DNA of 64,000 nucleotides, taken from positions 1 through 64,000 of the forward strand of contig NZ_JAMZGM010000011.1 in the NCBI RefSeq assembly GCF_024158605.1, read 5' to 3'. The position numbers and the translations under genes are program-made. The notes under the pieces are model-generated. The model was given only the letters and a program-made list of their open reading frames with translations, was not told the origin of the DNA and ran no database searches. The DNA comes from Sebaldella sp. S0638. GTDB taxonomy: Bacteria; Fusobacteriota; Fusobacteriia; Fusobacteriales; Leptotrichiaceae. Positions 1-64,000 of the stretch are shown here, in pieces. Positions within the stretch are counted from its first letter, which is position 1. The number at the start of each line of letters is the position of its first letter.

Positions 1-287
1 ATCAAGGATCACAGTTTACTTCTTGTAATTTTTCTTTATTTTGTAAAAAAAATGGTATTGTTCAAAGTATGAGTAGAAAGGGAAATCCATGGGATAATGC
101 TCCTATGGAGAGATATTTTAATACTTTAAAACAAGAACTTATTTATCTTAAAAATTACAAATCTAAAATGGATTTATATACTGATATAGAAGATTTCTCT
201 TATGTCTGGTACAACAGAAAGAGACCTCATACTTTCAATGGGTTTATTACTCCTTACCAGGCTAGATTCAATTTCTTTGGATCCTAA
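1..287 (+). CDS. IS3-family transposase OrfB, C-terminal part (partial at window edge)
   Basis: The frame is open from the window edge; the first complete codon is at 3. It reads DQGSQFTS, which carries the second catalytic Asp of the DDE retroviral-integrase fold. Next comes the IS3/IS150 hallmark SMSRKGNPWDNAPMERYF, whose Glu is the third catalytic residue. The C-terminus (WYNRKRPH) is typical of IS150-group transposases. It would cut and join element ends during transposition. The N-terminal half and the upstream OrfA are off the window. The part that can be seen looks intact. Confidence 0.9.
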   Translation, partial: QGSQFTSCNFSLFCKKNGIVQSMSRKGNPWDNAPMERYFNTLKQELIYLKNYKSKMDLYTDIEDFSYVWYNRKRPHTFNGFITPYQARFNFFGS

Positions 288-313
288 TGTTCCCATTTTG
301 CTTGACCATTACA
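1..313 (+). mobile_element. Right end of an IS3-family insertion sequence
   Basis: The segment holds the 3' end of an IS3-family transposase gene and runs to a terminal TG/CA-type end at 313. Read inward from the right, the end begins TGTAATGGTCAAGC. The junction is visible because a minus-strand gene is open up to 314 and then reads straight into the element end, where it gains foreign codons and a stop. The left end lies outside the window, so element length and target duplication cannot be checked. Confidence 0.8.
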
Positions 314-529
314 TTGCATGTACAAATCTTTCAACTCTTTATTTCTTTGATTTAATACTTTTTCAATTAACTTATAGTTGCTATCATTTGAAAGACCTTT
401 ATTCATATTTTTAGTCATATTATTATAAAGTCTCTCATATTTTCCTGTTTTTAATTCTGTTTCAGTCCCGGCATAAATATTTGCCATTGAGCTCATCGCT
501 AGAAGCATCATTAATTTTTTATTTTTCAT
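284..529 (-). pseudogene. Small exported protein gene truncated by the IS insertion
   Basis: Starting at the Met with a good ribosome site (AAAGGTC, 529), the product has a signal peptide (MKNKKLMMLLAMSSMANIYA) and a charged helical stretch ending RNKELKDLYMQ. After that codon the frame enters the insertion-sequence end at 313, adds CNGQAKWEH and stops at 284. The last eight codons are therefore element DNA and the native C-terminus is lost. I have an uncertain memory of similar small exported fusobacterial proteins that continue past the KELKDLY motif. The function is unknown, and whether the shortened product is made is unknown. Confidence 0.6.
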
Positions 530-1119
530 TTTAATCTGACCTTTCAAATTTAAGTTTTCTTTATTCTTAGTTTTTATATTGAATCATAATTTCCAAATAC
601 AAATATGAATTTCTAATTCTTTCTATGTAAATATATATTAAGCCTTAAAACATTCAATTCATTTAGAAAATACTTTTTATTTCATTTTAAACTACTAATG
701 GTTAACTAAGAATTTATTTTAAAATTTGTACCACCCCTGGAAAACTGTTAAAATGAAGTCAGTTTTATGTGTAGAACGATACTTTTTATTTTGAAATATA
801 TTATACTTTTATTCAATAAAATTGTCAACATTAAATTTATATATCAGTAAATTATGTTTCATTTCTTTTAAAAACAATTATCGAAGATTAATAAAGTTTA
901 TCGGCAATATAATAAATTATATATTTTTTTACTTTACAAAAGTTATTTTAATTTATAAAAAAAATCGTGTAAAATAATAAAATTTTACACGATTTTCTAA
1001 AATAAAGTTATTATAAACCTTATCTATACTCCTGTTTTCTGTCTGTATTCAGTTCATTAAAATAATCAACAGTGCAGATCAAAGTCAATTTCTTTTTATC
1101 CTAATATTAAATTATTCAT
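530..1119. other. Intergenic stretch, no gene seen
   Basis: About 590 bases of A/T-rich DNA without a convincing open frame on either strand. The only clear structure is the hairpin at 961-996. The part next to the truncated gene should hold that gene's promoter, but no -35/-10 pair stood out. Confidence 0.5.
961..996. terminator. Long symmetrical hairpin, probable bidirectional terminator
   Basis: A perfect 14-bp inverted repeat (AAAATCGTGTAAAA, then its complement) around an 8-base loop, with A/T runs on both sides. It lies about 120 bases downstream of the minus-strand exporter gene that stops at 1120, and can end transcripts from either side. Confidence 0.65.
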
Positions 1120-2013
1120 CTAAGCCCTGAAATTCAACATAACTATCCCTGCTATAATTATTGCTATTCCTGCGAATCCTGTCATTGACGGAAAACTTCC
1201 GTGCAGAAGAAGTAACTCTCCTATCAGCGCAAAAATCAGTTCCGCTGCTTGTGTAGATTCCACCGCAGCAAGTTTTTTGTGATCTCCGCCGGCGAGCTTT
1301 GTTGCCTTAAAAAACAATGTAGTTCCTATAATTCCGGCAAAAACAGCTACTATCAACGATCCTTCCAGCTGTCCCGCCGAAGGATATCCCCTTTTAAAAT
1401 AAGCAATTACCGATAAAAGAATCCATGTCGGCATTGTACAAAGTATCATACCAAATATTCTCTGTACAGTACTAAGATGATCACCGCAGATCTGAAGCAT
1501 TTTTCTGTTTCCGAGAGGATACGCCGCTGTGGATATTATCATCGGAACCATAGTCAGCAGTATATCCTTTATATTAATCTCTTTTTCTCCGCTAAACTGA
1601 ACCAAAATCACTCCTGCAAATATGAGAACAGCATAAATAACCTGCTTTACAGGAATTTTTTTACTGTCAGATGTAAACGGAGTCAGCAGAATTCCTGCAA
1701 GAATAGTCATCTGCCACAGACAGGCTATAAGCCATGACGGTCCGAACTGTGATGCAAAACATATAAAACTGTAAAAAACGGTAAATCCTACATTTCCCCA
1801 CAAGAACCATGCACCGGCATTCAGTTTTATTTCTTTTATTACAGGCTTTATTTCTTTTTTTATACCAAGCCAGATAAAAAAGAAAATAAAAATAAAAAAA
1901 TGCCTCAAAATGGCACTCCAAAGCCAATATCCGCCTTCTATCCCCATCTTTCTGTTCAGTATAAATGTTGTTGAAAAAAAGAACGCCGCCAATATCCCTA
2001 AAAACAGACTCAT
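1120..2013 (-). CDS. EmrE-type drug/metabolite exporter (DMT superfamily)
   Basis: The 297-residue membrane protein has about ten hydrophobic segments in two five-helix halves, the layout of the EamA/EmrE-like part of the drug/metabolite transporter superfamily. It begins FLGILAAFFFSTTFILNRKM and has an internal second half from about residue 145. Members export small molecules or drugs through the inner membrane; the substrate here cannot be read from sequence. The start at 2013 is chosen because AAGGGAG lies 6-7 bases before it. The in-frame Met 12 codons upstream has no ribosome site. It appears to be a single-gene transcript ending at the hairpin at 961-996. Confidence 0.8.
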   Translation of the reverse strand: MSLFLGILAAFFFSTTFILNRKMGIEGGYWLWSAILRHFFIFIFFFIWLGIKKEIKPVIKEIKLNAGAWFLWGNVGFTVFYSFICFASQFGPSWLIACLWQMTILAGILLTPFTSDSKKIPVKQVIYAVLIFAGVILVQFSGEKEINIKDILLTMVPMIISTAAYPLGNRKMLQICGDHLSTVQRIFGMILCTMPTWILLSVIAYFKRGYPSAGQLEGSLIVAVFAGIIGTTLFFKATKLAGGDHKKLAAVESTQAAELIFALIGELLLLHGSFPSMTGFAGIAIIIAGIVMLNFRA

Positions 2014-2090
2014 ATTACTCTCCCTTATTATGTTTATTATTTTATTCATTATAACACAGAGATTAATATAATTAAATTTTTATTTTAAAA

Positions 2091-2125
2091 AGACAGATTG
2101 TTTTGTTTGATAAAACAACCTGTCT
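2091..2125 (-). terminator. Terminator after the P-type ATPase gene
   Basis: A 14-bp stem (AGACAGGTTGTTTT in the minus RNA, one G-U pair) with a 7-base loop, followed by a U-rich tail, 13 bases past the ATPase stop. Confidence 0.75.
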
Positions 2126-2137
2126 GAAAATTTTATT

Positions 2138-4789
2138 TTAACAGATATCCAGTTTTGCCTGTGTTTTTCTGCCAAGTATATTATTTACATAGTATTTTCT
2201 TAATTCCACTGCCAGAAGCGGTACTACAGAAAGTGCTACAGCTGTTATCCAGTGCCACACACTCATGTCCGTGAGACCAAATGTATTTGCCAGCGGCGGT
2301 ATTGCAGCTGCGAGAAATACTATTCCGAATGAAAGCATTGCACACCAGAATAAAAGTTTGTTTGACATAAAACCTGTTTTAAATATTGATTCACTGCTTC
2401 TTACATTAAATATATGAACTACTGATGACCACCCCAGTATTACAAATGCCATTGTCTGTCCTATTTCATATGACGGTATCATTCCGCCGATTTCCACTTC
2501 ACGCCCTATATAAAAACCAAGAAGTGTAATAATAGTGAATACAACTGCCTGTCCGGCTATTTTCTGTGCCAGACCGTTTGAAAATATACTGGCGTTTTTA
2601 GGTACAGGATCATTATCCATTGCACCTTCTTCTATTTTTTCCCTGCTGAGTGAAAAGCCCGGTATTCCGTCAGCCACTACGTTAATTAGCAGCAGCTGTA
2701 CCGCTGTTACAGGTACTCCCCATCCAAGGGATATTGCTATAAGCATTATGAATATTTCGGAAATATTACAGCTTAACAAAAAGTATGTTGTTTTTCTTAT
2801 ATTTTCATAAACTCTTCTTCCTTCTGCCACTGCATCTACAATAGTAGCGAAGTTATCATCTGTCAGTATTACGTCCGCAGCATTTTTGGATACATCAGTA
2901 CCTGTTATCCCCATTGCAGCCCCTACATCTGCCGCTTTTAATGCCGGTGCATCATTTACTCCGTCACCTGTCATTGCCACTACTTCTCCGTTTGCCTGCC
3001 ATGCTTTTACTATACGTATTTTATCCTCAGGGCTTACTCTGGCATAAACAGAATAATCCCTTACATTTTTTATCAGTTCTTCTTCTGACATTTTTGATAA
3101 TTCGCGTCCTGTAACTGCTTTTTCATTATCAGAAAGTATTCCAAGCTCACGAGCTATTGCAGAAGCTGTTACTATATGATCCCCGGTAATCATTACTGTT
3201 CTTATTCCTGCTTTTTTAGCAGCAGCTACTGCTTTTTTGCTCTCAGGTCTCGGAGGATCTATCATTCCCACAAGCCCGGCAAGAATAAGATCTTTTTCTA
3301 ATTCTCCGGCAGTGAGATTTTCAGGCATTTCATCATAAGTCTTATATCCCACGGCAATTACTCTCAATGCCTCTCCTGCGAAATCGTCATGTATTTTTTG
3401 TGCCAGTCCGCATGATTCTGTGGTACAATCAGCAGCTATTCTGTCAAATGCCCCTTTTGTAATAGTAAAGTATTTATCCTTATATTTATGTACAGTTGTC
3501 ATTAGTTTTCTGTCAGAATCAAAAGGAATTTCAAATAATCTAGGCCATTCTTCTGAAAGCTCGGATTTTTTTATTCCCTTTTCATCAAGCAGTCTTATAA
3601 TTGCAGTTTCTGTAGGATCACCTATTATTTTTGTTTCATCACCTGAACTATCTGCTTCTGCATTACTTGCAAGAGCCAGCATTCCAAGAATTCTCATTTC
3701 TTCATCATGAAAATCTTCCTCTGCTTTTTTAGCTTTTGTATCTATAGTCCATATTTTTTTTATTGTCATACGGTTTTGTGTCAGTGTTCCTGTTTTATCC
3801 GAACATATTACCGAAGCACTTCCTAATGTTTCTACTGCTGGAATACGACGTATTATTGAATTTTTTCTTACCATATTCTGAACACCGCCTGCAAGTGTTA
3901 TTGTTACTATAACCGGCAGTGTCTCAGGTACTGCCGCCACTGCCAGCGATACTGATGTCAGTAACATTGTCATCGGGCTGTCACCCTGTAAAAGACCTAT
4001 TATAAATACCAGTATACCTGCTGCTATAGCAATAAAGCTCAGTTTTTTTCCAAGTTCCGACAATCTTATCTGCATAGGAGTTTTTAGTTTAGCTGTATTG
4101 TTCAGAAGACCTGCTATCTTCCCCATTTCCGTCTTCATACCTGTACTTACAACTATTGCTTTTGCCCTTCCGTTTGTTATTAGCGAACCGGAGAAAAGCA
4201 TATTTAATCTGTCTCCCAATGCTGAATCTGCGTCAATGACTGCATCAGGGTCTTTTTCCACAGGTACGCTTTCACCTGTGAGCATAGATTCCTCTACTTT
4301 CAATGCGCTGCTTTCCAGTATTCTGGCATCGGCAGGAATTTTATCCCCCGCTTCCAATACCAGTATATCACCGGGAACCAATTCCACAGCATCTATTTCT
4401 TCAATTTTTCCATCTCTTATTATTTTAGTTGTATGATTATTCAATCTTTTTAAAGCCTCTAAAGCTTTCTCAGCATTACTTTCCTGTTTTATTCCCAAAA
4501 CGGCATTTAATATCACTATTGCTATTATTACTGCCGGTTCTGCATACCCATGTCCTGATGTAACCGCAAGATAAAGTGAAATTATAGCTGCAAACAATAA
4601 TATTATTGTTGTAACCTCTTTTAACTGATGAATTATTTTTTCAAAAACAGTTTCTCTCTTCTCTTCATCAAATTGATTTAAGCCGGCCATACCCTGTATT
4701 TCCTTTACTTTTTCGCCTGTTAATCCGGTTCTCACATTTGATCCAAGCAATTTTACTACATTTTCTCTGTTTTCTGTTACGTATTTCAT
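2138..4789 (-). CDS. Type II P-type cation (Ca2+-like) transporting ATPase
   Basis: This 883-residue inner-membrane pump has the full P-type ATPase order: an N-terminal cation-ATPase domain, the actuator loop with TGES, the phosphorylation motif SDKTGTLTQNRM, the nucleotide domain, and the hinge TGDGVNDAPALKAADVG, followed by the C-terminal helices. The M4 motif reads AVPETLP where Ca2+ pumps usually have PEGLP; M6 keeps the Asn/Asp pair (NVVADGIP). It most resembles bacterial SERCA/PMCA-like Ca2+ exporters. The Gly-to-Thr change leaves ion specificity open. The start (GAGGTG site) is 3 bases after the TetR gene stop, so the two genes form an operon and the pump is probably controlled by that repressor. 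Confidence 0.85.
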   Translation of the reverse strand: MKYVTENRENVVKLLGSNVRTGLTGEKVKEIQGMAGLNQFDEEKRETVFEKIIHQLKEVTTIILLFAAIISLYLAVTSGHGYAEPAVIIAIVILNAVLGIKQESNAEKALEALKRLNNHTTKIIRDGKIEEIDAVELVPGDILVLEAGDKIPADARILESSALKVEESMLTGESVPVEKDPDAVIDADSALGDRLNMLFSGSLITNGRAKAIVVSTGMKTEMGKIAGLLNNTAKLKTPMQIRLSELGKKLSFIAIAAGILVFIIGLLQGDSPMTMLLTSVSLAVAAVPETLPVIVTITLAGGVQNMVRKNSIIRRIPAVETLGSASVICSDKTGTLTQNRMTIKKIWTIDTKAKKAEEDFHDEEMRILGMLALASNAEADSSGDETKIIGDPTETAIIRLLDEKGIKKSELSEEWPRLFEIPFDSDRKLMTTVHKYKDKYFTITKGAFDRIAADCTTESCGLAQKIHDDFAGEALRVIAVGYKTYDEMPENLTAGELEKDLILAGLVGMIDPPRPESKKAVAAAKKAGIRTVMITGDHIVTASAIARELGILSDNEKAVTGRELSKMSEEELIKNVRDYSVYARVSPEDKIRIVKAWQANGEVVAMTGDGVNDAPALKAADVGAAMGITGTDVSKNAADVILTDDNFATIVDAVAEGRRVYENIRKTTYFLLSCNISEIFIMLIAISLGWGVPVTAVQLLLINVVADGIPGFSLSREKIEEGAMDNDPVPKNASIFSNGLAQKIAGQAVVFTIITLLGFYIGREVEIGGMIPSYEIGQTMAFVILGWSSVVHIFNVRSSESIFKTGFMSNKLLFWCAMLSFGIVFLAAAIPPLANTFGLTDMSVWHWITAVALSVVPLLAVELRKYYVNNILGRKTQAKLDIC

Positions 4790-4792
4790 ATT

Positions 4793-5371
4793 TCACCTCT
4801 CATCTATAATTAATAATCTTTCTAATACATCTGCAAGATAATCTATCTCCACTTCGTCTTTTTTAGGATGCCCGTACATTTTATTTTTGACTTTGTCAGC
4901 TGCAAGAAATAAAATAACACTGTTTACTATATACGAAATAGCTTCTGAATCTTTATGTGTCATTTTCGGTGTCAGCAAATCATCCAGTTTATTTTCCACT
5001 GATTCTTTCAGATATTCTGGGATATTAGGTTCCACCAGTTCCAGTTCCTTGCTTCCCAGTTCTTTTATGGTAATCATCATATAATCCTCATATTTTTCAT
5101 ATATCTCCATGATAAATTCACTGGCTTTATGTATCAATTCTCTCTTAGTTCCTATGATTTCACTGAAAAAACAGTCTATTTCACCTTTTATTTTATCAGT
5201 CTCTTCCTGTAATGCCTCATGAATCAGTGTATCTTTGCATTTAAAATTTTTAAATACTGTGGTTTCATTAACCTCTGCCGACTCTGCTATTTTTTTCGTA
5301 GTTGTTCCTTTTATTCCTAAATTTGCCGCTAAGCGCAGTGTCGCTTTAATTATCTTTTCTTTTGAAGTCAT
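4793..5371 (-). CDS. TetR-family transcriptional regulator
   Basis: The 192-residue protein has an N-terminal TetR helix-turn-helix (residues about 5-50: IIKATLRLAANLGIKGTTTKKIAE, then NETTVFKNF) and a variable helical ligand domain. The start at 5371 is preceded by GGAGG. The longer frame starting at 5398 would put coding sequence across the inverted repeat at 5394-5411 and has no ribosome site. It is first in an operon with the P-type ATPase. It probably represses both genes by binding the palindrome in front of it, responding to an unknown ligand. Confidence 0.85.
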   Translation of the reverse strand: MTSKEKIIKATLRLAANLGIKGTTTKKIAESAEVNETTVFKNFKCKDTLIHEALQEETDKIKGEIDCFFSEIIGTKRELIHKASEFIMEIYEKYEDYMMITIKELGSKELELVEPNIPEYLKESVENKLDDLLTPKMTHKDSEAISYIVNSVILFLAADKVKNKMYGHPKKDEVEIDYLADVLERLLIIDER

Positions 5372-5393
5372 TTTCTTCTCCTCCATCTTCAAC

Positions 5394-5411
5394 AGCAAGT
5401 GCTTACTTGCT
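5394..5411. promoter_or_regulatory. Palindromic operator candidate for the TetR regulator
   Basis: A perfect inverted repeat AGCAAGT-N4-ACTTGCT sits just downstream of the -10 box and just upstream of the regulator's ribosome site. This is where a TetR dimer would block transcription of its own operon. Confidence 0.6.
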
Positions 5412-5416
5412 TTTTT

Positions 5417-5445
5417 ATTTTAACAAAAAAATATAATTTCTACAA
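5417..5445 (-). promoter_or_regulatory. Promoter of the tetR-ATPase operon
   Basis: TTGTAG (-35) and TAAAAT (-10) spaced by exactly 17 bases on the minus strand; the start site would fall in or next to the palindrome at 5394-5411. Confidence 0.6.
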
Positions 5446-5682
5446 ATTAATTTTTATTAATGTAACATTTCATATACAAACATACCCTTTAAACATTGGT
5501 ATTCATTATATAAAAAAAATTCAATCATAAAAATACAATGTTATTTATACACTAAGATTTTTATGAATAAACAGCTTTTCTTTCTATTACATTTATTATT
5601 TTATATTAAATTATAATATTTTATACATATAAAAAACATAAGTAAGCAATATAGAAATTTATTAATTTTTTCTATGTAAATC

Positions 5683-5714
5683 AAAAGGCTGTGTTATTTT
5701 CATCACAGCCTTTT
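5683..5714 (-). terminator. Terminator of the pduS-pduT operon
   Basis: A perfect 11-bp stem (AAAAGGCTGTG and its complement) around a 10-base loop, 25 bases past the pduT stop. The stem ends in a short U run in the minus RNA. Confidence 0.8.
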
Positions 5715-5738
5715 CTCTAATATTTCATTTTTTGTATT

Positions 5739-6284
5739 TTATAATAATTTTTCATATAACTCTTTTCTTGGACTTGGAATTACAGTGGAATATACAAGGA
5801 CTCCCATTTCTTTTCCCAGATCATTCCCGGCTTTTACCGCTTCATTTACTGCACCCACATCACCTGTAAATGTCACAAAAGACTTTCCGCCTATTGCAAA
5901 TCCCAGCCTTACTTCTATCAGCTGTACATTAGCAGCTTTTACTGCTGCATCTGCCCCGTTTACAGCTGTAGTTACATCATAATATTCCAGAACACCAAGA
6001 GCACCCAGCTCGTCAAGTTCTGTTGTCCCGCTAATTGCCCTGACTACTTCGGGATGAACCCTTGATATCACGAGTTCATTTACTACTGTTTCCTGACCTG
6101 CTTCTACACCGGCTTTAACGGAAGATTCTACTGCGGCAATATCTCCTGAAACCATTGCTATAAATTTTCCGGGACATATAGTATTAGCCCTCATAAGTTC
6201 CACTTCTCCTGCTTTCATCATTACATCTGATGCTTCTATACCTCTGGCTATGCTGTTAAACTCTATCATACCAATTGTCAACAC
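5739..6284 (-). CDS. pduT: PduT-like tandem-domain microcompartment shell protein
   Basis: The 181-residue protein consists of two BMC shell domains in tandem (about 1-90 and 95-181), each with the MIEF...GIEASDVMMKAG / LGFAIGGKSFVTFTGDVGAV pattern. PduT proteins form pseudohexameric trimers with a 4Fe-4S cluster in the central pore. The Cys at residue 37 (NTICPG) matches the cluster-binding Cys known from Salmonella PduT. It lies 14 bases downstream of the pduS-like gene, its known electron-transfer partner. No other shell or enzyme genes of a microcompartment are in the window, so the pair must either serve a remote locus or have another use. Confidence 0.85.
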   Translation of the reverse strand: MLTIGMIEFNSIARGIEASDVMMKAGEVELMRANTICPGKFIAMVSGDIAAVESSVKAGVEAGQETVVNELVISRVHPEVVRAISGTTELDELGALGVLEYYDVTTAVNGADAAVKAANVQLIEVRLGFAIGGKSFVTFTGDVGAVNEAVKAGNDLGKEMGVLVYSTVIPSPRKELYEKLL

Positions 6285-6298
6285 TACTTTTCACCTCT

Positions 6299-7633
6299 CT
6301 ATACCATTCCGTCAATTTCTATATACAATTTCTCAATCTTAGATACAACTCCGTTTATACTGGCATGTATATTTGCTCCGAACTCATCTCTTCCCACTTC
6401 AGCTATTCTCTGACCTTCTATTACCCTGTCTCCTTCTTTTACCAAAGGCACAGCAGGTTTTCCTATATGCTGCGAGAGAAATATTCTTACTTTATCAGCT
6501 TTCAGTTCCTGAAGATCAGATATCTTATTATTATAATACTTGCTTAAATTAAGCCTTGCAATCAGTCTGTTTACAGGGATCTTTCGATAATCTCTCATTT
6601 CATCCGCCGCAGGTATTTCTTTGTCCCCTGTGTAACGCACTCCTTTTTCCCTGAATACGCCTTTTAGATACGTATTGGTAGATTTCGGAGAAATTCCCAT
6701 AGGACAGGCAAATAATTCACATACATTACATTCACAGCATATCAAAGCTTCCATCAGGACTTCCTCGTCCTCTTCTCCCATTCCCATTGCCCTCATTACC
6801 CTGTGAGGTCTTAATTTATGACCTATCAAATATCTCGGACACATATCAGTACACATTCTGCACTGAATACACGCTGCACGGCTTTCATTCAGAATATGTG
6901 CCACGGGTCTTTCTTTTCTCTTTATTACATAGTGGTCTTCCGGAAGTATTATCAACGCACCTGTTGTTTTTATCACTGCCTTCTCTGCCAGTTCTTCCTT
7001 ATGAACTATTTTCCCCATCATCGGACCGCCTTCTATTATGGCATAGTTCTTTATTTTTGTCCCTCCGGCTCTTTTTATGCATTCTTCAAAAGGAGTTCCT
7101 ATAGGCACTTCTAGCATAATAGGATTATTTACTTCTCCCAGAACAGAAACATATTTCTTTGTTACAGGTTTTTCTTCTATTGCTTCATAGACATTAATAA
7201 CCGTCCCTACATTCGAAACAACTGCATCCACATCCAGCGGAATCCCACCTGCGGGTATAGACTTTCCGGTAATATCCTTTACCATTATCTGTTCATCCCC
7301 GGCAGGGTAAAAATTTTCCATCAAAAACAGTTCAACTCTTGAATCCAGTTCTATTATTGTGTCGCTAAGTTTCTTAATTTCGGCTTTATATTTCTTTTTT
7401 AAACCAAGAACCACTCTGTCAGCTTTTAGATTTCCGGCAATTATTTCCATACCTTTTATGAGTTCATAAGTTTTATCCCTCATCAAAAACTTGTCTACCT
7501 CCAACAGCGGCTCACACTCTGCACCATTTACAATAAAAGTCCCTACCTCTTTTGTCATTTTCATATGTGTGGGAAATCCAGCTCCGCCGGCCCCTACCAC
7601 TCCCGCATTGTAAACAGCATCTAAAAAATTCAT
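6299..7633 (-). CDS. pduS: PduS-like Fe-S flavoprotein (RnfC-related)
   Basis: The 444-residue protein has the RnfC/NuoF-like N-terminal domain (GAGGAGFPTH at about 14-23, binding FMN and NADH in the family). Next is a SLBB-like stretch, then two ferredoxin-type clusters (C255, C258, C261, C265 and C299/C300, C302, C305, C310), and a C-terminal lipoyl-like domain. PduS is described as a cobalamin reductase that passes electrons through the shell with PduT. The pairing with a pduT gene 14 bases downstream supports this rather than an Rnf complex, whose other subunits are absent here. The ribosome site is AGGTGA. A promoter with 17-bp spacing is present upstream. Confidence 0.85.
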   Translation of the reverse strand: MNFLDAVYNAGVVGAGGAGFPTHMKMTKEVGTFIVNGAECEPLLEVDKFLMRDKTYELIKGMEIIAGNLKADRVVLGLKKKYKAEIKKLSDTIIELDSRVELFLMENFYPAGDEQIMVKDITGKSIPAGGIPLDVDAVVSNVGTVINVYEAIEEKPVTKKYVSVLGEVNNPIMLEVPIGTPFEECIKRAGGTKIKNYAIIEGGPMMGKIVHKEELAEKAVIKTTGALIILPEDHYVIKRKERPVAHILNESRAACIQCRMCTDMCPRYLIGHKLRPHRVMRAMGMGEEDEEVLMEALICCECNVCELFACPMGISPKSTNTYLKGVFREKGVRYTGDKEIPAADEMRDYRKIPVNRLIARLNLSKYYNNKISDLQELKADKVRIFLSQHIGKPAVPLVKEGDRVIEGQRIAEVGRDEFGANIHASINGVVSKIEKLYIEIDGMV

Positions 7634-7686
7634 CTTATCACCTACTCTTTATCCTCCGTTTTTTGATTTTTTTACTCACTAACTAA

Positions 7687-7715
7687 ATTTTACCTCATAC
7701 TTTTACAAATGTCCA
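7687..7715 (-). promoter_or_regulatory. Promoter of the pduS-pduT pair
   Basis: TGGACA and TAAAAT with a 17-base spacer on the minus strand, about 55 bases before the pduS start. It suggests the pair is transcribed as its own two-gene unit. Confidence 0.55.
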
Positions 7716-7774
7716 TATTTTTACTGTAATAATTTTACTTTGATTATAATAACAATTTTACTTTTAGCCTTTAT

Positions 7775-8233
7775 TTAGTGCTTTTTTTGTAATTTCACAA
7801 GCATTTTCCCAGCTTTTTCATATCCGTTTTCCAAAGCCATTTTATAATATTTCTCTGATTTTTCATAATTTCTTTGTATATAATAAAGAGCACCGAGATT
7901 ATACATTGCTGAAGCACATCCTTTTTCCAATGCTTTCATAAAACAGTCTTCCGCTTTGCCGTAATCTTTCAGTATGATATACAACGCTCCAAGCCCGCTG
8001 AAAGCACCTGTATCCTCTTCTTCCGCCGCTATTTCAAAGCATCTTTCGGATTCCTTGTATCTTTTTTGCTTCAAATATAAAAACCCCAGATTTTTCAGTG
8101 CTTCTATACTTCTGTTTTTTCTTATCTCCTGCATATATTTTTTTTCCCTGAAATTATCTGTTATTTTTTTTACCACGGGAATGACAACTATTATCATAAA
8201 AAAAGCTGGTATTAGTATTGTTTTTATAATCAA
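7775..8233 (-). CDS. Membrane-anchored Sel1/TPR repeat protein
   Basis: A 152-residue protein with one N-terminal membrane segment (LIPAFFMIIVVIPVV) followed by three to four helix-pair repeats of the Sel1/TPR type, such as GALYIILKDYGKAEDCFMKA and GALYYIQRNYEKSEKYYKMA. These are protein-protein interaction scaffolds; the partner is unknown. The start codon is TTG, chosen because AGGAG lies 7 bases upstream and no ATG fits. It stands alone between the pduS promoter region and a non-coding gap. Confidence 0.75.
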   Translation of the reverse strand: MIIKTILIPAFFMIIVVIPVVKKITDNFREKKYMQEIRKNRSIEALKNLGFLYLKQKRYKESERCFEIAAEEEDTGAFSGLGALYIILKDYGKAEDCFMKALEKGCASAMYNLGALYYIQRNYEKSEKYYKMALENGYEKAGKMLVKLQKKH

Positions 8234-8685
8234 CAGTCTTCTCCTTTTATTTATTTTTATAAATTTTATCGTTTTAAACTCTCCCTGAATTATTCGGAAT
8301 TTTATTATACTCTTCTGTTTTTATGTATTTTAAATTAGGTAAGTATCATTTATTTTCCGCATAACACAATATTGTAAATACAAATTTTTCAATTCCTTAT
8401 TTTGCTTTAAAAATCAAAGCTTTTATTTTCCATACTTTTATCTTGAATTGTAAATATTCTGAACGATAAAATTAATTTTACACCTGATATTACTTATAAA
8501 AATAATATTTATATGATTTTTTTACTTTTGATAATGCATTTATTTTTTTGTAAAGCCATTATACTAAAATCAAAAAAATAAATCAACTGTATAATTCTTT
8601 TTTACTATTCTTCACTTTTTTTTAATCATTAATTTCCATCTCCAAATTTTTGTATTACTTCTGGTACTTAATTATTATAAATAAA
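8234..8685. other. Intergenic stretch, no gene seen
   Basis: About 450 bases of very A/T-rich DNA between the TPR gene and the psuG terminator. No ribosome-site-linked open frame and no convincing hairpin was seen. It should hold the TPR gene promoter. Confidence 0.5.
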
Positions 8686-8724
8686 AAAGAGCAGATATGT
8701 CTGATATACTCATATTTGCTCTTT
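8686..8724 (-). terminator. Terminator of the psuK-psuG operon
   Basis: An imperfect 14-bp stem (AAAGAGCAGATATG paired with CATATTTGCTCTTT) followed by a U-rich tail in the minus RNA, 20 bases after the psuG stop. Confidence 0.75.
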
Positions 8725-8743
8725 ATATTTTATAAGGAAGTTA

Positions 8744-9661
8744 CTATTTCATATTTCCTGCTATTTCTGAAGCTAGTTTTGCGTTATTATATACAAGCTG
8801 GATATTTGCCTCAAGGCTTTTTCCTTTAGTAATTTCTTTTATTTTAGCAAGAAGGAACGGTGTACTTTCTTTTCCTTTTATTCCGTTTGCTTCTGCTTCT
8901 TTTACTGCTTCCTCTATTGACTTGCTTATTTCGTTATAGTCCATTGAGTATTCCACAGGAATCGGATTTGCTATTACTACTCCTCCGTTTAATCCCATTT
9001 CCCATTTTGCAGTTATTATATCTGCCAGTTCTTTTGGACTGTCTATTTTGTAATCAAGGTCAAATTCGCTCTCTCTTGTGAAGAATGCAGGAAGTTTTTT
9101 AGTTTGATATCCTAATACTGGTACTCCGTGAGTTTCAAGGTATTCCAGAGTTAATCCAAGGTCAAGGATAGATTTTGCACCGGCACATATTACTGCTACA
9201 TTTGTATTTGATAATTCCTCAAGGTCAGCTGAAATATCCATTGTTGTTTCTGCTCCTCTATGCACTCCTCCGATTCCTCCTGTAGCGAATACTTTTATTC
9301 CTGCCATTTCAGAGATTATCATTGTAGTTGCTACTGTTGTTGCTCCGTTTAATTTATTTGCCACGATGTAAGGAAGATCTCTTCTGCTTACTTTTATGAT
9401 TTTGCTTCCTTCTTTTCCTAAAAATTCTATTTCTTCAGGAGATAATCCCACTTTTAATTTCCCGTTTAATATTGCTATTGTTGCCGGTATTGCACCTGCT
9501 TCTCTTATTACTTTTTCTACTTTCAAAGCTGTTTCATAATTCTGTGGAAATGGCATTCCGTGCGATATAATTGTTGACTCCAGAGCTACCACAGGTTTGT
9601 TGTTTTCCAGTGCTTCTTTCACTTCTTTACTTACTTCAAGGTACTTCATAAAATTTTTCAT
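8744..9661 (-). CDS. psuG: Pseudouridine-5'-phosphate glycosidase
   Basis: The 305-residue protein matches the PsuG family along its whole length: ALESTIISHGMPFPQNYETA near the N-terminus, TVATTMIISEMAGIKVFATGGIGGVHRG in the middle, and GGVVIANPIP near the end. It splits pseudouridine 5'-phosphate into uracil and ribose 5-phosphate, after the upstream kinase phosphorylates pseudouridine. Its start overlaps the kinase stop by 4 bases (ATGA), so translation is coupled. The cytoplasmic pathway salvages modified nucleosides from RNA turnover. Confidence 0.95.
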   Translation of the reverse strand: MKNFMKYLEVSKEVKEALENNKPVVALESTIISHGMPFPQNYETALKVEKVIREAGAIPATIAILNGKLKVGLSPEEIEFLGKEGSKIIKVSRRDLPYIVANKLNGATTVATTMIISEMAGIKVFATGGIGGVHRGAETTMDISADLEELSNTNVAVICAGAKSILDLGLTLEYLETHGVPVLGYQTKKLPAFFTRESEFDLDYKIDSPKELADIITAKWEMGLNGGVVIANPIPVEYSMDYNEISKSIEEAVKEAEANGIKGKESTPFLLAKIKEITKGKSLEANIQLVYNNAKLASEIAGNMK

Positions 9662-10749
9662 AGTTTCATCTCCTTAATTTTATTCTCTATGTTTTCTACT
9701 GATATTTTATCACTTATTGTATTTTCATCAAGAATAGTGAGTATACTTGCTCCTATTCCGAATTTTGCCGCTTCATCTATGTCTTTCCCCATAAATTCCG
9801 CATGTGCTATTCCTGCTACGAAGGCATCTCCTCCGCCTGTTACATTTACAGGTGTTACTTTAGGATTTTTTATTATTCCTTTTTTCTTATCGTTTATATA
9901 GTATACTCCGTCACTTCCAAGAGTTATAAATATATTTTTTATGCCGGCTTCAAGGAAAAACTTTCCTGCTCTGTCAAGATCAGAATCAGAATTTATTTTT
10001 ATTCCTGAAAGCAGTTCTGCCTCTATTTTGTTCGGCTTTATTGTATGAAATCTTCCGATTATGTCTTTTACCTTCTCTGATTTCTTTGTAGATACTGTAT
10101 CAAGCATTATTTTTGTTTTTGCATTGTAGTTCGTAATGTAATTAATAGTTTCTGTTTCCAGATTCGTATCTACTATTATTATTTCCGCACCTTCTATCTT
10201 TTTGTTTCTTGCTTTCAGATATTCAGGCTTCAGCTTTTTGAATATCTCCATTGAAGATATGGCTACATTCATTTCACCGTTAGAATCCAGAATAGAAAGA
10301 TAAATAGAAGTCTCTTCATTTTCCAGAATCAGTGAATCACTTACGTCAATATCCAGTTTTGTCAGATGATCCTTTATCTTTTCACCATAAAGGTCGTTTC
10401 CGAATACTGTTATAAATTTAGTATTTATATCCAGTCTGGCTACATTTTCTGCTATATTTTTCCCGACTCCGCCGAATGAAACACCTACATATCCGGGATT
10501 AGAATCATGTGCTCTCAGTTCACTTCTGGAAAAACCCTGTATATCTACATTGGTTCCCCCGATTACCATAATATAAGGACTTTCATTAATTATATATCCT
10601 TTTCCGAGTATAATTCCTTTTTTCATTATATTACTTATATGTACAGCTACAGAAGTTCTCGTTATTCCTATTTTTTTTGCTATCTCTTCCTGAGATATCA
10701 TGGGATTTTCCCTTATGAGATGTAATATCTCCCTTTCTCTTTCTGTCAT
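9658..10749 (-). CDS. psuK: Pseudouridine kinase with N-terminal winged-helix domain
   Basis: Residues 1-55 form a winged-helix DNA-binding domain (EREILHLIRENPMISQEEIA, then RTSVAVHISNIMKKG). The rest is a PfkB/ribokinase sugar kinase with VIGGTNVDIQG and the catalytic signature TGGGDAFVAGIAH. It should phosphorylate pseudouridine for PsuG. HTH-PfkB fusions of this type are known in bacteria. Here the domain may let the enzyme control its own operon through the palindrome that overlaps the -10 box. The ATG at 10749 has AGGTG six bases upstream. The in-frame GTG three codons earlier overlaps that site and is less likely. Confidence 0.88.
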   Translation of the reverse strand: MTEREREILHLIRENPMISQEEIAKKIGITRTSVAVHISNIMKKGIILGKGYIINESPYIMVIGGTNVDIQGFSRSELRAHDSNPGYVGVSFGGVGKNIAENVARLDINTKFITVFGNDLYGEKIKDHLTKLDIDVSDSLILENEETSIYLSILDSNGEMNVAISSMEIFKKLKPEYLKARNKKIEGAEIIIVDTNLETETINYITNYNAKTKIMLDTVSTKKSEKVKDIIGRFHTIKPNKIEAELLSGIKINSDSDLDRAGKFFLEAGIKNIFITLGSDGVYYINDKKKGIIKNPKVTPVNVTGGGDAFVAGIAHAEFMGKDIDEAAKFGIGASILTILDENTISDKISVENIENKIKEMKL

Positions 10750-10757
10750 CTCTATCA

Positions 10758-10794
10758 CCTAAACATAAATTAGTTTTTTAAACTTATATTTAGG
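10758..10794. promoter_or_regulatory. Inverted repeat over the psuK leader, operator candidate
   Basis: An imperfect inverted repeat with outer arms CCTAAA/TTTAGG and inner AGTTT/AAACT runs from the ribosome site of psuK to the -10 box. A dimeric winged-helix protein bound here would block the promoter. The PsuK HTH domain is the obvious candidate. Confidence 0.45.
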
Positions 10795-10820
10795 ATATCA
10801 TTTTTTTATTTATATGTCAA
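10792..10820 (-). promoter_or_regulatory. Promoter of the psuK-psuG operon
   Basis: A consensus TTGACA, a 17-base spacer and TATCCT on the minus strand, about 45 bases before psuK. Confidence 0.7.
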
Positions 10821-10840
10821 GAATTTTTTTCAATAAAAAA

Positions 10841-10884
10841 ATCACTGCATTTCTGACAGAAAATTCATCAGATAATACAGTGAT
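10841..10884 (-). terminator. Terminator after the small secreted protein gene
   Basis: An ATCACTG/CAGTGAT outer stem with an inner CTGA/TCAG helix, followed by TTTTTTATTG in the minus RNA, just past the stop at 10894. Confidence 0.7.
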
Positions 10885-10893
10885 CATATTTAT

Positions 10894-11430
10894 TTATGGA
10901 AGCTGAAATGTGGAAATCAGCTCCAGCTTTTTATTTTCAAGCGTAAAGAGATAGTATGTCCCGCCCTCAAACATGTCGTCATATACACTTACCACTACTA
11001 CAAAATGCGGTTTATCAATTCCTTCGTAAATAGTGCCTTCTACATCATTGGTATCCAGAAATCTTCCGGTTACATCCAGATATTCATCCCCGAATTCCCC
11101 GTTTTTTTCCAATATACGTTCTTCTACATTAGTTATCTTATTTGTATTAGGATCTACTTTTAATTCACCTATGGAATAAAAAGTGTACGAATCCTTATTT
11201 TTCAGGTCTTTTGCCAGATCATTACTGTTTTTCCAGATTACTTCCTTTGTATTCCCGTCTGTTAACGGATAAGAAATATACTTTGATATTGCTGCTGCAT
11301 CCTTATTTTTTACTGCTTTCTGGAATTCCGCAAACTGTTTCAAAACTTCTTTTTTATCAGTTTCGCTGAAAGTTTCCGAATAAATTCCAATGCTAAAAAT
11401 TAAAAATAATAAAAATAAAACTTTTTTCAT
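10894..11430 (-). CDS. Secreted protein, tandem paralogue 2, unknown function
   Basis: The 178-residue product has a signal peptide (MKKVLFLLFLIFSIGIYS) and no cysteine lipobox, so it is likely periplasmic. The body (DKKEVLKQFAEFQKAVKNKD... ISYPLTDGN ... VSVYDDMFEGGTYYLFTLEN) could be an NTF2-like cone fold, a short helix pair followed by a curved sheet; this is a guess from pattern only. It is a clear duplicate of the gene directly upstream (11494-12045), sharing the signal peptide, the EVIWKNS/SVIWKNS motif and the VYDDM/LYDDM end. It is probably cotranscribed with it, since only 63 bases separate them and a terminator follows. Confidence 0.7.
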   Translation of the reverse strand: MKKVLFLLFLIFSIGIYSETFSETDKKEVLKQFAEFQKAVKNKDAAAISKYISYPLTDGNTKEVIWKNSNDLAKDLKNKDSYTFYSIGELKVDPNTNKITNVEERILEKNGEFGDEYLDVTGRFLDTNDVEGTIYEGIDKPHFVVVVSVYDDMFEGGTYYLFTLENKKLELISTFQLP

Positions 11431-11493
11431 AAAACACCGCTTTCTTTTGATTTTTTTTATTTATTGTTTTTACGATAATTTATAATTTGTTTA

Positions 11494-12045
11494 TTATGGA
11501 AGCTGAAGAAAAGATATTAATTTCAGCTTGTTATCTTTTAGTGTAAAAATATAATAACTCGATCCGTCTACCATATCATCATAAAGTGATACTGTAACCA
11601 CGAAAAGATCATCACTTTTTGAAGCTCCTGAAGTACCGTAATAAAATTCAGCTTCATCAGCAGCAGGAGTGAGAAATTGTCCCGTTACATCCAAGAATGT
11701 ATCTCCGCCTTCCGGACTCTTACTAATCAGTCTCTCTTCCACATTATCTATCTGTCCTGTTTCCGGATTCACTTTCAGTTCATCTATATGAAAAAACACA
11801 TAACTTTCCGGATCTTTAAATTCTTTTATAAACTCACTGCTGTTCTTCCAGATTACACTTTTAGTATTTCCGTCTTTCAGCGGATAAGCCACATATGCTG
11901 AAAGAGAATTTCCATTTTTCTTTTTAAATGCACTCTGAAGTTCCGAAAACTGTTTCAAAACCTCTTTTTTATCAGTTTCAGAAAAAGACTTTGAATATAT
12001 ACCCATGCTAAAAATCAATAGTAATAAAAATAATATTTTTTTCAT
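11494..12045 (-). CDS. Secreted protein, tandem paralogue 1, unknown function
   Basis: The 183-residue paralogue of the downstream gene has a signal peptide (MKKILFLLLLIFSMGIYS), the same SETDKKEVLKQF start, the YPLKDGNTKSVIWKNS block and the YDDMVDGSSYYIFTL end. The two copies differ mainly in the loop around residues 120-145. It has its own 17-bp-spaced promoter and leads a two-gene unit. The family was not recognised. Confidence 0.7.
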   Translation of the reverse strand: MKKILFLLLLIFSMGIYSKSFSETDKKEVLKQFSELQSAFKKKNGNSLSAYVAYPLKDGNTKSVIWKNSSEFIKEFKDPESYVFFHIDELKVNPETGQIDNVEERLISKSPEGGDTFLDVTGQFLTPAADEAEFYYGTSGASKSDDLFVVTVSLYDDMVDGSSYYIFTLKDNKLKLISFLQLP

Positions 12046-12087
12046 AAAACACCATCTTTCTTTATAATAGTTTTAAATTATTAATTC

Positions 12088-12116
12088 AGTCTAGCATTTT
12101 ATCAAACTAGTGTCAA
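12088..12116 (-). promoter_or_regulatory. Promoter of the secreted paralogue pair
   Basis: TTGACA, a 17-base spacer and TAGACT on the minus strand, about 43 bases before the start at 12045. Confidence 0.65.
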
Positions 12117-12202
12117 GCTTGAATTCAGCTGTAAGAATGTAGTTTTGAGCATTATTGTTTTTGAATTTCTATATCAAGCTATTCAATATGACAGAACAAA
12201 TT

Positions 12203-12991
12203 CTAATACATAATCACAGGCTCAGGAGGGGGAACAAAATCAGCGGGTTTTTCCCCGTCTAATATTTTTTTATAGTTATAGACATATCTTTTATCTTTGG
12301 CATATCCGTAATTTCCCAATACCTGAAATGTTTTTACATCAGCTTTTTCCAAAATTCCACCCGAAACATAAACATGGTTTTTATCCTTTGCAAAAATCCC
12401 GTTTAATATCTGAAATGTGGCAGATTCTGCTTTTTTAACCTCTCTTTTGTTATAATAAACCTTATTTTTATCACGTCCGTATTCATCATTCAGACATTCA
12501 AACGTAACAGCATCTGCACCTGACATTACTTCTCCCCAAAAATAAACACTGTTTTTATCTTTGGAATATTTGTTATTAAAAGCTGTAAAAGTCACCGGAT
12601 CTGCATTCTTCAGTATTTCAGCACCAAAAAACACATGATTCCTGTCTTTGCTGTAACTGTTGCCCAGCGTTACAAAACTGTGAACATCGGCATTATCTAT
12701 TATCCTGTTGCTTATGTACACCTTATCCTTACTTTTCCCAAAAAAATCTCCTATAACGATAAAATCGCCGGGATTAAGATTTTCTATGACTTTTCCTTCA
12801 AAGTAAACAGCATTCTTATCTTTGGCGTATCTTTCATTCAAAATTTCAAATGTTTCCATATCCATTCCGGCCAGTTCAATATAAGTATAAAACACTCTGT
12901 CACCGCTTATTCTATAGCCGGAAGGATATCTTAATTCCTGAAATGCACATAACATAACTCCTGTTATTAGAAAAATTATTATCTTTTTCAT
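12203..12991 (-). CDS. Secreted DKNYY-repeat protein
   Basis: The 262-residue protein has a signal peptide and seven copies of a roughly 30-residue DKNYY-type repeat (YAKDKNAVYFEG, FGKSKDKVYISN, YSKDRNHVFFGA, YSKDKNSVYFWG, YGRDKNKVYYNK, FAKDKNHVYVSG, YAKDKRYVYNYK), each followed by an 'ADxxTF' linker. The DKNYY family is found in secreted and surface proteins of fusobacteria and others; its biochemical role is unknown. The sequence around Cys 15 is not a convincing lipobox. It has its own probable extended -10 promoter at 13021-13029. Confidence 0.85.
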   Translation of the reverse strand: MKKIIIFLITGVMLCAFQELRYPSGYRISGDRVFYTYIELAGMDMETFEILNERYAKDKNAVYFEGKVIENLNPGDFIVIGDFFGKSKDKVYISNRIIDNADVHSFVTLGNSYSKDRNHVFFGAEILKNADPVTFTAFNNKYSKDKNSVYFWGEVMSGADAVTFECLNDEYGRDKNKVYYNKREVKKAESATFQILNGIFAKDKNHVYVSGGILEKADVKTFQVLGNYGYAKDKRYVYNYKKILDGEKPADFVPPPEPVIMY

Positions 12992-13020
12992 ATATCCGAC
13001 ACTCCTTTTTTATATTTTGT

Positions 13021-13029
13021 ATTATAACA
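13021..13029 (-). promoter_or_regulatory. Extended -10 box of the DKNYY gene
   Basis: TGTTATAAT on the minus strand, 30 bases before the DKNYY start. No good -35 is seen at 17 bases, as expected for an extended -10 promoter. Confidence 0.4.
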
Positions 13030-13088
13030 TTTATATGTGAACTTTCGGTGAATAATAAAAATTTTTTTATTTACTGCTTTAAATAAAA

Positions 13089-13114
13089 AGAAGCTACCAT
13101 TTCTGATAACTTCT
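13089..13114 (-). terminator. Terminator of the arginine operon
   Basis: An 8-bp stem (AGAAGTTA with TAGCTTCT, one G-U) with a 10-base loop and a U-rich tail in the minus RNA, 11 bases past the argF stop. Confidence 0.75.
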
Positions 13115-13124
13115 GTATAAAAAA

Positions 13125-14120
13125 TTAACTGCTTACTTCTCCAAGAGTAGCCACCATAACAGCTTTTATAGTATGCATTCTGTTTTCCGCCTCATCAAAA
13201 ACAACTGAATTCTCACTTACAAAAACTTCATCAGTAACTTCCATTTCAGTGATCCCGAATTTCTCATACATTTTTTCTCCTGTTTTTGTTTTTATATCAT
13301 GAAAAGCCGGAAGACAATGCATAAACAGATAGTCATCCTTGGCATTTTTCACAAGAGCGCTGTTTACCTGATATGGCTTTAGCTGTTCGATTCTGTCTTT
13401 CCATATGCTTTCATCTTCTCCCATTGACACCCATACATCTGTATATATTACATCACAGTCACTTACTCCCTCCTCTGGATTTTCAGTAAGCGTGATCATT
13501 CCTCCTGATTCTGCCGCCAGTTCTTTGGCCTTTTTCACCAGTTCCTCATTGGGGAAAAGCTCTTTCGGGGCAACAATTCTAAAGTCCATACCAAACTTAG
13601 CCGCGCCTATCATAAGAGAGTTTGCTACATTATTTCTTCCGTCACCCATAAATGCGAATTTTATTCCTGTAAGACTGCCTTTATGCTCAAGTATAGTCAT
13701 AAAGTCTGCCAGTACCTGAGTAGGATGTGATTCTGTGGTCAAACCGTTCCATACAGGCACACCTGCGTATTCAGCCAGCGTCTCCACTATTTCCTGTCCG
13801 TATCCTCTGTATTCCAGCCCGTCATAAAATCTGCCGAGTACCCTTGCAGTATCCTCAATAGATTCCTTATCCCCTATCTGTGAAGTGGAAGGTCCTATAT
13901 AAGTTACATTTGCTCCCTGGTCAAAAGCTGCTACCTCGAATGCACATCTTGTTCTTGTAGATGTTTTCTCAAATATCAGTGCTATATTTTTACCGCTTAA
14001 TTTTTTCATTTCAGCATTATTTTTCTTATCTTCCTTTAGTTTTTTTGATAAATTCAACAAATACTCAAGTTCCTCTTTTGTAAAATCCAGCAGTTTCAAA
14101 AATGACTTTTTTTTCAGCAT
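13125..14120 (-). CDS. argF: Ornithine carbamoyltransferase
   Basis: The 331-residue enzyme joins ornithine and carbamoyl phosphate to citrulline. It shows the carbamoyl-phosphate loop [11 protein letters not shown] near residue 55 and the ornithine-binding HCLPAFHD near residue 270, as expected for the anabolic/catabolic OTCase family. It is the last gene of argC-GNAT-argJ-argB-argD-argF, 27 bases after argD, and is followed by a terminator. No arcA/arcC genes are nearby, which argues for a biosynthetic role. Confidence 0.95.
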
Positions 14121-14147
14121 AAGCTCACCTCTTCTTTTCTAAAAATT

Positions 14148-15311
14148 TTATTTTTCAAATATATTCAGTATTTCTTCCATTTTTTCAATTGACTTGTCTA
14201 TTTCTTCCAAAGTAACATTCAACGGCGGAAAATATCTCAAAACGTTATTTCCTGCGGGAATAAGAAGGAATTTATTCTCAAATGCCTTATTTGCAAAATC
14301 TCTCGCTGTTACGCTTTCATCCAGCTTTATCCCTATAAGAAGTCCTGTTCCTCTTATTTCTTCCACCAGTTTATATTTATCTTTTAATTTATTAAGTTTT
14401 TCTATAGCATATTCCCCTTTAGCCTTTACTCCTTCAATGACTTTATTATCCACAAGTTCCGTAAGAACATCATAGGCAACAGCACATACCAGCGGATTAC
14501 CGCCGTATGTAGAGCCGTGGTCTCCGGGTACCATTACATCATTGGCTTTTCCTTTAGTCAGGCATGCACCGATAGGTACTCCTCCTCCCAGTGCCTTTGC
14601 TATAGTAACAATATCAGGTACTACACCTAGCTGTTCATAAGCAAATAATGTTCCCATTCTTCCCATTCCGCACTGAATTTCGTCGAATATCAAAAGAGCA
14701 TTATTCTCATCACAAAGTTCTTTCAGAGCTTTCAGGAATTCAGGAGCTGCTGTTTGTATGCCGCTTTCCCCCTGAACAGGTTCCAGTATTACCGCACAAG
14801 TATTTTTATTTACCTTTGATTTCAAATCCTCTGTATCATTAAATAAACATTCTGTAACATTAGGCAAAAGCGGTTCGAAAGGTTCCTGATATTTTTTCTG
14901 TCCTGTAATTGCAAGAGAACCTGTACTTCTTCCATGAAATGAATCTTTCATGTAAATTATTTCTGTTTTATTTTTATCAATGCTGTTCCCGTATTTTCTT
15001 CCTATTTTTATAGCCAGTTCTATAGCCTCAGTTCCGCTGTTTGAAAAGAATACTCTTTCATGTTCGCTTAAGCCTGTAAGCTTTTCTACGAGCTTAGTCT
15101 GAGCATTACTGTGATATAAATTTGATATATGTATAAGAGTTTCCCCTTGTTTTTTCAAAGCATTTGCTATGACAGGATGAGCATGTCCGAGACAGTTTAC
15201 AGCTATTCCCGATACAAAATCAAGGTATTCGTTTCCCTGATCATCATAAAGATACACACCTTTTCCTTTTACAAAACTTACATTAAACCTGTTATATACA
15301 TTTAATAGCAT
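14148..15311 (-). CDS. argD: Acetylornithine aminotransferase
   Basis: The 387-residue class III PLP aminotransferase converts N-acetylglutamate semialdehyde to N-acetylornithine. It contains the FSNSGTEAIELAIK phosphate-binding loop, the LIFDEIQCGMGRMG segment with the PLP-ring Asp, and AKALGGGVPIGACL with the Schiff-base Lys. It sits between argB and argF in the arginine operon. The ribosome site is AGGAGG. Its place in this operon favours ArgD over a succinylornithine or GABA transaminase. Confidence 0.95.
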   Translation of the reverse strand: MLLNVYNRFNVSFVKGKGVYLYDDQGNEYLDFVSGIAVNCLGHAHPVIANALKKQGETLIHISNLYHSNAQTKLVEKLTGLSEHERVFFSNSGTEAIELAIKIGRKYGNSIDKNKTEIIYMKDSFHGRSTGSLAITGQKKYQEPFEPLLPNVTECLFNDTEDLKSKVNKNTCAVILEPVQGESGIQTAAPEFLKALKELCDENNALLIFDEIQCGMGRMGTLFAYEQLGVVPDIVTIAKALGGGVPIGACLTKGKANDVMVPGDHGSTYGGNPLVCAVAYDVLTELVDNKVIEGVKAKGEYAIEKLNKLKDKYKLVEEIRGTGLLIGIKLDESVTARDFANKAFENKFLLIPAGNNVLRYFPPLNVTLEEIDKSIEKMEEILNIFEK

Positions 15312-15394
15312 ATTTCCTCCTTAATTATCTAGTTCGTTATATTTTTTTACTGCTTCTCTGACATAAACATTCTGTACCTTAATTATCAGGAAGA

Positions 15395-16270
15395 TCAGTC
15401 ACTTTTTATCATAGTACCGAATCCTTCATATGTAAACAGTTCCAGAAGGATCGAATGTTTTACTTTTCCATTTAGTATTATAACATTTTTTACACCTTTA
15501 TTAACAGCATTTAGGCAGGTATTTACCTTAGGCAGCATCCCCCCTGTGACAATTCCTTCATCTATCAGTTTTTGCACCTCTGCTTTACTTATTTCAGGTA
15601 TCAAAGTTGATTTATCATTATGATCTTTTAATATACCGTCTACATCTGTAAGGAATAAAAGTCTGAATGCATTAAGAACTCCTGCTATTTCACCGGCTAC
15701 ATAATCTGCATTGATATTATAGGTATTTCCTTCGAGATCCTGACCTATTGATGATATCACCGGGATATAATCTTTTTCCGCAAGTATCTCTATTATTTCG
15801 GGATTTATCTTCACTACCTCGCCGACAAAACCTATATCCAGCTTCTGATCATCTTTTTCTATGTACTTTTTCTTGGCAAGAATAAGATTGCCGTCTTTTC
15901 CGCTCAATCCCACAGCTTTCCCGCCGTGCTTATTTATATCTGCCACGATTCCTTTATTCAGCTTGGCTGAAAGGATCATTTCCGCTACTTCCACTGTTTC
16001 AATATCACTTACTCTGTTTCCTTCCACAAACTCGGTTTCTTTCCCGAGTTTTTTCAGCATAAGATTTATTTCAGGCCCGCCTCCATGGATAATTACAGGG
16101 TTTATTCCTACATATTTCATAAGCACGACATCCTTTATGAATTCTTCCCTTATTTCCTCGTCTGCCATTGCACTTCCGCCGTATTTTATTACTACTGTCT
16201 TTCCGTAATATTTTCGTATAAACGGCAGGGCTTCTATTAGTATATCCGCTTTTTCATGATTGCTTATCAT
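15395..16270 (-). CDS. argB: Acetylglutamate kinase
   Basis: The 291-residue amino-acid kinase phosphorylates N-acetylglutamate. It has the VIKYGGSAMAD nucleotide loop, the VIIHGGGPEI substrate loop and the NINADYVAGEIA block. The length suits the longer, arginine-inhibited ArgB type: the N-terminal helix HEKADILIEALPFIRKYYGK is present and is used for hexamer formation and feedback inhibition in that class. It would thus be both a feedback point and part of the operon under the attenuator. Confidence 0.95.
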   Translation of the reverse strand: MISNHEKADILIEALPFIRKYYGKTVVIKYGGSAMADEEIREEFIKDVVLMKYVGINPVIIHGGGPEINLMLKKLGKETEFVEGNRVSDIETVEVAEMILSAKLNKGIVADINKHGGKAVGLSGKDGNLILAKKKYIEKDDQKLDIGFVGEVVKINPEIIEILAEKDYIPVISSIGQDLEGNTYNINADYVAGEIAGVLNAFRLLFLTDVDGILKDHNDKSTLIPEISKAEVQKLIDEGIVTGGMLPKVNTCLNAVNKGVKNVIILNGKVKHSILLELFTYEGFGTMIKSD

Positions 16271-16317
16271 TTTTTCTCCTTTTTTATTTATGTATTATTT
16301 ATGAAATTAATATTTTT

Positions 16318-17538
16318 TTATGTTCTGTAATCAGCATTTATTTTTACATAATCATAAGTGAGATCACAGCCCCATGCTGTAGCATCATGATTACCGTCGT
16401 TCAGATTAACTATAACTCCTACTTTTTCCTCTTTTAGTATTTTTTCCACTTCTTCCTCGCTGAATTCTATTCCCATGCCGTTTTTTGCCACCTGAATCAT
16501 CTGATTTTCCCCTTTTATAAATATCTCAATTTTATCCACAATCAGCTCTGCACCTGAATATCCCACTGCACATAATATTCTTCCCCAGTTTGCATCTGAA
16601 CCAAATACTGCTGCTTTAAAAAGGCTTGAAGTAACAACAGATTTTGATACTTTTTTGGCATCTTCCATTGTTCTTGCATTTTTTGCAGTTACTTCTATGA
16701 GCTTTGTTGCTCCTTCACCGTCTTTAGCTATAGATTTGGCAAGCTCTTTATTGACAAAATTGAGAGCTTCCTTAAAAGTCTTATATCCTTCACTGTTTTC
16801 ATCAGTTATTTTTGTATTTTCGGCCGCACCGTTGGCAAGGATACCTGCCATATCATTGGTACTTGTATCTCCGTCTACTGAAACCATATTGTAAGAATCA
16901 TCTGTACTTTCAGAAAATGCTTTTTGCAGCAGTTTTTTATCTATACTCACGTCTGTGACCAGAAATGCAAGCATTGTTGCCATATTAGGATGTATCATTC
17001 CGGATCCTTTGGCTATTCCGGCTATCGTCACTTCTTTTCCGTCAATATTCATTTTTACTGCTGTATTCTTAGGAAAAGTATCTGTAGTCATTATTGCTTC
17101 GCCGGCATTATGCCCTCCGTCTTCGCTAAGTTCGGCAACCACGCTTTCAAGCCCTTTCGTTACTTTCTCCATATCCATCTGCACGCCTATAATTCCAGTT
17201 GACTCTACCAAAACTTCTGCCGGCAGTAAATTCAGCTTTTCAGCAATTACTTCTGTCATTTTCTTTGCATTTATATAACCGCTTTCTCCTGTACACGCAT
17301 TGGCATTCCCGCTGTTTACCACAATTGCCTGTGTATTTTCCGATTTTATATTTTCCATGTCCACAAGTATCGGTGCAGCTTTTACCATATTTTTCGTAAA
17401 TACTGCGGCAGATACTGCTTTATATTCGCTATAGATCAATGCCAGATCTTTTTTCCCGCTTTTTTTCAGTCCCGCAGTAATTCCGGCGGCCTTAAATCCT
17501 TTTACATCTGTAATTGTTCCGTTCTTAATTACATCCAT
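16318..17538 (-). CDS. argJ: Bifunctional glutamate N-acetyltransferase / ornithine acetyltransferase
   Basis: The 406-residue protein belongs to the ArgJ family, which recycles the acetyl group from N-acetylornithine to glutamate and often also makes N-acetylglutamate from acetyl-CoA. The self-cleavage site lies in KGSGMIHPNMATML, where the Thr becomes the nucleophile of the beta chain. With ArgJ present, no ArgE deacetylase is needed, and none is seen. It lies in the operon between the GNAT gene and argB. Confidence 0.95.
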   Translation of the reverse strand: MDVIKNGTITDVKGFKAAGITAGLKKSGKKDLALIYSEYKAVSAAVFTKNMVKAAPILVDMENIKSENTQAIVVNSGNANACTGESGYINAKKMTEVIAEKLNLLPAEVLVESTGIIGVQMDMEKVTKGLESVVAELSEDGGHNAGEAIMTTDTFPKNTAVKMNIDGKEVTIAGIAKGSGMIHPNMATMLAFLVTDVSIDKKLLQKAFSESTDDSYNMVSVDGDTSTNDMAGILANGAAENTKITDENSEGYKTFKEALNFVNKELAKSIAKDGEGATKLIEVTAKNARTMEDAKKVSKSVVTSSLFKAAVFGSDANWGRILCAVGYSGAELIVDKIEIFIKGENQMIQVAKNGMGIEFSEEEVEKILKEEKVGVIVNLNDGNHDATAWGCDLTYDYVKINADYRT

Positions 17539-17590
17539 CCCTAATCCTCCTAAATTTATATATTATCCCAAAATTTACACTGTTAATTTA

Positions 17591-18085
17591 TCATGCAGTT
17601 TTTAATATCAATGACCAGAATTCCACATCTATAAACTTTCCGAATTTATTTGCCGCTTCTTTAAAATGTCCTGTTTTCTTAAATCCGGTATTTTTATGAA
17701 GCTTTTTGCTCGCAGTATTTGTATTCGCCAAAACTCCGATTAATACATGAAAGCCTGCTTCTCTGCATTTTTCTATTAATGAGTTATAAAGCTTTTTCCC
17801 AGTTCCTTTTGTTTTCTTATCTTTATCCACATATACACTTGTTTCCAGCGTATTGTTATGTGATATCCGTTCTCTCCATTTTCTTACATAAGCATAACCT
17901 GTTACGATTCCCTCTTCTTCATGAACAATAAACGGATAACCGTATTCCAGCGTTTCCATTATTCTTTTTTCCATTTCTTTTATATCTATTTCCTCTGTTT
18001 CAAAAGTAACCATTGTTTCTTTTACATAATAATTATATATTCCGGCTATTGCTCCGGCATCGCTTAATCTTACACTTCTAATCAT
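17591..18085 (-). CDS. GNAT-family N-acetyltransferase inside the arginine operon
   Basis: The 164-residue GNAT protein is closest in pattern to the phosphinothricin/methionine-sulfoximine acetyltransferase group: MIRSVRLSDAGAIAGIYNYYV at the start, ETSVYVDKDKKTKGTGKKLYNSLIE with the acetyl-CoA pyrophosphate loop, and NTASKKLHKNTGFKKTGHFKEAANKFGKFID. It lies between argC and argJ with short gaps (26 and 52 bases) and its own ribosome site, so it is cotranscribed. Its substrate is unknown. An N-acetylglutamate synthase role is possible from context, but the family usually acetylates amino-acid analogues. Confidence 0.8.
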   Translation of the reverse strand: MIRSVRLSDAGAIAGIYNYYVKETMVTFETEEIDIKEMEKRIMETLEYGYPFIVHEEEGIVTGYAYVRKWRERISHNNTLETSVYVDKDKKTKGTGKKLYNSLIEKCREAGFHVLIGVLANTNTASKKLHKNTGFKKTGHFKEAANKFGKFIDVEFWSLILKTA

Positions 18086-18111
18086 TTTTATCCCGCCTTT
18101 TGAGTTTAATT

Positions 18112-19149
18112 TTATACATACATAGACAGATAGTCCAGTCCTTCTGTTTCAGGAAGCCCGAACATAATGTTCATAGCCTGCACAGCCTGTCCTCCTGCAC
18201 CCTTTATGAGATTATCTATTACAGACACTACTATTATTTTCTTTTTCTTAATGTCTGCCCTTATTCCTATCTCACAAATATTTGTATTTTTTATGTTCTT
18301 AATTTCAGGAAGCTCTTTGCTTATTCTTACAAAATAATCATCTTTGTAGAATTCCTCATATATCTTATAAATCTCTTCCTCGGTTATTTCCTCTGTCATA
18401 TCCAGATACAGCGTGGAAAGTATTCCTCTGTTTATAGGAAGCAGATGTGGCGTAAAGATTACTGATGTTTCCTTTCCTGCCGCCTTTCCCATTTCCTGTT
18501 CTATTTCAGGTGTATGTCTGTGCATAAACAGATTATATGCCTTGAAATTTTCATTTACCTCTGTAAAAAGCGAATCTGTTTTTAATCCTCTTCCTGCTCC
18601 CGAAACTCCTGACTTGGAATCTACAATTATATTTTCTGTCTTTACCAGATTTTTCTTTAATAACGGTGCTGATGCCAGTATTGCCGATGTGGGATAACAT
18701 CCCGGCGCAGCTATTATACTGCTTTCTTTTATTTTTTCCCTGTATAGTTCAGGAAGTCCGTAGACAGCCTGTTTATTTATTTCAGGGGTCTCATGTTTTA
18801 CTTTGTACCAGTTTTCATATGTTTCAGAATCATCAAGACGAAAATCCGCTCCAAGGTCTATTACTTTTACTCCTGATTTCAACGCCTGCCCTGCGAGCTT
18901 TTCAGACATTCCGTGGGGAAGAGCCAGAAATAAAACATCTATTTCACTAAGTTTTGTTCCCGCTTCTTCCTGTGAGATAAGTTTCTGCCCGAAATATTTT
19001 TTATAGTTACCGTATACTTCTGAAATATCCTTTCCTTCATAGCTGTTTGAAGATATAAATTTTATTTCAGTTTCCTTATGCATATTCAGAATCCACAAAA
19101 GCTGCTGTCCTGCATAACCTGTGGCTCCTACCACTCCTACTTTTATCAT
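18112..19149 (-). CDS. argC: N-acetyl-gamma-glutamyl-phosphate reductase
   Basis: The 345-residue enzyme reduces N-acetylglutamyl phosphate to the semialdehyde with NADPH. It has the dinucleotide loop GVVGATGYAGQQ, the active Cys 151 in AAPGCYPTSA, and the catalytic His region HRHTPEIEQE. The start at 19149 is set by AGGAGG seven bases upstream. A longer open frame to 19218 would run through the attenuator hairpin and is rejected. It is the first structural gene of the operon, preceded by an arginine-codon leader and terminator. Confidence 0.95.
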   Translation of the reverse strand: MIKVGVVGATGYAGQQLLWILNMHKETEIKFISSNSYEGKDISEVYGNYKKYFGQKLISQEEAGTKLSEIDVLFLALPHGMSEKLAGQALKSGVKVIDLGADFRLDDSETYENWYKVKHETPEINKQAVYGLPELYREKIKESSIIAAPGCYPTSAILASAPLLKKNLVKTENIIVDSKSGVSGAGRGLKTDSLFTEVNENFKAYNLFMHRHTPEIEQEMGKAAGKETSVIFTPHLLPINRGILSTLYLDMTEEITEEEIYKIYEEFYKDDYFVRISKELPEIKNIKNTNICEIGIRADIKKKKIIVVSVIDNLIKGAGGQAVQAMNIMFGLPETEGLDYLSMYV

Positions 19150-19176
19150 TTTATTTCCTCCTGATTTTATTTTTAT

Positions 19177-19214
19177 AAAAAAAGGAATCTTATGACAATT
19201 CATCATAAGATTCC
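19177..19214 (-). terminator. Attenuator terminator in front of argC
   Basis: A perfect 12-bp stem (GGAATCTTATGA and its complement) around a 7-base loop, followed by seven U residues. It lies only 27 bases before the argC start codon, so it would stop transcription before the operon unless prevented from folding. The upstream neighbour gene (19507-20220) is 290 bases away, and a leader frame and promoter lie between, so it is not that gene's terminator. Confidence 0.85.
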
Positions 19215-19250
19215 GCATATATACTTATTTCATCTAGCATTTATAATAAA

Positions 19251-19276
19251 AGTCAACAGCTTTAGGGCCATTGACT
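19251..19276 (-). promoter_or_regulatory. Intermediate hairpin in the arg leader
   Basis: AGTCAA pairs with TTGACT across 14 bases that contain a further short GGC/GCT helix. Its 5' arm (TTAGTC) can also pair with GACTAA at the end of the leader frame, so it may be part of the switching structure or a pause hairpin. Confidence 0.5.
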
Positions 19277-19318
19277 AACATTACTTATCCATCTATCTCT
19301 ATATATACAATGATTAAA

Positions 19319-19384
19319 TTAGTCATGACAAGGGTATTTAATTCTAAAATTTCTTTCCCTTATCCTTCTTATAAATTTAATCAT
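19319..19384 (-). CDS. Arginine-rich leader peptide of the arg operon
   Basis: A 21-codon frame with ATG at 19384 and TAA at 19321-19319. It begins MIKFIRRIRERNFR and ends with Tyr-Pro-Cys-His-Asp. Five of the 21 residues are Arg (positions 6, 7, 9, 11, 14), read by AGA and AGG only; this density is far above that of the neighbouring genes. A ribosome site GGTGA lies five bases upstream, and a promoter about 40 bases upstream. It is followed by complementary RNA segments and a terminator before argC, as in the his, trp and leu leader peptides. I read it as the sensor of charged tRNA-Arg. Confidence 0.75.
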   Translation of the reverse strand: MIKFIRRIRERNFRIKYPCHD

Positions 19385-19425
19385 TGCACTCACCACTCTT
19401 TCTTTTATATTTTTATTATAAAAAA

Positions 19426-19454
19426 AGTATATCAGATTTTTTTCGAAAAATCAA
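19426..19454 (-). promoter_or_regulatory. Promoter of the arginine operon
   Basis: TTGATT and TATACT with a 17-base spacer on the minus strand. The transcript would start near 19419, giving a leader RNA of about 270 bases before argC. Confidence 0.65.
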
Positions 19455-19476
19455 TATGTTTTGTATATCGATTTTT
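19446..19476. promoter_or_regulatory. Inverted repeat over the arg promoter -35
   Basis: AAAAATC-N-ATAT and ATAT-N-GATTTTT arms separated by about seven bases overlap and extend upstream of the -35 box. It could be a repressor or activator site. It does not match the usual ArgR box, so the protein is unknown. Confidence 0.35.
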
Positions 19477-19506
19477 AATGAAATCATATATAAAAACAAT
19501 TCTTAA

Positions 19507-20220
19507 TTATTTTTGCTTCTCTATTTCAAGAACAAGCTTTATATTATCCTTTTCCAGCTGTGATAAAAACTTCTCTGCATTTTCCACATTGCTGTAATAC
19601 CAGTCCTGCTTTGAGAAATACTTGTCCATATCCCCGCCTTTTTTGAAACTCATGTTGTATCTTGCATAAACTTCATTTCTCATTATTTTTAATTCTTCTT
19701 TTGATTTTTTAGAAAGCTCTTCTTTTGTAATCTCTCTTGTGGACATTTCCGGATATTTCCCCGGCATATAGAGCTCTCCGCTGTAATTACCGAATTCATA
19801 ACTTTTCTTTCCGTTTTCAGTAACAGTCTCCAGTACTCCCCTTACATTTTCTTTGGTGTATATCATGAATTCTGCATTCATTCCTGAAACGACTATTTTA
19901 TTTCCTTCTATTTTCACATTATTATAATTATCTACAATCAAATCCCATTTGTTCTTTTTAACATTATACTCTGCCCAATAAAGCTGTGCATATACTTTCC
20001 CTGCCGGTGTTACAATTATTTTGAGCGTAGATTCTCCCTCTGATTCGCCAAAGTGGTACTCACCTTTATATTTGGAGATATCACTGACAGTATCTTTCCT
20101 GAAATCTTTTAAGGTTACACCTTCTAAGTCTTCTCCTCCCCAGTAAATCTCCTCTGCACTAAATGCAGATGTAAATAATAATACCATTATACATATGCTT
20201 GCTGTAATTACTTTTTTCAT
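19507..20220 (-). CDS. Secreted YARHG-domain protein
   Basis: The 237-residue protein has a signal peptide (to about residue 22) and a beta-rich middle that resembles the MORN-like 'YKGEYHFGESEGESTLKI' pattern. Its C-terminal YARHG domain reads ELKIMRNEVYARYNMSFKKGGDMDKYFSKQDWY. YARHG domains are extracellular or periplasmic and of unknown activity, often in peptidase- or surface-linked proteins. It is a monocistronic unit upstream of, and separate from, the arg leader. Confidence 0.8.
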   Translation of the reverse strand: MKKVITASICIMVLLFTSAFSAEEIYWGGEDLEGVTLKDFRKDTVSDISKYKGEYHFGESEGESTLKIIVTPAGKVYAQLYWAEYNVKKNKWDLIVDNYNNVKIEGNKIVVSGMNAEFMIYTKENVRGVLETVTENGKKSYEFGNYSGELYMPGKYPEMSTREITKEELSKKSKEELKIMRNEVYARYNMSFKKGGDMDKYFSKQDWYYSNVENAEKFLSQLEKDNIKLVLEIEKQK

Positions 20221-20298
20221 TTCTTCTCCTTATATTCATATTATTTCTTTTACTGATGTTTATTCTGCCGCAATGTACTTTTTTATAAACTGTTATTT

Positions 20299-20661
20299 TC
20301 ATTTCAGTTTTTCTTCAAGCCACTCTTTCAAAATCACAGCATGATTAAAAACAGTATCCTTTGCTGCGTATAACAAAATTACATTTTCCTTTTTTAATTT
20401 CTCTGATACCAGCTGTACGAATTCTTCTCTTTTGGGATTCATATTCAGCTCGTTCAGATATTTTTTCTTAAATATCTCAAAATTTTCTTCCTTATGACCG
20501 AATTCTTTTCTGATTTCCGGTGTCGGTGTAATCTCTTTAAACCATATATCATATTGGAGTTCTTCTTTTTTAACTCCTCTGGGCCATAAGCGGTCTGCCA
20601 GAATTCTGTATCCTTCCTGTATTTCAGAATCATAAACCCTTTCACATATAATGCTGTTCAA
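20299..20661 (-). CDS. DUF488 (YeaO-like) protein
   Basis: The 120-residue cytoplasmic protein carries the DUF488 signature RILADRLWPRGVKKEEL near the N-terminus and LLYAAKDTVFNHAVILKEWLEE at the end. The family has no settled function. The start is a TTG codon with AGGTGA six bases upstream; no ATG start fits the family's N-terminus. A shorter ATG frame inside the gene is out of frame with the conserved motif. Confidence 0.85.
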   Translation of the reverse strand: MNSIICERVYDSEIQEGYRILADRLWPRGVKKEELQYDIWFKEITPTPEIRKEFGHKEENFEIFKKKYLNELNMNPKREEFVQLVSEKLKKENVILLYAAKDTVFNHAVILKEWLEEKLK

Positions 20662-20753
20662 ATCATATCACCTGCCTTATATTTTTATATCACAAACTCT
20701 GATTTTATTTGATTTTCATTTCTGTCTGTTTCAAAATATAATACTTTTTATTT

Positions 20754-21491
20754 TCAGTAATATTTACTTATAAGTATTCCTATTGATGTCACTGCCAAGA
20801 ATAAAAATGTTCCCCCAAAACAAAAAAGAAGATTTCTGATACTGCTAAAATTTTTATATTCCGCATCACTGTTTGAAAGAAGTTTCTCTATTATTTCAAG
20901 ATTACTGTTTAATTCTTCTGTCTGTTGTTTCAGAACATCTCTTCTCGGATATTTACTAAGTCCTTCTGTCGTGGAAGGTATTAAAATCCATAGTTTTCTA
21001 TCTGTTTTCAAATAAACCAGATTATTTTCGGCAAATATTTTTTTTATCTGATAATATTTTATGTTCTGCATTTTCCCGTCTATAGAGAGAACTCCGTTTT
21101 CCGATGTTATCCTTATTCTTTTAAATATAGCAAATAGTATAAAAAACGCCATTTGTATAAATATAAACTGCATCAGCCACATAATATAATCATCCATAAT
21201 TTCTTTTCCAATATCAGATAACACGGGTATTTCAACCTCTACTATAATTATTGTGAGAAATAAAAAAGAAATCAGAATAAAAGTCAGAATCAAAGGAGAT
21301 ATTATAAGTTTCATACTTACTGTTTCTATTGTAACTTCTCTTTCCCGAGCTGAATAACCAGAATTTTTGTGCGGAAGATATTCATCTGTTTCATATCTTC
21401 CCTTCTTCTGAGATTTACTTATAATAAAAAAAACAAATGTAAAAATCATAATCATTATTATAATCAATACCAATATAACCTGCAAGATCAT
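20754..21491 (-). CDS. Membrane protein with PH-like domain, unknown function
   Basis: The 245-residue protein has four hydrophobic segments (about 5-25, 70-95, 105-130, 225-243). Between them is a short soluble part (RIRITSENGVLSIDGKMQNIKYYQIKKIFAENNLVYLKTDRKLWILIPS) that looks like a bacterial PH-like/YcxB-type domain. Similar layouts occur in the 59-60.8 kb gene cluster of this window. Strong promoter directly upstream; start has AGGAAGG. Function unknown. Confidence 0.65.
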   Translation of the reverse strand: MILQVILVLIIIMIMIFTFVFFIISKSQKKGRYETDEYLPHKNSGYSAREREVTIETVSMKLIISPLILTFILISFLFLTIIIVEVEIPVLSDIGKEIMDDYIMWLMQFIFIQMAFFILFAIFKRIRITSENGVLSIDGKMQNIKYYQIKKIFAENNLVYLKTDRKLWILIPSTTEGLSKYPRRDVLKQQTEELNSNLEIIEKLLSNSDAEYKNFSSIRNLLFCFGGTFLFLAVTSIGILISKYY

Positions 21492-21525
21492 TTAATTATT
21501 CCTTCCTGTAACACACTTATTAAAA

Positions 21526-21554
21526 ATAATATAATTATTTATACATTTTGTCAA
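21526..21554 (-). promoter_or_regulatory. Promoter of the PH-like membrane protein gene
   Basis: TTGACA, a 17-base spacer and TATTAT on the minus strand, in the divergent region with the radical-SAM gene. Confidence 0.7.
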
Positions 21555-21581
21555 TCATTTTAAAACTGCTATTTTATTAAA

Positions 21582-21610
21582 TTTACAAACTATGGTCAAA
21601 ATGATATACT
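21582..21610 (+). promoter_or_regulatory. Promoter of the SPL-like radical SAM gene
   Basis: TTTACA, a 17-base spacer and TATACT on the plus strand, 36 bases before the start at 21647. Confidence 0.65.
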
Positions 21611-21646
21611 AAATTTAAGAAATTAATTAAAAAAGGCGGTTTTAAT

Positions 21647-22558
21647 ATGAAAAATACTGTCCAATATAAAAATATTACATGTAAATCTGCTCTGAATAAA
21701 GTCAGCGGCGGTTTTCCGTATAAATGGGATCTGAATATATACAGAGGCTGTATTCATAACTGCAAATACTGTTATGCACTTTATTCCCACAAATATATAA
21801 ATTCCAATTCAGATGACTTTTTTAATGAAATATATGTAAAAACCAACATTGTAGAAGAACTGGACAGACAGCTCAGTTCTAAATCATGGAAACACGAAAC
21901 AATAAATATAGGCGGTGTAACGGACAGCTATCAGGCTGTGGAAGAACGCAATAAAATAATGCCTGAAATACTGAAACTTCTTATCAAACATAAGAATCCC
22001 GCAATTATTTCTACTAAATCCACACTTATATTAAGAGACTTTGATCTGATAGATGAATTATCAAGACTGACATATATAAATATCGCATCCACTATTACCG
22101 TTACTGACAAAAAAACTGCTTCCATGATCGAAACCAATGCTTCACCTCCGATGGAAAGATTCCATATTTTGAAAACTTTCAGAAAAACCAATGCTTCTGT
22201 AGGAATGCACACTATGCCTATTATTCCTTATATTACTGACAGTCTTGAAAATATTGATTCGTTGTTTTATTATGCCAAAGAAAGTGATGTTCATTATGTA
22301 CTGCCCGGAATTCTTTATTTGAGAGGCGAAACGCGGAAATCATTTTTTAATTTTATTCTTCGGAATTATCCCGAACTCTATAAAGACATCTACATGCTTT
22401 ATAATAATACTGAAAAAAGAAAAGAGTATAAATTTAAACTTTATCAAAATATCAACTCCGTAAAGGATAAATATTCTATTTCTTTTAGCTATACTAATCC
22501 AATGAAAGAAAAAATGAAAAGAAACCAAAAAGAAGATTTGCAGTTGAAGCTGTTTTAA
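21647..22558 (+). CDS. Radical SAM protein, spore-photoproduct-lyase-like group
   Basis: The 303-residue protein has the radical-SAM cluster motif CIHNCKYC near residue 35, in the setting YRGCIHNCKYCYALYSHKY typical of the SplB-like 'Rv2578c' group. It also has GGVTDSYQAVEERNKIMPEIL and a TIM-barrel-like remainder. The group is related to DNA photoproduct lyase, but members outside sporulating bacteria have no proven role. The ribosome site is AAGGCGG. The next gene starts 24 bases downstream and may be cotranscribed. Confidence 0.85.
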   Translation: MKNTVQYKNITCKSALNKVSGGFPYKWDLNIYRGCIHNCKYCYALYSHKYINSNSDDFFNEIYVKTNIVEELDRQLSSKSWKHETINIGGVTDSYQAVEERNKIMPEILKLLIKHKNPAIISTKSTLILRDFDLIDELSRLTYINIASTITVTDKKTASMIETNASPPMERFHILKTFRKTNASVGMHTMPIIPYITDSLENIDSLFYYAKESDVHYVLPGILYLRGETRKSFFNFILRNYPELYKDIYMLYNNTEKRKEYKFKLYQNINSVKDKYSISFSYTNPMKEKMKRNQKEDLQLKLF

Positions 22559-22582
22559 TCTATAAATATAGAAAGGATTTTT

Positions 22583-23491
22583 ATGAAAATATTAAAAAAA
22601 TTTCTGTCTGAAAGTGATAATACCAAACTTTCTGATACTGACAATTTCTGCGAGGAACCCGCCATACAAGAAGAAAAAGACATTCTGTTATATGGCAGCA
22701 GTGTAATTCTGAAAAAATATCCTACTATTGGCGGAACTATATCTTCTGTTGGATTTCACGGTAAAGACCTAAAACAAATATATTATATTCATATTAATGG
22801 TAAAAGTAAGACCAAAAGATATGCAAAGGATGATTTTATATTAGATTTAAAAGGAAGCTGGGGTTATTATCCGTGGTTTCCTGAAGACGGAGATCATTTT
22901 ATAAGTCCGGATGATTTGAAAGAGTTTAAAAAACTGATACCATACGGCAAAATCTTTCAGTGTATGAATGATAATGGAAAATATGTTACACTTAAACATA
23001 AAAAAATGACTTTCAAAGTCAGAAGAAGTTTATATAAGATAATAAATAAACCTGAGTTAATAAAGAATAAATATGATTTCCCCTTTACTTTTGACGAAAT
23101 TAAAATGAGTAAGATATCTCCTGTTAATTTATGGGGACATTACCTTGGTGATAAAAATGCTGTTTTCAAAGAATTTTCTTTAGCAGAACCTTATGAAACA
23201 AATACTGCTTTTGAAAATGGAGGAATATTTCAATGTATTGAAGAAGAAAAAGATTCTCTCTTACTAAAATATGATAAATACACATTCAAAACTAAACCCG
23301 AACTTTTCAGGCTTATTCCTGCTCCTTTATCTCACGGGGATATTGTTATTTTAAGAAATAATCCTGCAATTACCGGAATTATTACTGATATGTACTGGAA
23401 TTACGTATGCAGAGAGTATATTTATATTCTTACAATAAATGGAAAAAGAAAAACACAAAAATTTTTAACAGAAGATTTTCTTCTGCGGTAA
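22583..23491 (+). CDS. Hypothetical protein with mirrored internal duplication
   Basis: The 302-residue soluble protein was not recognised. It has an A-B-B'-A' layout. Segment A (about 35-85: SSVILKKYPTIGGTISSVGF... IHINGKSKTKRYAKDDFIL) recurs at the C-terminus (about 250-302: DIVILRNNPAITGIITDMYW... LTINGKRKTQKFLTEDFLL). Segment B (GKIFQCMNDNGKYVTLKHKKMTF) recurs as GGIFQCIEEEKDSLLLKYDKYTF. Segment A resembles a small SH3-like barrel. It is probably cotranscribed with the radical-SAM gene and ends at a shared terminator. Confidence 0.65.
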   Translation: MKILKKFLSESDNTKLSDTDNFCEEPAIQEEKDILLYGSSVILKKYPTIGGTISSVGFHGKDLKQIYYIHINGKSKTKRYAKDDFILDLKGSWGYYPWFPEDGDHFISPDDLKEFKKLIPYGKIFQCMNDNGKYVTLKHKKMTFKVRRSLYKIINKPELIKNKYDFPFTFDEIKMSKISPVNLWGHYLGDKNAVFKEFSLAEPYETNTAFENGGIFQCIEEEKDSLLLKYDKYTFKTKPELFRLIPAPLSHGDIVILRNNPAITGIITDMYWNYVCREYIYILTINGKRKTQKFLTEDFLLR

Positions 23492-23544
23492 AAACTTCTG
23501 AATAACTGTAAATAAGAACTGAATTATATTTTTATGTTTATTTT

Positions 23545-23592
23545 AAAAGGAACTGTGAGAAATAGAATATACATTTCTTCAGTTCCTTTTTT
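23545..23592. terminator. Bidirectional terminator between convergent genes
   Basis: A stem AAAAGGAACTG/CAGTTCCTTTT with an inner GAAAT/ATTTC helix and a T run. It lies 54 bases after the plus-strand gene and can also serve the minus-strand HAD gene. Confidence 0.75.
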
Positions 23593-23690
23593 AGTTTTTA
23601 TATTATTTTTCCAGAATAATCTTAATTAATGATTTACTTAAAAATTCCAATATTATAATTTTTTACATAATTCGCTGCTAAATTAATACT

Positions 23691-24677
23691 TTATTTTGAA
23701 AATATCTGTTTCCAGTCATTTTTCATGCTTACTACATTCCATTTATATTTTTGTGCCCAGTTCAGGGAAATATTATCTTTTTCCGCATACTTAAACTCAC
23801 GTTTTTCATCATCATGATTTATCAATATCTGAAGTGTCTTGTAATTTTTACTCTCAGGATTCATATTCTGACCGTTTTGTGAATAGTGAAGCATATAAAT
23901 ATCTCCCCCGCCCCCGATATTTCCTACTGCAATAACTGGTTTCTTTCCTATAAACAACTCTATGTTAGCCGGCTTTTCTTCCTTATCATTATTGCTGACC
24001 ACTTCAGCTCCTCTTATAACTCTACTTTCATCAGTATTATAACTGTATTTTGGATAAGAACCTATTATATTTTCCGGAGAAATTCCGTATAATTTCTGAC
24101 TTACAGCACGCATAAAATTTATATCTCCCCCTGAACAAATATATACTTTAAACTTATTTTCCTTCAAATAGTTAATTAATTCTATCTGCGGCTGATAAAC
24201 TGTTTTATATATTGGTATATTTAACTTAGGATATGTAGTGCCGTAAATAAAGTCCGCTACTTCCTTCTCGAATTCAACAGTGTCTGTCCCGGTTTGTGTT
24301 TTTAGCACTAATTTTACAAGATCATTTTTATCCATATTTTCCAAATATTTTTTGTCATTATTCAGAATAGCTTTAAAAGGCTGTGCAGAAGCTAAACTTT
24401 TATCTGTTTCCGCCATCTTATTTACTTTATAAAATGAAAATAAAAGCTGAATTATCGGTTCTTCGGCCCAAAGAGTACCGTCATTATCAAAAACGGCTAT
24501 TCTGTCCTGCTCCGGAATATAATCCGGACTTTTAGTATTGGTAATATTTTCAATGTAAGAAATTATATTTTTCTTAACAGCAGTATCATTCCAGCTCGGC
24601 AAAGGATCAGATGATTTACTGTAAGATATGGTAAATAAACTAAGAATGAATATAATCAGTAATATTGTTTTTTTCAT
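23691..24677 (-). CDS. Exported HAD-superfamily acid-phosphatase-like protein
   Basis: The 328-residue product has a signal peptide (MKKTILLIIFILSLFTISYS) and the HAD motif I VFDNDGTLWAEEP. Motif II lies in YICSGGDINF, and the motif III/IV area reads PVIAVGNIGGGGDIYML. It is a predicted periplasmic phosphomonoesterase of the haloacid-dehalogenase-like acid phosphatase type. Motif IV reads GGGGD where related proteins often have NSDGD, so activity is not assured. The start at 24677 follows CGAGGAG. A longer frame to 24752 lacks a ribosome site and has no signal peptide at its start. Confidence 0.75.
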   Translation of the reverse strand: MKKTILLIIFILSLFTISYSKSSDPLPSWNDTAVKKNIISYIENITNTKSPDYIPEQDRIAVFDNDGTLWAEEPIIQLLFSFYKVNKMAETDKSLASAQPFKAILNNDKKYLENMDKNDLVKLVLKTQTGTDTVEFEKEVADFIYGTTYPKLNIPIYKTVYQPQIELINYLKENKFKVYICSGGDINFMRAVSQKLYGISPENIIGSYPKYSYNTDESRVIRGAEVVSNNDKEEKPANIELFIGKKPVIAVGNIGGGGDIYMLHYSQNGQNMNPESKNYKTLQILINHDDEKREFKYAEKDNISLNWAQKYKWNVVSMKNDWKQIFSK

Positions 24678-24833
24678 ATCAGTCTCCTCGTATATAATAT
24701 ATAAATAATACCATTCATAACCCGTTATTGAACCTGTAATCAATTGATACATTATACCCTGAATATATTAATTTGTAAATTAGAGTATTTAATTTTTATA
24801 AAAATATATTTATAACAATAAGAAACTAATAAA

Positions 24834-25298
24834 TTAATTTATGCATAATTCACAATCACTTATCAAAATCCACATATTTGCTTCATCAAAGCCTGAAACA
24901 ATCCCGCTTATTTTATATCCCGGATACAATGGTTTCCCATTACAGTCATCAATATCTGCACATCCCAGCATACTATCCAGAGCCAGTATAGCACCATGCG
25001 GATAAAAATATTTTATTGTTCCTGTTATTTTCTGACCTGTTAAATATTTCTGTTTCTCCTCATTCCATACTTCACGGTAAGGCAAAACAGCTTTCTCCCA
25101 AATATCTTCAAATTCAAATTTATTTATTTTCACACAGTCATTTTCTGTATCGACATATTGATCAGCAAGACAAGGTTCCAGACAGGATACTGATATCTTG
25201 TTTTTTTCATCTGTAATTATCTGCCTTAAAGCGCCGCCTTCGTCGTCAACTTCAATCCAGTATCTGCATCCTTCAAAATCTATAAAAATATACTTCAT
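24834..25298 (-). CDS. Hypothetical protein with C-terminal S1-like domain
   Basis: The 154-residue cytoplasmic protein begins MKYIFIDFEGCRYWIEVDD. The last 65 residues look like a degenerate S1/OB-fold (GQKITGTIKYFYPHGAILALDSMLGCADIDD... GIVSGFDEANMWILISD). It lies directly downstream (34 bases) of a SUKH-family gene. Such S1-bearing small proteins and SUKH proteins both occur among immunity genes of polymorphic toxin loci, but no toxin gene is present. The role is inferred only from this neighbourhood. Confidence 0.55.
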   Translation of the reverse strand: MKYIFIDFEGCRYWIEVDDEGGALRQIITDEKNKISVSCLEPCLADQYVDTENDCVKINKFEFEDIWEKAVLPYREVWNEEKQKYLTGQKITGTIKYFYPHGAILALDSMLGCADIDDCNGKPLYPGYKISGIVSGFDEANMWILISDCELCIN

Positions 25299-25332
25299 TT
25301 TCCCTGCCTTTGTTAATATTAATTTATATATG

Positions 25333-25977
25333 TCAGATTATTTCTCCGATATTTCCCAAAATACTCTGCATTTCCTTAAAATCTTCTTCATTATTTGCAG
25401 CATACATCATTTGTATATCTTCACCGGTATACATTAATGCTATTCTCCCGTTCGAACCGTTTTCATATAATTCAACCCTAAAATACAACCAGTTTTCTAA
25501 TTCTTCCTCTCTTTTGAAAAAATTGTGTTTAATTAACTGCACATCCTCTTCTGAAATCCAGTAAAAGGCCTCTGATGAATATTCCAGACACAAACTTGCC
25601 TGATATCCATACATTGCTGTAAAAAAACCAGATAATGTTTCCGCTGTTTTTATCCATTTTTTATTATCATATCCCACATAAACCGGCGGGTTTTCTTTTC
25701 CAATATCACTTCTGGCTATACCAGCCTGACACACACCCTGATTTTCATTAAAAAATACGAGATATTGATAATCTAGAAAAACAGAATATTTTCCGGGCAA
25801 TATTAATTCATCCTGTAAATATAATAACTCATCCGAACACCCTAAATTCAGGTAAAACTGTTCAAGAACCAGCGGAATCCCGCCACACAGTTTTTTTACT
25901 GTTTCCACTTCCTCTGTTTTATAACCCTTCGGATTGGAAACAGCAAATAATTTCTTAATAATATCAGTATACTTCAT
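25333..25977 (-). CDS. SMI1/KNR4 (SUKH) family protein, immunity-like
   Basis: The 214-residue protein has the SUKH fold pattern in its first 130 residues: GGIPLVLEQFYLNLG, then LYLQDELILPGK, YLVFFNENQGVCQAGIARSD and PPVYVGYDNKKW. SUKH proteins serve as antidotes to bacterial nuclease toxins in contact-dependent systems. A C-terminal helical part (about 140-214) is less conserved. No partner toxin is in the window, so this is either an orphan immunity gene or a member with another role. Confidence 0.75.
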   Translation of the reverse strand: MKYTDIIKKLFAVSNPKGYKTEEVETVKKLCGGIPLVLEQFYLNLGCSDELLYLQDELILPGKYSVFLDYQYLVFFNENQGVCQAGIARSDIGKENPPVYVGYDNKKWIKTAETLSGFFTAMYGYQASLCLEYSSEAFYWISEEDVQLIKHNFFKREEELENWLYFRVELYENGSNGRIALMYTGEDIQMMYAANNEEDFKEMQSILGNIGEII

Positions 25978-26117
25978 ATTTTACATCCTTTTCCTCTGCT
26001 CTTAATTTTTAATTTATCTTAGCACAGACATAAAAAATTCTCAACTATATAAACTAATTATGTGTATTAACACCAGCCTGCTTAATAAATCTGCCGTATT
26101 TTCCTCTCAAATAAAAA

Positions 26118-26152
26118 ACACCCTGTCTGTTCTTCTAAAACTTTCAGAGTGT
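26118..26152 (-). terminator. Terminator after the small secreted protein gene
   Basis: In the minus RNA ACACTCTG pairs with CAGGGTGT (one G-U) across a 19-base loop and is followed by six U residues, 18 bases past the stop at 26171. Confidence 0.6.
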
Positions 26153-26170
26153 ATTCTATAATCACGATCT

Positions 26171-26650
26171 TTACTGACCTCTGCTCTTCGCTGCATCATC
26201 TATAAACTTAAGTCCTTCCGCAGTCATGTCAGAAATAACAATATTAAAAGTATCATTTTTTATAGTGCTTTTATCAATCATAAATAAAACAGTATTATTT
26301 TTGCTCACAGACTTAAATACTATCAGACTGTCACTTTCCTCAGTATCAAAGTTAGCAGTATACTTATCACGAAAATAATAAGCAAGCCCCTTGAATTCCT
26401 CAAGGTTGACATTAGTAGTCCCGCCCCAGTAAACAAGTTTATTTCCTGCGAATCCTAAAAATAATTTATCAAATGTAATATCTAAAAAATTCAGATGATT
26501 ATAAACCATCTCATTCCCGTCTATTTCGTCTGCCTGTCCAAGTACACTTACCACTGCATCAGGATTTTCTCCCCATTTCAAATCGGTAAATGTGCCTCTG
26601 CTAAAAGCAGCCAGTGATAAAAACAGGAAAAACAACAGTATTTTTTTCAT
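26171..26650 (-). CDS. Small secreted protein, unknown
   Basis: The 159-residue product has a signal peptide (MKKILLFFLFLSLAAFS) and a body beginning GTFTDLKWGENPDAVVSVLG. This resembles the start of small periplasmic proteins that fold into a two-layer sandwich, but the family was not identified. The start at 26650 is set by GGAGAG. The longer open frame to 26707 has no ribosome site. It is probably a single-gene unit. Confidence 0.65.
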   Translation of the reverse strand: MKKILLFFLFLSLAAFSRGTFTDLKWGENPDAVVSVLGQADEIDGNEMVYNHLNFLDITFDKLFLGFAGNKLVYWGGTTNVNLEEFKGLAYYFRDKYTANFDTEESDSLIVFKSVSKNNTVLFMIDKSTIKNDTFNIVISDMTAEGLKFIDDAAKSRGQ

Positions 26651-26716
26651 TTTATCTCTCCAATGCTCTCTAATTCTAAAATGTATACCATCAAAATTTA
26701 TCTTCAAATATTTTTT

Positions 26717-26736
26717 CAGTAATTTTGTAATTACTG
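26717..26736. repeat. Perfect inverted repeat between two hypothetical genes
   Basis: CAGTAATT-N4-AATTACTG. It has no T run on either side, so it is unlikely to be a terminator. It may be an operator for the secreted-protein gene downstream. Confidence 0.35.
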
Positions 26737-26757
26737 ATTCATATATACTTTACCACT

Positions 26758-27267
26758 TTATCCATAAATTTCAAAGCCTTTTTTTAATCCGGCAGTTTTC
26801 TCAATTCCTGCGGCAAATATAACATCATGATGATTTTGACCAATAAGCCATGTAAATTTTTTATCAAAAATATAAAATTCATCTACACCTGCTGTTTCTT
26901 CAATAACAGTAATCATCGCTTCAATTTTCCCTTCGTAATACCAGAATTTCTGACTCTCCCTGTATGTTTCCGTAAATATAATATATAAATCCTCATCAGT
27001 ATCACCAACTGTATATCTGATAATTTCCGAAGTTTTTTTGTAATCCGGTGAATGTTTCCCCCAACGCTCTTCATCCTTCAGCCATTCCCATATCCAGCCG
27101 TAAAATTTAGCGCTATGTCTCCCGCTTTTTACAAATGACAGCATAAATCTTCTGTCTATATTTTCAATTTGTGTAATGTTAATACTTTTAAAACTGCGGA
27201 AAAGGTCAAATTCAGCTATTACGCCCTCTATATTCTTTCTGAACATTGTCCAGGATTTTCTTTTCAT
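26758..27267 (-). CDS. Hypothetical protein, possibly a DUF6756-type immunity-like family
   Basis: The 169-residue soluble protein includes FYGWIWEWLKDEERWGKHSP in the middle and DEFYIFDKKFTWLIGQNHHD near the C-terminus. The latter resembles a conserved block that I recall, with low certainty, from DUF6756 proteins. It shares its neighbourhood with the SUKH and S1-like genes and has a similar small acidic-aromatic make-up, which suggests a small accessory group. No catalytic motif was seen. Confidence 0.5.
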   Translation of the reverse strand: MKRKSWTMFRKNIEGVIAEFDLFRSFKSINITQIENIDRRFMLSFVKSGRHSAKFYGWIWEWLKDEERWGKHSPDYKKTSEIIRYTVGDTDEDLYIIFTETYRESQKFWYYEGKIEAMITVIEETAGVDEFYIFDKKFTWLIGQNHHDVIFAAGIEKTAGLKKGFEIYG

Positions 27268-27430
27268 TTATTCTCCTAATTTTTTATTTCCATCTTTTTA
27301 CTCTTTTAATCCTACAATTATTTCACTTTTTCTATCAAAATAAAATTTCAAATTAAAATATTATAAACTTAACTCAAATATATTGTAATCAACTTCAATA
27401 AAATAATCAACCTTATTTTCAAAATAAAAA

Positions 27431-27456
27431 AGACAGAAATCAAAATCCCTGCCTTT
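27431..27456 (-). terminator. Terminator after the MTA/SAH nucleosidase gene
   Basis: A 9-bp stem with G-U pairs (AGGCAGGGA with TTTCTGTCT in the minus RNA) and a 6-base loop, followed by six U residues, 15 bases past the stop. Confidence 0.65.
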
Positions 27457-27468
27457 CCATAATATAAT

Positions 27469-28218
27469 CTACATCTTTTTTAACATTTCATTCACTATTT
27501 TAATTGAATTTTCCGCTGCTTTATTTGAAAACTCATCATAAGTCACATGTGCCGAACCATCTGCCTTATCAGATATTGCCCTGATAACAACAAAAGGAAC
27601 TTTATAAAATGTAGCCACATGTGCTACAGAAGCACCTTCCATTTCCACAGCCCATGCACCAAATGTTCCTTCAAGAACCTTAACCTTTTCTTTATCAGCT
27701 ATAAACTGATCTCCTGTAGCTATAGTTCCTTTGAATACATGTGTTTTTCCAAGAACTTTCTGAGCTGAAGTTTCCGCAAGCGATACCAAAGATTTATCAG
27801 CATAAAACTTGCCGTTATCTGATCCCGGTACATCTCCCGGCTTGTCGCCGAAAGCAGTGGTGTCAAAGTCATGTTCCACAAGATCTGTAGATATTACCAC
27901 ATCACCTACGTTTAACTTGTTATTTACAGCTCCTGCCACACCTGTAAAAATTATTCTGTCTGCCTTAAATTCCCTGATCAAAATATCCGTTGCCATAGCC
28001 GAGTTTACTTTACCTATACCTGACTTTAACAAAACTACATCTTTTCCCTGTAAAGTCCCTGTGTAAAATTCAATTCCTCCGATATTCTTTACTTCCTTTA
28101 CCTTAATTTCATTCTTTAGTCCGGCTACTTCTTTATCCATCGCTCCTATTATTCCCACAGGCCCTGAAAATGCACCAAATGAAAAGAATGCAAAAACTGC
28201 CAGCAATAATTTTTTCAT
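27469..28218 (-). CDS. mtnN: Exported 5'-methylthioadenosine/S-adenosylhomocysteine nucleosidase
   Basis: The 249-residue protein is a standard MTA/SAH nucleosidase (VGIIGAMDKEVAGLKN, TGVAGAVNNKLNVGDVVIS, and AVEMEGASVAHVATFYKVPFVVIRAISDKAD with the catalytic Asp). It is preceded by a signal peptide (MKKLLLAVFAFFSFGAFS). It would cleave adenine from MTA or SAH, but outside the cytoplasm, whereas the usual enzyme is cytosolic. The start at 28218 is fixed by GGAGG five bases upstream. The four-codon longer frame includes that site. Confidence 0.88.
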   Translation of the reverse strand: MKKLLLAVFAFFSFGAFSGPVGIIGAMDKEVAGLKNEIKVKEVKNIGGIEFYTGTLQGKDVVLLKSGIGKVNSAMATDILIREFKADRIIFTGVAGAVNNKLNVGDVVISTDLVEHDFDTTAFGDKPGDVPGSDNGKFYADKSLVSLAETSAQKVLGKTHVFKGTIATGDQFIADKEKVKVLEGTFGAWAVEMEGASVAHVATFYKVPFVVIRAISDKADGSAHVTYDEFSNKAAENSIKIVNEMLKKM

Positions 28219-28271
28219 AAATTCCTCCATTAGTTAAAATCTTTGAAAGACTTTATTTTCTTTCTCTCTGT

Positions 28272-28299
28272 ATTCTAACATATATAAAATTTCTGTCAT
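28272..28299 (-). promoter_or_regulatory. Promoter of the nucleosidase gene
   Basis: ATGACA and TAGAAT with a 16-base spacer on the minus strand, about 54 bases before the start. Confidence 0.45.
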
Positions 28300-28312
28300 A
28301 TAAAAATTTTTA

Positions 28313-29950
28313 TTAAATATCCTGTTTTTGTGTATATTCATCCAGCGAAAAATAAAAAATAACCCCGTCATCGGTATTCTCTACACCATGTTTTGATTCA
28401 TGAAGCATAAGAATACTTCTGGATATATAAAGACCAAGCCCTGATCTATGCGAATTTCTGCCATTTTCACCATCTCTTTTAAAAAATTTCAGCCATATTT
28501 TTTCTTTTTCTTCATCACTTAATTTTTTCCCGTCATTTCTTACATAAAAAATCACTTTTTTATCTATTTTCTTTAATTCAATTTCCACATAAGTCTTTGC
28601 ATGTCTCAATGCATTGGAAATAAAATTATAAATCACCTGCTCCAGCTTATTCTTATCTGCTCTTACAAGACTTGACTCCAAATTATTCCTTACTTCTATA
28701 TCATCTTTTACATTAACACTGAATTTCTCTGTTATATTCAATACCAGTTCTTTCAGATCAAAGACTTCCATATTCAGATTTACTATCTTAGTGTCAAGAC
28801 TCATAGCCCTTGTAGTCTCCTCTATAAGCAAAGTAAGCCTGTCTACTTCCTCAGAGATTATTTCAAGATATTTTTTATCATAATCATCTTCGAGCAGATC
28901 AGCATACCCGGAAATTACAGTGAGAGGTGTTTTGAATTCATGAGAAAGATTTCCCATAAGTTCCTTTGTATTTTTCTTATCCTCTTCGAGCTGTTTTAGT
29001 GTTTTTCCCAGAGTATCCGCGAGATTATTTATATCAGAAGCAAGTTCCCCTATTTCATCTTTATTTTTTATATCAAGTTTTTCTTCAAAATTTAATTTTG
29101 TAATTTTATTTGTTATTTTTGATATTTTTAGTATAGGACTTGTGATAATCCTTGTGAAAAGCACTGTCAAAACAGATATAAGACATAATCCTATTATAAT
29201 CAGATAAAGAAAATAACTTTTCAGTTCATCAAATAACACTGTGACATTTTTATAAGAATAAACCAGAATTACAGTTTTTAATCCGGCTTTCTTTACTATT
29301 ACCTCATATCTTTCTTTTTCATCATGAGGATCTTTGTGTGTGAACTGAAAGCTTTCATTAAAGCCTCTATTCTGTACATATGTCTCCAAAACCATTTCAA
29401 GAAAATCCTCTTTCAGTGTATTTCTTAGTGAAACTGCTTCCAGCTGTGCATTCTCAAGGGTAATCAGACCTGTATAATGTTTCTTTTCTATCTCCTGATT
29501 TATTTCATAATCAATGTACGTTTTCTCGTTATAAATTATCCTTATGGGAATAATATACCCCTCTCCAAAAATTTCATAACCGATTATAGTAATATCCTTT
29601 GTCATATTAAAAGTTATTTTTTCATTCAGGTCGTCAGAAAGATTATCAAGTATTACTATATATTCTTTTCCGTCTTTTTTTACTGTAATATTCTCAAATT
29701 TACTTTTTATATTATGCTCAGAATTATCATCATAGGCTATAATATCTGCTTTCAGTTTTTTTTCCATATTTTTCAGATTCCCTGTTGTTATATTATCCGG
29801 TGTCAGGTTATTTATATGTGATCTAAGCTCTGTCTTTTTTCCGAATTCGTAAATTTCCTGAAAAATATATTTTCCCAGCAGATAACCAATTATTATGGTG
29901 ATTAAAAATATTACCATATAACCCGAAAATATCTTTTTATTTATCTTCAT
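28313..29950 (-). CDS. Two-component sensor histidine kinase
   Basis: The 545-residue inner-membrane kinase has a first membrane helix (about 8-30), a periplasmic sensor domain of about 200 residues, and a second helix (about 240-265). A HAMP domain follows (TSPILKISKITNKITKLNFEEKL). The dimerisation box is NLSHEFKTPLTVISGYADLL with the phospho-His, and the ATPase domain shows N box FISNALRHA, RNDGKKLSDEEKEKIWLKFFKRD and GLGLYISRSI. It lies 14 bases downstream of its response regulator and is surely its partner. The signal is unknown. Confidence 0.92.
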   Translation of the reverse strand: MKINKKIFSGYMVIFLITIIIGYLLGKYIFQEIYEFGKKTELRSHINNLTPDNITTGNLKNMEKKLKADIIAYDDNSEHNIKSKFENITVKKDGKEYIVILDNLSDDLNEKITFNMTKDITIIGYEIFGEGYIIPIRIIYNEKTYIDYEINQEIEKKHYTGLITLENAQLEAVSLRNTLKEDFLEMVLETYVQNRGFNESFQFTHKDPHDEKERYEVIVKKAGLKTVILVYSYKNVTVLFDELKSYFLYLIIIGLCLISVLTVLFTRIITSPILKISKITNKITKLNFEEKLDIKNKDEIGELASDINNLADTLGKTLKQLEEDKKNTKELMGNLSHEFKTPLTVISGYADLLEDDYDKKYLEIISEEVDRLTLLIEETTRAMSLDTKIVNLNMEVFDLKELVLNITEKFSVNVKDDIEVRNNLESSLVRADKNKLEQVIYNFISNALRHAKTYVEIELKKIDKKVIFYVRNDGKKLSDEEKEKIWLKFFKRDGENGRNSHRSGLGLYISRSILMLHESKHGVENTDDGVIFYFSLDEYTQKQDI

Positions 29951-29964
29951 AATATCCTCTCAGC

Positions 29965-30624
29965 TTATACTTCGAATTTGTATCCTATTGAAACTACCGT
30001 TTTTACATAATCCGAGTAATTCCCCAGTTTTTTTCTTATTTTTTTTATATGATTATCTACAACTCTGTCAAAAACTTCAGAATCATATCCCCATATATGG
30101 ATAAGAATATCATCCCGACTTTTTATCATACCTTTATTTTCAATGAGATACAGTAATATCTCAAATTCTTTCGGTGCGAACTTTATCTCTTTACTGTCTA
30201 TAAGAACCCTGTAACTGTCCTTGTCTATCTCCAGACCGCCGAATTTATAACTATGCTGATTCACGCTGATTCTTTCTGCAATTCTTCTGATTTTAGCAAG
30301 AAGTATATCCTTTTTAAACGGCTTTATTATAAAATCATCAGCTCCTATTTCATATGCCAGAAGCTGGCTTTCGTCGTCTGAAAGAGCAGTAAGTATTACT
30401 ACAGGTACATTGCTTGTTTTCCTGATCTCCCTGCATGTGTCAAAGCCGTCCAGCTCAGGCATGTATATATCCAGCAAAACTATATCAAATACTTCTTCTT
30501 TCATCTTTTCCAAAGCAATTCTTCCGTTTTCCGCCTCACTTACTTTATAATTTTCTCTCAGAAAATATATTTTTAAAAGTTCCCTTATTTTTTTTTCGTC
30601 TTCTACTATTAATATTTTTAGCAT
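29965..30624 (-). CDS. OmpR/PhoB-family response regulator
   Basis: The 219-residue protein has a receiver domain (acidic pair E8/D9, phospho-acceptor D52 in LLDIYMPELDG, and the switch Lys in IIKPFKKD). It also has a C-terminal winged helix (about 125-219, GLEIDKDSYRVLIDSKEIKFAPKEFEILLYLIENKG). It is activated by the kinase encoded directly downstream. Targets are unknown; the outer-membrane protein gene directly upstream, which has its own terminator between, is a possible one. Confidence 0.92.
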   Translation of the reverse strand: MLKILIVEDEKKIRELLKIYFLRENYKVSEAENGRIALEKMKEEVFDIVLLDIYMPELDGFDTCREIRKTSNVPVVILTALSDDESQLLAYEIGADDFIIKPFKKDILLAKIRRIAERISVNQHSYKFGGLEIDKDSYRVLIDSKEIKFAPKEFEILLYLIENKGMIKSRDDILIHIWGYDSEVFDRVVDNHIKKIRKKLGNYSDYVKTVVSIGYKFEV

Positions 30625-30663
30625 TTTTGCCCTCCGAATAAATTATATAACAAAAAACAAAAG

Positions 30664-30689
30664 AAAGGAAGTAATTTGTCCCTTCCTTT
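30664..30689 (-). terminator. Terminator after the outer-membrane protein gene
   Basis: AAAGGAAG/CTTCCTTT stem around a 10-base loop, then a U-rich tail (CTTTTGTTTTTTG) in the minus RNA, 22 bases past the stop at 30712. It separates this gene from the regulator-kinase pair. Confidence 0.6.
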
Positions 30690-30711
30690 TATTCTGTTCC
30701 TGTACTAATAT

Positions 30712-31395
30712 CTAAAATCCGAAACAATATCCCACACCAAGAGTTACTCTGGAATAATCAAGATTATCTTTTTCTCCGTTAACCTCTATATCTGCAAATG
30801 TAGTCTGATACATAATATCTGCAAAAAAGCTTTTATACTTTACTCCTCCGCCTACTGCATAATAAAATCCGTCATTTATCTTTGTTTCGTAGCTTTTTGA
30901 GTTTGAATAAATCGGCGGCTGCTCCACATCATTTATTTCGTATCTCGCATAATCTTCCCATCCGGCATCATCTTTTTCCAGATTAAATGAATAACCCACA
31001 TTTACTTTTGCATAAGCACCCCAGTTGTCATTTATAGGAAATTCATACTTACCTGTTATATATATCGGTATGCTGTCATAGTATTTTTTATCTTCAAATC
31101 CTTTTTTAGCCTCATATTCTACACCGGGACTCACATAATATTCAGTTTCCGTATTCTTCCCTTCTGCCTTTGGATTAGCCTGATAACCGGTTCCTATTCC
31201 TAATTTAAAATTTGGAACTACTTCTTTCATATATTCCACAGTAAATTCAAATCCTAAATCATCAGATTTACCTGTATTAAATCCTCCTATTTCACTATAC
31301 CAGTTTCCTGCATTAAGTCCTCCCCTGATATTTACTTCATCTGCAAAAGAACTTATCCCAGCCAGTATTATTCCTGCTAATATTAATTTTTTCAT
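30712..31395 (-). CDS. Outer-membrane beta-barrel protein
   Basis: The 227-residue protein has a signal peptide (MKKLILAGIILAGISSFA) and then alternating amphipathic strands typical of a small eight- to ten-stranded barrel (VNIRGGLNAGNWYSEIGG, LGFEFTVEYMK, FKLGIGTGYQ, WGAYAKVNVGYSF, FYYAVGGGVKYKSFFADIMYQT). The C-terminus YSRVTLGVGYCFGF ends in Phe, the usual outer-membrane insertion signal. This shows the organism has an outer membrane. The role, whether a porin, adhesin or structural protein, is not evident. Confidence 0.82.
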   Translation of the reverse strand: MKKLILAGIILAGISSFADEVNIRGGLNAGNWYSEIGGFNTGKSDDLGFEFTVEYMKEVVPNFKLGIGTGYQANPKAEGKNTETEYYVSPGVEYEAKKGFEDKKYYDSIPIYITGKYEFPINDNWGAYAKVNVGYSFNLEKDDAGWEDYARYEINDVEQPPIYSNSKSYETKINDGFYYAVGGGVKYKSFFADIMYQTTFADIEVNGEKDNLDYSRVTLGVGYCFGF

Positions 31396-31583
31396 ATTTC
31401 CCTCCTATAATTTCTTGTTTATTTTTTATTGGATGTTGTTAAAAAAATTATATATTCCGCATATGTTCTTTATATATCCATTTTTAAATCTTTTTTTGCA
31501 AAAATGGACATACAATGGATACACATCTGAATTACAATTAACTAATCGGTTTTATTCAGTATATTTATAATGGAGGTAACAAA

Positions 31584-31922
31584 ATGAAAAAACTTATCCT
31601 TGTCTTTATATTTACATGTACGTGTCTAACAGCAGCTTTCGCATATTTTGTATTTTCAGGCCCGATACTTGAAGAAAAAATGGAAGATCTTCTGGAAGCA
31701 AAGTACGGCTATACTTCAGATGATTCAAAATATCTTGAACTTGATTTTGACGTCCATAAACAAGGAAAGAACGTTTATGTCAATGTAAAAGTAGATGATG
31801 ATTTTTATATTGCCAAGACCGAGTTTAATAAGAGTATTTTTGATAATTGCATAAAACAGGTCGAAGAAACTGTAAAAAGCAATTCAAAAGGAAAAAATGT
31901 AGTTATCAATAGTTACTTTTAA
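31584..31922 (+). CDS. Small exported/anchored protein, tandem paralogue A
   Basis: The 112-residue product has an N-terminal hydrophobic segment (MKKLILVFIFTCTCLTAAFAYFVFSG). A body follows of LEEKMEDLLEAKYGYTSDDSKYLELDFDVHKQGKNVYVNVKVDD with the C-terminus KNVVINSYF. It is nearly the same as the next gene, so the two are a recent tandem duplication. The sequence around the signal cleavage is longer here and could remain as an anchor. The ribosome site is GGAGG. Function unknown. Confidence 0.7.
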   Translation: MKKLILVFIFTCTCLTAAFAYFVFSGPILEEKMEDLLEAKYGYTSDDSKYLELDFDVHKQGKNVYVNVKVDDDFYIAKTEFNKSIFDNCIKQVEETVKSNSKGKNVVINSYF

Positions 31923-32030
31923 ATATTCACACAGAATTTTTTTATAAAAAGGATACAAAAAGAACACATGGTTAACTTATAATAGAAACACTTAAACTTT
32001 ATTTATAATAATTATAGCGGAGGTAATAAA

Positions 32031-32348
32031 ATGAAAAAAATGATTTTATGTTTAATTGTAATACTGGGAGCTTTTTCTTTTGCAGACACATACCTTGAGG
32101 ATCATATAGAGGATACGCTTGAAGCAAAGTACGGTTATATTTCGGATAATTCAAGATATATTGAACTTGATTTTGATGTTCATGAACAGGGAAATACTAT
32201 TTATGTAAAAGTGAAGGTAGATGACGATTCTTACAGAGAAAAAAGCAGTTTCAGCAAAAATGTTTTCAATAATTATGTAAAACAAATTGAAAAAACAGCT
32301 AAAAGCGAAGCTAAGGGAAAAAATGTAATTGTTAACAGTTATTTCTAA
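32031..32348 (+). CDS. Small exported protein, tandem paralogue B
   Basis: The 105-residue paralogue has a signal peptide (MKKMILCLIVILGAFSFA) and the shared core AKYGYISDNSRYIELDFDVHEQG, ending KNVIVNSYF. Each copy keeps its own ribosome site GGAGGTAA and a similar A/T-rich upstream stretch. The PAP2 phosphatase gene starts 19 bases after the stop and may be cotranscribed. The family was not recognised. Confidence 0.7.
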   Translation: MKKMILCLIVILGAFSFADTYLEDHIEDTLEAKYGYISDNSRYIELDFDVHEQGNTIYVKVKVDDDSYREKSSFSKNVFNNYVKQIEKTAKSEAKGKNVIVNSYF

Positions 32349-32367
32349 ATATTTCCAAGGAGAAAAT

Positions 32368-32946
32368 ATGTTTTATACAATTGATTTATATGTTCTAAAC
32401 CTAATGAACAATATAGAAAATCCTATTTTGGACATTGTTATGCTGATCTTCTCTTTCCTTGGAAATGACGGTCTTATATGGATTGCTGTTATTTCTGTAA
32501 TGCTGATATTTACGAATTCAAGAAAATATGCAGGTGTTATTGTATTAGCAGTCCCTACAACAATGCTGATCGGAAATAAAGTGCTGAAAAATTTATTTGA
32601 CAGACCAAGACCGTTTCACACTTTCCCGGATTTGAGAGTGCTTGTGGAGACTTCGGGTACACACTCGTTCCCGTCGTCTCACACAGCTGTTGCCTTTACA
32701 GTATTAGGCATCTTTTTATTTTTCAAACTCCCGTACAGGCTTTTCATATTTATTCTTTCTTTCGGAATAGCCTTTTCCAGAATATATCTGAATGTTCATT
32801 ATTTCTGGGATATTGTCGGCGGTGTATTTTTAGGAATGGGAACAGCTTATTTATTCTTTTTAATATATAGAAAAATCAATTTTTTATATATCAAAAGTGC
32901 AATAATAAAAGCTGTATTCGCAATAAAAAACATTATTTCAGACTAA
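32368..32946 (+). CDS. PAP2-superfamily membrane phosphatase
   Basis: The 192-residue inner-membrane protein has the three PAP2 motifs: K-x6-RP in VLKNLFDRPRP, the PSSHT motif (usually PSGH) in THSFPSSHTAVAF, and SRIYLNVHYFWDIVGG with the catalytic His and Asp. It has five to six hydrophobic segments. Likely substrates are undecaprenyl diphosphate (BcrC-like) or phosphatidylglycerol phosphate/phosphatidic acid; these cannot be separated by eye. The start at 32368 follows AAGGAG. The longer frame from 32329 overlaps the previous gene. Confidence 0.82.
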   Translation: MFYTIDLYVLNLMNNIENPILDIVMLIFSFLGNDGLIWIAVISVMLIFTNSRKYAGVIVLAVPTTMLIGNKVLKNLFDRPRPFHTFPDLRVLVETSGTHSFPSSHTAVAFTVLGIFLFFKLPYRLFIFILSFGIAFSRIYLNVHYFWDIVGGVFLGMGTAYLFFLIYRKINFLYIKSAIIKAVFAIKNIISD

Positions 32947-32951
32947 TAGAA

Positions 32952-32991
32952 AAAAGCTGTCCGCTTAATCATTTTTATCAGGACAGCTTTT
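32952..32991. terminator. Bidirectional terminator between convergent genes
   Basis: A perfect 11-bp stem (AAAAGCTGTCC and its complement) around an 18-base loop, just after the PAP2 stop and just after the stop of the convergent minus-strand gene. Confidence 0.85.
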
Positions 32992-33001
32992 ATTTTCCCT
33001 T

Positions 33002-33313
33002 TTATTTTTGCCACGTTCCTTTTTGTTCATAAATTTTTATATGTATATTTTTTGGATTTATAGAATTTCTAAACTCTTCTGTTGCTGTATCTTTAAACAT
33101 AGCTGAAGAAGATTTTTTCATATCCTCTAATGAATTCCAGTGCTGAATCATAACCCAGCAGTTCGTCCCTTCTGTATGCAGTAATTCAGTATCAATAAAC
33201 CCTTCCTGTAACGAGTGAAAGTTTGTTTCCAGTTTGTTGATTATCTCTGTGAAATCTTTTTCTGTTATTTCCTGTTTCGATTCCAAATTTACTATTTCAG
33301 TTATTATTTTCAT
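33002..33313 (-). CDS. Antibiotic-biosynthesis-monooxygenase-like small protein
   Basis: The 103-residue protein fits the dimeric alpha-beta barrel pattern: MKIITEIVNLESKQEITEKD, a helix ending HSLQEGFIDTEL, a strand CWVMIQHWNSLEDMKKS and IHIKIYEQKG at the end. Such ABM-domain proteins act as small oxygenases, or as haem or ligand binders. No specific residues identify a substrate. It is a single-gene unit with GGAGG site. Confidence 0.6.
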   Translation of the reverse strand: MKIITEIVNLESKQEITEKDFTEIINKLETNFHSLQEGFIDTELLHTEGTNCWVMIQHWNSLEDMKKSSSAMFKDTATEEFRNSINPKNIHIKIYEQKGTWQK

Positions 33314-33411
33314 TATTGCCTCCTGTTTTTTTAATTACAGTATACAAAGAAATGTTTTTTTGAGATAGTAAATAATAGACATAAATATATGTATCTTTTC
33401 GGTACAGCAAT

Positions 33412-33443
33412 AAAAAAAGACATAATTTTCTTTGTTTTATGCC
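33412..33443 (-). terminator. Terminator after the DUF3592-like gene
   Basis: GGCATAA pairs with TTATGTC across an 11-base loop, followed by seven U residues in the minus RNA, about 75 bases past the stop at 33519. Confidence 0.6.
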
Positions 33444-33518
33444 TTTTATTACAAAACTTTTTTCTTATACATTCAAAATAATCAGAATAAAAAGTTTATT
33501 ATTTTATTTATTTCTATT

Positions 33519-34442
33519 TTAAAATTTAAATATTACAAGATAAAACACTATCATAGCTAAACACAAGATAAATATCCCTTCTATTATATCTGCTTTACTA
33601 GATAATATATCGACTTTTTTCGGATTCCTTTTTGAATAAGATATCTCAACTTCTTCCCCTTCTTTTTGTAAATATGAATAAGCACCCATACGTCTGACAC
33701 TAAAATCAGACTCTATTATTTCATCATTTTCTAAAATATATATTATAGAAAAAGTTATTACATAAACCCCATAAGTATAATCGGTTATAACTCCGGTTGA
33801 TTTCTTCCAAAAATTCTTTTTTATAACCTGAGAGATAATCATCAACATTCCGATTAAAAACAGCATTGCCCCCAGAAATAAGGGGTATTCAGCATATTTA
33901 AACTTAGTTTTTGTAATTTCAAATACAGCAAATTTTCTAAGTATTTCAAGGGAAATATCCTCATTTCCCCTTATGTACACACTATAAATATAGCGATTAT
34001 TTAATTTTCCAAATCCGTCAATAGTTACATTATCAGCATAAATAGTTTTAACGGAAGAGAGTTTATTATTTTTTATTACTATATCCGGCATTTTCTCATA
34101 AAATGTAGTATCTGGTTTTTCTTTTTTCAGATTCTTATACACTTTCTCATCTATCTTAAGCCTATTCTTTACCGTATCACTCTCTATACTAAGACTGATA
34201 TATACACCGTCAAGTTTCATCGAAATGTGATTATCACGAAGCCTGTCTATATTTGTAACGCCGTCAGGAAGCATCACTTCCACCATTATTCCATTTTCAT
34301 ACAATACGACAGTCCTTTTATTTGTATAAGCAAATACAGGTATACAATATATCTGAAATAAAAATAATGCTCCTATTAAGATTTTAATAAAATAAACAGG
34401 AACATTTATATGCAATTGCTTTATTCCAAAAATAACAAACAT
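33519..34442 (-). CDS. Membrane protein with DUF3592-like C-terminal region
   Basis: The 307-residue protein has a hydrophobic start (about 15-35) and a beta-rich external region (about 40-180). A helix pair follows (LFLGAMLFLIGMLMIISQVI), then a soluble part TGVITDYTYGVYVITFSIIYILENDEIIESDF... GEEVEISYSKRNPKKVDI that matches the DUF3592 pattern, and a last membrane helix. The function is unknown. No co-transcribed neighbour; a terminator follows. Confidence 0.6.
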   Translation of the reverse strand: MFVIFGIKQLHINVPVYFIKILIGALFLFQIYCIPVFAYTNKRTVVLYENGIMVEVMLPDGVTNIDRLRDNHISMKLDGVYISLSIESDTVKNRLKIDEKVYKNLKKEKPDTTFYEKMPDIVIKNNKLSSVKTIYADNVTIDGFGKLNNRYIYSVYIRGNEDISLEILRKFAVFEITKTKFKYAEYPLFLGAMLFLIGMLMIISQVIKKNFWKKSTGVITDYTYGVYVITFSIIYILENDEIIESDFSVRRMGAYSYLQKEGEEVEISYSKRNPKKVDILSSKADIIEGIFILCLAMIVFYLVIFKF

Positions 34443-34495
34443 TTGTAACTCCTTTAAGTTTTAAATCACAAAAAAGTATAACATAAAAAAAGTTT

Positions 34496-35320
34496 TTAGT
34501 CTAAATAATTTATCTTTGGAATATTAATTTTAAAATTACTTTTTTTATCAGCTAAAAATTCTCCCGGCGTGACTCCGCTGAATTCCCTGAATTCCTTTAT
34601 AAAATGTGTCTGATCATAATATTCCCCGTCATAAGCCAGTTCAGTGAGATTATTATAATTCCCGCCGTATAATATCGCACCGCTTACCCTCTGAAATCTG
34701 GTAATACGGCTGAAAATCTTCGGTGTCACCCCTGTATATCTGGAAAACAGGCGTTCCAGATACTTAATATTAATCCCTGATTTTTCACAAAAGTCTTTTA
34801 TATTTTCCGTACTTATATAAAAGGTCTCAAATATCTTCCTTTCCACATCACTCAGACACTCATAGTCCATTTCTTCAAGTATGATCTCCTCCATTACCCT
34901 GATCCGCTCTTCCACGGTAAAATTACTATCTGCCATTATATCAGCAATAAGTCTGGAAAAGTCCCCGAGAATATCACCCAAATCTGATATTTTCCCTGTA
35001 AACTCCCTTAAAGGAACTTTTAGCAAAGGATATATCCCGTGAGGATAAAAAGAAATACCAAAAACTTTTATTCTGCCTTTCTGTTTTACTGTCTCGGCTC
35101 TGCTCCTGATCCCGTTAAAATGAACTCTGTGAGGAACAGTGATTTTTCCGTCTTTTTCATAAATAACGGGTTTTGAATAATTAATAATTATATCAGTATT
35201 ATTAACAGGAAGGAGCTTATTATCTATGTTGATTTCAAGATCACTTTCCATAAGCCAGTAAAACTTTATAAAATGTTTTAATATACTGTTTTTTACACTA
35301 TACTTCCTAATCAGACTCAT
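34496..35320 (-). CDS. AraC-family transcriptional regulator
   Basis: The 274-residue protein has an N-terminal ligand-type region with PVNNTDIIINYSKPVI (the pattern of the DUF6597-type AraC sensor domain). The C-terminal double HTH (about 170-270) ends LTELAYDGEYYDQTHFIKEFREFSGVTPGEFL. It is 24 bases downstream of the two ABC exporter genes, so it probably regulates them. The ATG at 35320 is preferred; the upstream in-frame GTG lies within the AAGGAG site. Confidence 0.85.
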   Translation of the reverse strand: MSLIRKYSVKNSILKHFIKFYWLMESDLEINIDNKLLPVNNTDIIINYSKPVIYEKDGKITVPHRVHFNGIRSRAETVKQKGRIKVFGISFYPHGIYPLLKVPLREFTGKISDLGDILGDFSRLIADIMADSNFTVEERIRVMEEIILEEMDYECLSDVERKIFETFYISTENIKDFCEKSGINIKYLERLFSRYTGVTPKIFSRITRFQRVSGAILYGGNYNNLTELAYDGEYYDQTHFIKEFREFSGVTPGEFLADKKSNFKINIPKINYLD

Positions 35321-35344
35321 AAATAAAATCACTCCTTCCCTGTA

Positions 35345-37189
35345 TTATGAAATTTCTTCTTCCATCTCACCGGCAAACTGCGAATTATAAATATTATAGT
35401 ATTCTCCTTGTTTCTCGAGAAGTTCACTGTGTGTGCCTGTTTCCGCTATTTTTCCCTCTTTCAGCACCAAAATTCTCGTTGCTTCCCTTATGGTGCTGAG
35501 TCTGTGTGCAATAACAATATTTATTCTTCCCGCCATAAGATTTTTCATAGCCTGCTGTATTTTCTTTTCTGTTCTTGTATCTACATTACTTGTAGCTTCA
35601 TCAAGTATAAGCACATCAGGATCAGAAAGAATAGTTCTGGCTATGGACAGAAGCTGCCTCTGCCCGGAACTCAGATTCTCCCCGTCATCTCTTAATTCTG
35701 TGTCATATTCCTCTTTCAGCAGATTTATAAAATCATCGGCATTAGCCTTATATGCCGCTTCCTTTATCTCCTGATCATCAGCATTAAGATTACCGAACCT
35801 GATATTATCGCTTACAGTCCCCATAAATAATACAGTTTCCTGTAAAACTATTCCTATTTTTTTACGAAGGCTGTCTAATTTTATATTCTTGATATTTTTT
35901 CCGTTGACCTTTATCTCACCGTCTTTTATATCATAAAAACGCATAAGAAGATTTATTATAGTAGTCTTTCCCACACCTGTGGGTCCCACCAGAGCCACAG
36001 TTTCACCTTTTTTTACACTAAAGGAAATATCATCAAGTACCTTCTTCCCTTCAACATAAGAAAATGAAACATTTTCAAACTCTATATTTTCTATTTCAGT
36101 ATTCAAATCCTCTGTTCCCAGCTCATCAGTAATTTCAATTTCTGTATTCAATATCTCAAAAACCCTGCTCGAACTCGCTATAGCCACCTGAAGCTGATTC
36201 AGCTGTGATGAAAGCTGATTTATCGGCTGTCCGAACTGTCTTGAATAACTTACGAAAGTTCCTATCATTCCTACACTTATAAATCCTGCAAGCGACATCA
36301 AACCGCCGAAAACTGCTATAAGCACATAGGACAGATTATTTATCATTGTCATCAAAGGCATTATCATTCCTGACAGCATTTGTGCCAGTCTTCCTACATC
36401 ACGGAGTTTTCTGTTTGTTTCTGAAAATTTTTCAAACATGCTATCTTCCCTGAGGTTTGATTTTATAGTAGCCTGTGCCGTGATGCTTTCCTCTATAAGA
36501 CTGTTTAGTTCTCCAAGGCTTTTTTGCTGTACAAGAAAATAATTCTGACTTTTCTTTGTTATTTTTCTTATTGAAATCATGCTCAAAGGTACTGTTATTA
36601 CAGTCACTATCGTAAGAAAGATATTCAGGCTTATCATAGAAACAAGTACCCCGACTAGCGTAAGTGTTCCTGTTATTACCTGTGTTATACTCTGTGAAAG
36701 AGTATTTCCTATCTGATCAATATCATTGGTGAGACGGCTCATTAGTTCCCCCGAAGTATGCGTGTCAAAAAATCTTGGCGAGAGCTTTGTCAGCTTGTCA
36801 AAAAGTCTGTTTCTCAAGTCTTTTATCGCTGCCTGAGAAACCGCAGCCACAGTATACATCTGAAACCATGATGAAATTACTCCGACTAAATAAATTGAAG
36901 CCAGAATAGAAAGATACTTGACCAGTTCTCCGGGATTTCTCTGTACTATCCCTTTATCTATTATCTTCCCTATAAATATCGGTGCCACTATTGTTGCAGC
37001 TGTACTCCCGAGAATAAACAATACCAAAAATACAAGTCTTATTTTATAAGGTATAAGAAGGGAAACTATTCTTTTTATATTTACTTTTACTTCTTCCTTA
37101 CTTAATTTTTCCACGGGGAAAGCCATATTTCTTGATCTTCTTCCAAAGCCGGGTCCTGCCCCTGCTCTCGGAGTGTTATTATCACTCAT
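35345..37189 (-). CDS. Heterodimeric ABC exporter, subunit with canonical ATPase site
   Basis: The 614-residue half-transporter has six membrane helices (about 50-340) and a nucleotide domain with Walker A GPTGVGKTT, signature LSSGQRQLL and Walker B VLILDEATS with the catalytic Glu. The N-terminal 40 residues (GAGPGFGRRSRNMAF) are a basic Gly-rich extension common in this group. It overlaps the previous ABC gene by 4 bases (ATGA). The pair should form a type IV (MDR-like) exporter for drugs, lipids or peptides. Confidence 0.92.
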   Translation of the reverse strand: MSDNNTPRAGAGPGFGRRSRNMAFPVEKLSKEEVKVNIKRIVSLLIPYKIRLVFLVLFILGSTAATIVAPIFIGKIIDKGIVQRNPGELVKYLSILASIYLVGVISSWFQMYTVAAVSQAAIKDLRNRLFDKLTKLSPRFFDTHTSGELMSRLTNDIDQIGNTLSQSITQVITGTLTLVGVLVSMISLNIFLTIVTVITVPLSMISIRKITKKSQNYFLVQQKSLGELNSLIEESITAQATIKSNLREDSMFEKFSETNRKLRDVGRLAQMLSGMIMPLMTMINNLSYVLIAVFGGLMSLAGFISVGMIGTFVSYSRQFGQPINQLSSQLNQLQVAIASSSRVFEILNTEIEITDELGTEDLNTEIENIEFENVSFSYVEGKKVLDDISFSVKKGETVALVGPTGVGKTTIINLLMRFYDIKDGEIKVNGKNIKNIKLDSLRKKIGIVLQETVLFMGTVSDNIRFGNLNADDQEIKEAAYKANADDFINLLKEEYDTELRDDGENLSSGQRQLLSIARTILSDPDVLILDEATSNVDTRTEKKIQQAMKNLMAGRINIVIAHRLSTIREATRILVLKEGKIAETGTHSELLEKQGEYYNIYNSQFAGEMEEEIS

Positions 37190-38919
37190 TGTTCTCCCTC
37201 TTCCTTACTTTCTATCTGTGAATCATATATCTCTTTGTAGACACTGTTGCTTTCCAGAAGATATTCATGTGTCCCTGTCCCTGCAATTCTTCCTTTTTCC
37301 AAAACGATTATTTTATCCAGATCCCGTACAGAACTTATTCTTTGTGCTACTATTATTTTTGTACATTTAAAGTCCAGATGCTTTAGTTCATTCTGTAATT
37401 TAGCCTCTGTTTTCATGTCCAATGCAGATGAAGAATCATCAAGAAGTAAAATAGAAGGCTTTTTTACCAAAGCTCTTGCTATATACATTCTTTGTTTCTG
37501 GCCCACAGAAAGTCCTGCACCTTTTTGTCCTATAAGCGTGTTGTACTTTTCAGGCATCTTTTCTATGAATTCTTCTGCCTGTGCAGCTTTTGCCGCCTTT
37601 TTTATATCTTCAAAATCAGCTTTCTCATTTCCGAACCTGATATTTTCCTCTATACTTCCCGCAAGAAGCGTATCTTGCTGTCTCACCAGCCCGATACTTC
37701 CTCTTAATTTTTTCAGCGGTATCTCCCTTATATCAGTCCCGTCAAATTTTATACTTCCCCTGCTTACATCATAATAACGGATCAAAAGACTGATTATAGT
37801 AGTTTTCCCCGAACCTGTCCCGCCTATTATTCCCACACTTTCTCCGCTTTTTATATAAAAACTTATATCTTTCAAAGATTCTTTATCATCTTTTTTATAG
37901 CTGAAATATACTTTCTCAAATTCTATTCCCTTATTAAGGGCTGTATACCCTGTATCCTCCCCTGTACTGCTTATACTCTCATCTCTTGTGAGTATTTCAT
38001 TAAGACGGGTTCCCGACACTTTTGCCCTTGAAGTCATCATCAGTAAAAATGCCACAAGAAGCAATGAAAATAATATCTGAAAAGAATAAGTAATAAAGGC
38101 TATAATATCTCCCACCTGTATACTGCCGTCATATACTCCGTTTCCTCCTATCCAGAGTATCATAATAATAGCTGTATTTATCAGAAACATCATTACAGGC
38201 ATTATTAAACCGGTTCTTCTGTTTGCTTTTACGGAAATGTCCATGTATTCCTTATTTGCTCCCTGAAATTTTTCATTTTCGTAATCTTCTCTTACAAAGG
38301 CCCTGATTACTCTTGCTCCTACAAGGCTTTCCCTGAGTATTCCGTTTAGTTTATCAAGTTTAAGCTGAATCTGGCTGAACATCGGTATACTTTTTATTAT
38401 AATAATCGAAAGTGCGAGTATCAGTATAGGAAAAATAACAACAAAAACCATTGTAAGACTTTTATTTATGGTTACTGCAAAAAATATACTCCCCAAAAAT
38501 AATATCGGCGCCCTTACCACAAGCCTCAAAAATGTTTGAATAATAGTCTGTAATGTATTTATATCTGAAGTAAGCCTTGTAATAAGTGACGGCGTAGTAA
38601 AGTGATCGATATTTCCCGCAGAAAACCCCATAATTTTCTTATAGGCTGCCTCTTTTACATCAGCGCAGAACCATTGTGATACTTTGCTCGCAAACCATGT
38701 ACTCAGTATTCCGCCCACAGAACTCACCACTGTTATAAGTACCATGATCAGACCTATCTGAATAATTTTATTCATATTTTTTTCCGGCAGATAAATATTT
38801 ACGATTTTTGACATTAGTTTCGGCATTGTCACCTCTGCTATTACTTCGAGAAATACCAGAGATACCGCCATTATAACCTCTTTTTTATAAGGCTTTATAT
38901 ATTTTAGCAATTCTTTCAT
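37186..38919 (-). CDS. Heterodimeric ABC exporter, subunit with degenerate ATPase site
   Basis: The 577-residue half-transporter has six helices and a nucleotide domain with Walker A GGTGSGKTT and signature LSVGQKQRM. Its Walker B reads ILLLDDSSS: the catalytic Glu is replaced by Asp. Together with the normal partner this matches asymmetric exporters of the BmrC/BmrD or TM287/288 kind, with one weak site. The start at 38919 follows AAAGGA; a seven-codon longer frame is possible but has no ribosome site. Confidence 0.92.
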   Translation of the reverse strand: MKELLKYIKPYKKEVIMAVSLVFLEVIAEVTMPKLMSKIVNIYLPEKNMNKIIQIGLIMVLITVVSSVGGILSTWFASKVSQWFCADVKEAAYKKIMGFSAGNIDHFTTPSLITRLTSDINTLQTIIQTFLRLVVRAPILFLGSIFFAVTINKSLTMVFVVIFPILILALSIIIIKSIPMFSQIQLKLDKLNGILRESLVGARVIRAFVREDYENEKFQGANKEYMDISVKANRRTGLIMPVMMFLINTAIIMILWIGGNGVYDGSIQVGDIIAFITYSFQILFSLLLVAFLLMMTSRAKVSGTRLNEILTRDESISSTGEDTGYTALNKGIEFEKVYFSYKKDDKESLKDISFYIKSGESVGIIGGTGSGKTTIISLLIRYYDVSRGSIKFDGTDIREIPLKKLRGSIGLVRQQDTLLAGSIEENIRFGNEKADFEDIKKAAKAAQAEEFIEKMPEKYNTLIGQKGAGLSVGQKQRMYIARALVKKPSILLLDDSSSALDMKTEAKLQNELKHLDFKCTKIIVAQRISSVRDLDKIIVLEKGRIAGTGTHEYLLESNSVYKEIYDSQIESKEEGEQ

Positions 38920-38992
38920 AGTTTTCCTTTCTCTCCACACAATTTCCCCATTTTTTATTTTTTATATAACATATTTTTCAAATAATTTCCCT

Positions 38993-40222
38993 CTAAATAT
39001 CTGACTTTTTATATTCTTTCAAAAGAAAAAAAGAACCGCAGATTACTACTGCCTTTTTATTCAGGCTTTCTGCTTTTTCTAATGCGGATTCCAGAGTGCT
39101 TTCCGCATATGAATGTTCGAAATAATCTTTGCCTCTATTGTACATTTCTTCGGAATTCTGACCGCGATTATTGTTTATTCCGGTGAAAACTGCATAATCT
39201 GAAGCTTTTGCCAGCTCTTCCAATACAGAATCATTATCTTTATCTTTCAAAATAGAAATAATAAAGACCAGTTCCCTGTCAGGAAAAACTTCCGCCAGAT
39301 TCTCTGAAAGCACTGCTGCTGAATCCTTATTATGTGCTCCGTCCAGTATTATAAAGGGATTTTCCGAAATTATCTGAAATCTTCCCTGCCAGACAGCTTT
39401 CAGACATGATTTCGTAATTATTTCATCATCTATTCCCAGATATCTCAATGCCTCATATGCCAGTAAAAAATTCTTTCCCTGAAATTTCCCGAACAATGAC
39501 AGTCTGAACTCTTTGCCGTTAATCTTTACTATAGTTTTTAGTTTCTTTTTATCAAGCTCAACACTCTCATTATTAAAATTATACTTTTCCAAAACATTAA
39601 CATAATTGTCTGTCTTTGCTTTTATCTCCAAAAGCAGCTCTTGTTTGCTGTCTGAAAAAAAAACAGGCACGTCCTTTTTTATAATTCCTGCCTTTTCATG
39701 TGCTATCTCCCTTAAAGTATTTCCCAAAAATTCCATGTGATCAAATGAAATATTTGTTATAAGTGAAATAACAGGAGCCACTGTATTTGTAGCGTCTGTT
39801 CTTCCGCCAAGACCTGTTTCCAGCACAAGATAATCTATATTCTTCTCTTTCATATATAAAAACATCATTGCTGTTGTTACTTCAAAGTATGTTAGTTCTA
39901 TATTATTTTCTTCCAAAACTTTATTTATTTTTTCATAATAAATATCCACATCCTCATCATTTATCTCTATACCGTTTACTGTTATTCTCTCGTTAAAACG
40001 ATATATTTCAGGTGAGGTATACTTTCCTGTTCTGTAGCCTGCTGCTAACAGACCTGCTTCCAAAAAAGCCGCCGCAGACCCTTTTCCATTCGTTCCTGCA
40101 ATATGAATTATTTTATAGTTTTTTTCAGGATTCCCAAGACTTTTCATCGCTTTTTCCATATTTTCAAGTCCTAATTTTATTTTAAATTTATCCACGGAAT
40201 CCAGATTTTTTTTCTTATCCAT
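38993..40222 (-). CDS. folC: Folylpolyglutamate synthase / dihydrofolate synthase
   Basis: The 409-residue Mur-ligase-type enzyme has the P loop in IIHIAGTNGKGSAAAFLEAGL and the ISFDHMEFLGNTLREIAHEKAGI block that carries Mg-binding His/Glu. The FIILDGAHNKDSA motif is in the C-terminal domain. It adds glutamate to dihydropteroate or tetrahydrofolate. It starts 3 bases after folP stops, so the two are one operon. It is normal in length. Confidence 0.93.
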   Translation of the reverse strand: MDKKKNLDSVDKFKIKLGLENMEKAMKSLGNPEKNYKIIHIAGTNGKGSAAAFLEAGLLAAGYRTGKYTSPEIYRFNERITVNGIEINDEDVDIYYEKINKVLEENNIELTYFEVTTAMMFLYMKEKNIDYLVLETGLGGRTDATNTVAPVISLITNISFDHMEFLGNTLREIAHEKAGIIKKDVPVFFSDSKQELLLEIKAKTDNYVNVLEKYNFNNESVELDKKKLKTIVKINGKEFRLSLFGKFQGKNFLLAYEALRYLGIDDEIITKSCLKAVWQGRFQIISENPFIILDGAHNKDSAAVLSENLAEVFPDRELVFIISILKDKDNDSVLEELAKASDYAVFTGINNNRGQNSEEMYNRGKDYFEHSYAESTLESALEKAESLNKKAVVICGSFFLLKEYKKSDI

Positions 40223-40225
40223 GTT

Positions 40226-41038
40226 TTACTTCCTTAATATGGCATCTGCTACCATTGCACATCTTTTATTTTCAAGCACATCGTGAACTCTCACTATATC
40301 CGCACCCTTTTGTATTCCTATCACTGTAGTGGCAAGCGTCCCTTCCGTTCTTTCCTTTGGTGGCAGATCGAGTATTTTCCCGAGCGTTGATTTTCTTGAA
40401 GTACCCAGAAGGACTCTTCCAAGTGCTGACAGCTCCTCCAGTCTTCTTAATACCTCGATATTTTGCTCATAAACTTTCCCAAAGCCTATTCCCGGATCAA
40501 GTATTATATTTTCTCTTGGAATACCAGCATTTTCCCCAATTTCAAAAGTCTTGTCAAAAAAAATCTTCATTTCTTCCATAATGTCTCTGTTATACTCATG
40601 TCCGTCATGATTATGCATTGCTATTACAGGTACATTATATTTTGCTGCTGTTTCTGCCATCTTCGCATCACCTTGCAGTCCCCATATGTCATTTATTATG
40701 TCTGCTCCTGCGAGGATCGCTTCTTCTGCCACTGCAGCTTTGTATGTATCTATTGATATTGGGATATCTGTTACTTTGGAAAGTTCTTTTATTACAGGAA
40801 TAACCCTTTTTAATTCTTCCTCTTCACTTACTAGTTCACTTCCCGGTCTTGTAGATTCTCCGCCTATATCTATAATGTCTGCACCGTCTTTTATCATTTG
40901 CAGAGCATGTTCCACTGCATTTTGAATATTAAAGTTATCCCCGCCATCTGAGAATGAATCGGGAGTAATATTCAAAATCCCCATTATTAATGTTCTTTTT
41001 CCAAATTCCAGCTCTTTATTTCTGAATTTTAATATCAT
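40226..41038 (-). CDS. folP: Dihydropteroate synthase
   Basis: The 270-residue TIM-barrel enzyme condenses hydroxymethyl-dihydropterin diphosphate with p-aminobenzoate. It has the two signatures LIMGILNITPDSFSDGG and ADIIDIGGESTRPGS, the PISIDTYKAAVAEEAI loop and VRVHDVLENKRCAMVADA at the end. This is the target enzyme of sulfonamides. It is upstream of folC in the same operon. The CRISPR array begins about 350 bases upstream on the other strand, separating it from folE and folB-folK. Confidence 0.95.
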   Translation of the reverse strand: MILKFRNKELEFGKRTLIMGILNITPDSFSDGGDNFNIQNAVEHALQMIKDGADIIDIGGESTRPGSELVSEEEELKRVIPVIKELSKVTDIPISIDTYKAAVAEEAILAGADIINDIWGLQGDAKMAETAAKYNVPVIAMHNHDGHEYNRDIMEEMKIFFDKTFEIGENAGIPRENIILDPGIGFGKVYEQNIEVLRRLEELSALGRVLLGTSRKSTLGKILDLPPKERTEGTLATTVIGIQKGADIVRVHDVLENKRCAMVADAILRK

Positions 41039-41339
41039 AATTCTGCTCCTTGGTATAACTATAAATCTTTTTATATTCTATCATATCTTATGTTTTTATA
41101 AAACTATGTTTCTATAATATTTTAACTGTTTAAATATATTTTATGCTTTTGATTGATGAATTTCATATAAGTGGAATATATTATTTTTTACTGATAGTTT
41201 ATGAGATTTTTTATGTTGATCGGTGATATGGTTAAAATCACCTGAGATCGACAACATCATATTTTATAAGACATAAAGTATATTTTTTCCATAACTGTGA
41301 CATGTTTATGTCATGTTTTAAACAGACGAAAAAAATTGA
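41039..41339. other. Region upstream of the CRISPR array and folP
   Basis: This non-coding stretch should hold the folP promoter (minus) and the CRISPR leader (plus). Two structures stand out. One is a nested hairpin at 41213-41257 with ATGTTG/CAACAT, TCG/CGA and GGTGAT/ATCACC arms. The other is a perfect inverted repeat TGACAT-N4-ATGTCA at 41298-41313. Both could bind regulators or integration factors. Confidence 0.5.
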
Positions 41340-41368
41340 TCGACAGAAATGTTTATTTGAGGTATAAT
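41340..41368 (+). promoter_or_regulatory. CRISPR leader promoter
   Basis: TCGACA and TATAAT with a 17-base spacer on the plus strand. Transcription would start about 18 bases before the first repeat, on the side of the best-conserved repeats. Confidence 0.6.
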
Positions 41369-41393
41369 AAATAAATGGTTTGTAGACGTGAGG

Positions 41394-41687
41394 GTGTTAA
41401 TATAACTATTTTAGAATGTAAATAAGCTTTCTTGAATATCTCCTGTGAGTGATCTTATAGTGTTAATATAACTATTTTAGAATGTAAATTAATAATCGAA
41501 GCGTTTTCCGTTTCGCTCTGCGTGGTGTTAATATAACTATTTTAGAATGTAAATCTAAAAAAGGTGCAGGGTCAAAATAAAGTACAGATCGGTGTTAATA
41601 TAACTATCTTAGAATGTAAATATATCTTTCTTTACTCTCCCAAAAGGTTTTATAGCCGTGTTAATATAACTATCCTAGAATATAAAT
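41394..41687 (+). CRISPR. Short orphan CRISPR array: 5 repeats, 4 spacers
   Basis: Five 30-bp repeats start at 41394, 41460, 41525, 41592 and 41658. The repeat begins GTGTTAATATAACTATTTTA and ends GAATGTAAAT. The four spacers are 36, 35, 37 and 36 bases. Repeats 1-3 are identical, repeat 4 has one change and repeat 5 has three, so decay is at the right end and the leader is at the left. The repeat length and the ATGTAAAT end resemble fusobacterial/clostridial type I-B repeats, but subtype cannot be fixed without cas genes, and none are in the window. The spacers differ from each other and match nothing I could see here. Confidence 0.92.
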
Positions 41688-41745
41688 CTAAATATTTTCT
41701 AACTACAAGAAAATATTTTTTACTTAAAATCCACACCCCCAAAAC

Positions 41746-41790
41746 AAAAAGAGAGCCGTGCTATTACCTAAAGCACAAAACTCTCTTTTT
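41746..41790. terminator. Bidirectional terminator between the CRISPR array and folB-folK
   Basis: AAAAAGAGAG pairs with CTCTCTTTTT, with an inner GTGCT/AGCAC helix. It lies 7 bases past the folB-folK stop and also downstream of the array, so it can end both the folate transcript and the crRNA precursor. Confidence 0.8.
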
Positions 41791-41796
41791 TATTTA

Positions 41797-42627
41797 TTAT
41801 AAATTTTTCTCAAGCTCACTCTTAAGTTCCCTTATCCTTTTACGGCTGAGCGGATGAACCACATTAGGTGCTATCTCAGCGAAAGGCTCTAACACAAACA
41901 TTCTTTCACTCATCCACGGATGCGGGATTGTAAGATTATCCTCATCTATTACCTCATCATCAAATATCAATATATCCAAATCTATCAGACGAGGACCCCA
42001 TTTTATTTCCCTTACCCTTCCCAGCTCCTGTTCCGCAGCAAGAAGCTCTTTCAAAAGCTCTTCCGGCATAAGAAGCGTTTCCAGCTCTGCCACAGCATTC
42101 AAAAAATCATCCTGATCTGTGTACCCGAAAGGTTTTGTCACTATAAAGCCTGATACTTTACTAACTTTTGTTCCTGAAATTTCCTTAATCTTATCAAGTG
42201 CATCATTAAGATTCTTTTCCTTATCTCCCATATTTGAACCAAGGGAAATATATACTTTATGCCGTCCTCTGACTATTTCCACAGCCACATGATCTATAGC
42301 CTTTCTTATAGGAGCCCACGGCTTTTTTATTTTTACCTTTAATTCTTTAATCCTTGTGTATTTTTCCAGTAGACACTCTGCTATTTCCTCGGCACACTTT
42401 TCAATAAGGTTATATTTGGCTGTCAGAAATATTTTTTCTATATCGTCACATACCTCTGCATAACTGATTGTCTTGGTCAGATCATCATTTTTCCCGGCTT
42501 CCCTAAAGTCAGTCTGTATCTCAAGAGAGATAAAAAATCTTTGTCCCAATTCTTTTTCCTCTTTTAATACCCCGTGATATGCTATTATTTCCAGATCTTT
42601 TATGTATATTTTGTCTTTTACAGCCAA
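41797..42627 (-). CDS. folK: Fused dihydroneopterin aldolase / HPPK (FolB-FolK)
   Basis: A 276-residue bifunctional enzyme. Residues 1-120 are dihydroneopterin aldolase (DLEIIAYHGVLKEEKELGQRFF with the catalytic Glu/Tyr area, and the KYNLIEKCAEEIAE and IKKPWAPIRKAIDHVAVEI ends). Residues about 124-276 are hydroxymethyl-dihydropterin pyrophosphokinase (VYISLGSNMGDKEKNL, then WGPRLIDLDILIFDDEVI and IPHPWMSERMFVLEP). It makes the substrate for FolP. FolB-FolK fusions occur in several bacterial lineages. It lies downstream of folE with a 91-base gap and ends at the terminator before the CRISPR array. Confidence 0.95.
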   Translation of the reverse strand: MAVKDKIYIKDLEIIAYHGVLKEEKELGQRFFISLEIQTDFREAGKNDDLTKTISYAEVCDDIEKIFLTAKYNLIEKCAEEIAECLLEKYTRIKELKVKIKKPWAPIRKAIDHVAVEIVRGRHKVYISLGSNMGDKEKNLNDALDKIKEISGTKVSKVSGFIVTKPFGYTDQDDFLNAVAELETLLMPEELLKELLAAEQELGRVREIKWGPRLIDLDILIFDDEVIDEDNLTIPHPWMSERMFVLEPFAEIAPNVVHPLSRKRIRELKSELEKNL

Positions 42628-42718
42628 TTTTTTCCTCCTAATGTTTATTTTGCTACTGTATGAATTACGCTAAAAACACTGTTCTTCTTCACTCGCTAAT
42701 ATACCGAGAAAGAAAGTG

Positions 42719-43273
42719 CTAAATACTTAATAACGCCAAAACTTCACTTTTCTTGGATTCTTCTTTTTCGAAAATACCGTTTACAGCACTTGTAACTATT
42801 TCTGAATTAGCTTTTCTACTTCCTTTCATCTCTATGCACAAATGCCTTGCTTTTACTATTACCATTACTCCCTGACAATTTGTCAGATCAGCAATTGCAT
42901 CACAAATTTCATTTGTGAGCCGTTCCTGAATCTGAAGTCTTTTTGAATATAACTCTGTTATTTTAATAATATCCCCGAAGCCCAATACTTTCCCGTCAGG
43001 TATATATGCCACATGAATCTGTCCGAAAAACGGCAGAAGATCATGTTCACACATTGAATAAAAATCAATGTTTTTTTCAATTACTATATTATTTTTTTCA
43101 ACAGTAAAAACTTTTTTTACAATATCCTCAGGCTTTTTCCCCATACCCGAAAAAATCTCTCCGTATACTACAGGTATTCTTTTCGGTGTATCTTTCAAGC
43201 CCTCTCTGCTCACATCCTCGCCTATTTCCACAAGCATTTCGTATGTCAGTTTTTCCAGATTTTTCCTGTCCAT
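42719..43273 (-). CDS. folE: GTP cyclohydrolase I
   Basis: The 184-residue type I enzyme opens GTP to dihydroneopterin triphosphate, the first step of folate synthesis. It has the zinc ligands in YSMCEHDLLPFFG and ARHLCIEMKGSR and the KITELYSKRLQIQERLTNEI stretch. It lies 14 bases after the lipoprotein gene and leads into folB-folK. A separate phosphatase for dihydroneopterin triphosphate was not recognised nearby, though the NUDIX gene at 47.7 kb is one of two NUDIX genes in the window. Confidence 0.95.
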   Translation of the reverse strand: MDRKNLEKLTYEMLVEIGEDVSREGLKDTPKRIPVVYGEIFSGMGKKPEDIVKKVFTVEKNNIVIEKNIDFYSMCEHDLLPFFGQIHVAYIPDGKVLGFGDIIKITELYSKRLQIQERLTNEICDAIADLTNCQGVMVIVKARHLCIEMKGSRKANSEIVTSAVNGIFEKEESKKSEVLALLSI

Positions 43274-43287
43274 AAACTCTCCGATTG

Positions 43288-43938
43288 TTAAAATGTATTA
43301 TTTACCAAATCATTATATAATACTTCCTCTACATCATATGCAGTATCATTAGATACCAGATATTGATATAAAAGCACCTGACCGTTTTTCTCATAACCTG
43401 TCAGATTATAATTTTCTATTTTTTTGTCTTTTGTATTATTTACTTTCATAATATACTCTCTTACAGTCATACCGCCTGACTGTCTTTCAGAAATTTTTGT
43501 TACTCCTTCTGTGCTTTCCAGCTGGCTTATTTTTGATGCCACATCTGCACCGCTTATTAAAGTCAGTGTAAATGAGAATTTTATATTGGATTTCTTATCC
43601 ACAAGCTGCATAGGCTGCTCATTTCCTGAAGATTTCACAGCACGGAATTCCAGATCTTTGTAACTATATATACTGAAGTTACCAAAAGTCTGTGTTTCTT
43701 TCTTTCTCTCCATTATTTCAGAAACTTTCTTCTCATACTTTGACATACCGACTTTTTCTATCTCTTTATCTCTGTTGCTTCCGTTTATAATATTAATGAT
43801 TCCCCCGATTAGTTTAAACGGAAGTTTCACTACCTCTACGGCAGCTCCGGCTACAGTTCCCACTGCAGTGGTAACAAGGCATGAGTTTAACAGTAAAACC
43901 ACACTTAATGCCAAAACAATATTTCTATACTTTTTCAT
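43288..43938 (-). CDS. Lipoprotein of unknown function
   Basis: The 216-residue product has a lipoprotein signal (MKKYRNIVLALSVVLLLNSC, Cys 20 after L-N-S). Next is a Gly/Ala/Val-rich stretch (TTAVGTVAGAAVEVVKLPFKLIGGIINII) that could contact the membrane, and then a soluble alpha/beta domain of about 130 residues. It precedes folE by 14 bases and is probably in the same transcript, though a folate link is not obvious. A promoter with 17-base spacing lies upstream at 43978-44006. Confidence 0.7.
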   Translation of the reverse strand: MKKYRNIVLALSVVLLLNSCLVTTAVGTVAGAAVEVVKLPFKLIGGIINIINGSNRDKEIEKVGMSKYEKKVSEIMERKKETQTFGNFSIYSYKDLEFRAVKSSGNEQPMQLVDKKSNIKFSFTLTLISGADVASKISQLESTEGVTKISERQSGGMTVREYIMKVNNTKDKKIENYNLTGYEKNGQVLLYQYLVSNDTAYDVEEVLYNDLVNNTF

Positions 43939-43977
43939 TGTTCCTCCTATTTTTTGGAATTTCTACTTTCATCTTTT

Positions 43978-44006
43978 ATTTTACTATATGCCTGTATAAA
44001 AAACAA
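43978..44006 (-). promoter_or_regulatory. Promoter of the lipoprotein-folE-folBK unit
   Basis: TTGTTT and TAAAAT with a 17-base spacer on the minus strand, about 40 bases before the lipoprotein start. Confidence 0.5.
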
Positions 44007-44013
44007 TGGTAAA

Positions 44014-44175
44014 TTAATTATTTCGGATTTCCTCTGCTACGAATTTTAATTCCTCAAATGTTTTTCTTACTGTTTTTCCATTTTCAATTTCATTTATAGA
44101 GTTTTCTAAAAATTCTATATTTTCTCTTCTGTAAAAAGCATCTATTCTTATTATTTCCCTGACTTTTCTTTTCAT
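44014..44175 (-). CDS. Small 53-residue protein, antitoxin-like
   Basis: A frame of 53 codons starts MKRKVREIIRIDAFYRR and continues IEFLENSINEIENGKTVRKT. A very strong ribosome site (GGGGGG) lies 5 bases upstream. It starts 11 bases after the stop of the gene at 44187, so it is cotranscribed. The pattern of a short basic start, then an 'EIENGKTV..TFEEL' segment, recalls small type II antitoxins, but no toxin gene follows, so this reading is tentative. It is too short for usual length cut-offs. Confidence 0.55.
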   Translation of the reverse strand: MKRKVREIIRIDAFYRRENIEFLENSINEIENGKTVRKTFEELKFVAEEIRNN

Positions 44176-44186
44176 TTTACCCCCCA

Positions 44187-44684
44187 TTAACTTTTATATT
44201 CTTTTACAGGAATTTTATATGCCTGAACAGCAAATTCAAAAACTTTGTTAATCTCCTCTATATTTTCAAATAAAGGATCTAATGTTTCAGTGATATTATC
44301 CTGAAATATATCAATATGAAATCTCAGAGTACTGCCAAACTGTCTTCCATAGGCGGTATCAGGCGGCAGCGCAAACGGTCTCACCTGTACTCTTTTACCT
44401 CCCCTTGCCTGATCCCTAAAAAACCATGATATAAATTCCAGAGAATCAAGACCGGCTTCAGATTTTTCAATAAAAAACTCAAACTGACATAATACCTCAT
44501 TTTCCAAACCACCATTAGTTCTTGACAATGCTGCATGGGGCAGATGTGCATAGTCAAAAAGTCCCAATGCTTCACCTGTTATTCCTTCCAGATTTTCTAC
44601 ACCGCTTTCTATAGAAACAATACTTTTTAATTTTAGTACATTATTTTGAAATTTCTGTATTGCTTTTGGATAACCACTCTCCAT
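44187..44684 (-). CDS. Hypothetical cytoplasmic protein
   Basis: The 165-residue protein starts MESGYPKAIQKFQNNVLKLK and contains EALGLFDYAHLPHAALSRTNGG and ARGGKRVQVRPFALPPDTAYGRQFGSTLRFHID-type sequence. The many His, Arg and aromatic residues in loops suggest a binding or catalytic pocket, but I do not recognise the family. The start at 44684 has GGGAGG four bases upstream; the six-codon longer frame has no site. Followed by the small 53-residue gene. Confidence 0.6.
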   Translation of the reverse strand: MESGYPKAIQKFQNNVLKLKSIVSIESGVENLEGITGEALGLFDYAHLPHAALSRTNGGLENEVLCQFEFFIEKSEAGLDSLEFISWFFRDQARGGKRVQVRPFALPPDTAYGRQFGSTLRFHIDIFQDNITETLDPLFENIEEINKVFEFAVQAYKIPVKEYKS

Positions 44685-44715
44685 AAAACCTCCCAAAATC
44701 ATATTTTTATAAAAT

Positions 44716-44745
44716 AACCCGGGAAAAGTGTAAATTTCCCAGGTT
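44716..44745 (-). terminator. Terminator after the P1B ATPase gene
   Basis: AACCTGGGAAA pairs with TTTCCCGGGTT (one G-U) in the minus RNA, followed by a U-rich stretch, 49 bases past the ATPase stop. Confidence 0.7.
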
Positions 44746-44794
44746 ATATTTTACTATATAAAATTATTTTAATCTACTTTTATATTATATCAGT

Positions 44795-46942
44795 TTAATA
44801 CTTCCCTTTCAATATTCTCATTGCATTAAACACTGCAAGTAATGCCGTTCCTACATCTGCAAATACTGCTTCCCACATATTTGCAAGTCCGAATACTCCC
44901 AAAACTATGAATATTCCTTTTATCAAAAGAATAAATATAATATTTTCTATTAGTATTCTTCTTGTTTTCTTGGATATTTTAACCAGATCGGCGATTTTAG
45001 AAATTTTATCATCTATAAGAACTACATCTGCTGTTTCTATTGCTGCATCAGAGCCAAGTCCGCCCATGGCTATACCTACATCCGCCCTTGCAAGTACCGG
45101 TGCATCATTTATTCCGTCACCCACAAATGCTACTTTCTTACCGACCCCGGCTTTTCTCATCTCTTCTTCCAGTTTCTCTACTTTTCCTTCTGGAAGAAGA
45201 TTGGCGTAGTAAGAATCTATTCCTACTGTTTTCGCTACATTTTCAGCCACTACCTCATTATCGCCTGTAAGCATTACTAGTTTTTCTATTCCTACTTCAT
45301 GCAGTTTTTCCACAGCATCTTCTGAATCTTCTTTTATCATATCTTTTATTAATAGATTCCCTGTATATTTCCCGTCTATACTCATATAAACTATTGTACC
45401 GTAATCCTGCTTTTCACTAAATTCTATATTATGTGACTTCATCAGTTTTGAATTACCCAGTAATATTTCTTTACCGTCTATCTTTGCTTTTATTCCGTTT
45501 CCGCTTATTTCCTCATAATCTGTAATTCTGCTTAAATCAGGCTTTTGATTGTAATAAGCCACTATTGATTTTGCTATCGGATGATTAGAGTTAGCTTCTC
45601 CTAACGCCGCGTATTCCAGAAACTTATCCCTTTCCATATCTCCGGCGATTTCCATATCTGCTACTTCAAAGATACCCTTTGTAATAGTCCCTGTTTTATC
45701 CAGCATTATTATATTTAAGTCATTAATAACATCAAAGAATGTAGAGCCTTTTACAAGAATACCGTTTTTGGCAGCTCTCCCTATTCCTGCGAAATATCCC
45801 AAAGGTATGCTTAGTACCAATGCACATGGACACGATATAACAAGAAGGACTATTGCCCTGTATAACCACTCTGAAAATAACTGATTAAAGAATAACGGCG
45901 GTATTACAGCTACTAAAACTGCCAGTATTACTACTGCCGGAGTATAATATCTTGCGAATTTCGTAATAAATTTTTCTGTTTCTGCTTTTTTATGTGAAGC
46001 ATTTTCTACCATTTCCAAAATTTTGAATACTGATGATTCATTAAATAATTTTGTTACTTTTATTTTAATCAGTCCCGAAGTATTTATCATTCCTGCCATT
46101 ACATTATCTCCGGCGGCATATGACCTTGGTACTGATTCCCCTGTAAGTGCTGACGTATCAAGCTGTGTTTTTCCCTCTGTAATCTCTCCGTCCAAAGGTA
46201 TTTTTTCACCGGGCTTTACTACTATAATGTTATTTAGTTCCACTGTTTCGGGATTTACTGTTTTCAATCCATCGGCAGTTTCCAGATTAGCATATTCCGG
46301 TTTTAGTTCAAGCAGTGATTTTATTGATTTTCTCGAATTATTTACCGATATTTCCTGTAATAGTTCCCCTACGCTGTAAAAAATCATTACTCCCGCTGCT
46401 TCTGAGAACTGATTTATGAAAAATGCAGCAAGTGTAGCAAAACTCATAAGAAAGAATTCGTCAAACGGGTTTCCTTTTAAAAGATTTTTTATTGCTTTCA
46501 TTATTACCGAATATCCCACAATTGCATAAGAAAAAACAAATAATATATTCGATATAATCATATTGTCTTTTGTTATAAAACCGCCTATCATCAAGATAAT
46601 GGCAGCTGCTATTTTTATTTTTTCTTTCTTCAGTTCGTCGCCGCCACTCTCTCCATGTTCATGACTATGTTCGTGATCGTGATCATGGCTGTCTTCACCG
46701 CAGCATTCTCCGCTTTTCTGTTTTTTCGGAAAGATTCCTTTTACTGCTTCTATCAGCTGTACTCCCGGCTCTATCTTATTTACTATTGACAAATCGTTTT
46801 CAAGGTCTGTACTGTCTATAAGCATAGTTAAAGTTCCAAAGTCCACACTGACGGACTTCACCGTAGATGACTTTTTTATTTCCCTTTCCAGCTTAGCAGC
46901 ACAGTTCGCACAATCTAAGTTCTTCAATATATACTTCTTCAC
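44795..46942 (-). CDS. Heavy-metal (Zn2+/Cd2+-type) P1B ATPase
   Basis: This inner-membrane metal exporter has one N-terminal heavy-metal domain with NLDCANCAAKLE. A His-rich loop (DSHDHDHEHSHEHGE, about residues 80-100) follows, then TGES, the CPC motif in SCPCALVLS, DKTGTITKG, the HP motif in ANSNHPIAKS and GDGINDAPVLARADVG. The final helix has ADVGTALLAVFNAMRIL, whose Asp is typical of Zn/Cd/Pb exporters (ZntA/CadA). A GTG start at 46942 with AGGTGTGAG upstream gives the common N-terminus MKKYILKNLDC. An ATG six codons earlier (46960) lacks a site. An ArsR/SmtB-like operator lies upstream. Confidence 0.9.
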   Translation of the reverse strand: MKKYILKNLDCANCAAKLEREIKKSSTVKSVSVDFGTLTMLIDSTDLENDLSIVNKIEPGVQLIEAVKGIFPKKQKSGECCGEDSHDHDHEHSHEHGESGGDELKKEKIKIAAAIILMIGGFITKDNMIISNILFVFSYAIVGYSVIMKAIKNLLKGNPFDEFFLMSFATLAAFFINQFSEAAGVMIFYSVGELLQEISVNNSRKSIKSLLELKPEYANLETADGLKTVNPETVELNNIIVVKPGEKIPLDGEITEGKTQLDTSALTGESVPRSYAAGDNVMAGMINTSGLIKIKVTKLFNESSVFKILEMVENASHKKAETEKFITKFARYYTPAVVILAVLVAVIPPLFFNQLFSEWLYRAIVLLVISCPCALVLSIPLGYFAGIGRAAKNGILVKGSTFFDVINDLNIIMLDKTGTITKGIFEVADMEIAGDMERDKFLEYAALGEANSNHPIAKSIVAYYNQKPDLSRITDYEEISGNGIKAKIDGKEILLGNSKLMKSHNIEFSEKQDYGTIVYMSIDGKYTGNLLIKDMIKEDSEDAVEKLHEVGIEKLVMLTGDNEVVAENVAKTVGIDSYYANLLPEGKVEKLEEEMRKAGVGKKVAFVGDGINDAPVLARADVGIAMGGLGSDAAIETADVVLIDDKISKIADLVKISKKTRRILIENIIFILLIKGIFIVLGVFGLANMWEAVFADVGTALLAVFNAMRILKGKY

Positions 46943-46973
46943 AAAACTCACACCTTTCATAATTCATTTATAC

Positions 46974-46993
46974 ATATGAATATATGTTCATAT
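46974..46993. promoter_or_regulatory. ArsR/SmtB-type metal-sensor operator
   Basis: ATATGAA-N6-TTCATAT, a perfect inverted repeat of the TGAA-N6-TTCA kind bound by SmtB/CzrA/CadC-type sensors. It lies at the expected transcription start of the metal ATPase gene. The sensor gene itself is not in the window. Confidence 0.7.
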
Positions 46994-46999
46994 ATTGTA

Positions 47000-47028
47000 A
47001 GTATAATATAAATAAACCTGTTTGTCAA
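47000..47028 (-). promoter_or_regulatory. Promoter of the P1B ATPase gene
   Basis: TTGACA, a 17-base spacer and TATACT on the minus strand, directly upstream of the metal-sensor operator. Such a strong promoter would be kept off by a bound repressor. Confidence 0.8.
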
Positions 47029-47037
47029 TTACTTTTT

Positions 47038-47637
47038 TTATTTTTTTCTATTAAAATCCTGATTTTTAAATGCTAAAAAAACAGCAATCCAGCTGAAATT
47101 TTCCCGGTTATGCAAAAATAAGGCACCGTCACTCCATTCTCTGTCTCTGTGTCTGTATCGTTTTTCACTTCCCTGATTCATATGAACATCATGAATTCCC
47201 GATTCATTTTCATAGAGCATGCCGTATACATATATATCATACATCTCTTCATCCATTGAACGTGTTACATAATCTTCCAAAACTTCTATAAGATAAGTCT
47301 TTTTAGTATCTATTGTGGGCATTAAAATCATTTTTTCAGGATTAAACAAATCCATTTTTACATAATCAAGTGCAAAATCTCTTTCTACTACATGAATGCC
47401 GTATTTTTTACCTACTATTTTATCTAAAATTTTGTTATTATAATTTTCATCATGATAAACTAAAAGCTCTGATGTCTTAAATTCATCGCTTCCCCATTTT
47501 CGTTCCACAGAGCCTACATTTACAGCTATATCATATTCTTTCCCCAAAACTTCTGCAATAATGTGATAATGTGCAGTTTTGTCAAGATCGTACCACTTTC
47601 CTGTTATTTTCCCCTTTAACAGTACGTAATCTTCCAT
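47038..47637 (-). CDS. DUF2278 (YukJ-like) protein
   Basis: The 199-residue protein follows the DUF2278 pattern: VLLKGKITGKWYDLDKTAHYHIIAE at the start, EYDIAVNVGSVERKWGSDE, DLFNPEKMILMP and the end GIHDVHMNQGSEKRY... WSDGALFLH. The family is of unknown function and sometimes linked to phage or secretion loci. It starts 18 bases after the NUDIX gene and is likely cotranscribed with it. Confidence 0.8.
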   Translation of the reverse strand: MEDYVLLKGKITGKWYDLDKTAHYHIIAEVLGKEYDIAVNVGSVERKWGSDEFKTSELLVYHDENYNNKILDKIVGKKYGIHVVERDFALDYVKMDLFNPEKMILMPTIDTKKTYLIEVLEDYVTRSMDEEMYDIYVYGMLYENESGIHDVHMNQGSEKRYRHRDREWSDGALFLHNRENFSWIAVFLAFKNQDFNRKK

Positions 47638-47655
47638 ATATCTCCCCTTTAGCTA

Positions 47656-48276
47656 TTAATCAAAATATGGTTCATGAAACGGATTATCTTTATATTCAAA
47701 GCACATTTTTATCTGTGATTCAGTATTCCTTGTTTCTGAAAGCTCCGGAAGCCTGTCTGCTGAAAAGAATCCTGTTTCTTCTGTTTCAATATTTTCCACA
47801 AAGCTGCTTTCCAGATACTTACATTGTACAAATATCTTGTAAACACTATGCGGAAATAATATATTGGTGTTTCTGTTTCTGTCATAAACTGCGAGTATTC
47901 TCTCAGGAATAATTCTTGCTCCGGCTTCTTCCATAGCCTCTTTAATAAGATTTTCTTTAAGGGAAAGATCTATATCTGCCCATCCTCCGGGAAGAGACCA
48001 TCTGTTATCCAGCTTTTCCTTTACCATAAGTATTTTATTTTCATGAAAAACAGCCGCTCTTATATCTATTTTAGGTGTCTGATATCCTGTCTCGCCTGCG
48101 AAAAGATGTTTTATCTTCTCTCTTTCCATGTCTGTATAACTTTCCATAATATCAATACTTACTTTTCTTATTTCCTCGAATCTTTCCAAATCGTATTTAT
48201 CTTTTGAGTATTCCAGACCGGCCTGTGCTATTGCCTGCAGCTTTTTAGCAACTCCGAGCCATTTTCTTTCTTCCAT
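47656..48276 (-). CDS. NUDIX hydrolase with N-terminal NUDIX-like domain
   Basis: The 206-residue protein has an N-terminal helical domain (about 1-65, WLGVAKKLQAIAQAGLEYSKD) of the type placed before NUDIX domains in nucleotide-sugar or ADP-ribose hydrolases. It then has a NUDIX fold with the box GGWADIDLSLKENLIKEAMEEAG. The usual REU Arg is replaced by Lys (KEAMEEAG), which is tolerated in some members. Its substrate is a nucleoside diphosphate derivative; which one is not evident. Confidence 0.85.
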   Translation of the reverse strand: MEERKWLGVAKKLQAIAQAGLEYSKDKYDLERFEEIRKVSIDIMESYTDMEREKIKHLFAGETGYQTPKIDIRAAVFHENKILMVKEKLDNRWSLPGGWADIDLSLKENLIKEAMEEAGARIIPERILAVYDRNRNTNILFPHSVYKIFVQCKYLESSFVENIETEETGFFSADRLPELSETRNTESQIKMCFEYKDNPFHEPYFD

Positions 48277-48698
48277 CCCTTAGACCTCTTTCCTTATATA
48301 ACAGTTACTTTTATAATATTATATCACATTCTTTTATAATTTGTCTTTATTTTCACAATCATATTTAAGAATTTTTGAATAATAAAAAGATAAGCCGCGG
48401 CCTTTTAAATTCAGAAAAAATAGAGCAATTGCAGATATTAACATTGAAGAAATGAAACAAAAAATTCTAATTCACAGTAAAAATAATATAAAAAAACTGT
48501 TTCAAAAAAGCCGTTGAGATACCAACGACTTTTTATATGTTAACATTTTTATTTTTTTAATATCTTTTAAAAACTTTCATTTTATAGCTGAATTCGAAAA
48601 CACAGGAAAATAAGTATATTATTTGTCATATATTCGAAATTCAATTTTTATAAATCAAAAATATCATAAAATTTATCTGACAAAAAAATTATTGACAG
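48277..48698. other. Intergenic stretch with a possible decayed coding fragment
   Basis: About 420 bases without an intact gene. On the plus strand, 48386-48517 stays open for 43 codons (for example AIADINIEEMKQKILIHSK) and has protein-like composition. It has no start codon or ribosome site and follows two stops, so it may be the remnant of a lost gene. A hairpin terminator lies at 48505-48534. Confidence 0.35.
48505..48534. terminator. Strong hairpin terminator
   Basis: A 12-bp stem (AAAAAGTCGTTG with CAACGGCTTTTT in the minus RNA, one G-U) and a 6-base loop, with U runs on both sides. It may end the minus transcript of the gene stopping at 48699, or a lost plus-strand gene. Confidence 0.65.
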
Positions 48699-49616
48699 TT
48701 ATTTATTATTTAATACTTCGTCCCAAACTTCAGTTATTTTTGTTGTTTGAAAATGATAAAATATTGATGAAGGATTGGGAAGCAGCTCGTCTTTTTCTAT
48801 CTCAGCCTGTGACAGCCTTCTCCCATACTTCTTATAGCTTTTATAAAGCTGAAGCTTTAAACCCTGCTTGCTGTATTTGGAAATTATATCCCTCTTTATA
48901 TCGAATCCTGCAATTCTTCTCAAATTATTTATGCTTGTAAATCGGCTGGATATTACCGATTTTGAATATGGGAAATCATATTGTTTCAAATCTCTCAAAG
49001 TGGCACCATACTGCTCTTTTCCAATTTTAAATGATAATTTTTTATATAATTCTATTAACTCTTCATTTGTATGTGTTACGTTTGCCAGCACACGGCGCGG
49101 CTTTTCTCCCATAAAATCTAAAAATTTATTCCATGTTCCAAAATGTCTTCTTATCACTCCCGGTGTCATTCCGGCCTCTTCTCTAAGCAGCGGAAGCGTT
49201 ACTATACCATATTTTTCTTTCATTTCATTATATATACTTATAACCTCTTCTGCTGAATATGCAAATTTCTTTATTCTTATCCCGAATATTTCTTCCATTT
49301 CCTCTTTAGACCATAGTGTCTTTAAGTATTTATAACTGGGGAATCCTTTCAGTCTTTCTATTGCAGACATATGTTTCAGTTCGCCGGAAATTATTTTTTC
49401 TTTTATAAGCTCTTTTAATTTCTCTTCTTCGTATTCTATGTAATCATTTATTTCGGCTTTTATTTTAGCATTACTCCAGCTTCCAAGATACCTTTGAACT
49501 GTCTCAAATGAACATGTATTTTTATCTTTATCAAAACTTTTTATTGTTATCTTACCATATTTTTTATAATGCTCCTGCATTTGTTTTATTATTTTCTCTT
49601 CACTATACCCTTTCAT
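48699..49616 (-). CDS. HNH-associated-repeat protein without a nuclease domain
   Basis: The 305-residue protein is built of four to five helical repeats of the type found next to HNH homing endonucleases. In these an '(S)xEEIIxxYxExxxKYGxxxLPxLREE...' helix pair ends in a 'RRHFGTWNKFLDFMG'-like segment (also TVQRYLGSWSNAKI, VISSRFTSINNLRRIAG and SSIFYHFQTTKITEVWDEV). These repeats act as DNA-binding modules in their usual setting. No HNH or other catalytic motif is present, so this could be a stand-alone DNA-binding protein. The ribosome site is GGGTGG. It is flanked by gene-poor DNA, which suggests a mobile past. Confidence 0.7.
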   Translation of the reverse strand: MKGYSEEKIIKQMQEHYKKYGKITIKSFDKDKNTCSFETVQRYLGSWSNAKIKAEINDYIEYEEEKLKELIKEKIISGELKHMSAIERLKGFPSYKYLKTLWSKEEMEEIFGIRIKKFAYSAEEVISIYNEMKEKYGIVTLPLLREEAGMTPGVIRRHFGTWNKFLDFMGEKPRRVLANVTHTNEELIELYKKLSFKIGKEQYGATLRDLKQYDFPYSKSVISSRFTSINNLRRIAGFDIKRDIISKYSKQGLKLQLYKSYKKYGRRLSQAEIEKDELLPNPSSIFYHFQTTKITEVWDEVLNNK

Positions 49617-50089
49617 ATTCTACCACCCTAGATTATTTTTTAGCTTTTCCCAGATTTTTTTATCAGAGTCCCAGGCTAACTCTCAACCAATTTTTATTTA
49701 TTTATCTTAATTTTGTTCAAAATAACCAATATTTTAATTGCATTTACAAACAGAAAACCCGTAATATAAATCTTTTCTTTTTAATTATTGTATAAAGGCT
49801 GTAACAGATACTGAAACAACCAGAATAAATAAAAAACATTTATATTTTTTCAAACAGTATTTTGATATTATTAGTATTTTATTTGTATCTTGAAAGAAAA
49901 ATTATGTATTTAAACTATGATGTTATGAAAATTTTATATAAAATATATACTGTTTTTACCCAACCTGACTATTCTTCAAAATAGTTCTCCCATTTATTTT
50001 CTATTTGTTTCAACTTTCTGAATTATTACCTTTTATGCATAAATTTTTACAAATCCTTTATTTAATGCACATTATACCTAATACAAAAA

Positions 50090-50103
50090 TGTAATCGATT
50101 ACA
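50090..50103. promoter_or_regulatory. cre-like perfect palindrome
   Basis: TGTAATCGATTACA fits the catabolite-response/LacI-family operator pattern (TGTAANCGNTNWCA) at every position. On the minus strand a TATAAT box lies 17-18 bases further on, so the palindrome would cover the -35 region of a promoter pointing left. Confidence 0.45.
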
Positions 50104-50429
50104 AAATTTAATTTTGACTAGATTTATAATTTTTTATTTTCTTACATATTGAAAGATGAGTTATTTAACTATTCCACACTTCACTATATATATAATCTTA
50201 CTTTCAAATTTCAAAAATTTACTAGAAGATTCTATTTAATTATTTTTGAAAATAACTCCTCATATTTTATTTAATAAATATATATTTATTTAACATTGTC
50301 AGTCACTATTATTGTTTGTTTTTCAAAGATCTTATCAACTTGTCTTCAAAGCTACATACGCTTCCCTGAATTATTCAGGCATAATTTATATATAATAAAT
50401 TTTATTAAACAATTGTAATTGACATATCA

Positions 50430-50459
50430 ATTATATTATATTTCTATTTTAATTGTCAA
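50430..50459 (-). promoter_or_regulatory. Consensus promoter pointing into non-coding DNA
   Basis: TTGACA, an 18-base spacer and TATAAT on the minus strand, the best match to consensus in this gap. The transcript would begin near 50423 and has no gene for about 800 bases. Confidence 0.6.
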
Positions 50460-50473
50460 CATATTTTTTCATC

Positions 50474-50494
50474 TGTAAACATTAATTGTTTACA
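50474..50494. promoter_or_regulatory. Operator-like palindrome upstream of the orphan promoter
   Basis: TGTAAAC-N7-GTTTACA, with 7-bp perfect arms, 15 bases upstream of the -35 box, where an activator or a LacI/GntR-type regulator could bind. Confidence 0.45.
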
Positions 50495-50690
50495 TTTATT
50501 TTACTGATTTTGATTCAAATTACTTTTTAAATTTAAAAAATTAAAATATATAAGAATATTCATACTATACTTCAACTCTATTTAATTATACAAAAGTTCA
50601 AATGTTAACTTTTATTAATAATAAAAAATTTGGAAAATTTGAATTACAATTTTTTCAGATTATATAAAAAATTATGGATTTATTGAATGC

Positions 50691-50720
50691 AAAAAACCGC
50701 TGAAAATCAGCGGTTTTTTT
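50691..50720 (-). terminator. Terminator of the amino-acid ABC importer operon
   Basis: CCGCTGA/TCAGCGG stem extended by A/U pairs with a 3-base loop and seven U residues in the minus RNA, 18 bases past the ATPase stop. Confidence 0.85.
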
Positions 50721-50737
50721 GTTTATATAATTTTTTG

Positions 50738-51460
50738 CTATAATACACTTTCAAGAAAATTTCTCGTTCTTTCATGTTTTGGATTGGTAAATATGTCATC
50801 AGGAGATCCTTCCTCCACTACTTTACCGTCTGCCATGAAAATTACCCTGTTGCAAACTTCTCTGGCAAATCCCATTTCATGAGTGACTACTACCATTGTC
50901 ATACCGTCTTTTACAAGATCTTTCATAACCTGCAGTACTTCTCCTACCATTTCCGGATCAAGTGCTGAAGTAGGTTCATCAAAAAGCATAACTTCAGGAT
51001 TCATAGCAAGAGCTCTTGCTATAGCTACCCTTTGTTTCTGTCCTCCTGAAAGGCTCGACGGATATACATTTTCTTTATCCAGCAGCCCTACTTTATTCAG
51101 CAGTTCTCTGGCTACTTTCTTTGCTTCTTCTCTTTTCATTTTTTTCAGTGTAACAAGAGCAAGGGTTATATTATCTATCACTTTCAAATGTGGAAATAAA
51201 TTAAAAGACTGAAAAACCATACCTATTCTTTCTCTTAATTTATCTATATTAAGTTCATTTCCTGCTATATCAAATTCGTCAATGTATACATGTCCCTCTG
51301 TAATTGTTTCCAGTCCGTTCAGACATCTCAGGAATGTACTCTTTCCCGATCCTGACGGCCCTATAATACTGATTACTTCTCCCTGTTCCACATCTACGTT
51401 AAGTTTGGTCAAAACTTCGTTATCACCAAATTTTTTCGTCATATCAACTGTTTTTATCAT
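50738..51460 (-). CDS. Polar amino-acid ABC importer, ATPase subunit
   Basis: The 240-residue ATPase is of the GlnQ/HisP type: Walker [11 protein letters not shown], signature [15 protein letters not shown] and Walker [15 protein letters not shown], then the family end [22 protein letters not shown]. It drives uptake of an amino acid by the permease and binding protein encoded upstream. It overlaps the permease gene by 4 bases. Confidence 0.93.
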
Positions 51461-52176
51461 ACATTTAATTTCTCCTCAATTTTGCTGAATACAAAAGAAA
51501 GTACCTTTATTATAACATAATACATTACACCAATAATCAGATATGTTTCAAAATACTTATAATTTGCTGCTGAAATTGTTTTTCCGTTTCCAGTTAATTC
51601 CGATACACCTATAATTGTCAGAAGCGATGTATCCTTCAATGAAATTATAAACTGGTTTAATATTGCCGGAATCATATTCTTCACTGCCTGAGGAAGAACA
51701 ACCTTTCTCATGGCATGCTTATAAGGAAGTCCCAAACTTCTTGCAGCTTCCATCTGTCCCTTGTCTATTGCCTGAATTCCGCCTCTGAATATCTCAGCCA
51801 TGTATGCTCCTGCATTCAAGCTGATAATGATAACCCCTGCTACCTCGGCACTCATACCTGTAGGAAGCCATACCTTTATAAGAGGATTTATAATAAGGGG
51901 AACTAAAGCGAGATAAAAGAAGAAAGCCTGTACGATCAAAGGCGTTCCTCTTATTATATCTATATATTCCTTAGCCAGAAACTGTAAAACTCTTATTAAT
52001 ACGTTATAAAAATTCTTTTGCTTTGTGGTAAGTGATCTTAAATATCCAATACCTATTCCTATTAAAGTAGAAAAAATCAATGAAAAAAATGTAATTATTA
52101 ACGTTAGACGAAGACCGTCCAGAAGCTCCTTATGTGAACTTGCTATTATATCTATTACATTCTGTATAAAACTCAT
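51457..52176 (-). CDS. Polar amino-acid ABC importer, permease subunit
   Basis: The 239-residue membrane protein is of the HisM/GlnP type, with about five helices. The region [19 protein letters not shown], the EAA-type loop [32 protein letters not shown] and the end [18 protein letters not shown] are characteristic. The loop docks on the ATPase. Its ATG follows the binding-protein stop directly (TAGATG), so translation is coupled. Confidence 0.93.
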
Positions 52177-52995
52177 CTATTTTTCTGCCTTCCCTGTATA
52201 TTTTTCTAATATTTCCTGATATTTTCCACTTTCTTTCAGCTTTTTAAGCCCGTCATTGAATTTTTGCAATAATTCCTCATTAGCGCCTTTTTTCACTGCA
52301 AAACCAAATTGTGCAGTATTTAATCTTTCTGTTGCTATTCTTAACTGCTTAGGATTCTGCTGTGTAATCGCATATGCTATTACCGGGAAATCATCAAAAG
52401 CTACATCTGCCTGTCCGTTTATTACTGCCTGTATCATAGTAGATGTATCTTCGAATATAGTAACTTTGGCATTATACTGCTCTTTCACAGATTCGGCATA
52501 TTCAGCCCCTGTAGTTCCTTTTTTCACAGCTAATCTTTTATCTTTGAAGTCATCAGGAGAATTAATAGCTGTATTATCAGCTTTTACTATTCCTACGATT
52601 CCTGTATCATAATAAGGATCTGAAAAATCTACTGTTTTTCTTCTTTCATCGTTAATTGTCATACCGGCTATTGCACCATCAAGCTGACCAGTCTGAACTG
52701 CTCCGATAATACCGCTGAAGTCCATATGTTTCCACTCTACTTCAAAACCTTCGACTTTTGCTATTTCATTAACTATGTCTATATCTATTCCTTCGTATTT
52801 CCCGTCTTTCTTGAATTCAAAAGGAGCGAAAGCCACATCTGACCCTATGACATATTTTTTTACTTCTTTATTATCAGCTTTAGCTTCTGTTGCAGCGCCT
52901 TCTTGTTTTGCCTCTTCTTTTTTATCTGAACCGCAAGACAGCATTAACATAAATAATGATAATATTGTAACTAATTTTAAAATTTTACCTTTCAT
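52177..52995 (-). CDS. Polar amino-acid ABC importer, substrate-binding lipoprotein
   Basis: The 272-residue family 3 solute-binding protein has a lipoprotein signal (LSLFMLMLSCGS, Cys 21), a charged linker and the fold with YVIGSDVAFAPFEFKKDGKYEGIDIDIVNEIA. The ligand Arg/Asp region GIIGAVQTGQLDGAIAGMTINDERRKTVDFSDPYYDTG follows, as in Gln/Arg/His/cystine binders. The ligand cannot be chosen by eye. It is first in a three-gene operon with a TTGACA-17-TAAAAT promoter. Confidence 0.93.
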   Translation of the reverse strand: MKGKILKLVTILSLFMLMLSCGSDKKEEAKQEGAATEAKADNKEVKKYVIGSDVAFAPFEFKKDGKYEGIDIDIVNEIAKVEGFEVEWKHMDFSGIIGAVQTGQLDGAIAGMTINDERRKTVDFSDPYYDTGIVGIVKADNTAINSPDDFKDKRLAVKKGTTGAEYAESVKEQYNAKVTIFEDTSTMIQAVINGQADVAFDDFPVIAYAITQQNPKQLRIATERLNTAQFGFAVKKGANEELLQKFNDGLKKLKESGKYQEILEKYTGKAEK

Positions 52996-53038
52996 AATTA
53001 CCTCCTATATCTCTCTTTCCAAATTATATTATAGAAAG

Positions 53039-53067
53039 ATTTTACCACATACACAAACAACTGTCAA
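53039..53067 (-). promoter_or_regulatory. Promoter of the amino-acid ABC importer operon
   Basis: TTGACA, a 17-base spacer and TAAAAT on the minus strand, about 45 bases before the binding-protein start. Confidence 0.75.
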
Positions 53068-53281
53068 AACATTAAATATATAATATATATATCAATTCAT
53101 TATATAATCACATTGTTTAATGTTTAGGATTACGTTTTATTCTTTCCAAAGCAGGAAATATAATGTGAATTTTTTATTTTCTTCCTCCGTCCATGATATC
53201 TTTATTTTTTGCTATTTTACATTTTGTATCTGTTCTAAATTGGAAATTATACAACCTAATACTAATAATATCATTATTATT

Positions 53282-53770
53282 TTATCTGTAATCCCTTAAT
53301 TCATATCTGTAAAGTTCTTCTTTTAGCTTATTCTTTGCATCTTGAATCCAATCTATATCCAATTCTTTACCTTGGTTTAGAAATATTTTTTCTTCAAACT
53401 CAGTAAGCATATTTTGTATGTCTTCATAAATATTTTTTACAAATAATATTGAATATATTTTTATATGAATTCCTCTCCATTTATTATATTTAAAAAATTT
53501 CAATATTGTTAACTGATCTTTTAAATTTCTCGTTCCAGTTTTTATTCTTAGGGTGAATTCACATATTCGTAATTCATTGTTTTTATATTTTTCTATAGCA
53601 AGTAATAATTCTAAAAAATAATCATCAATATACTTAAAGTCATTTCTTATTATATGCGTTCTAAACCAGTATCTCTTTTTTTCTAAGTTAAGAATTCTTG
53701 TATTATTGACTATATTATAAAATAAGGTACAAAAACCTGCCATAGCAAAATAATCCTTAATTTCAGCCAC
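53282..53770 (-). CDS. Hypothetical helical protein in an AT-rich patch
   Basis: The 162-residue soluble protein is rich in Lys, Ile, Tyr and Asn and probably all-helical (YWFRTHIIRNDFKYIDDYFLELLLAIEK). It has a GTG start with GGAGTG upstream and overlaps the end of the gene before it by 8 bases, so the two are translated together. Base composition is more A/T-rich than the flanking operons, which points to acquired DNA. The family was not recognised. Confidence 0.55.
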   Translation of the reverse strand: MAEIKDYFAMAGFCTLFYNIVNNTRILNLEKKRYWFRTHIIRNDFKYIDDYFLELLLAIEKYKNNELRICEFTLRIKTGTRNLKDQLTILKFFKYNKWRGIHIKIYSILFVKNIYEDIQNMLTEFEEKIFLNQGKELDIDWIQDAKNKLKEELYRYELRDYR

Positions 53771-54131
53771 TGCATATCACTCCAAATAATACATCAATAA
53801 AAGTTCTTGCCTCCAGCACTCTGTTGATACCGTATTCTACATCAAGCTTAACTAATTTTTCTGTTTGTATATTTTCATAGTCAAAAATAAATCTTTTTCT
53901 AAATTTTTTTTCTCCTAACTTTTTTATACTTGGACTAAACAACCCTAGGAAGAAGGAAAATCCAATTCCTATTATTTCCTCAGAAATAAAAATAATCATA
54001 TGGCCATTATTTTTATCAAATTTATCTAATTCTAAATCCTTTCTTGCTTCTTTTCCTTTCAGCTTACCTGATAAATAATTAGAATCTGAAAGTAAATATC
54101 TTTTCAATTCAATTTTTTTATTTTCCGGCAC
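53763..54131 (-). CDS. Hypothetical protein, possibly STAS-like (DUF4325-type)
   Basis: The 122-residue protein has a GTG start with GGGGGAA upstream. The core NGHMIIFISEEIIGIGFSFFLGLFSPSIKKLGEKKFRKRFIFD has the strand-helix-strand layout, with a small-residue turn, of STAS-like DUF4325 proteins. These are often paired with a second small gene in accessory or defence loci. The match is by pattern only. It overlaps the downstream partner gene. Confidence 0.45.
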   Translation of the reverse strand: MPENKKIELKRYLLSDSNYLSGKLKGKEARKDLELDKFDKNNGHMIIFISEEIIGIGFSFFLGLFSPSIKKLGEKKFRKRFIFDYENIQTEKLVKLDVEYGINRVLEARTFIDVLFGVICSG

Positions 54132-54424
54132 TTTTATTCCCCCATCTATTTTTTATTTATATTAAATTTATTTTGAAAAAACTTCTTTATTTTATGTATA
54201 TTTCAATAATATTATAATTTATCTGTTCCAAGCAATTCATCAACTATCTCTGTTATCATCCTATATTACCATCTACCAATTAACTATATTTAAAAAATAT
54301 ATTACACTTATCTTATATTTTTCTATTATAAAATATTTTTCTCCTAAATGCAAAGATAAGGTGTATACCTAGTTCTACACTTAAAAAAAATTACAATAAA
54401 ATCATATAAACTGACATAAAAAAA
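54132..54424. other. AT-rich intergenic stretch, no gene seen
   Basis: Nearly 300 bases of extreme A/T content between the STAS-like gene and the terminator of the small zinc-ribbon gene. No structure beyond the likely promoter of the minus-strand pair was seen. Confidence 0.45.
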
Positions 54425-54447
54425 CAGCACCGGAAAATCCGATACTG
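54425..54447 (-). terminator. Terminator after the small zinc-ribbon gene
   Basis: A 9-bp stem (CAGTATCGG with CCGGTGCTG, two G-U pairs) with a 5-base loop and seven U residues in the minus RNA. Confidence 0.75.
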
Positions 54448-54456
54448 ACTATATAT

Positions 54457-54630
54457 TTATCTCATGCTTCTTTCCATTTTTGACTCTTCCGATGTTACAC
54501 AATCCGGACATACTGCTGTTTCATATTTACTATCATTTTTTACACTTGCAAATACTTTCATTTCTTGTACTTTTCCGCAATTCAGACATCCTAGCTCTTT
54601 AACATTGTAATTTTCAAAATGATCTTCCAT
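54457..54630 (-). CDS. Small zinc-ribbon-like protein
   Basis: A 57-codon frame encodes MEDHFENYNVKELGCLNCGK and a second cysteine pair in AVCPDC, about 25 residues later. The CxxC...CxxC layout suggests a small zinc ribbon. A GGTGA site lies 5 bases upstream and a strong terminator just downstream, so it is very likely a real gene. It follows the 85-residue gene by 36 bases and probably shares its transcript. Function unknown. Confidence 0.7.
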   Translation of the reverse strand: MEDHFENYNVKELGCLNCGKVQEMKVFASVKNDSKYETAVCPDCVTSEESKMERSMR

Positions 54631-54666
54631 ATTTTCACCGTCCTTACTGTAATATCAAAACAATTC

Positions 54667-54924
54667 CTAATTGATCACAAAACTTTTATCATGCTTAAAA
54701 TAAAATTTTTTCAATTCCATTATTAAGTCACTGCTAATATTCTGCGGAACAATTTTTTTACTTTCATTATAGGAAAAACTCTTAAAATTTACTATTTTCA
54801 TATTGTTATAATATGCTACTATTGAAATAAATTTATCTTCTTTCTTGATCTCAATCATATTTCTAGAAATTATTTTCATTAGCTTGTACTCATAAAATTT
54901 ACATATTTCATCCAGTTGATTCAT
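54667..54924 (-). CDS. Hypothetical 85-residue protein
   Basis: A small soluble protein with GGAGG site, beginning MNQLDEICKFYEYKLMKIIS. It is rich in Lys, Ile and Asn, with two predicted helices around a short sheet (FISIVAYYNNMKIVNFKSF). It appears to be cotranscribed with the zinc-ribbon gene. The family was not recognised. Confidence 0.55.
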   Translation of the reverse strand: MNQLDEICKFYEYKLMKIISRNMIEIKKEDKFISIVAYYNNMKIVNFKSFSYNESKKIVPQNISSDLIMELKKFYFKHDKSFVIN

Positions 54925-55106
54925 TTAAAAGCCTCCTTTAATTTAATATACAAACATTTTATCATATAGGCAATTATTTGTATATGAAATTTTTATATTT
55001 TTCATAAAATTTTTATTATTTCTCATTATATTAATTTATTATTTAAGAATATAGATTAATTTATAGATTAATTAAAAATAAAACATAATATTTCTATAAA
55101 AAAAAT

Positions 55107-55129
55107 CACCGGTAAATGCATCACCGGCG
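55107..55129 (-). terminator. Terminator of the ylxM-ffh-rpsP operon
   Basis: CGCCGGT pairs with ACCGGTG (one G-U) across 9 bases and is followed by a U-rich tail in the minus RNA, 25 bases past the rpsP stop. Confidence 0.75.
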
Positions 55130-55153
55130 AAAATATCTAAATATAAAATTTTA

Positions 55154-55423
55154 TTATTTCTTTTTTGTTGCTTGGAATTTTTCCCATATACCTTCTTTAG
55201 TAAGAATACTTTTTACTGTTCTTGTAGGTTGTGCACCATTTTGTAAGAATCTTAAAACTTCTTCTTCTTTTATTTCTATTTGCTTTCCTTCTTCCACAAG
55301 CGGGTTATATGTTCCTAAATAAGCAATAGCTTTACCATCTCTTTGAGTTAATTCTTCCATAGCTGCAATTCTATATACAGGCTTTTTTCTTCTTCCTAAT
55401 CTTGTTAATCTTAATTTTACCAT
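55154..55423 (-). CDS. rpsP: 30S ribosomal protein S16
   Basis: The 89-residue protein begins MVKLRLTRLGRRKKPVYRIA, diagnostic of S16, and continues RDGKAIAYLGTYNP. It helps assemble the 30S subunit. It lies 40 bases downstream of ffh, the usual ylxM-ffh-rpsP order in fusobacteria and Firmicutes. Normal length. Confidence 0.98.
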   Translation of the reverse strand: MVKLRLTRLGRRKKPVYRIAAMEELTQRDGKAIAYLGTYNPLVEEGKQIEIKEEEVLRFLQNGAQPTRTVKSILTKEGIWEKFQATKKK

Positions 55424-55463
55424 TTTATTTTACCTCCAAAATATATTTAATTATTTTTATTAA

Positions 55464-56798
55464 TTATCTTTTCTTGCCTCTGAATCCTCCGGGCATTCCG
55501 GGAATTCCTCCGCTGTTGAACATTTTCATTACCTGTTTCATCTGTTCATACTGTTTTATCAGCTTATTTACCTCAGTTACGTCTGTTCCGCTTCCATTCG
55601 CGATTCTCTTTTTTCTGCCTCCGTTTTTGAGAAGCTTCGGATCTCTTCTTTCCTGAACTGTCATGGAATATATTATGGCCTCTACCTTTTTCATCTCTTT
55701 TTCAGCCATTGCCATATCTATGGCACTTGTATCCACACCAGGTATGAGCTTCATAATATTTCCCAAAGATCCCATTTTCTTGATCATCTTAAACTGTTTC
55801 AGAAAATCTTCAAAATCAAATTGATTCTTACGAAACTTTTCTTCCATTTTCTTTGCTTCATCTTCATCAATTACTTCCTGAGCTTTTTCTACCAGTGACA
55901 CTACATCTCCCATACCAAGAATTCTTGATGCGAGTCTGTCAGGATGAAAAGCTGACATATCGTCAAGTTTTTCCCCGTCACTGATAAATTTTATCGGTTT
56001 TCCCGATACTTCTTTAATGGACAGTGCGGCTCCGCCTCTTGTATCTCCGTCTAGTTTCGTAAGTACCACACCGCTTATATCAAGATCGTCATTAAATGTT
56101 TTTGCCACATTTACTGCATCCTGCCCTGTCATACCGTCTACCACGAGAAGTATTTCATCTGGATGAAAATTGTTTTTTACTTCTTTTAGTTCATTCATAA
56201 GCTGTTCGTCTATGTGAAGTCTTCCTGCTGTATCAAATATTACATAAGTAGCATTCTCTTCCTTTGCCTTTTCCATACCAGCCTTACATATTTCCAGTAC
56301 ATTTGTACTCTCATCTATTGTAAAAGCCGGAATTCCTGTTTGTTCCCCGAGAACTTTTATCTGCTTCTTAGCTGCTGGTCTGTAAACATCGGCTCCTATC
56401 AAAAAAGGCTTTTCTCCTTTTTTCTTAAGGTATTTACCAAGCTTTGCCGAAAAAGTAGTCTTTCCTGCTCCCTGTAATCCGGTAAGCATTACTACTGTAG
56501 GCGGCTTCGCAGCTTTTGCTATGGTAACATTTGTTCCTCCGAGTACCTCTACAAGTTCGTCATTTACTATTTTTACAAACTGCTGGGTAGGATTTACACC
56601 TTTAATTACCTCTTCCCCCACAGCCTTATCTCTTATTTTAGCTACAAAATTCTTTGCCACTCCATAGTTGACATCTGCCTCCAGCAACGCAAGTCTTACT
56701 TCTCTTAAAGCATCTTTGATATTGCTTTCTGTCAGTCTGCCCTGACCGCTTACTTTCTTGAAGATGTCCTGAAATCTGTCTCCCAAACTATTAAACAT
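55464..56798 (-). CDS. ffh: Signal recognition particle GTPase (Ffh/SRP54)
   Basis: The 444-residue protein has the N domain (1-85) and the GTPase domain with GLQGAGKTTFSAKLG, DTAGRLHIDEQLM, TKLDGDTRGGAAL and the DDMSAFHPDRLASRILGMGD closing motif. Its Met-rich M domain (about 320-444) ends MKMFNSGGIPGMPGG. It binds the SRP RNA and signal peptides and delivers ribosomes to the membrane receptor. It is the middle gene of ylxM-ffh-rpsP. Confidence 0.98.
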   Translation of the reverse strand: MFNSLGDRFQDIFKKVSGQGRLTESNIKDALREVRLALLEADVNYGVAKNFVAKIRDKAVGEEVIKGVNPTQQFVKIVNDELVEVLGGTNVTIAKAAKPPTVVMLTGLQGAGKTTFSAKLGKYLKKKGEKPFLIGADVYRPAAKKQIKVLGEQTGIPAFTIDESTNVLEICKAGMEKAKEENATYVIFDTAGRLHIDEQLMNELKEVKNNFHPDEILLVVDGMTGQDAVNVAKTFNDDLDISGVVLTKLDGDTRGGAALSIKEVSGKPIKFISDGEKLDDMSAFHPDRLASRILGMGDVVSLVEKAQEVIDEDEAKKMEEKFRKNQFDFEDFLKQFKMIKKMGSLGNIMKLIPGVDTSAIDMAMAEKEMKKVEAIIYSMTVQERRDPKLLKNGGRKKRIANGSGTDVTEVNKLIKQYEQMKQVMKMFNSGGIPGMPGGFRGKKR

Positions 56799-56846
56799 TA
56801 AAACACCTCATAATTATCACATTATTATTAACTTCGCTCATAATGA

Positions 56847-57173
56847 CTATTCCTCGTCAAATCCGAGTTCTGCTATTATTCTTTCGAGTTTTTCCCTTGA
56901 AAGTCCGCTTCGCAGTTCCTGAAGCTTATCTTTCAGTTCCATATCTCTTTTGTATATGTTTAATTTATTTTCATAATCATCAAGCTGCTTCATACCTCTT
57001 TTTATATTATCAAAAACAGCTTGTCTGGTAACACCGTATTCCTCGGCTATTTCACTAAAGGAATAATCCTCTTCAAAATACAGCTCCAGATATATTTTCT
57101 GTTTTTTACTAAATAAATTCTTATAGTAAAAAAATAAATTTGAATACTTTAAAAAATCGGCTAATTTATCCAT
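56847..57173 (-). CDS. ylxM: YlxM-family helix-turn-helix protein
   Basis: The 108-residue protein has the YlxM pattern: KKQKIYLELYFEEDYSFSEIAEEYGVTRQAVFDNIKRG, a sigma-70 region-4-like HTH. YlxM accompanies ffh in many bacteria and is linked to SRP function. The family's usual N-terminus supports the ATG at 57173. No Shine-Dalgarno is seen. The promoter at 57184-57212 would put the transcript start only about four bases before this codon, so the mRNA may be leaderless. Confidence 0.9.
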   Translation of the reverse strand: MDKLADFLKYSNLFFYYKNLFSKKQKIYLELYFEEDYSFSEIAEEYGVTRQAVFDNIKRGMKQLDDYENKLNIYKRDMELKDKLQELRSGLSREKLERIIAELGFDEE

Positions 57174-57183
57174 AACATAGACT

Positions 57184-57212
57184 ATTATATCGGATCACCA
57201 TATCATTGTCAA
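57184..57212 (-). promoter_or_regulatory. Consensus promoter of ylxM-ffh-rpsP
   Basis: TTGACA, a 17-base spacer and TATAAT on the minus strand, matching consensus at all twelve positions. The -10 box ends 10 bases before the ylxM ATG. Confidence 0.8.
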
Positions 57213-57350
57213 GTATTTTTTCTTTACTTTTTTATTTTACAGGCTGTGTGACTTCTTTTTTTATTTTCCTGTTATCTTTAATCTGCTGTTTTTCCTATAT
57301 TTATAAGACATTCCTATGGAATTACCCATAATTTTTTCCTTTTTCAAAAA

Positions 57351-57380
57351 AATATACCCTGACAAAGATCAGAGTATATT
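57351..57380 (-). terminator. Terminator after the small lipoprotein gene
   Basis: AATATACTCTGA pairs with TCAGGGTATATT (one G-U) in the minus RNA, with a 6-base loop and a U run, just past the stop at 57388. Confidence 0.8.
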
Positions 57381-57387
57381 TTACTGA

Positions 57388-57537
57388 TTATTTTATATTA
57401 ATATCTATATCCGGTGCTGAAAGATCAATACTGGTATTACATTTTGGATTTTTTTTACTTGAATTGCAGCTGTGATGTACACTCGCGCAAGAAGTTAATA
57501 AAATGACCAATGTCATTACTAAAAATAACTTTTTCAT
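57388..57537 (-). CDS. Small 49-residue lipoprotein
   Basis: A 49-codon frame with GGAGG seven bases before the ATG. It encodes a lipoprotein signal (MKKLFLVMTLVILLTSC, Cys 17 after L-T-S) and then a short mature part with three further Cys (Cys 24, Cys 33 and the anchor) ending APDIDINIK. A strong terminator follows directly. It would be lipid-anchored after signal peptidase II cleavage. It is too short for common length cut-offs and has no recognised family. Confidence 0.75.
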   Translation of the reverse strand: MKKLFLVMTLVILLTSCASVHHSCNSSKKNPKCNTSIDLSAPDIDINIK

Positions 57538-57601
57538 TTATTTACCTCCAAAATTTATTAATTAATTATACCACATTTCCTCTTATCAAACAAACGGTAT
57601 A

Positions 57602-58195
57602 TTAATATCCAAGTATCTTATTCCACTCGTCTATTCTGTTTTTATTTTCCTCAAGAAGCTTTTGTACCCCGTCACCGCTTATAGTGATCTGCTCCATTAC
57701 ATCTCCCTGAGTAATTGATTTCAGCACTTCCATATCTTCCTCAGATTTCAGTTCGCCGAAAATGGCGTGTTTGTTATTCAGCCATGTTGTCTGTACAGTT
57801 GTTATGAAGAACTGGCTTCCATTTGTTCCAGGTCCTGCATTTGCCATAGCCAGCTTTCCGGGTTCTGAAAAATCAAGTCCGTTATATACCTCATCCTCAA
57901 ATTTGTACCCCGGTCCTCCTGAACCCGTTCCTGTGGGATCTCCTCCCTGTGCCATAAAATCCTCAATTACTCTGTGGAATTTTAACCCGTTATAATATCC
58001 GTGCTGTGCCAGATTCACAAAGCTGGCAACTGTTACAGGTGCTTTTTCAGGAAACAAAACCAGATTAATAGTCCCTTTACTTGTTTTTATTGTTGCTGTT
58101 ATACCAGACATCTTTTTATCCTCCTTATTTATTTTGTCAGCTGTTGATAATAATGATAACATAAAAATCAATAAAATTATTGTGATTTTTTTCAT
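57602..58195 (-). CDS. Exported cyclophilin-type peptidyl-prolyl isomerase
   Basis: The 197-residue protein has a signal peptide (MKKITIILLIFMLSLLSTA), a short charged linker and a full bacterial cyclophilin domain with FHRVIEDFMAQGGDP, GTNGSQFFITT and the catalytic Arg in FHR. It would speed proline isomerisation of proteins in the periplasm. An internal Met (MSGITATI) could give a cytoplasmic form, but no clear ribosome site precedes it. It follows the lipoprotein gene region with separate transcription. Confidence 0.9.
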   Translation of the reverse strand: MKKITIILLIFMLSLLSTADKINKEDKKMSGITATIKTSKGTINLVLFPEKAPVTVASFVNLAQHGYYNGLKFHRVIEDFMAQGGDPTGTGSGGPGYKFEDEVYNGLDFSEPGKLAMANAGPGTNGSQFFITTVQTTWLNNKHAIFGELKSEEDMEVLKSITQGDVMEQITISGDGVQKLLEENKNRIDEWNKILGY

Positions 58196-58242
58196 TTTAC
58201 ATCCTTTCTGTTTCAGATTATTCTGTTTAAAAAAATGGGCTG

Positions 58243-58923
58243 CTAATATATTCTAAACTCTTTCAGAAGCTTTTCCCTCTGTCTGTAATCGGGCATGTAT
58301 CTTTCTATATGATGATAAAAATCCCTGCTGTGGTTAGGGTGTCTTAAATGAGCTATTTCATGAAGAACAACATATTCTATACAAGGTACAGGCTTTTTTA
58401 CCAGTTCTGTATTAAGATTAATATATTTTTTTCTGTGATTGCATGAACCCCATCTTGATTTCATTTTTTTTATCGAAAGATGCTCTATTCTTTCACCGAG
58501 GATATTCAGATATTTATCCATAACCTGTGGAAATAAAGCTTTTGCCTTTTCAAAGTACCATTTTTCAGTTATTTTCTTTTTTAATTCATAAATATCTTCT
58601 TTTACAATAAGAATAAATTTTTCATTATTAAAATGAATTCTGTTTTCATTCCCGTTTCTTACTTCCAGCTCATAAAGCCGTCCGAGATAGCTCAGCTTTT
58701 CTCCTGATACATATTGTAATTCCGGATTTTTCGGAAGACTGTCAAGCCTTTTTTGCACTTCCTCTATCCAGCTTTTTTTTGATCTTATAAAATTTTCTAT
58801 ATAATCTGTATGAAGCTTCAGCGGTGCTGATATATAAATTCTTCTGTCAGGATAAATTCGTAAATTAATGTTTTTTATTTTCTTTCTTTCCACTTCATAT
58901 CCGAGTATTATCTCTTTTTTCAT
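58243..58923 (-). CDS. YgjP/DUF45-type zinc metallopeptidase
   Basis: The 226-residue protein is of the YgjP-like metallopeptidase domain family: RKKIKNINLRIYPDRRIYISAP at the start, then KSRWGSCNHRKKYINLNTEL and the zinc motif VVLHEIAHLRHPNHSRDFY (HExxH with a distal His). In genomes it often travels with restriction or DNA-linked genes, but none are next to it here. The substrate is unknown and it is probably cytoplasmic. Confidence 0.88.
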   Translation of the reverse strand: MKKEIILGYEVERKKIKNINLRIYPDRRIYISAPLKLHTDYIENFIRSKKSWIEEVQKRLDSLPKNPELQYVSGEKLSYLGRLYELEVRNGNENRIHFNNEKFILIVKEDIYELKKKITEKWYFEKAKALFPQVMDKYLNILGERIEHLSIKKMKSRWGSCNHRKKYINLNTELVKKPVPCIEYVVLHEIAHLRHPNHSRDFYHHIERYMPDYRQREKLLKEFRIY

Positions 58924-59045
58924 TATGTTTCCTCTTTATCTCAAATATTTCATCACTATAAAAATATAGCATTTTTTATCAAATATGTAAATATTTACTA
59001 ATTATACTATGATATTATTTTCTTAATTTCTGTTTCTGATATTTA

Positions 59046-59594
59046 TCAGAATATTATGTAGACAAATATTGCTCCCAGTACAATTATATTAAATATCACT
59101 TCTTTCAATATTGAAATTTTGATATGATAATCTGTTCCCTCAAGATCAGCATACAATTTTTCATATCCCGTTATATTATGGTCTTTTTTTATATAAAAGC
59201 AGTATATTTTCCCGCAGTCATTCATAACCATCTTTATTCCGTTAAATATAGTTTTTCTGTATCGCACATCTGTATTTTTATATAATAATTCCAGTTTCAT
59301 TACTCCGTCTTTATAAAAATAAAAATTATCCCTTTTTACCTCTAAATCTATCTCGCCTTTCAATAGAAGGCTCTTTTGCCCGAATAATATTTTTATAAAA
59401 AAAATCAGCACAACAGAAACCAATCCCAAAATATTATACCATATCTCATAATTCTCAATTAAATCCAGAAAAACAATAAAAAATAACATTAACAGCATCA
59501 AAATAGAAAAAATTGTATTTATCTTTTTTTCAAATTCTGTATTAGTTATTTCCATTTTTCTTATATTTAAAGTATATTTAGCATATTCTATCAT
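59046..59594 (-). CDS. Small membrane protein, family member 1
   Basis: The 182-residue protein has two central helices (about 28-75), then a soluble block (GEIDLEVKRDNFYFYKDGVMKLELLYKNTDVRYRKTIFNGIKMVMN... CFYIKKDHNITGYEKLYADL) and one C-terminal helix. Two more genes upstream encode the same layout. The soluble block resembles a small PH/YcxB-like domain. It is 21 bases after member 2 and in one operon. Function unknown. Confidence 0.6.
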   Translation of the reverse strand: MIEYAKYTLNIRKMEITNTEFEKKINTIFSILMLLMLFFIVFLDLIENYEIWYNILGLVSVVLIFFIKILFGQKSLLLKGEIDLEVKRDNFYFYKDGVMKLELLYKNTDVRYRKTIFNGIKMVMNDCGKIYCFYIKKDHNITGYEKLYADLEGTDYHIKISILKEVIFNIIVLGAIFVYIIF

Positions 59595-59615
59595 TTCTCC
59601 CCCTAATTCCTTCTG

Positions 59616-60176
59616 TTATTTTGATAATATCACGGAAATTATTATATAAATTCCAAGCATTGCGAAACAGATTAACTTAGCATATTCCCTGATAAAAGAA
59701 CTTTTTTGAAATTTTTTAGTTTTCATATCTGAATATAGCTTTTCGCATTCCTGATATTCACTGTCCATTTTCAAGTAAAACTCAAATATCTTTTCATGGG
59801 CATTAATAATTAATTTCAAATTATTAAAGAGTGTCTTTCTATACTTTGTATTTATGTAGTTATCCAGTAATTTCAGTGCTAATTCTTCATTTTTATAAAA
59901 ATAAAAGTCTTTTCTTTTCATTATTAATTTAATTTCACCGTCTAATATCAATGTTCGTTTCACTCTAAAATTATTTATTATATATAATAAATAAAAAACA
60001 AAAAATAAAGCTATAATGCCGACATTAACTATTTTTTCTAAATCTATAAAAATAAATGGAATTATATATAATACAATACCAGAAATTAATACAGCTTTAT
60101 CAGCTTTTTCCAAAAACTCTATATCCTTCACGCTGCTTTTCATCACATATAAATTATATTTATTATCTTCTGTCAT
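59616..60176 (-). CDS. Small membrane protein, family member 2
   Basis: The 186-residue paralogue of the neighbour: two helices (about 30-75), then GEIKLIMKRKDFYFYKNEELALKLLDNYINTKYRKTLFNNLKLIIN, FEFYLKMDSEYQECEKLYSDM and a C-terminal helix. The repeated 'YRKTxFNxxKLxxN' and 'EKLYxDM' blocks tie the three genes together as tandem duplicates that have diverged widely. Confidence 0.6.
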   Translation of the reverse strand: MTEDNKYNLYVMKSSVKDIEFLEKADKAVLISGIVLYIIPFIFIDLEKIVNVGIIALFFVFYLLYIINNFRVKRTLILDGEIKLIMKRKDFYFYKNEELALKLLDNYINTKYRKTLFNNLKLIINAHEKIFEFYLKMDSEYQECEKLYSDMKTKKFQKSSFIREYAKLICFAMLGIYIIISVILSK

Positions 60177-60335
60177 TATTAACCCCTTATTTTCTAATTC
60201 ATTTAATCGAAAATATTATTATGCTTCTATTTGTTATAAAAAATAAATTCATTATTTCATATAAACAAATCAGCTTATATTTCAAAAAATTTTCTCTTTT
60301 CATTAAACTACATTTTTATGTCACAATAATTCTAT

Positions 60336-60776
60336 CTATATTTTCAAAAATACATTCATCAGCATAAAAAGCCATATTATCCCAATATACAAAGATACAA
60401 AGATTGTCCCTATAGTTTTCCATGTCCAGAATTTTATTTTTTCAATATAATTTTTTTGTAAATCATTATAAAATCTGTCATAATCCGGACTTTTATCATT
60501 CTTTGATATATGAAAATAATATCTTTTTATTGTCCCGTCAATTACCAGCACCAATCTGTTAAAAATTCCCTTTCTATATAAAAAATCATTATTTCTATAT
60601 TGAAGTTCCAGTTTCTTTTCCGGATCTTCAACATTATAAAAATAAATATCTTTATCCTCAAATTTTATATATACTTCTTTCTTCAAATGAGTATCTTTTT
60701 TCATCTTATATCTAAGTATAAAATCCATAACCCAAATAGTTAAAGATGCAAAAAATATCATGAATATCGGTATCAA
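60336..60776 (-). CDS. Small membrane protein, family member 3
   Basis: The 146-residue, shorter third copy: one N-terminal helix (IFMIFFASLTIWVMDFIL), the KFEDKDIYFYNVEDPEKKLELQYRNNDFLYRKGIFNRLVLVID block, YYFHISKNDKSPDYDRFYNDL and a C-terminal helix. It begins with a TTG codon (AGG nine bases upstream); an ATG five codons later is also possible. The 54-residue gene ends 13 bases upstream, so they are likely cotranscribed. Confidence 0.55.
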   Translation of the reverse strand: MIPIFMIFFASLTIWVMDFILRYKMKKDTHLKKEVYIKFEDKDIYFYNVEDPEKKLELQYRNNDFLYRKGIFNRLVLVIDGTIKRYYFHISKNDKSPDYDRFYNDLQKNYIEKIKFWTWKTIGTIFVSLYIGIIWLFMLMNVFLKI

Positions 60777-60789
60777 TTTACCAAACCTG

Positions 60790-60954
60790 CTATAATTCGA
60801 ATAATTTCCAAAAAATTAAATAAACGTAGAGTATGGAGAAGTATAAAAACAGAACTCCGAACTTTATCGCCTTGTATTTTTTACTCTCTGTATTATTCTT
60901 GTATTTCACACCAAATCTAGCCAACCTCAGTCTGTACCCCTCATCTGTACCCAT
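60790..60954 (-). CDS. Small 54-residue single-span membrane protein
   Basis: A 54-codon frame whose ATG follows the stop of the gene at 60955 directly (TAAATG), so it is translationally coupled. It encodes a basic, soluble start (MGTDEGYRLRLARFGVKYK) and one C-terminal membrane helix (GVLFLYFSILYVYLIFW). The position inside a run of membrane-protein genes supports it as real. Function unknown. Confidence 0.6.
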   Translation of the reverse strand: MGTDEGYRLRLARFGVKYKNNTESKKYKAIKFGVLFLYFSILYVYLIFWKLFEL

Positions 60955-61404
60955 TTATCTCTCCTCTTCCTCTAACCTCTTTATCTCATTTTCCACTATA
61001 TCTCTCAGTGAACTAAGTCCGAAAAAGCCGGGCATTCCCCCGAAAATATCCGACCTTGCGAAAATCTCCTCGTATAAAACCGGAGAATTTTCTTTACAGC
61101 TTTTAAAAAATATTATTGCGTTTCTTTTATTAAAAATCCTTATTATGTCATGATTTTCCAGAGTTATTACCAGCGTAAGCCTGGTAAACTCTTTATTTTT
61201 TATTATCATTTTTGAAAAACCGACATTTTCTACCTCATGTATATCAAAATACATCTCTTTTTTCATTACATATGACAAATACGTAAAGATAAACTCCCCG
61301 TTCATCTCTTCCAGCTTTTCGCTCTTTATCTTCATTGACTTATAATAAGACATGTAAAGATAGTAAGCCAGAAAAATTAATATTAATCTTAAAAATAAAT
61401 CCAT
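60955..61404 (-). CDS. Membrane-anchored hypothetical protein
   Basis: The 149-residue protein has one N-terminal helix (LFLRLILIFLAYYLYMSYY) and a soluble domain with FIFTYLSYVMKKEMYFDIHEVENVGFSKMIIKNKEFTRLTLVITLENHDIIRIF. This again looks PH/YcxB-like, as in the three paralogues downstream. The C-terminus is acidic and helical. It heads the membrane-protein group and is coupled to the 54-residue gene. Confidence 0.55.
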   Translation of the reverse strand: MDLFLRLILIFLAYYLYMSYYKSMKIKSEKLEEMNGEFIFTYLSYVMKKEMYFDIHEVENVGFSKMIIKNKEFTRLTLVITLENHDIIRIFNKRNAIIFFKSCKENSPVLYEEIFARSDIFGGMPGFFGLSSLRDIVENEIKRLEEEER

Positions 61405-61461
61405 TATATCACCATACCCAAACTTGCGGAATCACTCCCATTTTGTTTTACTTCAGAAGTA

Positions 61462-62814
61462 TTAAATTAATTTTTGAATAAACATCTGCGCCAGTCCCAG
61501 AAAAAGAAAAAAGCCGCATACATCTGTAAATGTAGTAAGTAATACCGCTGATGCCAAAGCCGGATCTACTTTCAGACGCTTTAACGTTACAGGAATCAAA
61601 AAACCCGTCAGACATGCTATTGTCAGATTACCTATCATAGCAAGAAAAATTATAAATCCTAAAAATATATTTTTATTTACCAAAAACATAATGGAACCTG
61701 TAATAAATCCAAGGACTGCCCCGTTTATAAATCCTACAAATAACTGTTTCAATACCATTTTATTATTATCCACCATACTCAGTTCGCCAAGTGCTATTCC
61801 TCTTATAGTAACAGTAAGCGACTGTGTCCCTGCATTACCGCCCATCCCTGCCACAATAGGCATGGCAGTGGCCAGTATTACAGCTTTTGAAATAGTTCCC
61901 TGAAATGTTCCCACTACAAACGAAGCCAGAAAAGCAGTACCTAAGTTTACTACAAGCCACGGCAGCCGTTTTCTTATGGAAATCAAAAGTTTGGAATTTA
62001 CATTTTCTTCTTCGGAAACTCCTCCTAATTTTAGGATATCTTCCGTTCCTTCTTCCAAAATTACATCAATAATATCATCTATTGTTATTATACCCAACAG
62101 CTGATTACGGCGGCTCACCACAGGAATAACCTTCAAATCATATTTAGAAACCATTCTTGCGACATCCTCCTGATCCACATCAGGATGAACGGAAATTATA
62201 TTTTCATTTTTTATTTCACTAAGCTGCATATCATCAGGCGAAATTAATATATCTCTCAAATCCGCCTCACCTATAAGTTCACGCTTATTATCCAATACAA
62301 AAATCTTTTCTATTACCTCTGTTTTCGGCGCAATTACTTTTATTTTAGCCATAATGTCTTTTATCAGAAGCTCTTCTCTGAAGGCGATATATCTTGTTGT
62401 CATTATACCTCCGGCACTGTCTTCTTCATATCCGAGAAGCTCACGCAGCTTATTTGCCTCTGATCTTTTCATATTATCCAGTATGGATTTTCTCTTTTGA
62501 AATTCTATGTACCCAAGGATATCTGTAATATCATCGGGAGACATATGAGAAAAAATTTGTATTATTTCTTCATCAGAAAATAACTCCAGTATTTTTTCCT
62601 GAAGCTCTTCTTCTGCCTGCTCTATTACCTTGGCCTTATTTTCATCACTCATCAGATCAAGTATTCTTTTCAGTTCAATATCATCTAATTCTTCAAAACT
62701 TTCAGCAATATCTATAAAATGATTTTCTTTCAGATAATTTTCCAATTCATGTTTAGTGCGTATTTTTACTATTTCTTCTGTTATTTCTTCAACAACTTCT
62801 TCATTTTCATCCAT
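61462..62814 (-). CDS. mgtE: Magnesium transporter MgtE
   Basis: The 450-residue protein has the three MgtE parts: an N-terminal helical domain (about 15-130, with LFSDEEIIQIFSHMSPDDITDILGYI), two CBS domains (about 135-260, including VIPVVSRRNQLLGIITIDDIIDV), and five C-terminal membrane helices with GMGGNAGTQSLTVTIRGIALGE. The N and CBS domains close the channel when cytoplasmic Mg2+ is high. The ATG at 62814 follows GGGAGG; the five-codon longer frame includes that site. No Mg2+ riboswitch fits in the 36-base gap upstream. Confidence 0.95.
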   Translation of the reverse strand: MDENEEVVEEITEEIVKIRTKHELENYLKENHFIDIAESFEELDDIELKRILDLMSDENKAKVIEQAEEELQEKILELFSDEEIIQIFSHMSPDDITDILGYIEFQKRKSILDNMKRSEANKLRELLGYEEDSAGGIMTTRYIAFREELLIKDIMAKIKVIAPKTEVIEKIFVLDNKRELIGEADLRDILISPDDMQLSEIKNENIISVHPDVDQEDVARMVSKYDLKVIPVVSRRNQLLGIITIDDIIDVILEEGTEDILKLGGVSEEENVNSKLLISIRKRLPWLVVNLGTAFLASFVVGTFQGTISKAVILATAMPIVAGMGGNAGTQSLTVTIRGIALGELSMVDNNKMVLKQLFVGFINGAVLGFITGSIMFLVNKNIFLGFIIFLAMIGNLTIACLTGFLIPVTLKRLKVDPALASAVLLTTFTDVCGFFLFLGLAQMFIQKLI

Positions 62815-62850
62815 GACTATACCTCCCAATAAAAAATTCCCCGTCTTTTA

Positions 62851-63342
62851 TCAATCTTTAAAAAGGGAGACAGCCAAAATAGTCTTCAAATCACCAGATT
62901 TCTCTAATATATCTTTAACATCCACCCATTCATTTTCCAGATCTTCACCATGATCAAGATTTAGTTCCTTTGGTTTTATATTATTATCTTTTAGTCTCGC
63001 AGAAAAAAAGTACAGCTTTTCTGTTGTATACCCCGGCGAAGCGTAAAGTCCTTCATTCAGACTCTTAAAATCTGTTATGTCCTCTTCGGAAAATCCTGTT
63101 TCTTCTCTTAATTCTCTCAAAACAGCTGTTTTCGGTTCTTCTCCGCTGTCTATAAGTCCTGCGGGAACTTCCAGCATAAGCCCTTTATTTCCCGGTCTGT
63201 ATTGTTCTACAAGTAAAATTTTGTCTTTTTCTTTATTAAATAAAGCTATACATACTGCATTGGATTTATCCAGATACTCCAGATCTATTCCTGTAGTCGG
63301 ATGCTTCATTTTTCTCGGTTTCAAAAATCTAAATTCCTCCAT
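62851..63342 (-). CDS. NUDIX hydrolase, ADP-ribose pyrophosphatase-like
   Basis: The 163-residue protein has the complete NUDIX box GLIDSGEEPKTAVLRELREE followed by TGF, plus the upstream VEQYRPGNKGLMLEVPAG and downstream YASPGYTTEKLYFFSARL typical of ADP-ribose/nucleoside-diphosphate-sugar pyrophosphatases. It clears ADP-ribose or related compounds. It lies 36 bases upstream of mgtE and 43 bases after the PHP phosphatase gene, so the three are probably one operon. Confidence 0.88.
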   Translation of the reverse strand: MEEFRFLKPRKMKHPTTGIDLEYLDKSNAVCIALFNKEKDKILLVEQYRPGNKGLMLEVPAGLIDSGEEPKTAVLRELREETGFSEEDITDFKSLNEGLYASPGYTTEKLYFFSARLKDNNIKPKELNLDHGEDLENEWVDVKDILEKSGDLKTILAVSLFKD

Positions 63343-63385
63343 TTACAATCTCCTTCATTTGTGTATTTCCATAAAACCATATTAA

Positions 63386-64000
63386 TTAAAATATAGTTTC
63401 TATTATTTCTAATCCCAAATCATCCGCAAATTTTCTGGCGAGTTCCATTGCATCATCATTAAGCGATTCAGGTTCATGACAGTCCGAACTTGCTATAATT
63501 CTGCAATTATACTGCTTTGCTACTTCCCAGAATTCTTTATACGGATACATATATCTTCTTGGATTCTTATCATATATAAGATTTTTTCTTATACCATTTG
63601 CATTTATTTCCAAAACTGTATCTGACTCAGCTGCCGCCTTGCATATTATGTGAGCTGCATCTTCTGCCGCTCTGTTCCATACCATACGCCTTGACATGTA
63701 TAAGTCAGGATGTGCGGCTATCTGAAACAACCCTGATTTCATGGCCTTTTTCATATATAGTGCATAATTTATCATATCTTCATCAGTATTTACTATCCAT
63801 GAATCACGTAATTTACCGTTTACCACATATGTATGAAGCCCTAAAAGCAGATAATCCAGCTGCTCTTCAAGTTCTTTATAATAATACTCCAAATCTTCGA
63901 AATACTCTATCTCCAAAGATTTATAAATCGTAATTTTACCGCTGTACTTTCTCTGTGCTTCGCGTATTTCCGCGAGATAACCTTCCAGTTCATTCATTCC
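63386..64000 (-). CDS. PHP-domain phosphatase, histidinol-phosphatase-like (partial)
   Basis: The frame runs off the window edge; the visible 204 codons are the C-terminal three quarters. Metal-ligand motifs of the PHP fold are present: SLEIEYFED, LLLGLHTYVV (His), FQIAAHPDLY (His) and IIASSDCHEPESL (Asp-x-His). The N-terminal HxH motif must lie outside. HisK-type histidinol phosphatases share this layout, but general PHP phosphoesterases do as well. The Met at 63997 is internal, not the start. Confidence 0.8.
   Translation of the reverse strand, partial: GMNELEGYLAEIREAQRKYSGKITIYKSLEIEYFEDLEYYYKELEEQLDYLLLGLHTYVVNGKLRDSWIVNTDEDMINYALYMKKAMKSGLFQIAAHPDLYMSRRMVWNRAAEDAAHIICKAAAESDTVLEINANGIRKNLIYDKNPRRYMYPYKEFWEVAKQYNCRIIASSDCHEPESLNDDAMELARKFADDLGLEIIETIF

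What the first reader, a model, noticed from the sequence alone, without database searches (positions are those of the whole stretch)
19177..19454. Arginine-codon leader peptide and attenuator in front of argCJBDF
Seen: a promoter and a 21-codon frame with its own ribosome site and five Arg codons (AGA/AGG) at positions 6, 7, 9, 11 and 14. A segment at the leader stop (19309-19320) is perfectly complementary over 12 bases to the leader start (19374-19385). A perfect 12-bp terminator with seven U residues lies 27 bases before argC. Known: his, trp and leu operons of proteobacteria use leader peptides rich in the regulated amino acid. Arginine operons are usually described as ArgR- or T-box-controlled, and I know of no standard arg leader of this kind. 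Inferred: ribosome stalling at the Arg codons frees the segment at the stop to disturb the terminator; finishing the leader covers that segment and lets the terminator form. The layout fits classical attenuation logic.
Basis: partly seen in the sequence, partly recalled or inferred. Interest (0 to 1): 0.9.

Follow-up and report, generated by a model that had tools for sequence, protein, structure and literature searches.

The report
Arginine-codon leader switch before argC
In front of an arginine-making operon this bacterium carries a tiny arginine-rich reading frame and two RNA stop signals that probably let the ribosome measure arginine supply; related switches stand before arginine genes in relatives that seem to lack the usual arginine repressor.

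Summary
In detail: the 21-codon leader MIKFIRRIRERNFRIKYPCHD (5 Arg, AGA/AGG), its promoter, the start/stop complementarity and a strong U-tailed terminator stand where stated. Comparison supports ribosome-mediated attenuation. In the family, 17 of 17 genomes with argC carry the element and 0 of 16 without. An Arg leader precedes argC directly in 26 of 31 argC genomes of the phylum; two terminator-like hairpins follow in 26 of 26. Hairpins 1:2 and T1 covary. Modelled stalling at Arg raises antiterminator pairing by more than one pair in 22 of 26 leaders (none falls by more than one), but against shuffles the support is moderate (Fisher P 0.02). Related leaders precede argG, argH, argS and transporter genes in relatives. 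ArgR domains are absent above cut-off from 60 of 60 genomes searched; Rfam gives no match. All evidence is sequence-based; nothing was measured. Verdict: an arginine-specific new variant of classical leader-peptide attenuation. How polymerase passes the second terminator is open; my 4:5 relay idea is not supported.

The parts
19426..19454 (-). sigma-70-type promoter TTGATT-17-TATACT
   Evidence: similar sites upstream of relatives' leaders
19389..19398 (-). weak Shine-Dalgarno region (GAGTGGTGAG) of the leader
   Evidence: many relatives have a clear AGGAGG at this place
19319..19384 (-). leader peptide frame MIKFIRRIRERNFRIKYPCHD with 5 Arg codons (AGA, AGG, AGG, AGA, AGA)
   Evidence: RRIRER/RRIRD-type core kept in relatives
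19374..19389 (-). outer helix of hairpin 1:2, 5' strand (contains the leader AUG)
   Evidence: covariation
19305..19320 (-). outer helix of hairpin 1:2, 3' strand (at and after the leader stop)
19357..19364 (-). inner helix of hairpin 1:2, 5' strand GATAAGGG (over Arg codons 7 and 9)
   Evidence: 99.3% of cells paired
19327..19334 (-). inner helix of hairpin 1:2, 3' strand CCCTTGTC
19318..19329 (-). region 2 antiterminator strand GTCATGACTAAT (holds the leader stop)
   Evidence: duplex; co-transcriptional pairing
19267..19279 (-). region 3 antiterminator partner GTTAGTCAATGGC (overlaps the 5' arm of T1)
19240..19276 (-). terminator-like T1: hairpin 19276-19251 and weak U-tract
   Evidence: hairpin covaries
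19177..19214 (-). terminator T2: hairpin 19214-19184 and U7
   Evidence: a second U-tailed hairpin follows T1 in 26 of 26 argC leaders
18112..19149 (-). argC, first structural gene
   Evidence: TIGR01850, E 4.1e-133
17591..18085 (-). GNAT acetyltransferase gene between argC and argJ (ArsN1-like, below cut-off)
13125..17538 (-). argJ (16318-17538), argB (15395-16270), argD (14148-15311), argF (13125-14120)

Best explanation
A ribosome-mediated transcription attenuator that senses arginyl-tRNA. The leader is translated as RNA polymerase transcribes the region. With enough arginine the ribosome runs to the stop codon inside region 2; there (or, after release, through hairpin 1:2) region 2 is unavailable, hairpin T1 forms, and polymerase stops at T1 or at the second terminator T2. 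When arginyl-tRNA is short the ribosome stalls on AGA/AGG codons that are the 5' strand of the inner 1:2 helix. Region 2 is freed, pairs with region 3 before region 4 is made, T1 cannot form, and the operon can be transcribed. If the leader is not translated, 1:2 forms and termination is the default. Shown from sequence: the conserved frame and Arg core, the covarying 1:2 and T1 hairpins, two U-tailed hairpins in all 26 argC leaders, linkage to argC and related leaders at other arginine genes, no ArgR domain above cut-off in 60 genomes. Modelled: the rise in 2:3 pairing on stalling. Inferred: translation of the leader, transcription-translation coupling, arginine dependence, and how polymerase passes T2.
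For: Family: 17 of 33 genomes have argC; all 17 have the element and 0 of the other 16 (these matches are the model's training sequences, first read without the model, and that search scored only 30 candidates per genome). Phylum: 31 of 98 genomes have argC; a leader lies upstream of argC in 26 of the 31 upstream regions read. All 30 AGGA(T/C) in the first 55 nt of the 26 leaders are in frame although their distance from the AUG is 9, 15, 18, 21 or 27 nt; Arg is 99 of 642 leader codons against 229 of 9019 argC codons; AGG is 60 of 99 Arg codons in leaders against 56 of 229 in argC (outside the aligned family the frames were picked partly for Arg content, so these figures are not fully independent). 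Structure 1:2 plus T1 in 18 sequences: 96.4% of cells paired, 42 cells changed on both sides against 14.8 in shuffles (0 of 500 as high), 10 pairs with double changes against 6.1 (1 of 500); slid controls pair at most 52.9%. Region 2:3 expected pairs, transcript cut before region 4: median 1.8 naked, 8.5 Arg-stalled, 1.0 at stop; stalled exceeds naked by more than 1 in 22 of 26 and stop in 23 of 26; above the mean of shuffled region 3 in 22 of 26; one per clade, Fisher P 0.02, window P 0.02. Related leaders precede argS, argH, argG and transporter genes. PF01316 over cut-off in 0 of 60 and PF02863 in 0 of 60 genomes, own genome included, controls ringing in 9 and 8 of 14. No Rfam match in the window (gathering score) or in 13 loci (E up to 1).
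Against: No expression data. At equilibrium the RNA forms T1 and T2 in most modelled states, even with a ribosome at the Arg codons, so the model rests on kinetic trapping, as in other attenuators (recalled). 2:3 pairing beats shuffled partners clearly only in L001, L002, L021, L062 and L065 (P 0.02-0.03); L006, L007, L010 and L012 fall below the shuffled mean, and 7 of 9 clade representatives are not significant singly. In L008 stalling lowers 2:3 slightly (3.6 to 2.8). One covariation measure, further pair types, is at shuffle level (27 against 26.0; 181 of 500), and the structure was derived from the same alignment. In the window T2 is stronger than T1 (-16.0 against -11.4 kcal/mol) and nothing shown explains how polymerase passes T2 when T1 is disarmed; the 4:5 pairing I propose is not significant (Fisher P 0.20; window P 0.85). 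Leaders of L006 and L017 have only 2 Arg codons, and the leader of L008 stops after codon 13, before region 2. Five argC genomes have no leader directly upstream (L022, L023, L060, L066, L067), so Fusobacteriota without ArgR do not all use it there.
Confidence: 0.85

Rival explanations
1. A structured RNA sensor (riboswitch or protein-binding leader) controls the terminators and the Arg frame is incidental, the AGGAUAAGGG conservation coming from base pairing alone.
For: The core is conserved at nucleotide level and pairs with CCCUUGUC. In other families a conserved AAAGAUU-stem-AUGAGYAUA element sits in many of the same leaders and, in L191 (argH) and L198 (permease), without a leader frame.
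Against: The exact pattern of that element has no match in three of the four genomes of the window's genus and one isolated match in the fourth, G001. The Arg core keeps its frame at several distances from the start, with a ribosome site and Arg excess. Downstream genes are arginine genes including argS.
Confidence: 0.07
2. Six-segment relay: 2:3 disarms T1 and the freed region 4 pairs with the 5' arm of T2 (region 5), so that one stalled ribosome disarms both terminators.
For: Window: TTTATTATAA with TTATGATGAA, 10 pairs. In L005, L007-L013, L015-L018 and L065 the 4:5 duplex beats shuffled partners at P 0.015 or less; in L007-L010, L015 and L017 T2 forms at 0.05 or less once region 3 is engaged.
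Against: One sequence per clade, in context: Fisher P 0.20, window P 0.85; duplex P in the window 0.25. In 19 of 26 T2 still forms at more than 0.8 with region 3 engaged. U-tracts pair with any A-rich arm.
Confidence: 0.2
3. The tandem hairpins are ordinary terminators of the upstream gene and the frame is noise.
For: A gene on the same strand (19507-20220) ends upstream of the leader.
Against: A promoter-like site and the leader lie between that gene and the hairpins. The element goes with argC: 17 of 17 family genomes with argC and 0 of 16 without.
Confidence: 0.02
4. The leader acts on translation initiation or RNA stability rather than on termination, as for Salmonella orf34-speF or S. aureus rbfL.
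For: Those published Arg-codon leaders work that way (passages of PMC6386406 and PMC13009471).
Against: Two U-tailed hairpins close before argC in 26 of 26. I did not test systematically for pairing that hides the argC ribosome site.
Confidence: 0.06

Closest known systems
his/trp/leu-type leader-peptide attenuators of proteobacteria (recalled)
   Same: Short translated leader rich in the regulated amino acid; 1:2, 2:3 and 3:4 logic; intrinsic terminator before the operon.
   Different: Arginine rather than His/Trp/Leu; two successive terminators; Fusobacteriota; tandem leaders in some relatives.
Salmonella speF orf34 leader (PMC6386406; passages seen, abstract included)
   Same: Two consecutive Arg codons in a short leader frame sense arginine through ribosome pausing.
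   Different: Controls ornithine decarboxylase through Rho, RNase G and ribosome-site masking; the authors saw no intrinsic terminator; not arginine biosynthesis.
S. aureus rbfL (PMC13009471; passages seen)
   Same: AGA/AGG codons in a leader peptide sense arginine shortage.
   Different: Stalling blocks the ribosome site of a biofilm regulator; translational, opposite sign.
uORFC-8-2, cysS leader of Rhodobacterales (PMC8632094; passages seen)
   Same: Comparative-genomics attenuator with control codons inside the first stem and a U-tailed terminator.
   Different: Cysteine; alphaproteobacteria; cysteinyl-tRNA synthetase gene.
rimP leader of some Gammaproteobacteria (PMC2965389; passages seen)
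   Same: Precedent for a second terminator in tandem within an attenuator.
   Different: Not presented in the passages seen as an amino-acid leader-peptide system; different gene.
ArgR-operator and arginine T-box control (recalled)
   Same: Control arginine genes in other bacteria.
   Different: No ArgR domain above cut-off in 60 genomes; no T-box or other Rfam match.

Membership tests
Leader-peptide (ribosome-mediated) transcription attenuator | short translated-looking frame with start codon and ribosome site between promoter and first gene | tested here: met
   core in frame in 26 of 26. Translation itself is not shown.
Leader-peptide (ribosome-mediated) transcription attenuator | excess of codons for the amino acid made by the operon | tested here: met
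   Arg 99 of 642 leader codons against 229 of 9019 argC codons (frames outside the family picked partly for Arg)
Leader-peptide (ribosome-mediated) transcription attenuator | control codons inside helix 1:2, and an intrinsic terminator 3:4 | tested here: met
   (structure only; termination not measured)
Leader-peptide (ribosome-mediated) transcription attenuator | mutually exclusive antiterminator 2:3 favoured by stalling | tested here: inconclusive
   rises on stalling in 22 of 26; above shuffles with Fisher P 0.02 and window P 0.02, but 7 of 9 clades not significant singly; not seen at equilibrium in most sequences
Leader-peptide (ribosome-mediated) transcription attenuator | read-through depends on charging of the cognate tRNA | not testable with these tools
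   no expression data
T-box riboswitch | match to the T-box covariance model | tested here: not met
   no Rfam match in the window at gathering score, nor with E up to 1 in 13 loci including L001, the window's own
ArgR regulon | ArgR protein in the genome | tested here: not met
   60 genomes, own included: PF01316 over cut-off in 0, one sub-threshold hit in G044; PF02863 in 0

The most novel reading that the evidence does not exclude
A Fusobacteriota-wide arginine regulon run by Arg-codon leader attenuators in place of ArgR: biosynthesis (argC operon, argG, argH), arginyl-tRNA synthetase (argS in G094), amino-acid ABC transporters, an antiporter-like gene with argH, and an M20 amidohydrolase. 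In the f4 branch (Fusobacteriaceae by inference) many of these leaders carry a second conserved RNA element (AAAGAUU, variable covarying stem, AUGAGYAUA) that, since it also stands without a leader frame before argH (L191) and an amino-acid permease (L198), may be a separate sensor or factor-binding site feeding the same terminators.
Probability: 0.3. Interest if true: 0.88.

Novelty: new variant of a known kind. Interest (0 to 1): 0.74.

Why it matters
Arginine biosynthesis is the textbook case of repressor control by ArgR (recalled). A phylum in which 60 of 60 genomes searched lack ArgR domains above cut-off, and which appears to have put charged tRNA-Arg in control through leader peptides, would extend the trp/his logic to arginine and to Fusobacteriota. 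It gives arginine genes of these bacteria a testable regulator, offers natural variants (one or two leaders, two terminators, very different leader lengths) for studying attenuator design, and points to a conserved RNA element, without an Rfam match in the loci scanned, beside many of them.

Tried and rejected
Equilibrium folding of the leader with a ribosome masked: does not discriminate, because T1/T2 dominate; replaced by folding of truncated transcripts with shuffle controls.

Region 4:5 relay: suggestive by duplex energy in several family genomes, not supported with one sequence per clade. The clade grouping and the choice of the lowest-numbered locus as representative are mine. In one search region 5 of L021 and L062 was clipped by my own coordinates, so their 4:5 values there are understated.

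One search stopped part way with a script error and was redone. Alignment A1 was poorly trimmed and not used.

Model R1 over 98 genomes: 18 matches are its own training sequences; the nineteenth (L087, E 0.004) lies after what reads as a ribosomal-protein gene and was rejected as chance. R2: I fetched 20 matches outside its training set and later a further one, L198; I did not fetch G091:C42, G072:C70, G045:C6, G071:C48, nor most matches weaker than about E 5e-4, among them a partial match in G002. The leader pattern had 79 places in 50 of 98 genomes, but about 99 in its reversed control (my count of the table), so the pattern alone is not enriched. I fetched 19 of the 79, chosen by eye for an in-frame core and spacing; Arg content there is by construction and only the identity of the downstream genes is independent. 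The argG survey looked at 19 upstream regions in 18 genomes, mostly by eye over 260 nt: leaders seen only in the three Sebaldella-genus genomes.

Papers: search listings; passages only of PMC8632094, PMC6386406, PMC13009471, PMC2965389 and PMC4833913. No paper on an Arg-codon leader of arginine biosynthesis genes, or on such a leader in Fusobacteria, appeared in those listings (at most 20 titles each). The library lacks most subscription journals.

Full report
What was checked. The minus strand 19454-19149 was read. Two things were missed: a first terminator-like hairpin at 19276-19251 and an inner helix that places GAUAAGGG, the segment over Arg codons 7 and 9, opposite CCCUUGUC. The operon is argC, a GNAT acetyltransferase gene, argJ, argB, argD, argF.

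Is it more than chance? Taken alone, five Arg in 21 codons is unusual but not unique: 2 of 503 short ATG frames in the window reach it. Comparison settles it. Of 33 genomes of the family, 17 have argC; all 17 carry the element and none of the 16 others has a match, in a search that scored 30 candidates per genome. In the phylum 31 of 98 genomes have argC. Of the 31 upstream regions that I read, 26 have an Arg leader before argC: 17 in the family, G042, three of g20, two of g14, three of g26/g27. The five others are L022 and L023 (no leader seen), and L060, L066 and L067, where other genes or sequence precede argC. Upstream of the argH-argG-argC cluster of L060 (L191) the f4 RNA element is found without a leader frame; on the contig of L066 (L192) a leader MRNLRNLRKRKKIEN precedes a transporter upstream of argG and argC.

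Frame and codons. All 30 AGGA(T/C) cores in the first 55 nt of the 26 leaders are in frame with the start although the distance varies (9, 15, 18, 21 or 27 nt). Arg makes 99 of 642 leader codons and 229 of 9019 argC codons; AGG is 60 of 99 leader Arg codons and 56 of 229 in argC. A caution: outside the aligned family I found the frames partly by scanning for Arg-rich short frames, so these figures are not fully independent of selection; inside the family the start, ribosome site and core align. The C-terminal half and the stop position vary. Exceptions: L006 and L017 have two Arg codons, and the frame of L008 ends after 13 codons.

Structure. On 18 sequences (alignment A2) the consensus fold is hairpin 1:2 (outer and inner helix) and T1. 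For this structure 96.4% of cells pair, ten pairs have double changes (6.1 in shuffles, 1 of 500 as high) and 42 cells are double changes against 14.8 (0 of 500); the number of further pair types is not above shuffles (27 against 26.0, 181 of 500); slid structures pair in at most 52.9%. The structure was derived from this alignment and the sequences are related, so the shuffle counts are not probabilities. All 26 argC leaders have two successive hairpins with U-rich tails before argC (no shuffle control; in L007, L009, L010 and L064 I set aside a weaker hairpin reported further upstream; L016 and L063-L065 have another downstream).

Antiterminator. In the window region 2 (19329-19318, holding the leader stop) pairs with region 3 (19279-19267, overlapping the T1 5' arm) over 12 pairs with one bulge. 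Folding transcripts cut before region 4, expected 2:3 pairs in the window are 5.5 naked, 11.6 with a ribosome at Arg 7 and 0.3 with a ribosome at the stop. Over 26 sequences the medians are 1.8, 8.5 and 1.0; stalled exceeds naked by more than one pair in 22, and in none is it lower by more than one (L008 is lower by 0.8). Part of this follows from freeing region 2 at all: with region 3 shuffled the stalled value averages 4.7 against 7.5 observed, observed being above the shuffled mean in 22 of 26; L006, L007, L010 and L012 are below it. One sequence per clade, nine clades, 300 shuffles: Fisher P 0.02; window P 0.02 and L021 P 0.007, the other seven not significant singly. Equilibrium folding without truncation does not show the switch in most sequences.

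Two terminators. T1 of the window is weak (short U-tract), T2 strong. I proposed that region 4, once freed, pairs with the 5' arm of T2. Duplex energies favour this in many family genomes, but the clade test does not (Fisher P 0.20; window P 0.85). How polymerase passes T2 is open. A tandem terminator in an attenuator has a precedent in the rimP leader (passage in PMC2965389).

Wider regulon. A leader pattern matched 79 places in 50 of 98 genomes, its reversed control about 99, so the pattern is not enriched by itself. From it I chose 19 places by eye and fetched them. Fourteen precede an ABC-type amino-acid transporter (permease, ATPase, binding protein) and five an amidohydrolase gene followed by a binding protein (family names checked for L124, L178 and L192 only, the rest by likeness). 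Model R2, built from 13 of these and six argC leaders, matched in 36 of 98 genomes at E up to 0.01. Of 20 matches outside its training set that I fetched, 13 precede the transporter, four an antiporter-like gene followed by argH (argH checked in L183; the antiporter's only NCBIfam match is Tet(35), far below cut-off), one an argC-like frame (L176, 227 aa; G094 is not among the 31 argC genomes), one argS (L177, TIGR00456, E 1.8e-111) and one argH (L191, TIGR00838, E 7e-201). Nineteen of the 20 have a short frame with at least two Arg, by a permissive rule. The transporter proteins score below the NCBIfam cut-offs, so their substrate is unassigned; argH follows directly in L178. In L063-L065 a second Arg leader (for example MRRYRRIRSKYNIQY in L065) and a third terminator-like hairpin lie between the first set and argC. 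In the three Sebaldella-genus genomes examined, argG has its own short leader with one or two Arg codons.

Regulators absent. In 60 genomes (the window's own and 59 relatives) the ArgR DNA-binding domain is over cut-off in none (one weak hit in G044) and the ArgR C-terminal domain in none; positive controls rang in 9 and 8 of 14 genomes. No Rfam family matches in the window at gathering score or in 13 loci with E up to 1.

An extra element. In f4 genomes, between hairpin 1:2 and T1, stands AAAGAUU, a variable stem that changes letters but stays paired, and AUGAGYAUA. The pattern matched 48 places in 30 of 98 genomes against 4 for its reversed control; 16 of the 20 held-out R2 loci contain it. 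Among the sites that I read only L191 and L198 lacked a leader frame. The window's genome has no match; three isolated matches in family genomes (G001, G006, G012) were not read further. Its role is unknown; a sensor or factor-binding site is a guess.

Verdict. The anatomy is that of a classical leader-peptide attenuator and it meets the tested sequence features; the antiterminator test is positive but moderate and the functional criterion is untested. What is new is the amino acid, the phylum and the apparent replacement of ArgR, with two successive terminators as a further trait. I found no report of it in the searches listed.

Noticed in passing
L019, L020, L061, L063-L065, L128-L130, L133-L142, most of L173-L191, L193-L198: Conserved RNA element AAAGATT, variable covarying stem, ATGAGYATA, between leader hairpin and T1 in f4 genomes; 48 places in 30 of 98 genomes against 4 for the reversed pattern; present without a leader frame before argH (L191) and a permease (L198).
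   Followed up: partly
L063, L064, L065 upstream of argC; L177 upstream of argS: In L063-L065 two Arg leaders in series, each followed by terminator-like hairpins, before argC; L177 shows the start of a second such leader before argS.
   Followed up: partly
L091, L092, L096 (argG upstream regions, Sebaldella genus): A short leader (MRNNFRIMFSHNFIQ / MKNFFRMTRINKT / MKKNFRIMNLDNFIQ) and a terminator-like hairpin before argG, with only 1-2 Arg codons (by eye).
   Followed up: partly
17591-18085: GNAT acetyltransferase gene (best match ArsN1 family B, 162 bits, cut-off 210) between argC and argJ. Besides the window's own locus, of 30 other argC loci a full-length relative lies beside argC only in L002 (90%) and L006 of G042 (67%), a remnant in L003; with G042's argC at 70% identity this suggests transfer of the operon with its leader.
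   Followed up: partly
19446-19476: Imperfect inverted repeat AAAAATCGATAT-ACAAAAC-ATATTGATTTTT over the -35 region, kept in the genus and roughly in other family genomes (by eye); possible operator for an unknown regulator.
   Followed up: no
L024 (G044): A distant argC-type gene in another genus also has an upstream frame with an RIR core (MQSMARQRIRTYFFEENIRFLIFYHI) and, by eye, a terminator-like hairpin.
   Followed up: no
10894-12045: Two adjacent paralogous secreted-looking proteins (178 and 183 aa); the longer one (11494-12045) has no NCBIfam match.
   Followed up: no
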